A stretch of 24,474 nt of DNA, taken from a virus. The notes beneath the pieces were generated by a model. That model searched no databases and was not told the origin of the DNA. It saw nothing but the letters and a program-made list of their open reading frames with translations. Each line of letters opens with the position of its first letter. Position 1 is the first letter of the stretch. Shown here piece by piece: positions 1 through 24,474 of the stretch. The DNA lies in the IMG/VR virus record IMGVR_UViG_3300043395_000336, positions 1-24,474 of that record; one strand, written 5' to 3'. Position numbers and translations under genes: made by a program.

Positions 1-87
1 ACCCGCTGGCACCAAGGCGCATACCAGGCTCTGGACTTCCTTAGCGACTACGCTGGTCGAGCGAGGTCACTGATCCGCAATCGTTGA
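1..87 (+). CDS. C-terminal end of an upstream gene (possibly portal protein), partial
   Basis: The first frame is open from the window edge to a TGA at 85-87 and encodes 28 residues ending LDFLSDYAGRARSLIRNR. The other two forward frames close earlier or look less protein-like. The composition (aromatic start, amphipathic helix, basic tail) fits a real protein end. In phages of this layout the gene before the scaffold is normally the portal protein, so portal is a positional guess; nothing in these 28 residues proves it. Confidence 0.5.
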   Translation, partial: TRWHQGAYQALDFLSDYAGRARSLIRNR

Positions 88-94
88 TTGCAAG

Positions 95-148
95 CGCCCC
101 GGGCGTTTCCCGGGAACCGGAGAAGACCGCATCAGGTACTTCGGGGCG
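95..148 (+). promoter_or_regulatory. GC-rich inverted repeats in the gap before the scaffold gene
   Basis: The 110-base gap (88-197) contains a perfect 6-bp stem CCCGGG (98-103) / CCCGGG (109-114) with loop CGTTT. It overlaps a second possible 7-bp pairing of CGCCCCG (95-101) with CGGGGCG (142-148), and the two cannot form together. There is no U-tract, so a simple intrinsic terminator is unlikely. An RNA processing or translation-control element for the scaffold gene is possible but unproven. No ATG or GTG occurs in the gap, so no small gene is called there. Confidence 0.3.
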
Positions 149-197
149 AACACCGTCATAGGCTCGTCGTCGGGTATCAGCGGCTCACGGAGTTGAA

Positions 198-1148
198 ATG
201 AACTTGCCACGCGCAGTACTGGAACAGGAAGAAAAGGCGAACAAACTCTACGAGGCTGTGTACGGGAACCCCGAAGGGACGACCGAACAACCTGCGAACC
301 AGCCAGCGGAACCTGAAGTCCCGCCCAATGGATTGCAGCAGCCCGAACCCCAAGGCTCTCAGGAGCCTGCTGCCAACGACGGAACGCAAGAGTCACAAGC
401 TCAAGCCCCCGAGTCGGATGACCAGCAGAACACCTGGGAACACCGCTACAAGGTTCTGGCCGGTAAGTACTCATCGGAAGTGCCTCGACTGGCAGCGGAC
501 AACCGCGAACTGAAGAACCAGCTCAAGGAGCTCACGGCAACAGTCGAAAGGCTGAAGCAAGCTCCGCAGGCCAAGGCTCAGTTGGTGAAGCCCGAGGAAG
601 TCGAGACATTCGGTTCGGAACTGATCGACGTCGTCCGTCGAGCCGCTCGAGAAGAGCTGGCAGAGAAGGACAACGAGATCTCCGAGCTGAAGGAGATGGT
701 GCAGCAGCTCTCGAACAAGACGACCAAGAACGTTGAGGTGGACTTCTACACGGCGTTGAACACCAAGGTCTCAGACTGGGTGACGATCAACGACGACAAA
801 AACTTCCACAAATGGCTCAACGAGCTGGATGATCTGACGGGGATCCGTCGTCAAGACCTCCTGGCGCAAGCCGAGGCTGACAGAGATGCGGATCGGGTAG
901 CCAAGTTCTTCACTGCGTACAAGCGTGCAAGCCAATCGTGGGCGGCAACTGCGAACCGGAGTTTGGAAGCTCAGGTCGCGCCGGACACGGGACGGCAGGC
1001 GTCTGCGCCTCCCGCCAAGCGTTTCTACACGCGAGGCGAGATCGCGGACTTCTACGGACGTGTACGACGCGGGGAGATTTCGGACAACGACGCGATTGCC
1101 ATCGAAGCTGATATCCAAGCAGCCATTGGCGAAGGACGAGTCCGCTGA
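198..1148 (+). CDS. Capsid scaffolding protein
   Basis: This 316-residue protein probably acts as the internal scaffold for procapsid assembly. It would bind the major capsid protein encoded next and leave before or during DNA packaging. Residues 25-78 are rich in Pro, Gln and Glu and look disordered. Residues 79-120 hold a WEHRYKVLAGKYSSEVPRL segment followed by a heptad-like helix, and 145-175 hold a second coiled coil (EELAEKDNEISELKEMV). The C-terminus (275-316) has the FYTRGEIADFY...EGRVR type ending common in podovirus scaffolds; in scaffolds a basic C-terminus usually contacts the coat. The ATG at 198 follows GGAG at 189-192 with a 5-base spacer. Position directly before the capsid gene supports the call. 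No protease domain is visible. Confidence 0.82.
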   Translation: MNLPRAVLEQEEKANKLYEAVYGNPEGTTEQPANQPAEPEVPPNGLQQPEPQGSQEPAANDGTQESQAQAPESDDQQNTWEHRYKVLAGKYSSEVPRLAADNRELKNQLKELTATVERLKQAPQAKAQLVKPEEVETFGSELIDVVRRAAREELAEKDNEISELKEMVQQLSNKTTKNVEVDFYTALNTKVSDWVTINDDKNFHKWLNELDDLTGIRRQDLLAQAEADRDADRVAKFFTAYKRASQSWAATANRSLEAQVAPDTGRQASAPPAKRFYTRGEIADFYGRVRRGEISDNDAIAIEADIQAAIGEGRVR

Positions 1149-1188
1149 CTCCCCGTCATTGGTTGCTACAGACTGACGAGGTTCAATC

Positions 1189-2196
1189 ATGCCTGTAAGC
1201 GCAACCAATAGCCCGACCGCTCTCCTGCCGTCGGGCACCAACTATCCCCAGTACTCCACCTCTGGTGGTGGCGCGTCGAAGTTCATTCCGGAGCTGTTCT
1301 CGGGCAAGCTCCAGGTGAAGTTCTACAAGTCCACCGTCCTGGGTGAGATCACCAACAACGACTGGGAAGGCGAGATCAAGGGTCAAGGCGACAAGGTCAC
1401 CATCCGCGCCATCCCGACGATCACCATCCGTACCTACACGAAGGGTATGAACCTGACGAACGAAGTGCCGACGTCCACCCCGACGTCGCTCACGATCGAT
1501 CATGGTCGCTACTTCTCCGTGGTGGTTGACGATGTGGACGCCGTGCAAGCTGACGTCAAGTTGATGGACATGTTCACCAACGACGCTGGCGAGCAGATGA
1601 AGATCGCCATCGACGCTCACGTTCTGGGCTCCGTCTTTGCCGATGCGGCTACCGCCAACAAGGGCGCGACCGCCGGTGCCGAGTCGGGCAACCTGAACCT
1701 GGGTGCCACTGGCGCTCCCCGTGGCGTTGACAAGACCAACGTGCTCGACATGATCCTCGACATGGGCCTGGCCCTGGACGAGCAGAACGTGCCTGAGACC
1801 GGTCGTTGGCTGGTGATCCCCCCGTGGATGGCTACTCTGATCAAGAACTCTGATCTGAAGCAAGCCTACCTGACCGGCGATTCCGTGACGCCCCTGCGTA
1901 ACGGCAAGATCGGCCAGATCGACCGCTTCACCGTCTATGTGTCGAACAACCTGACCAAGGTTACCGATCTGGGTGGTGACGCTGCCGCTGGTGGTACGGG
2001 TGCCAACGCTGACAGCACCGCCTGGAACATCATGGCCGGTACCCGTGATGCCATCTCGTTCGCCTCGCAGATCACCGATGTGGAAACGCTCCGTGCGCAG
2101 TCCACCTTCGGCAACATCATGCGTGGTCTGAACGTGTATGGCTTCAAGGTCACCAAGCCTGAGGCCCTGGTCGCTGGCTACGTGAAGAAGGCCTGA
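1189..2196 (+). CDS. Major capsid protein
   Basis: This 335-residue protein would form the capsid shell. The N-terminal portion (SKFIPELFSGKLQVKFYKST) and the segment GDKVTIRAIPTITIRTYTKG resemble coat proteins of the HK97 fold in the P22 gp5-like group, where an N-arm is followed by a beta-strand E-loop. The middle contains DQ-DV-type helices (VVVDDVDAVQADVKLMD) and the C-terminus an A-domain-like beta segment (GLNVYGFKVTKPEALV). The gene lies immediately after the scaffold gene and is followed by a strong stem-loop, as is usual for the most highly expressed late gene. GAGG at 1178-1181 precedes ATG 1189 by 7 bases. No delta-domain or maturation protease cleavage site is obvious, which fits separate scaffold use. 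Family assignment is by sequence pattern only. Confidence 0.9.
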   Translation: MPVSATNSPTALLPSGTNYPQYSTSGGGASKFIPELFSGKLQVKFYKSTVLGEITNNDWEGEIKGQGDKVTIRAIPTITIRTYTKGMNLTNEVPTSTPTSLTIDHGRYFSVVVDDVDAVQADVKLMDMFTNDAGEQMKIAIDAHVLGSVFADAATANKGATAGAESGNLNLGATGAPRGVDKTNVLDMILDMGLALDEQNVPETGRWLVIPPWMATLIKNSDLKQAYLTGDSVTPLRNGKIGQIDRFTVYVSNNLTKVTDLGGDAAAGGTGANADSTAWNIMAGTRDAISFASQITDVETLRAQSTFGNIMRGLNVYGFKVTKPEALVAGYVKKA

Positions 2197-2212
2197 TCGG
2201 CCTGACCTGAAA

Positions 2213-2240
2213 GGCGGGGCTACGGCCCCGCCTCTCCTAT
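2213..2240 (+). terminator. Strong stem-loop after the capsid gene, likely partial terminator or mRNA stabiliser
   Basis: GGCGGGGC (2213-2220) pairs perfectly with GCCCCGCC (2225-2232) around the loop TACG. In RNA this makes a C(UACG)G tetraloop, one of the exceptionally stable UNCG class. The following TCTCCTAT is only weakly U-rich, so read-through into the co-directional genes downstream is expected. Placed 17 bases after the capsid stop, it could terminate some transcripts or protect the capsid mRNA from 3' exonucleases. Confidence 0.7.
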
Positions 2241-2249
2241 AGTTCAACC

Positions 2250-2474
2250 ATGAAACTTCTGAAGCAGAAGGGTTCAGGCGCGATCTACGTCTGGACTCAA
2301 TTCCTGGCCGAACGCTCCGACATGGAGCCGTATGAGCCACAAGTTCCTCAACTGATTACTCCTCCGGAGCCTGAGGTTGTCGAGCCGGTGGCTGAGGCGG
2401 TACCAGAGCCTGCGCAGCCCAGTGCTGCCGAGATGGTGCAGGCGGTCGCATTCAAGAAGAAGGGCCGGAAATGA
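2250..2474 (+). CDS. Small conserved virion-region protein of unknown function
   Basis: This 74-residue protein starts with a compact conserved-looking part (KGSGAIYVWTQFLAERSDM, residues 7-25). It continues with an acidic, Pro/Glu/Val-rich linker (26-62) and ends in a basic tail KKKGRK. Short proteins of this pattern are often found just after the capsid gene in podovirus-like genomes. A structural or head-completion role is possible, but I do not recognise a named family. No clear Shine-Dalgarno sequence precedes ATG 2250; the capsid-gene stem-loop ends only 17 bases upstream. Its stop overlaps the next start (ATGA at 2471-2474), implying translational coupling. Confidence 0.7.
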   Translation: MKLLKQKGSGAIYVWTQFLAERSDMEPYEPQVPQLITPPEPEVVEPVAEAVPEPAQPSAAEMVQAVAFKKKGRK

Positions 2475-2782
2475 AGGCGAGTGACGTCAAGCGTGAAGGC
2501 GGGAAGCTTGTCTACCGAGGCCAGAAGTTTGACGGCTTCAACAAGCCCAAGGACGCCCCGGACGGTGCCAAGGAAAAGAAGATGGTGCTGGCCAAGAAGG
2601 GCGATGAAGTGAAGCTGGTGCGGTTCGGCCTGCGTGGCATGGAGGACTTCACTCAGCACAAGGATCCCGAGCGTCGAGCCAACTACCTTGCCCGGTCTGC
2701 CGGGATCAAGAACAAGGACGGGAAGCTGACCAAGGATGACGTATTCAGCGCGAACCACTGGGCTCGCAAGGTTCTCTGGTGA
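2471..2782 (+). CDS. Small conserved basic protein with HKDPERR motif, function unknown
   Basis: This 103-residue, lysine-rich protein contains VRFGLRGMEDFTQHKDPERR followed by NYLARSAGI and a final SANHWARKVLW. That signature (a histidine-aspartate turn, an arginine-rich helix and an aromatic C-terminal end) recurs in small viral proteins of unknown function, some annotated DUF5754; I am not certain of that family name here. Its place between the capsid and neck genes suggests a virion or assembly role. The start ATG overlaps the previous stop by 4 bases, and 8 bases separate its stop from the next gene. Confidence 0.75.
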   Translation: MKASDVKREGGKLVYRGQKFDGFNKPKDAPDGAKEKKMVLAKKGDEVKLVRFGLRGMEDFTQHKDPERRANYLARSAGIKNKDGKLTKDDVFSANHWARKVLW

Positions 2783-2790
2783 GGTGACCA

Positions 2791-3480
2791 ATGATTGCAA
2801 GCGACATCATCAACCGTGCTCGGATCGTCCTGAACGATGCTGATGGAGTCCGTTGGCTTGACTCCGAGCTCCTGGGCTGGATCAACGATGGCCAGCGAGT
2901 CATCGCCCTGGTGCGGCCTGATGCCTGCGTCAGTAACTCCACGATCACTCTGGTCGCCGGAACCAAGCAGTCGATCCCGAACGACGGCCTGCGGTTGCTG
3001 GACGTGATGCGCAACATCAACCCCGACAACTCCGGTGGCCGGGTGGTGCGCCATGTCGATCGCGACGTGCTGGATACCCAGAACGTGAACTGGCACAGCG
3101 AGAGCGGCCAGGCTGTCGTCAAGAACTACATCTACGACAACCGGGATCCCAAGACCTTCTACGTCTACCCGCCTGCGCTGAACACGGCCAAGCTCGAGAT
3201 CATCTACTCGAAGAACCCGACCGACGTGACTGCCACCGGCTCTACGGTGGCTGTGGCCGACATCTACGCTGACCCGCTGCTGAACTACGTTCTGCACCGC
3301 GCCTACAGTAAGGACGCTGAGTTCGCTCAGAACTTCCAGCTCTCGGCTACCTACCTCCAGATCTTCCAGTCGATGCTGGGCATCAAGACCAGCAAGGACG
3401 CAGCCTTCTCGCCCGACCTAAACAGCAAGGGCAGGACGACGGCTCCGAGCGCAGCCTCGCTGCAAATGGGCGGTGTCTGA
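2791..3480 (+). CDS. Head-tail adaptor protein (DUF6682 type)
   Basis: This 229-residue protein opens with an alpha-helical part in which RARIVLND, VRWLDSELLGWINDGQR and RPDACVSN follow one another. It then reads LVAGTKQSIPNDGLRLLDVMRN, the pattern of phage adaptor proteins annotated DUF6682. A beta-rich middle (FYVYPPALNTAKLEIIYSK, about 127-145) and a helical C-terminal part containing DPLLNYVLHRAYSKDAE complete it. Such proteins sit between the portal ring and tail in short-tailed phages and help complete the neck. AGGTG at 2782-2786, overlapping the previous stop, precedes ATG 2791. The next gene begins two bases after the stop. Assignment is by recognised sequence pattern and synteny. 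Confidence 0.75.
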   Translation: MIASDIINRARIVLNDADGVRWLDSELLGWINDGQRVIALVRPDACVSNSTITLVAGTKQSIPNDGLRLLDVMRNINPDNSGGRVVRHVDRDVLDTQNVNWHSESGQAVVKNYIYDNRDPKTFYVYPPALNTAKLEIIYSKNPTDVTATGSTVAVADIYADPLLNYVLHRAYSKDAEFAQNFQLSATYLQIFQSMLGIKTSKDAAFSPDLNSKGRTTAPSAASLQMGGV

Positions 3481-3482
3481 TC

Positions 3483-4136
3483 GTGGCCAGCTACGACGAC
3501 TTTCTGTCACGGGTGCTTCCTGAGGTTCCTGGTTGTGCCGAGATCACGGCGCTCCAGGCGATCAAGGACGCGACGATCGAGTTCTGTGAAAAGAGCCTGA
3601 TCTACCAGGCCGATCATGACCCTGTGTCTGTCGCGGCGAAGACGGCTGACTACGATCTGGATTCTCCGGTTGCGGACACCAGGATCATCAAGATCATGAA
3701 GCTTTGGTACTCGGGTAATGAGCTCGCCGCCTCAGCTCCCGACCAGGTGTCAGACCCAACCCTCTACAACCAGCAGGTGGGTGACTACAGCACTCAGTAC
3801 GGCACGCCTCGGACGTTTGTGCAGAAGGACTCGGAGACTTTCTCGTTATTTCCGATTCCGGAGAGGCAACTGTCCAACGCCATCACCATGCGCGTGGCCT
3901 TGGCTCCGCTTCGCAGCGCGACGTCTTGCGCCGATTTCCTGTTCGAACAATTCGTTGAGCCTATTGCCGCTGGCGCTGTTTCTCGGCTGCAAATGACGCC
4001 CAACAAGGCGTACTCGAACCCCAAGCTCGCTGGCTACTACCAGGGCCAGTACATGGTCGGCGTCAATGATGCGCGTCAGAAGGCGACTCGCGGTTTCACC
4101 CGGGCAAATCTGAGCGTGCAGATGCGGAGAATCTGA
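3483..4136 (+). CDS. Probable neck or tail protein downstream of the adaptor
   Basis: This 217-residue protein starts at GTG 3483, two bases after the adaptor stop, with only a weak purine-rich ribosome site. The N-terminal helices (DDFLSRVLPEVPGC, ALQAIKDATIEFCEKSL) and the following LDSPVADTRIIKIMKLWYSG segment look like proteins that usually follow DUF6682 adaptors in podovirus-type genomes. The C-terminal half has a helix-rich portion (FEQFVEPIAAGAVSRLQM) and a basic end (RGFTRANLSVQMRR). A role in the head-tail connector or tail tube is likely from position; it may be the functional counterpart of T7 gp11. I cannot name the family confidently. Confidence 0.72.
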   Translation: MASYDDFLSRVLPEVPGCAEITALQAIKDATIEFCEKSLIYQADHDPVSVAAKTADYDLDSPVADTRIIKIMKLWYSGNELAASAPDQVSDPTLYNQQVGDYSTQYGTPRTFVQKDSETFSLFPIPERQLSNAITMRVALAPLRSATSCADFLFEQFVEPIAAGAVSRLQMTPNKAYSNPKLAGYYQGQYMVGVNDARQKATRGFTRANLSVQMRRI

Positions 4137-4137
4137 C

Positions 4138-4470
4138 ATGACCCAGAAGATCAAGCTCGTCCAGGGCGACACTCGCCCCCAGATTCAGGTGACCTTTACA
4201 GACGAGACGACTGGCCTGCCCATCAACATCACAGGCGCTGTGCCGCGCATGTACTTTCGAGCCGCAGGATCTTCAGAGACTCTGTCGACCCTCACCGGGG
4301 TTGTGTTGGATGGCCCTGCTGGCAAGACCGTATTTTCCTGGGGGCCCACCACCCTTAACGTCCCACCTGGCGACTACCAGGGAGAGCTCGAGCTGACGTT
4401 CTCCACTGGAGACAGGCAGTCGGTCTACGACATTGTCAAGTTCAAGGTGCGCGAGGACTTTAGCGCATGA
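4138..4470 (+). CDS. BppU-like Ig-fold tail or baseplate protein
   Basis: This 110-residue all-beta protein matches the pattern of the N-terminal Ig-like domain of phage baseplate upper proteins (BppU_N). That pattern is a polar start with QGDTRPQIQVTF, a NITGAVPRMYFRA strand pair, then GKTVFSWGPTTL and PPGDYQGELELTFSTGDRQ. In lactococcal phages that domain anchors receptor-binding proteins; here it is probably a stand-alone adaptor for the fibre module that follows. It begins one base after the preceding stop and its own stop overlaps the next start (ATGA, 4467-4470). GAGGA at 4453-4457 inside its end serves as the ribosome site for that next gene. Confidence 0.7.
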   Translation: MTQKIKLVQGDTRPQIQVTFTDETTGLPINITGAVPRMYFRAAGSSETLSTLTGVVLDGPAGKTVFSWGPTTLNVPPGDYQGELELTFSTGDRQSVYDIVKFKVREDFSA

Positions 4471-6107
4471 AGATCTCGGCGGTCGCGCTTGAAAGCCTTA
4501 GGGCTTCCATTTCATGCGTCACCCTGCGCGCAGAGATTTCTGTTGTCAGGTTTCGCTCGTCTGTCGCTGAGCAGACGCGAGCCAAAGCCGCTACCGCCGC
4601 AAGCTTTCTGAAGGCCAGCGCAACCGCCTCACAAATCGAGGCGGCGGCGTATGGCGCTCTCATTCAGGCCAGCCTTGTGCTTGGCTACTTTACTCGGATC
4701 TACGATGCAGAGAGCGCCGCAATCACGAGCGACTCCAGGGTCGCATCGCTTCAGAAGTCATTCTCCGAGCTTGCTTCCGCGATTGACATCCTGGGCAAGT
4801 CGTCGTCCAAGCAGTTCAACGAAAGCCTTGCTGCGGTTGATGCTGCAACGTCTCTGCTGAACAAAGCGATCGCGGAGATTGCGTCCACATCGGATGCTCA
4901 GATCAAGGGCGTCGGTCTTTCAAAGCTGGACTCCGCTTCTGCGTCAGAGGAGATCGGCAAGGCGATCTCAAAGATTGCGCTCGACGCCGCCACGAGCACG
5001 GACGACTCCGCTCGACTTCTGGTCAAGGCTCTTGTAGAAACCGTGTCCACCTCTGACCGGATAGCGGTTGGCTATGTTCGTAGCTACAACTATTCGGACG
5101 TCGCGGTCACAACAGATCAGGCTGGTCTTGACCTGTCGCGCCATGTCCAAACCGACGCGATGGCTACGGACGACCTGGATGGAGCTGCGACGGCAGATGA
5201 CGATCAGACAGCGCAGTTTATCAAGGCGGTCTCTGACATCGTCTCAAGCAGCGATCTGTTCGATCTCGCTGTTGAATACATCCGGTCTCAGGACGAACAG
5301 ATCACTTCTTCTGATGTCCTGGCGCGCTCCTTCGCGAAGGAGTTGGTTGACTCCGTATCTGTGCTTGACTCGGCCCTGGTTGGTTATGTTCGGGGCAGAG
5401 AGAGTTCATCCGACGCCACAACGACGGACATCAGTAGCGTTGCGCTCGGCAAAGTTCTTGCCGACTTGGCTGGTCTATCTGATTCAACGGCTCTGGCCGT
5501 CACCAAGGGCCTAAGCGACGGCGTGTCGCCCACTGAGCTTGCGAGTCTGATCGCCAGCAAGATCCTTGGCGACACAGTGCAGAGCGCAGATGAGGATGTG
5601 CTTTCGTTTGGGAAGATTGCAGAGGACGCGCCTGCGGCATCTGACAGCAGCGCCCTGTCATCGTCCAAAGAGTTTGCTGACCAGTCAGCAACCTCGGACA
5701 TCGCGACAAAGCTAGTCGGACGAGTGTCCGCTGATGCTGCGGCGTCCGCCGACTTTGTCGCAAGGCTCATCTCGAAGAGCACTTCCGAACAGATCACGAC
5801 CGGCGATGCCGCCCTCCTCAGCTCTGGAAAGTCGTTTGCTGAACCGCTTAGTGCCGCAGACATTGCGGCAAGAGTTGTTGCGAAAGCAATAAGCGACTCC
5901 GCAATAGTGGGTGACCTGTTCGATGCGCGGCTTGGCCGAGGCGCTACTGACTCAGCGTCAAGCACCGATGCAGCTTTGCTTGCCCCGCGAAAGAATCTAT
6001 CTGACACCACCTCTGCATCCGACGCAGGGAGTGTTTTGAAGCAGGACTACTGCGATGCCTCGTACTTCGCAGCAGACTACGTCGGAAATGTCGTTGTCAA
6101 CTTTTGA
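4467..6107 (+). CDS. Long Ser/Asp/Ala-rich repeat structural protein, probable fibre shaft
   Basis: This 546-residue protein is made largely of degenerate units about 18 residues long with the pattern SD(x)n-AL-(x)3-K-x-[LF]-[SA]-D/E-x4, for example SDSSALSSSKEFADQSAT. They run from about residue 85 to 525. Alanine, serine and aspartate dominate, and cysteine is almost absent after the first few residues. The C-terminus ends in CDASYFAADYVGNVVVNF, a tail I associate with phage fibre-module proteins (YF-x-x-DYVG). Repeats of this kind suggest an elongated shaft or spacer between the tail and the receptor-binding tips. It lies between a BppU-like domain and further tail proteins. Start chosen from the ATGA overlap and the upstream GAGGA. 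Function is inferred from composition and context. Confidence 0.7.
   Translation: MKISAVALESLRASISCVTLRAEISVVRFRSSVAEQTRAKAATAASFLKASATASQIEAAAYGALIQASLVLGYFTRIYDAESAAITSDSRVASLQKSFSELASAIDILGKSSSKQFNESLAAVDAATSLLNKAIAEIASTSDAQIKGVGLSKLDSASASEEIGKAISKIALDAATSTDDSARLLVKALVETVSTSDRIAVGYVRSYNYSDVAVTTDQAGLDLSRHVQTDAMATDDLDGAATADDDQTAQFIKAVSDIVSSSDLFDLAVEYIRSQDEQITSSDVLARSFAKELVDSVSVLDSALVGYVRGRESSSDATTTDISSVALGKVLADLAGLSDSTALAVTKGLSDGVSPTELASLIASKILGDTVQSADEDVLSFGKIAEDAPAASDSSALSSSKEFADQSATSDIATKLVGRVSADAAASADFVARLISKSTSEQITTGDAALLSSGKSFAEPLSAADIAARVVAKAISDSAIVGDLFDARLGRGATDSASSTDAALLAPRKNLSDTTSASDAGSVLKQDYCDASYFAADYVGNVVVNF
4720..6030 (+). repeat. Degenerate protein-level repeats of about 18 residues (54 bp)
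   Basis: The translated units SDSSALSSSKEFADQSAT, SDIATKLVGRVSADAAA, SADFVARLISKSTSEQIT, TGDAALLSSGKSFAEPLS and AADIAARVVAKAISDSAI align end to end. Similar units extend upstream through this stretch, roughly two dozen in all. At DNA level the copies have diverged, so the array is old or under protein-level selection and not a recent tandem expansion. Confidence 0.65.
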
Positions 6108-6118
6108 GAGGTGAATGA

Positions 6119-6562
6119 ATGAACACGCAAGAAATCCTCAAGGCGACCGGTGCCTTGAAAGTCGTACTCACTGGCGCTGATGGCCGGGTCAAGCATGAGC
6201 AGGAAGTCAAAAACCTGGTCGTAACGACCGGCCTTGGCTACATCGCTTCGCGCATGAGGGATACAAGTCAGGCCGCTATGAGCCACATGGCTATTGGGGC
6301 CGGAACCGCCAACGCAATCGCAGGGGATGCGGCGTTGGGCAGTGAGCTTGGCCGCGTTGCCCTGACATCCACTGTCGTCACCGGCAATCAAGCGGTCTAC
6401 ACCGCCACGTTTGCTCCTGGCACCGGCACCGGCGCGGTGACTGAAGCTGGCATCTTCAATGCAGCATCCGCTGGCACGATGCTCTGCCGCACCAAGTTTG
6501 CCGTGGTCAACAAGGACGCTGGCGACACCTTGTCGATCACCTGGACTGTCACGATCTCCTGA
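6119..6562 (+). CDS. Conserved phage tail-module protein
   Basis: This 147-residue protein has a short helical start, then VKNLVVTTGLGYIASRM, HMAIGAGTA, a polar loop, and a C-terminal half with TEAGIFNAASAGTMLCRT and DTLSITWTVTIS. This combination is common in small proteins beside phage fibre genes and predicts a beta-sandwich; no enzymatic motif is present. It may be a trimeric fibre component or a cap. AGAGGTG at 6107-6113 sits 5 bases before ATG 6119. An ATG at 6115 lies in another frame and is not the start. It follows the repeat protein by 11 bases and precedes a large fibre gene by 33 bases with no hairpin between. Confidence 0.7.
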   Translation: MNTQEILKATGALKVVLTGADGRVKHEQEVKNLVVTTGLGYIASRMRDTSQAAMSHMAIGAGTANAIAGDAALGSELGRVALTSTVVTGNQAVYTATFAPGTGTGAVTEAGIFNAASAGTMLCRTKFAVVNKDAGDTLSITWTVTIS

Positions 6563-6595
6563 TCTGGTGCATAGCGGGTTGAGAACGAGAGAAGC

Positions 6596-8092
6596 ATGGC
6601 GGCAATAACTCTAAGGTCGGTCAAAGGCTCTCCGCTGACGAACGCGGAGCTTGACGCCAACTTCTCCAATCTCAATACGGAGCTGACTCAGAAGCTGAGT
6701 GAGGTCACGAGTGGCGTTATCACGAACGCCCTCGGATACACACCAGCGAACAAGGCTGGCGACACTTTCACCGGGCAGGTGAAGGTGGATAGCTCCGGCG
6801 CAAACTCGTCGTTCTTCGTCAACAGCGCCACGTCCAGCGGAAACATCACCCACCTAATCGCCAACACAACGCCGTTTAGTGGGAGCAATGGCGCTCTGAC
6901 TGGCACGCTGTTTGGAGTGCTGTCTCAGCCGACCATTAGCAACAGTGGATCTGGCGGGTCAAACTCCAACATTGCCTGGGGCGGCTACTTTGTTCCGCAG
7001 ATCGCCTCATCTGGCGCATCTGCCCCGGTCGTTCTGTATGGGGTGCAGGCGTTTGGTGAAAGGTCGAATGCAGGGGACACCTCAACAGCGAGCGCCAACA
7101 GTCTGTATGGTGGGTTCTTTACGGCCCGCCACACCGCCGCCATTAGCAATGGTGCATCCAGCCAAACCATCGCAGCGGTCAATGCTTCTGCAATTGTTCA
7201 GGGCGGGTCTGCCACGAACGTCTACGGAGTCTGGACAACCGGCAACATCGGGTCTTCTTCAGCCGTTACCAACAACGTTGTTGTAGCGAACTACTACCAG
7301 TTCTACGCCAATCCGGTCACGGTAGGGTCGAGTTCTGCTGGTGGAAGCGTAGGAACGATTGCCAACTTCTATGGCTTGTATCTGTCTGCGCCAAACGTCC
7401 AAAGCGGCGGCAGCATTTTGGGTCGTTACGGCATCTTCCAGGCTGACAGCGCGAGTCAGAACTTGCTATTTGGGTCACTTGAGGTCAACGGAGCGGTCAC
7501 TGTAGGCGGCACTCTGGGCGCAAGCCCTTTTAGGATCCCAGTTGGTAGCTCTGCAAACAGACCGACCAACCCAGTTGTCGGCCTGTTGCGCTACAACACA
7601 ACTACCGGCTCATACGAGGGTTATTACCCGAACGGCTGGGGCAATATCGGAGGCGGCGGGAGTGGTTCTAGTGGCGGAGCTAGTTCTGGCTACACGAGAG
7701 TCTTTGTTTACAACGGAACCACAACCAATAGCACGGAGACCGAGCTGTTTGTGGATGGCGCGTCCAATTCTCGCCTGACGGTTGGTGCCACGACTCGAAT
7801 AGTGGCGTATGTGGCTGAGTTTGTTGGCTACCGCAGCGACACGAACATCAGCTCCTCGACACCAAGAGACAGTGTCTACATAGTTGTTCGTGGCTCAGCG
7901 GAACTGATAGGCGGGGTGTTCTCTGACAAGGGCAATCTGTTCGAGCAGATTGTCGTGCGAGATGACGTTCTTGTCTCCGTTGACATCAGGTCTGTCTTTG
8001 AGTCGTTAAGTTCGTCGCTTCGAGTCTACGTGACTGGCCCCGCCTCGAAGACATACAGTTGGCGCGTCATTCTTTCTCTCAATGAGGTCTAG
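6596..8092 (+). CDS. Tail fibre or spike with classic N-terminal anchor
   Basis: This 498-residue fibre begins with ITLRSVKGSPLTNAELDANF (residues 4-23), an attachment motif found at the N-terminus of many tail fibres. An LGYTP-type motif (46-50) and TFTGQVKVDSSG (57-68) follow, also typical of fibre shafts. A long Gly/Ser/Asn-rich beta region (about 70-310) probably forms the trimeric body. At about 315-350 the segment SSANRPTNPVVGLLRYNT leads into YEGYYPNGWGNIGGG, a widespread fibre-tip module, followed by a Gly/Ser hinge. The final 140 residues form a separate beta-rich domain (VFVYNGTTT to YSWRVILSLNEV) that could be the receptor-binding head. No enzyme motif is visible. The stop at 8090-8092 lies two bases before the GTG start of the next gene. 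Confidence 0.82.
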   Translation: MAAITLRSVKGSPLTNAELDANFSNLNTELTQKLSEVTSGVITNALGYTPANKAGDTFTGQVKVDSSGANSSFFVNSATSSGNITHLIANTTPFSGSNGALTGTLFGVLSQPTISNSGSGGSNSNIAWGGYFVPQIASSGASAPVVLYGVQAFGERSNAGDTSTASANSLYGGFFTARHTAAISNGASSQTIAAVNASAIVQGGSATNVYGVWTTGNIGSSSAVTNNVVVANYYQFYANPVTVGSSSAGGSVGTIANFYGLYLSAPNVQSGGSILGRYGIFQADSASQNLLFGSLEVNGAVTVGGTLGASPFRIPVGSSANRPTNPVVGLLRYNTTTGSYEGYYPNGWGNIGGGGSGSSGGASSGYTRVFVYNGTTTNSTETELFVDGASNSRLTVGATTRIVAYVAEFVGYRSDTNISSSTPRDSVYIVVRGSAELIGGVFSDKGNLFEQIVVRDDVLVSVDIRSVFESLSSSLRVYVTGPASKTYSWRVILSLNEV

Positions 8093-8094
8093 TC

Positions 8095-8580
8095 GTGCCG
8101 AGAACAAGATCAATCATCATTGATGCGCCATTCGGTCGAGCGTTTGCCAACACGCAATCCTCTATCGGCGCTAGCGCAACACAGTTGATAGCTGGTGCCG
8201 CGCCAAAAACGGTAACCGTTGGCGCGTTCAATAGCTCCAGGACTCTCGTGCAAGTCGCGTCAAACATTGGCAGTGGAGGCCGAATCGGCGGCGGTGTCGG
8301 TGGTCTCATGACCAGCATCACGGCCAGACTTTCAGTAGCGCCAGCACTTTCGCGGATTGTGCTGCGAGTGAAGGTGGGCAGCGACCCGACAGCCTCAGGT
8401 TTGCACACCGTGATTGCAACAATGATCATCCCGGTTGGCTCAACCTCGGTAACCACCTCTGTGGCTCATCAATTTACGGCATTCGACAGCATGTATGTTG
8501 ATGTGATTGAGGCGGCTGGAACCTCTGCCAACAGGGCGGCTGGACTCAACGTCATTGGAACCTGGTATCAAGCGCCGTAA
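8095..8580 (+). CDS. Fibre-module protein of unknown function
   Basis: This 161-residue protein starts at GTG 8095. GAGG at 8084-8087 gives a 7-base spacer. It is rich in Ala, Ser, Val and Gly with alternating hydrophobic residues (ITARLSVAPALSRIVLRVKV, LHTVIATMIIPVGSTSVTTS) and ends with AAGLNVIGTWYQAP. This indicates a beta-sandwich virion protein, perhaps a fibre tip or accessory to the fibre encoded just upstream. It has no cysteine and no recognisable catalytic motif. I do not recognise the family. The next gene starts three bases after its stop. Confidence 0.65.
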   Translation: MPRTRSIIIDAPFGRAFANTQSSIGASATQLIAGAAPKTVTVGAFNSSRTLVQVASNIGSGGRIGGGVGGLMTSITARLSVAPALSRIVLRVKVGSDPTASGLHTVIATMIIPVGSTSVTTSVAHQFTAFDSMYVDVIEAAGTSANRAAGLNVIGTWYQAP

Positions 8581-8583
8581 ATC

Positions 8584-8781
8584 ATGAACGCACAAGACGC
8601 AATCAATCATTTTGGAAGCCCAGACTGCCTGTATCGATTCGATGGCGGCAGAGACGAGCTGGAGCAATACATGGCCTCTCTCGAAGTCTCCTACTCGTAT
8701 CTGCTTGGCGAAGGATGCTTCGTTCGCACGGAGCGTCCAGTCTCCGACCCTCGCCTTCTGCCTATTGAGGAGAGTGTCTGA
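8584..8781 (+). CDS. Small acidic protein in the fibre module
   Basis: This 65-residue acidic protein (NHFGSPDCLYRFDGGRDEL ... LGEGCFVRTERP) has two cysteines, unlike its neighbours. It starts three bases after the previous stop with no clear ribosome site, and its TGA (8779-8781) overlaps the next ATG by one base, so it is probably translated by coupling. Its place between two beta-rich tail genes suggests a small chaperone or accessory, but no family is recognised and function is unknown. Confidence 0.55.
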   Translation: MNAQDAINHFGSPDCLYRFDGGRDELEQYMASLEVSYSYLLGEGCFVRTERPVSDPRLLPIEESV

Positions 8782-9824
8782 TGTTTGCCAAACTTGTTAC
8801 CGCTACTGGACTCAACGCCTGCGCTGCCTTCCGCGACATTGCGCGGCTACTGACGTCGCAATCGCCTTCACTGAGTCTGTTGAGCGGATTCAGTCAATCG
8901 ACCTCCGTCATTTACGACGCCGCCCCGGCCGGTTGGACGTATGTCGGTGGTTCGTATGCCGCTGATCAACCAACCATCTACAACGGCTCATTAGCTGGCT
9001 TTACTACGACCGCCGACGTCGTGTGGCGCTTGTGCTTAAGCGCGCCATGTCTTGCGACGACCAAGCTGAAGTACGCAGTGCTCACTCAAGAGATTGGCCT
9101 CGTTCAGGCGTCCAGTGGCACGACAGCCGTATATGGCTGCTTGACCGGCGCGACGAACGCGACCTCGACAGGCGTGGTGACAAACGAGGGGCCAAGGTAC
9201 TTTCACTCTTCAACAGATGGCCCGACGGAGGGGGAGTCTGCCGCCCTTGCGTTCACCGCCAACTCCACGACCTACGTGATTGCCGATCAACGGCATATCA
9301 CCATCATCCAAGAGGGTCGCGGGTTTGCGGCGCTATGGGAGCATCAGGCGTCTCCACTTCACCTGTACTCAGACACTGTTCCGATGGTTCAGTATTCGCA
9401 CGCTCGCTCAGACATATTTACAAGAGCGCCGATCATTGTTCCCACAAACAGCGCCGCCATCATATCCAACACCATCCTCGCGGCGACATTCAACTCGTAC
9501 CGCACAAGCGACGCCAACATTGCGGGAACATACGACTTTACCGAGGGCATGACTCGGAATCTCGGCAACTTCATTCAGAATGCGTCAACGCTGCGATCAA
9601 CAACGATTGATCAGTCTGGATTCCCCGTCTACCAAGTGTCGCCCGTGTGGTTCCAGACCGGAGCACGAGGGCATCCCGTCGTGTTTGTGACCGGCGTTGT
9701 GCCTGTCTATTTCACCGCACCCGGCATTGGAACCACTCTAGACGTCGTATCGATCAGTGGTCAGCAGTATCGCTGGTTCAACTGTGGCACTGGCTTTGGA
9801 ATGGCCTTTCTGACTGGAACCTGA
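8781..9824 (+). CDS. Probable tail or fibre structural protein
   Basis: This 347-residue protein starts with a short helix (NACAAFRDIARLLTSQ). A long, mostly beta part rich in Thr, Ser and Ala follows, and it ends DVVSISGQQYRWFNCGTGFG then MAFLTGT. The C-terminal aromatic/Gly motif looks like a distinct folded cap. GAGGAGAG at 8767-8774 is a good ribosome site for ATG 8781, which overlaps the previous stop. Position among fibre genes and the beta-rich composition suggest a virion surface component. I see no hydrolase motif and no named family. Confidence 0.65.
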   Translation: MFAKLVTATGLNACAAFRDIARLLTSQSPSLSLLSGFSQSTSVIYDAAPAGWTYVGGSYAADQPTIYNGSLAGFTTTADVVWRLCLSAPCLATTKLKYAVLTQEIGLVQASSGTTAVYGCLTGATNATSTGVVTNEGPRYFHSSTDGPTEGESAALAFTANSTTYVIADQRHITIIQEGRGFAALWEHQASPLHLYSDTVPMVQYSHARSDIFTRAPIIVPTNSAAIISNTILAATFNSYRTSDANIAGTYDFTEGMTRNLGNFIQNASTLRSTTIDQSGFPVYQVSPVWFQTGARGHPVVFVTGVVPVYFTAPGIGTTLDVVSISGQQYRWFNCGTGFGMAFLTGT

Positions 9825-9826
9825 TC

Positions 9827-10786
9827 ATGCCATCTCACAACGAACTGGTCTCCGCAGTCGCGGCTACAAGCCCGCTTCTGTACTACCCGATGTCTACTGC
9901 GGGTCAGGGCGCTGTTTCCAGTATCAGCTTTGCGAGCCAGGGGTCTGTGACCGGGGTGTCCGCAACCATGAACTCGACAGTGGTTTCAGGATCAATGTCG
10001 GCAAGCGGTACGTTGATTCCGGGTGATGCTCAACAGTACCTGACGATCGGTAGTGCGAGTTCGGTCAGGCTTGTGACAGGCATCATTGGGACAGTGCTCG
10101 GAGTTCCGCTATCAAATCTCACGATGCAGATCATTGTGAGACCAGCCGACGGAAGCGGGACGCCAGACTCTTTTTGGGGCTGGCCCATCCTGCATCTTGG
10201 CAAGAGTGGTACAGGCTCAGCCGACAACTACCAATTTACATACGGTATGTTGTCTGACTTCTCCCAGAAGTTCGTGTGGGAGTACACGACTTCAGCGACA
10301 GACCAGATTGTTTCTGGCGGCTACTTTGGCTCGAACTTCGCAATGCCAAGCCCCATCGCAAAGACACTTCATTTCATCATCACAAGAGACGCCACGACTA
10401 AGCAGATCACAATCTACTTCAACGGTGCGCTCGACGAGCAGATCTCCTACGCAAACGACGCAACCCACGGCAGTAATGCAAAGTTTTCCGTCATCGGTGT
10501 TGACGCCGGATCAGTCAATAGCTTGGCTGGCACGTACGGACACGCAGCTCTCTGGGGCAGAGTGCTTAGCATGTCCGAGATCGCCTCATTGTTTACGGCA
10601 TCTGGAATCTACTTCACCGCTCCATCAGCAGACAGGCTGTCTCTGTTGCCAGTGGACGCACAGATTCCGCTTGCGCAACTTAGCGATCTCCTGTCCCCTA
10701 TCGCTAACAAGTCTATTGAGATTTACGTTGACGGAACGATCGATACCGGCTCGCTTGATCCGGCGAACGAGTACTACTGGTCATAG
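9827..10786 (+). CDS. LamG/concanavalin A-like lectin-domain tail protein
   Basis: This 319-residue protein starts at ATG 9827 (MPSHNELVSAVAATSPLLYY), two bases after the previous stop. An upstream in-frame extension to 9647 would overlap the preceding gene by about 180 bases with Arg/Trp/Cys-rich nonsense and is rejected. Residues 15-257 show the LamG/concanavalin A-like pattern: an opening PLLYYPMS, a strand pair HFIITRDATTKQITIYFNG (182-200) and the signature GTYGHAALWGRVLSMSEIASLF (two adjoining parts, 235-256). Such domains bind sugars or surface polymers, so this is a good candidate for binding host polysaccharide. A C-terminal extension (258-319) ends TIDTGSLDPANEYYWS and may attach to the virion. 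It closes the fibre module. Confidence 0.75.
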   Translation: MPSHNELVSAVAATSPLLYYPMSTAGQGAVSSISFASQGSVTGVSATMNSTVVSGSMSASGTLIPGDAQQYLTIGSASSVRLVTGIIGTVLGVPLSNLTMQIIVRPADGSGTPDSFWGWPILHLGKSGTGSADNYQFTYGMLSDFSQKFVWEYTTSATDQIVSGGYFGSNFAMPSPIAKTLHFIITRDATTKQITIYFNGALDEQISYANDATHGSNAKFSVIGVDAGSVNSLAGTYGHAALWGRVLSMSEIASLFTASGIYFTAPSADRLSLLPVDAQIPLAQLSDLLSPIANKSIEIYVDGTIDTGSLDPANEYYWS

Positions 10787-10794
10787 GTGTTGAA

Positions 10795-11160
10795 ATGATT
10801 GGCGAATTGATTGCTCTACTCTTCCTGTCAAGAGACGTTGCTCATCGGGAACACCTGAAGGTGACCGGGCCGGGTAGCTACGCCGCGCATATCGCCCTCG
10901 GCAGCTTCTACGACGAGGTGGTTGATCTGGCGGACTCCCTGGCCGAGGCCTACCAGGGGCGCAACGGCATCATCGAAGACATCCCGTATCTGGACGCTGA
11001 CAAGGGGGAAGTCATCCCCGTCCTGGAGCAGCACCTCAAGTGGGTCGAAGACAATCGATTCGAAGCCGTCCCCAAAGAGGACACGGCCCTTCAGAACATC
11101 ATCGATGAGATCGTGGGTCTGTACCTGTCCACGCTCTACAAGCTGAAGAACCTGAAGTGA
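10795..11160 (+). CDS. Dps/ferritin-like four-helix protein (DUF5856 type)
   Basis: This 121-residue all-helical protein begins MIGELIALLFLSRDVAHREHL and matches the phage family I know as DUF5856. The residues H20, H32, D47 and E51 are spaced 12, 15 and 4. This is exactly the spacing of the Dps ferroxidase ligands (H31, H43, D58, E62 in Listeria innocua Dps; H51, H63, D78, E82 in E. coli). A glycine at H+5 (G25) and the LAE at 49-51 also match the Dps pattern. Predicted helices are 1-22, 29-54, 72-91 and 96-119, making a shortened four-helix bundle (Dps is usually 150-170 residues). A role in iron oxidation or peroxide removal is inferred; a purely structural use of the fold is the alternative. 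AGGTG (10785-10789) precedes the ATG. It sits between the fibre and lysis modules. Confidence 0.8.
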   Translation: MIGELIALLFLSRDVAHREHLKVTGPGSYAAHIALGSFYDEVVDLADSLAEAYQGRNGIIEDIPYLDADKGEVIPVLEQHLKWVEDNRFEAVPKEDTALQNIIDEIVGLYLSTLYKLKNLK

Positions 11161-11167
11161 GGGTGCA

Positions 11168-11455
11168 ATGGAAGGCAATGAGTTGACACCAATCCACACC
11201 GATTTCCGCCGACTGGAGGAGAAAGTGGACAAGCTCACTGATGCAGTGATGCGCCTTGTTCTGCTTGAGGAGCGCCAGTCGAACATGAATGAGCGGATCG
11301 GCGTGGCTGAGCAGCGTATCGCCAGCACGGAGACAGCCATCACCAAGGTGGACACCAAGGTCGAGCGGTGGATCAACCGTGGCATTGGTGCCTGGGCTGT
11401 GGCGGCTGTGCTGTTCACCCTGGTTCAGTTCGGCTCCAGCATCCTCAAGCAGTAG
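11168..11455 (+). CDS. XhlA-like coiled-coil membrane protein, possible lysis accessory
   Basis: This 95-residue protein has an N-terminal coiled coil (residues 12-66: FRRLEEKVDKLTDAVMRL, then LEERQSNMNERIGVAEQRI and TKVDTKVERW) and one C-terminal membrane span (about 72-90, GIGAWAVAAVLFTLVQFG). This is the plan of haemolysin XhlA family proteins, which act beside holins in several phages. The coiled coil is probably cytoplasmic. TGAGGG at 11158-11163 precedes ATG 11168. The stop TAG (11453-11455) overlaps the GTG of the next gene. It could be a holin regulator, an antiholin, or a membrane anchor unrelated to lysis. Confidence 0.7.
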   Translation: MEGNELTPIHTDFRRLEEKVDKLTDAVMRLVLLEERQSNMNERIGVAEQRIASTETAITKVDTKVERWINRGIGAWAVAAVLFTLVQFGSSILKQ

Positions 11456-11940
11456 TGGATCCGATCACCGCCTTCACCGTCGCGAGCACTGCGTTCGCCA
11501 CCGTCAAGAAGATGGTGGCTGCTGGCCGTGAGGTGCAGGACGTCGCTGGTCAGATCGGCAAATGGTTCGGAGCCGTCACCGAGTTCAACCGCTCGGTCAA
11601 CGTCCAGGCCAACAAGAAGCCGTCGATCTTCAAGCGAGTCCTGGACCAGGGGAGCATCGAGCAGCAGGCGCTCGAGATGACGATGCGTCGTCAGGCGATC
11701 CGCAAGCAGGAGTACGAACTCAAGATCCTCATCATCGCCAAGTACGGCGAGAACGTCTACAACGAGATGATGATGGATCGCATTCGGCTTCGGAAGGAGC
11801 AGGAGAAACGCGAGCGAGAACACGCCAAGCGCAGGGAAGACTTCCGGCTGAACGTGCTCTACGGCTCCGCCATTGCGGTGATGTCCGCCGCTGTGATCTG
11901 GCTCACGGTGTTCCTGTTCGACTATGCACAGAAGAAATGA
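11455..11940 (+). CDS. Conserved phage membrane protein, N-terminal MDPITAFTVAS, function unknown
   Basis: Translation from GTG 11455 gives 161 residues starting MDPITAFTVASTAFATVKKM, a beginning common to a conserved family of phage late proteins. This start overlaps the preceding stop by one base. A longer in-frame opening from 11368 would add Cys/Trp-rich residues lying over the previous gene and is rejected. The N-terminal 45 residues are amphipathic helix, residues 64-134 are a strongly charged helical region (RLRKEQEKREREHAKRRED), and 135-156 form one membrane span (SAIAVMSAAVIWLTVFLF). This is consistent with a membrane-anchored coiled coil. It lies in the lysis region, but a direct lysis role is not shown. 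Confidence 0.72.
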   Translation: MDPITAFTVASTAFATVKKMVAAGREVQDVAGQIGKWFGAVTEFNRSVNVQANKKPSIFKRVLDQGSIEQQALEMTMRRQAIRKQEYELKILIIAKYGENVYNEMMMDRIRLRKEQEKREREHAKRREDFRLNVLYGSAIAVMSAAVIWLTVFLFDYAQKK

Positions 11941-12413
11941 TGTTCAAAGCACCACCCCCTACCGCGAGTCGGTCTGAGCGCGAGGCATACGTCAAGGGTC
12001 TTGCCGCATTCTCCATCTCGATCTTCGCTCTACTCCTGGCTATCAACGGAATGTTCGGCAGCAGCAACTCTGGTCGCGTTCTGAACAAGACGATCGAGGC
12101 CAACAACCTGTGGACTTGGTATGGAACAAAGAATGTTAGAGCGACGATTCATGACACGGTTGGTTCGAAGGAGGAGGTGGTCCGCCTCAAGACTGACATG
12201 GAAGAAATTCAGTCCAAAGCTCGTCAGTCCGAAGCGGATCGTGATGCGGCGAAGAACAAGTCGCCTTGGTATTCCTACGCTGGCATGGCCCTCCAGCTAT
12301 CTATTGTTCTTTCGTCGGCTGCGATCCTCGCCGTCTCGATGATCCTGTTCTATTCGTCTTTGTTGGTGGGCGGCTTTGGTGCCGTCCTGTTCTTTGTTGC
12401 ACTTGGAGCATGA
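11940..12413 (+). CDS. DUF4337-like inner membrane protein
   Basis: Two tandem ATGs (11937 and 11940) are possible starts, both overlapping the previous stop; 157 or 158 residues result. The protein has an N-terminal membrane span (AFSISIFALLLAINGMF, about 23-40), then ANNLWTWYGTKNVR, a charged helical middle, and two closely spaced C-terminal spans (about 121-141 and 142-157). The motif N-x-W-x-WY-x-x-K after the first span and the final hydrophobic pair are typical of DUF4337 membrane proteins, whose function is unknown. It lies immediately upstream of the holin-like gene, so a role in lysis timing or superinfection exclusion is possible but only inferred. Confidence 0.7.
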   Translation: MFKAPPPTASRSEREAYVKGLAAFSISIFALLLAINGMFGSSNSGRVLNKTIEANNLWTWYGTKNVRATIHDTVGSKEEVVRLKTDMEEIQSKARQSEADRDAAKNKSPWYSYAGMALQLSIVLSSAAILAVSMILFYSSLLVGGFGAVLFFVALGA

Positions 12414-12414
12414 C

Positions 12415-12744
12415 ATGCAGAAGTTCCTTTCCGTCATCGGTAGCCGCTGGTTCCAGTTCGCCCTGATCCCCCTGGTCGTCCTGGTCTGGTTCGTTGTGAC
12501 CGACCCCAGTGGTGGTGCCGATACGGCGCTGCGTGTCCAGTTGTGGGCGCAAGCCCTCCTGGTCACCGGCCTGGCCTACCTGATCGCCAAGGCCATGCTT
12601 GGTCGTGCTTCCAGCGAAGCCCTGTACGACAGGGCTCTCAACGAAGGTAGCTTCGGCGCAGGCGTTGCGTACATGGGCATCTGCCTCCTGCGCGCCCTGG
12701 TGCTGATCGGCCTGCTGCTGTTCTTCGCCCAGGTTCAGAGGTGA
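12415..12744 (+). CDS. Holin-like small membrane protein
   Basis: This 109-residue protein starts at ATG 12415. GGAG at 12405-12408 gives a 6-base spacer. An in-frame extension back to 12376 is rejected because it covers the end of the preceding gene. Three membrane spans are predicted at about 14-30 (FALIPLVVLVWFVV), 44-62 (WAQALLVTGLAYLIAKAML) and 82-105 (GICLLRALVLIGLLLFFA), with a short basic C-terminus QR. The size, the three-span topology and the position three bases before the endolysin fit a class I holin. I do not see a specific holin family signature, so the call rests on topology and position. Confidence 0.65.
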   Translation: MQKFLSVIGSRWFQFALIPLVVLVWFVVTDPSGGADTALRVQLWAQALLVTGLAYLIAKAMLGRASSEALYDRALNEGSFGAGVAYMGICLLRALVLIGLLLFFAQVQR

Positions 12745-12747
12745 TCC

Positions 12748-13452
12748 GTGTTGCGCTGGTTGCTGACCTCTCTGCTCGCCTTCGGGCTTGGTTGCGCCAG
12801 TTCGCAGCCGGTGGAGACGTTCATCCCCGAAAGGGCAAAGGAACACCTCCCGACGCTCAGCGCCCAGGTCAAGGACGTCTGGCCTACGATGCCCACGCCG
12901 AACTACTTCGCGGCCCTGATCGAGCACGAAAGCTGTATCAGTCTCAAGCACTCCCGGTGCTGGGCACCAACTTCTCGGCTGAAGTCTGACCGGGAGGAGG
13001 GTGCTGGATTGGGTCAGTTGACTCGCGCATTCAACCAGGACGGCAGCGTCCGGTTCGACGCCTTGGCCGACAGCCGCCGCCTGGATCCCCGTGGGCTCAA
13101 CGAGCTGCGCTGGGAGACGGTTTACCAGCGTCCTGACCTCCAGATGCGGGTGATCGTCCTGATGACCAGGGATGCCTACAACCGGCTGGTCAAGCTGGTG
13201 CCGGATCACTTGCCCAGGCTGGCTATGGCTGATGCCGCCTACAACGGCGGGATCGGTGGCCTGCTCAACGAGCGCCGTGCCTGCGGTCTGAAGTCCGGAT
13301 GCAACCCGAACGTCTGGTTTGGCAACGTCGAGCACACCTGCCTGAAGTCCACCAAGCCGCTGTACGGCAACCGCAGTGCCTGCGACATCAATAGACACCA
13401 TGTACACGATGTCCTGCTGACCAGGATGCCGAAGTACCAGGGGAAGGTCTGA
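12748..13452 (+). CDS. Exported lytic transglycosylase endolysin
   Basis: This 234-residue protein starts at GTG 12748 after AGAGGTG. It cleaves peptidoglycan glycan strands by inference from its SLT-type motifs: IEHESC (58-63, catalytic Glu most likely E61), GLGQLT (87-92) and AYNGG (164-168). The rest of the domain, with ACGLKSGCNPNVWFGNVEHT and DINRHHVHDVLL, fits phage lysins of this transglycosylase group. The N-terminus MLRWLLTSLLAFGLGCASS is a basic-hydrophobic signal ending in Cys16, suggesting export and possibly lipidation; the lipobox is imperfect (GLGC). Besides C16 there are six cysteines (63, 71, 179, 185, 198, 212), enough for three disulfides in the periplasm. The stop overlaps the Rz start by one base. 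Confidence 0.85.
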   Translation: MLRWLLTSLLAFGLGCASSQPVETFIPERAKEHLPTLSAQVKDVWPTMPTPNYFAALIEHESCISLKHSRCWAPTSRLKSDREEGAGLGQLTRAFNQDGSVRFDALADSRRLDPRGLNELRWETVYQRPDLQMRVIVLMTRDAYNRLVKLVPDHLPRLAMADAAYNGGIGGLLNERRACGLKSGCNPNVWFGNVEHTCLKSTKPLYGNRSACDINRHHVHDVLLTRMPKYQGKV

Positions 13453-13943
13453 TGCTGAAGATCCTGGATCTGGTTCCTAGCTGGGTATGGGCGGCGCTGG
13501 TCGCCCTTTTCGCGTTACTGGCCGGGATCTCCTACGTTCGGATGCACAGCGCGAAGGCCGAGCTGGCGGACTACCGCGCAGAGGTCGCAGAAAATACACG
13601 CCGAGCTGAGGCTGAGGCTCGAGCCAAAGAACAAGCAATGCGTCAGCAAGCTGAAAGGGTCTCCAATGAGCAAGCACAGAAGCAGGAAGTTCTCAATCGC
13701 CGGATTGCTGCTACTGAGTCTGTTGCAAGCAGCCTGCGCGACCAGATCCTCCGACTCAATTCCGGTACAGCCCCCACAGACCCCGAGTCTGCCGCCCTCT
13801 TTGAGCAAGCCCGTACCGCAAGAGAGCTTCTTGGAGCGTGCGCAGGCAGATATACGGACGTGGCTCGATCGGCTGACCAACTCAGAGACCAAGTGAGCGG
13901 GCTGCAAGACTTCGTCGGCAGCGTCTGTCACGCAGCAAAGTAG
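13452..13943 (+). CDS. Rz: Rz-like inner-membrane spanin
   Basis: This 163-residue protein has one N-terminal membrane span (about 11-29, WVWAALVALFALLAGISYV) followed by a long charged helix (32-100, for example AELADYRAEVAENTRRAEAE) and a helical C-terminal part. This is the architecture of i-spanins, which stay in the inner membrane and reach across the periplasm to the outer-membrane partner, fusing the two membranes in the last step of lysis. ATG 13452 overlaps the lysin stop. The partner gene lies entirely inside this gene in another frame. Two cysteines occur in the C-terminal third (LLGACAGRY and GSVCHAAK). The stop TAG at 13941-13943 contributes to the ribosome site of the next gene. 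Confidence 0.85.
   Translation: MLKILDLVPSWVWAALVALFALLAGISYVRMHSAKAELADYRAEVAENTRRAEAEARAKEQAMRQQAERVSNEQAQKQEVLNRRIAATESVASSLRDQILRLNSGTAPTDPESAALFEQARTARELLGACAGRYTDVARSADQLRDQVSGLQDFVGSVCHAAK
13666..13896 (+). CDS. Rz1: Rz1-like outer-membrane lipoprotein spanin, embedded in Rz
   Basis: This 76-residue reading frame lies wholly inside the Rz gene in the +1 frame. It has a basic start (MSKHRSRKF), a hydrophobic stretch (SIAGLLLLSLLQAAC) ending at Cys24 as a lipobox-like site, and a proline-rich mature part (IPVQPPQTPSLPPSLSKPVP). These are the hallmarks of Rz1 o-spanins, which are lipidated and held at the outer membrane to complex with Rz. The mature protein would be about 53 residues, within the usual range. 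AAAGGGT just upstream (13656-13662) can serve as its ribosome site. Two-component spanins with the outer gene fully nested are known from lambda-type phages. Confidence 0.85.
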   Translation: MSKHRSRKFSIAGLLLLSLLQAACATRSSDSIPVQPPQTPSLPPSLSKPVPQESFLERAQADIRTWLDRLTNSETK

Positions 13944-13951
13944 GGCACCAC

Positions 13952-15577
13952 ATGGCACTGATCGGAATCAAGGGCTTCAACGGCATGAAGCCGATCTCCA
14001 ACCCAATCCTCTTGGATTCGGGTGAGGCGCAGCTTGCCCGTAACGTCAAGCTGATCTCCGGTGCCATCTCTGCGCTCAAGGGCACGACCACTCTCAAGGC
14101 CACCACCTCTGCCTCGCCGCAGACGATCTACCGCTACGGCACCAGCGCGACGGAGACCAACTACTGGCTCGAGTTCCCTGGTGATGTGGATGTCGTGCGC
14201 TCACCGATCGTGGCCGATCAGTACGATCGCCTGTATTGGACTGACGGTGTAGCTCCTCGCTACTCGCCCAACAACCTGATCTTGTCTGGCGCGAGCTATC
14301 CGGGGGCGTCATACCTGCTGGGCATCCCGAAGCCAACGACGGCTCCCACGGTCACGGCATCTACCGCTCCGACGGAAGCTGTTCACACCGAGAGCCGCAC
14401 CTACGTCATCACGTACGTGTCCGCGTTCGGCGAAGAAGGGCCTCCGTCCAACGCCTCTGCTGTTGTCTCGATCAACAACACCCAGCCGGTCACGGTCAGC
14501 ATCCCGGGCAACCCAGGTGGCAACCGCAACCTGACGCTCAAGCGGATCTACCGCTCTTCGGCTACTGGCGCTCAGGCGTACTTCCAGTTCGTGGCTGAGG
14601 TTCCGATCGCCACGACGAGCTACACCGACAGCAAGACTCAGGCAAGCCTGGGAGAAGTACTCGGCACAGAGGACTGGGTAGAGCCTCCTGCTGGCCTGAA
14701 GGGGCTGCGGATGATGGCCAACGGCGTGGCTGTTGGCTTTGTCGGCAACACCGTCTACATGTCCGAGCCGTACCTGCCTCATGCCTGGCCGCATGAGTAC
14801 CCGGTGGATGCTGACATCGTGGGCCTTGGCACCTTCGGTCAGACGGTTGTGGTGCTGACCAGAACCTTCCCGTATCTGCTGCAAGGCGTGGATCCGTCGG
14901 CCATGTCCACGACCAAGATGGAGCTGCGGCAAGCCTGCGTCTCCAAGCGATCGATCGTGGAGACCGGTGACGGCGTGATGTACGCATCGCCTGATGGCCT
15001 GGTGTCGATCGGCGGCAGCGGTGTCCAGGTGGTCACCCAGAACATCCTGTCGCGGGAGCAGTGGCAAGCCTACAAGCCGGACTCGATCCTGGCCTTCCTC
15101 TACAACGGAAGGTGGCATGGGTTCTACAACACCGGCTCTGAGCGTGGCCTGCTGATCTTCGACTTCACCGGTCAGGGCGCGTACATGACCGTGTCAGACC
15201 TTGGGTCTGGCGGAGCTCAGCCGATCGTCTCTGGCTTCCAGGATGCGTCTACGGACACCCTGTACCTGGTGCAGGGGGCGAACATTGTTCGCTTCGATGC
15301 CGGGACAAACCTGCCGTACCTGTGGCGCTCGAAGGTCTTCCGCGCCCCGCAGCATGTGAACTTCTCTGTGGCTCAGGTTCGAGCCTCGGCCTATCCGGTG
15401 CAGTTGAAGGTCTATGCGGATGGCGCTCTCAAGCTGACGAAGAGCGTGGCGTCAGAGGCTCATTTTCGTTTGCCAGCCGGGTTCAAGGCCCTGGACTGGT
15501 ACGTGGAGATCGAGGGCACAACTGATGTGACCGAGTTCTACATGGCGACGTCTGTTGCGGAGCTGATGCAGGTATGA
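13952..15577 (+). CDS. Tail nozzle/hub-like beta-rich structural protein
   Basis: This 541-residue protein starts at ATG 13952, with TAGGG at 13941-13945 as ribosome site. Its start, GIKGFNGMKPISNP followed by SGEAQLARNVKLISGAISAL, resembles the opening of beta-propeller-like podovirus tail proteins, where an Ala/Asn-Val motif precedes a G-x-L/I start. Residues about 130-225 form an Fn3-like insertion (ESRTYVITYVSAFGEEGPPS ... LKRIYRSSATGAQAYFQFV). Later segments alternate Gly turns and strands (GNTVYMSEPYLPHAWPHEYP, GDGVMYASPDGLVSIGG, YNGRWHGFYNTG), as in propeller blades. A role as the distal tail tube, like T7 gp12, is my inference; no direct homology can be shown here. The stop overlaps the next start (ATGA). 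Confidence 0.65.
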   Translation: MALIGIKGFNGMKPISNPILLDSGEAQLARNVKLISGAISALKGTTTLKATTSASPQTIYRYGTSATETNYWLEFPGDVDVVRSPIVADQYDRLYWTDGVAPRYSPNNLILSGASYPGASYLLGIPKPTTAPTVTASTAPTEAVHTESRTYVITYVSAFGEEGPPSNASAVVSINNTQPVTVSIPGNPGGNRNLTLKRIYRSSATGAQAYFQFVAEVPIATTSYTDSKTQASLGEVLGTEDWVEPPAGLKGLRMMANGVAVGFVGNTVYMSEPYLPHAWPHEYPVDADIVGLGTFGQTVVVLTRTFPYLLQGVDPSAMSTTKMELRQACVSKRSIVETGDGVMYASPDGLVSIGGSGVQVVTQNILSREQWQAYKPDSILAFLYNGRWHGFYNTGSERGLLIFDFTGQGAYMTVSDLGSGGAQPIVSGFQDASTDTLYLVQGANIVRFDAGTNLPYLWRSKVFRAPQHVNFSVAQVRASAYPVQLKVYADGALKLTKSVASEAHFRLPAGFKALDWYVEIEGTTDVTEFYMATSVAELMQV

Positions 15578-18492
15578 GCCGCGAGACCCAAGTACCGGCG
15601 ATCCCGGCCCCATCCGACAGCAACGTCGTCCAGGCGCTTCAGGCGATCAAGAGTTCGCTTGACGTCCGAGAGGGTCGACTTGGTGATCCGCTCGATCAGT
15701 TTGTCAGCCTGCGCGAGCTGAAGGCGCTCGGTCTTGCGAAGGATGGTTCGACCACCCTAGCCCCCGTTGGCGGAACCGGCAAGCTGCCGGTCGTAGGCAA
15801 TGGTGGTGGCGTCTTTGGCCCAGACCCTTACGACGAGACCACAGATCTCACAACACCTCCTGCTCCGGGCGGGCTGACGGCCACCTCCACGTTCTCGACC
15901 ATCGTCCTGGAGTGGACTGGCGCGGCGTACAGCAATCACAGCTACACAGAGGTGTGGCGCAGCGCCACCAACGTTCTTGGCTCTGCCGTCTTGATCGGCA
16001 CGACTATTGGCTCGATCTTCTCTGATCCTGTCGGCAAGACGAGTCAGACGTATTACTACTGGATCCGGTTCGTCTCGATGGCGAATGTCATTGGGCCTTA
16101 CAACGCCACCAGCGGCACCGCTGCAAGCACCAGCATGATTGGTGGTCAGGATCTGTCGAACCTGATCATCACAGCCGAGAAGATCGCCAATGGCTCAATC
16201 GACCTTGGTGGAAACAAGATCTATGGACTGCTCAAGAACGCGAACATGGAGGTCATTACTGACCCAACCAAGATCGCGGACTCACTGATCGGAAACACCA
16301 AGCTCGTTGACCTTGCGATCACAGCAGGCAAGATTGCCAACGGAGCTATCGACCTGGGCGGCACCAAGATCACTGGTCTGTTGGCAAACGCCAACATGGC
16401 GGTGATTACGGATCCGACCAAGATTGCCGATGGCCTGATCGGCAACACCAAGTTGGCGAACCTTGCAATCACTGCTGGGAAAATTGCCGATGGTGCGATC
16501 GACCTGAGCGGAAGCAAGATCACTGGATTGCTGGCAAACGCCAACATGGCAGTGATCAGCGATCCCACGAAGATCGCCGACTTCATCATCAGCAACACGA
16601 AGCTGGCAGATCTGGCCGTCACGGCGGGAAAGATCGCGTCTGGCGCTGTCACGCTAACCAAGTTTGCGTCTGGCATTGAGCCAGTGACGATTGTGACCGG
16701 CGCGCTGCCGACGACCAAGAGCACAGAGACCATCGTCTTCAGCGGCAAGCTGTATCGCTGGAGTGGTACGGCGTATACCGCAGCCGTAGATACATCAGAC
16801 CTCAGCGGCACCATCACGGACGCCCAGATTGCCGGGGTCAATGCAACCAAGATCGCCGGTCAGATCACGACAACGCAGATCAGCGATGACGCCATCAGCA
16901 CCCCGAAGCTGGCTGCTGGGGCCATCACTGCGGCAAAGATCGCGGCAGGCACGATCCAGGCAAGCAACATTGCAGCCGGTGCAATTACCGGCGACCGCAT
17001 CGCCGCAAACACCATCACAGGCAGCAACATCGCTGCGGACACGATCACTGCGGCGCAAATTGCGGCAGGGGCCATCAGCGCATCTGAGCTTGCCGCTGGA
17101 GCTGTGACGGCTGGCAAGATCGCGGTCAACGCGATCATCGCTAATGATGGCGTGATTGCCAACGCCGCAATCACGAACGCACTGATTGCGAATACTGCTG
17201 TTGGGACTGCTCAGATCCAGGACGCAGCCATCACGTCCGCGAAGATTGCCAGTCTGGCTGTTGGTACCGCCGCCATTCAGACTGGAGCGATCACAAATGC
17301 GTTGATTGCCAACCTTGCTGTAGGCTCCGCGCAAATCCAGGACGCGGCCATCACATCTGCGAAGATTGCCAATCTGGCTGTTGGCACGGCAGCGATTCAG
17401 ACAGGCGCGATCACTACAGCTCTGATTGCCAACTTAGCCGTCGGCTCTGCACAGATTGCTGATGCGGCTATCACATCTGCGAAGATTGCCAATCTGGCTG
17501 TTGGCAACGCGGCCATCCAGAACCTTGCGGTCACCAACTCCAAGATCGCTGACCTGGCTGCGGACAAGATCACAGCCGGAACCATCACGGCGGCAATCGA
17601 CCTTCGCTCTCCAATTGTCCGCTCGGGAGCCGTGCTTCCTGGCAATGCTGGCTTCTACCTGGGTGACTACGGCGGGGTCAATCAGTTCTACATCGGCAAC
17701 GGATCGACCGGTATCAACGGTCGTTCTCTTCAGTTCGACGGCACCAACGCGATTGTGCGAGGAGGTATCTACGCCTACTTCGGCACGATCGGCTCGATCC
17801 TGATTGACGCCAACGGCATCTCGTCATCGAACTACGTCAGCGGCCTGACCGGCTTCTCGCTGAACCAGTCTGGCGCAGCAGAGTTCAGCAACGTCACGGT
17901 TCGCGGCAGCGTCTTCTCTACCAATGGACAGATCGGCGGCATCAACATCACCGGCGGCGGACTGTCGTCGAGCAACTTTGGCGCTGGCACAGGCTGGTCA
18001 ATTACCGGCACTGGCAACGCAACCTTCAACAACATCTACGCTCGTGGCGACATCGAGGCGTCAACGCTGAAGGCCAACACGGTGATGGTCAACACCCTGA
18101 ACATTCAGGGCGGATCCGTGACCGCGATGAACATTGCAAGCGGATCTTCTGGCTCCCTTTCCTTTGGAAACACAGCAAGCACGGTAGTCGCTCTTGGGCT
18201 GACGATGGCGGGCGGGTCTAGCGGCGTGACCGTGATTGTCACGCTGAATGCGATCAGCTCTGGTGGCGGCTCAACGATGGGCATCTACATCCGGCGCAAC
18301 ACAGTCCTGATCTCGTCTTCTGCGGTGTCCGTGCTCGACGCTCAGACATCTTCGTTTGTCGCCACTGCATTCGATCCATCGCCGCTGGATGGCTACAACG
18401 TCTACACGGTTGACCTCGTCAACCAGGGGCCCGGGTCTGGAACATTTACCTACAGCGCGGTCTCGCTGATCGCATCCGGTGGCAAGCGATGA
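15574..18492 (+). CDS. Central tail fibre protein with Fn3-like domain and tandem repeats
   Basis: This 972-residue protein begins MSRETQVPAIPAPSDSNVV and DVREGRLGDPLDQFVSLREL, an N-terminus typical of phage central fibre proteins. An Fn3-like domain covers about 93-186 (PPAPGGLTATSTFSTIVLEW ... YYYWIRFV). Residues 197-346 are three 50-residue repeats, and about 438-649 are decapeptide units (AITAAKIAAG type), merging into 20/40-residue superunits. Regular Ile/Ala spacing suggests a beta-helical or stacked shaft. The C-terminal 300 residues (LRSPIVRSGAVLPGNAGFYL, GIYAYFGTIGSILIDANG) resemble the distal part of lambda gpJ-like proteins, and the last 120 residues form a separate beta domain. 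It probably contacts the host receptor. Start at ATG 15574 overlaps the previous stop. Confidence 0.78.
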   Translation: MSRETQVPAIPAPSDSNVVQALQAIKSSLDVREGRLGDPLDQFVSLRELKALGLAKDGSTTLAPVGGTGKLPVVGNGGGVFGPDPYDETTDLTTPPAPGGLTATSTFSTIVLEWTGAAYSNHSYTEVWRSATNVLGSAVLIGTTIGSIFSDPVGKTSQTYYYWIRFVSMANVIGPYNATSGTAASTSMIGGQDLSNLIITAEKIANGSIDLGGNKIYGLLKNANMEVITDPTKIADSLIGNTKLVDLAITAGKIANGAIDLGGTKITGLLANANMAVITDPTKIADGLIGNTKLANLAITAGKIADGAIDLSGSKITGLLANANMAVISDPTKIADFIISNTKLADLAVTAGKIASGAVTLTKFASGIEPVTIVTGALPTTKSTETIVFSGKLYRWSGTAYTAAVDTSDLSGTITDAQIAGVNATKIAGQITTTQISDDAISTPKLAAGAITAAKIAAGTIQASNIAAGAITGDRIAANTITGSNIAADTITAAQIAAGAISASELAAGAVTAGKIAVNAIIANDGVIANAAITNALIANTAVGTAQIQDAAITSAKIASLAVGTAAIQTGAITNALIANLAVGSAQIQDAAITSAKIANLAVGTAAIQTGAITTALIANLAVGSAQIADAAITSAKIANLAVGNAAIQNLAVTNSKIADLAADKITAGTITAAIDLRSPIVRSGAVLPGNAGFYLGDYGGVNQFYIGNGSTGINGRSLQFDGTNAIVRGGIYAYFGTIGSILIDANGISSSNYVSGLTGFSLNQSGAAEFSNVTVRGSVFSTNGQIGGINITGGGLSSSNFGAGTGWSITGTGNATFNNIYARGDIEASTLKANTVMVNTLNIQGGSVTAMNIASGSSGSLSFGNTASTVVALGLTMAGGSSGVTVIVTLNAISSGGGSTMGIYIRRNTVLISSSAVSVLDAQTSSFVATAFDPSPLDGYNVYTVDLVNQGPGSGTFTYSAVSLIASGGKR
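16162..16611 (+). repeat. Three tandem 150-bp repeats in the central fibre gene
   Basis: Units begin at 16162, 16312 and 16462 and each is exactly 150 bp (50 codons). The pattern L-[AI]-I-T-A-G-K-I-A-N-G-A-I-D-L recurs, followed by KITGLLANANMAVITDPTKI. A partial fourth copy starts at 16612. Nucleotide similarity is high but not complete. The unit length keeps the reading frame, so copy number can change without breaking the gene. Confidence 0.9.
16885..17520 (+). repeat. Nested 30/60/120-bp repeats in the central fibre gene
   Basis: From about 16885 the protein reads as decapeptides (AAGAITAAKI, AAGTIQASNI, AAGAITGDRI, AANTITGSNI, AADTITAAQI). From about 17200 these group into 60-bp and 120-bp units that align base by base at 17221, 17281, 17341, 17401 and 17461. 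The 17221, 17341 and 17461 units (GACGC-GCCATCAC type) are the closest copies. Recent duplication or homogenisation is likely in the second half. Confidence 0.85.
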
Positions 18493-19094
18493 AATTTGCA
18501 GCGTTTTACGACGAGTCGGGCACCGTCAAATACGTTTTCGGCTTCCCAGAGGACAGCCCTCCGCCCAACGATAAGCCTTGGGTAGAGGTCAACTCACCCG
18601 TTATGGCCGACGATGGCTGTGTTCGTGACGGCGCATGGGTTGCCTACACGCCCGAGGGTGCCGCCAGAAAAGCTGTCCCACCCCTGCACCCGGCCACATG
18701 GAACCCTGGCGCCGAGCAGTGGGTGGATGCGCGAACGCCTGATGCGCTGAAGGCGGACAAGTGGGCCGAGATCAAGGCTGCTCGAGATGCAGCCGAGCAT
18801 GGCGGATTCACCTGGGACGGGTCGGTGTTCGACTCTGACCCGGAGTCACAGACCAAGATCGTCGGGGCCACTCAGCTCGCCAACATGAACCCTGCGTCGT
18901 TCTTGATGGACTGGACGCTCAAGGACAATACCGTACGGACGCTGACAGGTGCGCAGATGATCTCGGTGGGCCAGGCCCTGGCGGTACACGTCAACGCTCA
19001 GCACGTCCTGGGCAGAACCCTTCGGCAGCAGATCGAAGCGGCCACAACTGCCGCCGAGGTCAACGCCATCCACTGGCCCGACGACACCCCGTGA
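18489..19094 (+). CDS. DUF4376-domain tail-associated protein
   Basis: In this 201-residue protein, residues 1-85 are a loosely structured N-terminal part (MKFAAFYDESGTVKYVFGFP ... HPATWNPGAEQWVDART). About 90-196 match the DUF4376 pattern: KWAEIKAARDAAEHGGFTW, DGSVFDSDPESQTKIVGATQ, DWTLKDNTVRTLTGAQM and HVLGRTLRQQIEAATTAAEV. DUF4376 proteins are usually found next to tail fibre genes and are often annotated as fibre assembly or virion-associated proteins; their biochemistry is unknown. ATG 18489 overlaps the fibre stop by four bases, supporting joint expression. It is the last gene of the second tail block. Confidence 0.78.
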   Translation: MKFAAFYDESGTVKYVFGFPEDSPPPNDKPWVEVNSPVMADDGCVRDGAWVAYTPEGAARKAVPPLHPATWNPGAEQWVDARTPDALKADKWAEIKAARDAAEHGGFTWDGSVFDSDPESQTKIVGATQLANMNPASFLMDWTLKDNTVRTLTGAQMISVGQALAVHVNAQHVLGRTLRQQIEAATTAAEVNAIHWPDDTP

Positions 19095-19159
19095 CCAGAG
19101 ACAATTGCGGCGTGACGACCTTCAATCACAACCAGACCTATCAGTAGAAACCCTAAGCA

Positions 19160-19606
19160 ATGCGGGACGCCAAAACGATCTCTCTGCTGCACAGGTTCTT
19201 CAGGGACGACCCTGATGCGGTGCAGCTCGCACTCATGTTGACCCGAATCGCTGACGTTTGGGATGACCTGATCGACAAGGACGCCGAGGTCACGCCGTCA
19301 GACATCAACGAAATGATGTGGCTCGCCCTGTCTGGGGTGAACCGCAACGCCTTCTTCCGCAATCACTGCTCTGAGCTTCTGCCGCTGATGGAGACCTCGA
19401 TCCTCAACTGGCTGGCTTCCGACGAGCTGAAGGCGAACCACGGGCAGAAGGGTGTCGAGATCGCCAACGTGATCCGGCACAGCCTGTGTGATCTGTTTGT
19501 TCATATGGCACGAATCATCGGCGGCTTCGAGTGGGCTGTGTCGGTGACTCCTGAGATCAGGATGCTTGCACAGAACGACACACTCGAAGAGTTTTTGAAA
19601 GGGTAA
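19160..19606 (+). CDS. Small helical phage protein with WDDLIDKD motif, function unknown
   Basis: This 148-residue, all-helical protein shows three conserved-looking parts: DAVQLALMLTRIADVWDDLI with DKD (about 19-41), a middle helix (LPLMETSILNWLASDELK), and IANVIRHSLCDLFVHMARII with GGFEWA (101-126). The acidic DDLID and the later H107/H115 could bind metal, but no known enzyme family fits its size. It probably belongs to the late operon and may be a virion or ejection accessory. It is preceded by a 65-base gap without a clear hairpin, promoter or ribosome site; an 11-codon GTG frame (19112-19147) in the same frame stops before it. It ends five bases before the next start. Confidence 0.7.
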   Translation: MRDAKTISLLHRFFRDDPDAVQLALMLTRIADVWDDLIDKDAEVTPSDINEMMWLALSGVNRNAFFRNHCSELLPLMETSILNWLASDELKANHGQKGVEIANVIRHSLCDLFVHMARIIGGFEWAVSVTPEIRMLAQNDTLEEFLKG

Positions 19607-19610
19607 GACT

Positions 19611-20636
19611 ATGGGATGGATGAGCGCACCCCAGCCGGATCCGGGAATTGGCGAAGCAGCCAGGGCCAGCGCCGAGCTGGGCAAAGAAACATTCGACTTC
19701 TACAAGTCTATCTACCAGACCGACCTCAAGCCGATGCAGGAGCGCCAGCTTGCGCTCGCTGAGAGGGCGACTCAGAGCTACCTTGAAGACTCCCAGCTTG
19801 CCCGGGAAGAGGCTCGTCGCCGCATCGAGGAAGACAAGGCCAACAAAGACCTGCGCGACAAGGTCAAAGCCGATGCGATGGGCTACGACTCTCGAGAGAA
19901 CATCGAGCGTCGTCAGGGCATCGCTGCGGCCAGCGCCAACCAGCAGTTCTCGAATGCTCGAGATCAGTCGCTGCGTAGCTTGTCGCGATACGGCGTCAAC
20001 CCCAACTCGTCCGCGTTTGCCCGTACCAACGAGCGGCTGACCCGTGATCAGGCCTTGGCTACGGCTGGTATGCAGACTGGTGCCGCCTTCGACACGATGG
20101 ACAAGGCGATCGCATTGCGTGCCGGTGTCAACGAAGCGGCCAGTGGTCGTTCGAACACAGCCGGTCAGTACATCGGCTTGGCCGGGAATAGCCTTGGTGG
20201 TGCTGTTGGTGCCGGTAGCGGCGCTATGGCGGATGCTCGAGCCAATGCGGGCATGGTTGGTCAGGGTGCTGGATACGGCTTGCAAGGCTACAACCAGTCC
20301 GGAAACCTGTACGGCCAGGAGTTCCAGGGACGCATGGCTGGCTACAACGCCCAGATGGGCGCGATCGCTGGTTTGGCTGGAGCGGCAGGCACGTATTACG
20401 GCCTGTCCAACAGACCTCCTGGCAAGGCAGATGGTGGAGAGATTCACTCTGGGCCAGGCCACGTCAAAGGCCCCGGTGGTCCGGTGGACGACAAGGTTCC
20501 GGCGATGCTCTCGAACGGCGAGTATGTGATTCCCGCTGATGTTGTAAAGGCCAAGGGCGTCGAGTTCTTCGACAAGCTCAAGGCGAAGTACCACACCCCG
20601 GCTGCACAGCAGCGCATGGGTCTTCGGAGGAACTGA
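19611..20636 (+). CDS. Internal virion (ejection) protein with DDKVPAMLSNGEYVI motif
   Basis: In this 341-residue protein, residues 12-85 are a charged helix (for example REEARRRIEEDKANKDLRDK), and 104-180 form another helical region around QFSNARDQSLRSLSRYGVNP. Residues 181-262 are extremely Gly/Ala-rich with amphipathic character, as in proteins that insert into or cross membranes. The C-terminus (273-330) carries KADGGEIHSGPGHVKGPGG then DDKVPAMLSNGEYVI and KAKGVEFFDKLKAKYH, a widespread motif of phage virion proteins. The order of this gene, a coiled-coil gene and a giant gene matches the ejection-protein cluster of podoviruses such as those with T7 gp14-16. AAAGGG at 19598-19603 precedes ATG 19611. 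Confidence 0.75.
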   Translation: MGWMSAPQPDPGIGEAARASAELGKETFDFYKSIYQTDLKPMQERQLALAERATQSYLEDSQLAREEARRRIEEDKANKDLRDKVKADAMGYDSRENIERRQGIAAASANQQFSNARDQSLRSLSRYGVNPNSSAFARTNERLTRDQALATAGMQTGAAFDTMDKAIALRAGVNEAASGRSNTAGQYIGLAGNSLGGAVGAGSGAMADARANAGMVGQGAGYGLQGYNQSGNLYGQEFQGRMAGYNAQMGAIAGLAGAAGTYYGLSNRPPGKADGGEIHSGPGHVKGPGGPVDDKVPAMLSNGEYVIPADVVKAKGVEFFDKLKAKYHTPAAQQRMGLRRN

Positions 20637-20637
20637 A

Positions 20638-21915
20638 ATGGCTGCTGGACTTGGTATTGCTGCCGGTGCGTTTGCTGAGAACTATGCGCGTGCGCTAGGG
20701 CTTCGTAGTCAGCTTGACGACGCCGAGAAAAAGCGTGAGGCAATGGGACTCCAGATGGAGAACCAGCGTCTTCAAAATGCCCAGCTTCAAGAGCAGCGCG
20801 ATGCGAATCAGGCTGCGGTTGACCTCGAGAAGAACTGGTCGTCTGGCACTGGTTTCCGGCCAGATGGTGCGGATCAGAACTATGACCACCGCAGTGATCC
20901 AGCCGCAGTGTCGAAGTACTACGACAACCTGCGCAGCGTGATGAGGCGGCAGGCCTCAGCCTATGGTCGCTCTCAGGTTGAGGCGGACGAGGCTGTCGAT
21001 CGCGTCGTCAAGTCTCAGTTGGCAGAGAAGACGGGCAAGACCATTCAGATGCTGAAGATGTCTCCCGAGCGTGCGACTTCTGCCATCAAGTCTGCTTATG
21101 AGGCTTTCCCGGATGGCGGCTCGATTTCGAACGTGACCTACGACAAGGCCAAGGATGCCTACATCATGACCGGCGTCGGCCCTGATGGTACGCAGGGAAG
21201 CGTCGAGCGTTCGCGCAGCGACGTGATCGAGGCCCTCTCGTTTGGCGCACTGAACGGTCGCGATGCTTCTGCACTGCACATCAGTATGCTGGAGAAGGAG
21301 CGTGCTCGCGCATTCGAGTCTGGTCAGCTCGACAAGAAGATCGCGGCAGACAAGGACAACGTCGCCACCAAGGTTCAGGGCGACAAGGATGTTGCTGGCA
21401 TGAACATCCAGGGTCGCAAGGATGTCGCCAACATCGAAGGCGGCTACGGCATCAACATTGCCAACATCAGGGCCAACGCCGCCGGTCGAGAAGCCGCCAC
21501 AGCTCAGCAAAACCAACTGCTTAATCGCCAGCTTGGGGCCGTGCGCCAGGGCTTCGAGGCTGTCATCAAGCAAGACATCGATACCGCTGCCAAGCAGAAC
21601 AGCAGATGGGAAATGATGCCTCAAGAAGCTCGTCAGAAGATCATGGACGACATCGAGAACAAGGTTGCTGAGTCTCGCCAGGTTGGTGAGGCCAACGTCT
21701 ACCTTGGCGGCAGCTTGGATGCTCGCACCATTCATCGCGCCTACACCCAAACCAGAGATCCTCAGCAGGCGCAAGAGCTGTTCGCCCGTGACGACAATGG
21801 CAAGCTGAGACTCAAGCGAGACGAAGCCACCGGCCAGATCTTCGCGCTCACCAAGAGTGGCGTGTATGTCCCGGCCCCCAACGGCGCTCGATTCACCCTG
21901 CCTGGCACCAAGTAA
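20638..21915 (+). CDS. Second internal virion (ejection) protein, coiled coil
   Basis: This 425-residue protein starts at ATG 20638, one base after the previous stop and 7 bases after GGAGG (20626-20630), the best ribosome site in the window. A Gly/Ala start (MAAGLGIAAGAFAENYARAL) leads into a coiled coil to about residue 65 (LDDAEKKREAMGLQMENQRL). A mixed region follows, then 237-285 shows short repeats (DKDNVATKVQGDKDVAGMNI, QGRKDVANIEGGYGINIANI) and further helices. The composition, lack of cysteine and position between an ejection-type and a giant gene suggest it is packaged and injected with the DNA. No enzymatic motif is seen. Confidence 0.72.
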   Translation: MAAGLGIAAGAFAENYARALGLRSQLDDAEKKREAMGLQMENQRLQNAQLQEQRDANQAAVDLEKNWSSGTGFRPDGADQNYDHRSDPAAVSKYYDNLRSVMRRQASAYGRSQVEADEAVDRVVKSQLAEKTGKTIQMLKMSPERATSAIKSAYEAFPDGGSISNVTYDKAKDAYIMTGVGPDGTQGSVERSRSDVIEALSFGALNGRDASALHISMLEKERARAFESGQLDKKIAADKDNVATKVQGDKDVAGMNIQGRKDVANIEGGYGINIANIRANAAGREAATAQQNQLLNRQLGAVRQGFEAVIKQDIDTAAKQNSRWEMMPQEARQKIMDDIENKVAESRQVGEANVYLGGSLDARTIHRAYTQTRDPQQAQELFARDDNGKLRLKRDEATGQIFALTKSGVYVPAPNGARFTLPGTK

Positions 21916-21920
21916 TCAGC

Positions 21921-24474
21921 ATGGCAACAGACCGACTCGGACTCAGGAACCCATACTTCTTGGACTCTGCTGAGGCCGAGCGAGGGGTTCGATCAAGGGA
22001 CTCTGGCTTCTTGAGCGGCGATCTGGAGTTTGACGTCCAGGCCCCGAGCACCAGTGCGTCCGTGATGCGGGACTCGATGAACAGCGAGGTCAGCCAATCT
22101 CGACAGACTGCGCCATCAGGTCGAAGGGTCGCCCCTGGATTCATGGCTGGCGACATGGAGATCGATCCGGATTACAAGCCTCCGGTTGCTGAGCCTCAGC
22201 CGACCGCCAAGAAGGTCGCTGACGAGGACTACGGCTTCCAGCCCATCAATGCCTTGAAGAAGGGCTTCAAGGGTCTGGGTCTGACCTGGGACTTCCTGGC
22301 CAACCGGCTTGAGAAGGCTGTCACTGGCGACACCAAGGACACCGCTCCCATCCTGGCCAAGAGCGTCGAGGAATACAACCAGATCGCCTCTGATCCTCGC
22401 ATCGGCAAGATGGTCAAGGAGGCCGACCAGAAGTACCAGGACGATGGTGTGGTAGCAGCCACCGGCTCAATGCTGGGCTGGATGGTTCGCAACCCGACGA
22501 TGGTTGCCAACTTCCTGGCCGAGCAGATTCCTGGCGCTGCCGTTGGTGGCGGTATCGGTGGTGTGGCCACGGCTCCGCTCAAGAGTGCTGCTGCTGGTGC
22601 CGCAGCTCGAGCTGGCGCAAGCAAGGCCGTGCAGTCCGCTGTCGGCACTGGCGTGACCGGTGCAGGCATCAACACGTCTGCCGTGGTGTTCCAGTCCCTG
22701 GGCACGAACTACACCGAGGGCCTTCAGAAGTTCGATGGCGACACTGAGGCTGCTGCCGAGTACGCCGTCAGCAAGACTGCCGGTGAAGTACCGGCCAACG
22801 CTGTGGCTGGCGCGTTCCTGGGCATCAATCCGTTCAAGTCCAAGGTCGCCAACATCCTCAACCAGGCGAACATCCAGGGCATCGGTGGCGCTACCGGTGC
22901 CTACATGGCATCCAAGGCTGTCGGTGAGGATGCGAGCTTCGGTGAGATGGCGCTCGAGTACCTGGGCGAAGGCTTGACCGCACCCGGCGAGATCGCTGCC
23001 GTTGGCGTAGAGAAGTTCCGTGGCAAGCCGCAGGAGCAGGGGCCCAATGCCCCACCGAATCCTGTGAGCGATCGTAATGCTGGCGAGCCTCCTGCTGGCC
23101 CTGGCATGTCGCCCGTCCAGATGCAGGAGTTCGTCAACGACTCCCGCTCTGTGCCGTTCTTTGCCGCCCTGTACCAGACGGCGGACGATGCCACCAAGAC
23201 ACAGATCGAGCAGGCGATGGGCCGAAGCGATCAGCTCCAGGCATTCCAGACGGCTATCAACAACGTCCAGTCGATTGAAGATGGCAATCGCCTGGTTCAG
23301 CAGAACGGGGACTTCGCCAACTTGGTGCTGGGGTCTCTGGATCCGTTCCTGAAGACGCCGCCTCCAGCCGGTGTGTACAAATCCACACCGCCCAGCTTGG
23401 CTCGGGCAGCTAGTGAAGATGCTTCATTCGGCTCTGACGAGAACCTCGCCTCTCTTGAAGAGGAGATCCAACGGGCTCGCGCTGTTCGAGAGTTTGAGCG
23501 AGAGCAGCCTGGTGGGCTCGTACCCAGTCAAGCCAGTGGAACCGTCGCCTCGGCTTCACAAGCAGATACCTCCCAGGACGCTGTAGTTGAGCCTCCGCTG
23601 AAGGAAGGCTTTATCCGGGTATATCACAGCGGAAGTCGTGGAGAGGGCGAGACCGGTCGTTGGGTCAGCACCAACCGGGAGTACGCGGCGAACTACCGCC
23701 CTGACCTCCCGTTGTTCTTCCTTGATGTACCCGAGGCCGACCCCAGGGTGAACAACCCCGACTACGCCGACCAGGGCGTGGCACAGGGTTTTACCTTCAA
23801 CTTTGAACTGACACCCCAAGAAGCCGCATCGCTTGAGCCAGCCGCTGGGCCGAGGCAACCTGGGGGCCAGACCAACGCCAATGTCAATCAAGCCACTCAA
23901 ACCGAGCAAGCAGCGCAAGAAGGAGCAGCAGAACAACCGGTGGCAGACGCCGCCGTTCCAGCCGCTACAGCGCCCACAGTCACCGAATCGACCGCAGCCG
24001 CAGTAGAGCCTGCCGATTCGTTCTCGCAGCTTCAGACAAGCCTGGAGCAGCGTGGTGCTGAGACTGGCTCGGTCAAGCGGGTCAAGAACCCTGCCCACTT
24101 GAACAAGATCGCCAAGCTGTTCGGCGTCGAGTTGTTTGCCTACAGCTACAGCGGTAGTGATGCTCGCCTGAAGAGGCTTGCTGGCACCAACATCACATCT
24201 GCGAGCGGCAAGTCGATCATCGGCATCAACGTCACCCAGTCACCCAAGGCGTCACTGTTCGTCCTTGGGCATGAGGTGTTCCACGATCTGGCCCGTCGTT
24301 TCCCGCAGCAGGCCCAGTCGCTGAGCCTTGAGATCAAGTCTTACCTTCAGGCCAACCGGTACGAGGACTACAAGAAGTTCTACGAGTCCAAGAACCAGAC
24401 AGAGAAGACGGACGAAGAGGTTGCAGCCGATGTGCTCGGAACCCTGTTCACGGACAAGAAGTTCTGGGAGCAGC
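21921..24474 (+). CDS. Giant polyvalent virion protein with ART-like and zincin-like domains, partial
   Basis: The frame is open from ATG 21921 to the window end, giving 851 codons with no stop. Residues 29-38 (GFLSGDLEFD) and 73-82 (GFMAGDMEID) are a duplicated short motif. Residues 181-366 are Gly/Ala-rich and hydrophobic (GAAVGGGIGGVATAPLKSAA, ANAVAGAFLGINPF), suggesting membrane passage. Residues 564-595 have GFIRVYHSG, then RWVSTNREYAANYR, the pattern of the ADP-ribosyltransferase domains found in phage polyvalent proteins. A low-complexity Gln/Ala/Pro linker covers about 646-698. Residues 784-788 are HEVFH, a zincin HExxH motif, with EE at 832-833 as the candidate third zinc ligand. It follows the two ejection proteins and was probably injected with them. 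The ribosome site is weak; it starts five bases after the previous stop. More domains must lie outside the window. Confidence 0.82.
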   Translation, partial: MATDRLGLRNPYFLDSAEAERGVRSRDSGFLSGDLEFDVQAPSTSASVMRDSMNSEVSQSRQTAPSGRRVAPGFMAGDMEIDPDYKPPVAEPQPTAKKVADEDYGFQPINALKKGFKGLGLTWDFLANRLEKAVTGDTKDTAPILAKSVEEYNQIASDPRIGKMVKEADQKYQDDGVVAATGSMLGWMVRNPTMVANFLAEQIPGAAVGGGIGGVATAPLKSAAAGAAARAGASKAVQSAVGTGVTGAGINTSAVVFQSLGTNYTEGLQKFDGDTEAAAEYAVSKTAGEVPANAVAGAFLGINPFKSKVANILNQANIQGIGGATGAYMASKAVGEDASFGEMALEYLGEGLTAPGEIAAVGVEKFRGKPQEQGPNAPPNPVSDRNAGEPPAGPGMSPVQMQEFVNDSRSVPFFAALYQTADDATKTQIEQAMGRSDQLQAFQTAINNVQSIEDGNRLVQQNGDFANLVLGSLDPFLKTPPPAGVYKSTPPSLARAASEDASFGSDENLASLEEEIQRARAVREFEREQPGGLVPSQASGTVASASQADTSQDAVVEPPLKEGFIRVYHSGSRGEGETGRWVSTNREYAANYRPDLPLFFLDVPEADPRVNNPDYADQGVAQGFTFNFELTPQEAASLEPAAGPRQPGGQTNANVNQATQTEQAAQEGAAEQPVADAAVPAATAPTVTESTAAAVEPADSFSQLQTSLEQRGAETGSVKRVKNPAHLNKIAKLFGVELFAYSYSGSDARLKRLAGTNITSASGKSIIGINVTQSPKASLFVLGHEVFHDLARRFPQQAQSLSLEIKSYLQANRYEDYKKFYESKNQTEKTDEEVAADVLGTLFTDKKFWEQ

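Follow-up and report, generated by a model that had tools for sequence, protein, structure and literature searches.

The phage protein family DUF5856, which includes T4 RI.-1, shares the four iron ligands of Dps and probably represents a minimal mini-ferritin

The window, i.e., the whole 24,474-base stretch of DNA that was analysed, is a virus record whose + strand carries genes for capsid, tail, lysis and internal virion proteins. The gene considered here opens with an ATG start codon, 8 bases after the stop of the preceding frame, and sits among late (virion and lysis) genes. Downstream, with other frames interspersed, come genes resembling those for a holin (a weak match), an endolysin and a spanin, and one for an internal virion protein:

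10795–11160, + strand: DUF5856 gene, 121 residues, coding for a Dps-like four-helix protein (Pfam DUF5856, PHROG 858, structural model)
11168–11455, + strand: small holin/XhlA-like protein, a weak assignment (PHROG 1193 'hemolysin', E = 2.7e-4; Pfam XhlA, E = 0.039, below the cut-off)
12748–13452, + strand: endolysin-like gene (PHROG 669 'endolysin', E = 1e-11)
13452–13943, + strand: Rz-like spanin (PHROG 312, E = 8.7e-11)
13952–15577, + strand: internal virion protein (PHROG 511, E = 7.1e-158)

At 11368–11940, a frame of 190 residues that starts with GTG extends across the end of the holin-like frame; its match is PHROG 32327, a group of unknown function (E = 1.7e-8). Between positions 8000 and 14000, no promoter was found (2.2 in shuffled sequence), and the four terminators found there are no excess over shuffles (4.3).

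The 121-residue protein belongs to Pfam DUF5856 (PF19174; E = 1.9e-16, 61.3 bits against a cut-off of 34.6), a family for which Pfam gives no function, and to PHROG 858 (E = 3.1e-20, residues 3–120), named 'starvation-inducible transcriptional regulator', a name that RefSeq records carry as well. It is matched by tblastn (E up to 1) in 697 of 50,697 phage records, 638 of them covering at least 80% of the query. The Pfam Ferritin profile (PF00210), which matched 14/14 control genomes, found neither the protein nor anything else in its record, and matches a single one of 28 DUF5856 members (E = 0.0016). The DUF5856 profile itself gave a hit below cut-off in one of the 14 control genomes, that of B. 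subtilis. Neither the window protein nor T4 RI.-1 has a match in NCBIfam, whose Dps models weakly match three of the five proteins scanned (E = 0.012–0.087). A pattern scan of a collection of bacterial and archaeal genomes produced 148 pattern matches and no cellular relative, and at the sensitivity of such a scan the family looks confined to phages. The family itself and its Dps-derived name are already known, in PHROGs and in some records; for instance, the record of Dickeya phage PP35 annotates a member as 'putative starvation-induced DNA protecting protein'. Among the papers searched, none names DUF5856 and none, in the text seen, treats the family as a mini-ferritin. What the present analysis adds is the invariance of the ligands, the structural evidence, the placing of T4 RI.-1 in the family and the connection with virion data.

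An earlier note on this DNA, made from the sequence, had pointed to H20, H32, D47 and E51 of the protein as a quartet with the exact spacing of the Dps iron ligands. These positions and their gaps (12, 15 and 4) are confirmed in the translation, and so are the accompanying features it listed: a glycine five residues after the first His (G25), the aromatic pair F38-Y39 after H32, and A50-E51 at the last ligand. The same gaps occur in five Dps proteins, where the quartet is invariant in 5/5 (H51, H63, D78 and E82 in E. coli). The corresponding codons are:

10843–10845, + strand: H17, a conserved extra His (68/71 non-redundant members)
10852–10854, + strand: H20, first ligand (71/71; aligned to E. 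coli Dps H51)
10867–10875, + strand: G25-P26-G27, helix A–B loop giving the His–His gap of 12 (gap 12 in 12/71)
10888–10890, + strand: H32, second ligand (71/71; aligned to E. coli Dps H63)
10933–10935, + strand: D47, third ligand (71/71; aligned to E. coli Dps D78)
10945–10947, + strand: E51, fourth ligand (71/71; aligned to E. coli Dps E82)

Family-wide conservation was assessed on 234 loci (numbered with an L) gathered from the window, IMG/VR contigs and phage records, of which L102 was left out of the count because of unreadable bases, the remaining 233 being reduced to 71 at 85% identity. In this set, which leans towards conserved ligands since the IMG/VR contig loci were found by short peptide patterns, some including ligand residues, just four columns, H20, H32, D47 and E51, are invariant across the 71 non-redundant members, followed by Y39, G55 and L117 (69/71 each) and H17. 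Conservation of the quartet among relatives had been named beforehand as a test able to refute the proposal, and the outcome is that every one of the 71 keeps all four. A separate, diverse alignment of 28 members, 18 of which came from phage records through tblastn and hence free of patterns, has the same four invariant columns plus H17. The extra His and all four ligands occur together in 225 of the 233 members. Among the 71, H17 is replaced (by R or Q) solely in L126, L132 and L134, which retain the four ligands.

The spacing is less uniform than the residues. The His–His gap is 9 in 57 of the 71 members, 12 in 12 and 13 in two; the His–Asp gap is 15 in 68 and 14 in three; and the Asp–Glu gap is 4 in 71/71. 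The exact Dps spacing thus holds for the window protein but not for the family, most of which has the shorter His–His gap. Since the gap-12 form turns up in members far apart from one another (the window clade, RB49 and the L101 group) and resembles the Dps loop, it may be the older state. Of 100,000 shuffled versions of the protein, 60 contain the spaced motif, which occurs once among the 247 stop-to-stop frames of at least 50 residues in the window; the conservation of the four residues is stronger evidence than their spacing.

That DUF5856 proteins are related to Dps, as the earlier note proposed, is extremely likely, ligand invariance being joined by a profile search of PDB sequences, profile–profile comparison, cross-matches between PHROGs, and comparison of structures. 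When PDB sequences are searched with the 28-member profile, the first rows are Dps-family proteins (S. aureus Dps, E = 7.9e-7; MrgA, 2.1e-6; Dlp-2, 1.2e-5), with the ligands in register. In hhalign, comparison with the five Dps proteins gives a probability of 78.2 (E = 1.8e-5, 58 columns) and with E. coli Dps alone 39.2% (E = 3.1e-4), against 0.2 (E = 0.31) for a control with the RI family, taken as unrelated. E. coli Dps is assigned to PHROG 3636 (E = 3.5e-27), which is also matched by 18 of the 28 DUF5856 members (best E = 8.2e-7, with hits up to E = 1 counted); PHROG 858, in turn, is matched by the Dps of a Streptomyces phage (E = 3.4e-5). When four DUF5856 proteins and four Dps proteins are aligned jointly, the four ligands are the only invariant columns. 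Most of the match falls in helices A and B. Compared with Dps (E. coli Dps, B. subtilis MrgA), the H/H/D/E ligands are in register and the four-helix fold extends along the entire chain, whereas the stretch between the two His is three residues shorter in most members and the second half is too diverged for sequence alignment. The protein is also shorter than Dps, as had been remarked (121 residues versus 167 in E. coli Dps).

AlphaFold2, run for a single chain on 49 sequences (the window protein and 48 of 50 eligible relatives, two with GTG or TTG starts being excluded), predicts a four-helix bundle (pLDDT 96.4, pTM 0.90) with helices at residues 2–22, 28–57, 73–91 and 97–119. The expectation that part of helix A had been lost is contradicted by this model, in which helix A occupies residues 2–22. 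VIA-align superposes the model on M. smegmatis Dps2 (Z = 14.4, 119 residues aligned, 2.3 Å), and 38 of its 50 rows are Dps, including a Dps chimera and Dps-like proteins, the remainder being other ferritin-like proteins, which score near Dps in fold comparison; helical bundles often score high Z, and this similarity is supportive rather than decisive. The best rows of a Foldseek search against the PDB are likewise Dps, with modest E-values (best 1.7e-2; none at or below 0.001). A short helix in the B–C loop is a hallmark of Dps, and as the model has no helix in the B–C linker (58–72), the protein is classed as Dps-like and not as canonical Dps. The basic N-terminal DNA-binding tail, which not every Dps possesses, is missing as well, helix A starting at residue 2. 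Given this and its acidity (pI 4.67, net charge −10), the protein is unlikely to bind DNA in the manner of E. coli Dps.

In Dps, the ferroxidase site forms between two chains at the twofold axis. The model places H32 and D47/E51 on one continuous helix (28–57), 15 and 19 residues apart, which from helix geometry corresponds to an estimated 22–28 Å, too far for a single chain to bring all four ligands to one metal. The conservation of all four despite this distance argues for a Dps-like dimer, and a two-chain iron site of this type is probable on the predicted structure.

In BFVD, the model also matches two proteins labelled 'Prohead protease', A0A6J7WIS1 (432 residues) and A0A6J7XDU5 (333 residues), one ParB/sulfiredoxin protein and one NUDIX protein (TM by query 0.65–0.79 for these matches). 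These matches suggest that some enzymes of phages, for capsid assembly or other tasks, carry a fused Dps-like domain.

Clustering of the neighbours of the 71 loci, based on a crude gene caller, revealed no single conserved neighbourhood. The clusters that keep a steady place are portal-type genes (9/71), head–tail adaptor genes (7/71) and rI (6/71). The portal-type gene, a label taken from the annotation of one member (L082), lies directly before the DUF5856 gene in all nine of its loci, while the adaptor gene lies directly before it in six and second in one; lysis genes adjoin it in some loci.

The suggestion that the protein may be a virion component derived from ferritin is favoured by mass spectrometry of virion preparations, all of them from phages of two families other than that of the window phage. 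In LIMEstone1, ORF78, an 'unknown structural protein' of 13.15 kDa, was found in a virion preparation with three unique peptides and 28.21% coverage, according to the available part of the report (PMC3296691). The DUF5856 protein encoded by DNA identical to the LIMEstone1 stretch has 117 residues and a mass of 13.15 kDa, and 28.21% of 117 is 33.0; from mass, coverage, annotation and the identical DNA, we take ORF78 to be the DUF5856 gene. The corresponding gene in the Vi01 record is Vi01_092c. For the Klebsiella phages ValerieMcCarty03/04, the accessible text of PMC13119998 gives 26/27 spectra for gp108/gp100 from CsCl virions, along with similar counts for RNA ligase (18/17) and DNA helicase (8/17) in the same virions, so that contamination is possible; gp108, the one of the two that was checked, is a confirmed DUF5856 protein with all ligands. 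In the portions available of the reports on RaK2 (PMC3622015) and EspM4VN, the relative is absent from the virion proteins listed. Proteins called Dps by their own authors are also encoded by other phages, as described in parts of the respective papers: a Dps-domain protein of the podophage Privateer was detected in CsCl-purified virions (PMC7881722), one of the podophage SU10, at 21.2 kDa larger than the DUF5856 protein, in a PEG-only preparation (PMC4281155), and Dps proteins of gut and Lactobacillus phages have been named in print (PMC8008677). Like the present family, they are Dps relatives encoded by phages. On balance, the chances that DUF5856 proteins are virion-borne in several lineages are even, and for the window phage they fall somewhat short of that.

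T4 RI.-1 (MobD.6) is a member of the family (DUF5856, E = 5e-33; PHROG 858, E = 9.1e-55):

320–706 of locus L106: T4 rI.-1, a DUF5856 member

Its ligands H33, H42, D57 and E61 are invariant in a 50-row alignment. RI.-1 resembles the window protein in having the four ligands and the extra His, and differs from it in its His–His gap of 9, its short N-terminal extension and the position of its gene beside rI. The model, obtained for an identical IMG/VR copy, is ferritin-like (pLDDT 91.4) and superposes on Dps2 with Z = 14.4 (117 aligned, 2.2 Å), rows of the YciF type being nearly tied; Foldseek matches are weaker, with a two-domain ferritin-like protein as top row. In all six T4-type loci examined (L106, L084, L096, L097, L098 and L103), the DUF5856 gene adjoins a gene annotated as rI or lysis inhibition. 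The T-even gene has been studied for lysis inhibition and not for oxidants. Its over-expression from a plasmid slightly prolonged lysis inhibition (Golec et al. 2010, as reviewed in the available part of PMC6832632), and a 2019 review calls the part of RI.-1 in this process undefined.

Taken together, these results point to a phage-specific, minimal Dps-like mini-ferritin, a reading to which we assign a probability of roughly 0.62, leaving aside whether the protein enters the virion. Binding of a metal at the four-residue site is very likely, and oxidation of iron by the protein is probable.

Other readings deserve weighing against the mini-ferritin. It is unlikely, though worth retaining, that the two-chain site of Dps type persists in a structural role, with Zn, Mn or Fe bound, in a non-catalytic protein serving as a minor part of the virion or of its assembly: invariance of the ligands requires metal binding only, members do appear in virion preparations, and portal-type and head–tail adaptor genes are among the neighbours, but the four ligands are those found at the ferroxidase site of Dps, and the neighbours vary among phages, unlike those of a fixed structural part. 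A role as an accessory of lysis timing, in which the protein would act with RI, RIII and the holin, its metal site perhaps serving as a sensor of iron or oxidants, is quite improbable. The membership of T4 RI.-1, the rI-type neighbour in 6/6 T4-type loci, the effect of over-expression on lysis inhibition (PMC6832632, in part) and the lysis genes that follow the DUF5856 gene in the window speak for it; yet that effect was slight and came from a plasmid, a gene of rI type adjoins in only 6/71 loci, and RaK2 has a DUF5856 gene while reportedly, in the part of PMC3622015 available, being without T holin, RI, RI.1 and RIII.

Far less probable still is the DNA-binding transcription regulator that the name in PHROG 858 and RefSeq records would imply; the name can be explained as a transfer from Dps annotation, and a regulator taken from a database name is unsupported for a protein that is acidic and has no basic N-terminal tail. 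Least credible is chance, i.e., a four-helix bundle in which H, H, D and E merely happen to have this spacing. The motif does turn up in some shuffles, and fold matches are common among helical bundles, but the columns invariant in 71/71 are exactly the four ligands, and the family profile finds Dps at E = 7.9e-7 in an alignment that keeps the ligands in register; on this conservation and profile evidence, a chance match is rejected.

If the DUF5856 protein is indeed a mini-ferritin, two chains would pair as in Dps and hold Fe(II) between them, one contributing H20 and H32, the other D47 and E51. The iron would be oxidised by H2O2 or O2 and then retained, so that Fenton chemistry would be starved of its fuel. 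The likeliest role would be to shield phage DNA, while the particle assembles or enters, from damage by iron and peroxide. A more far-reaching scenario, which appears rather unlikely at present, is that a phage-only branch of Dps, T4 included, constitutes a virion-borne, iron-oxidising dimer or cage that in T-even phages couples iron or oxidants to lysis timing via rI.

The Dps iron ligands, as the sole invariant residues of the family, lend themselves to a cheap and direct test of function by iron oxidation and ligand mutants, and this functional lead extends to a family with matches in several hundred phage records, to which rI.-1, an accessory gene of T4, belongs. Were the protein an active virion-borne ferroxidase, the particle itself would be protected against iron and peroxide; and if the more far-reaching scenario is true, the protein may enter the cell together with the DNA, such that phages would bring their own antioxidant.
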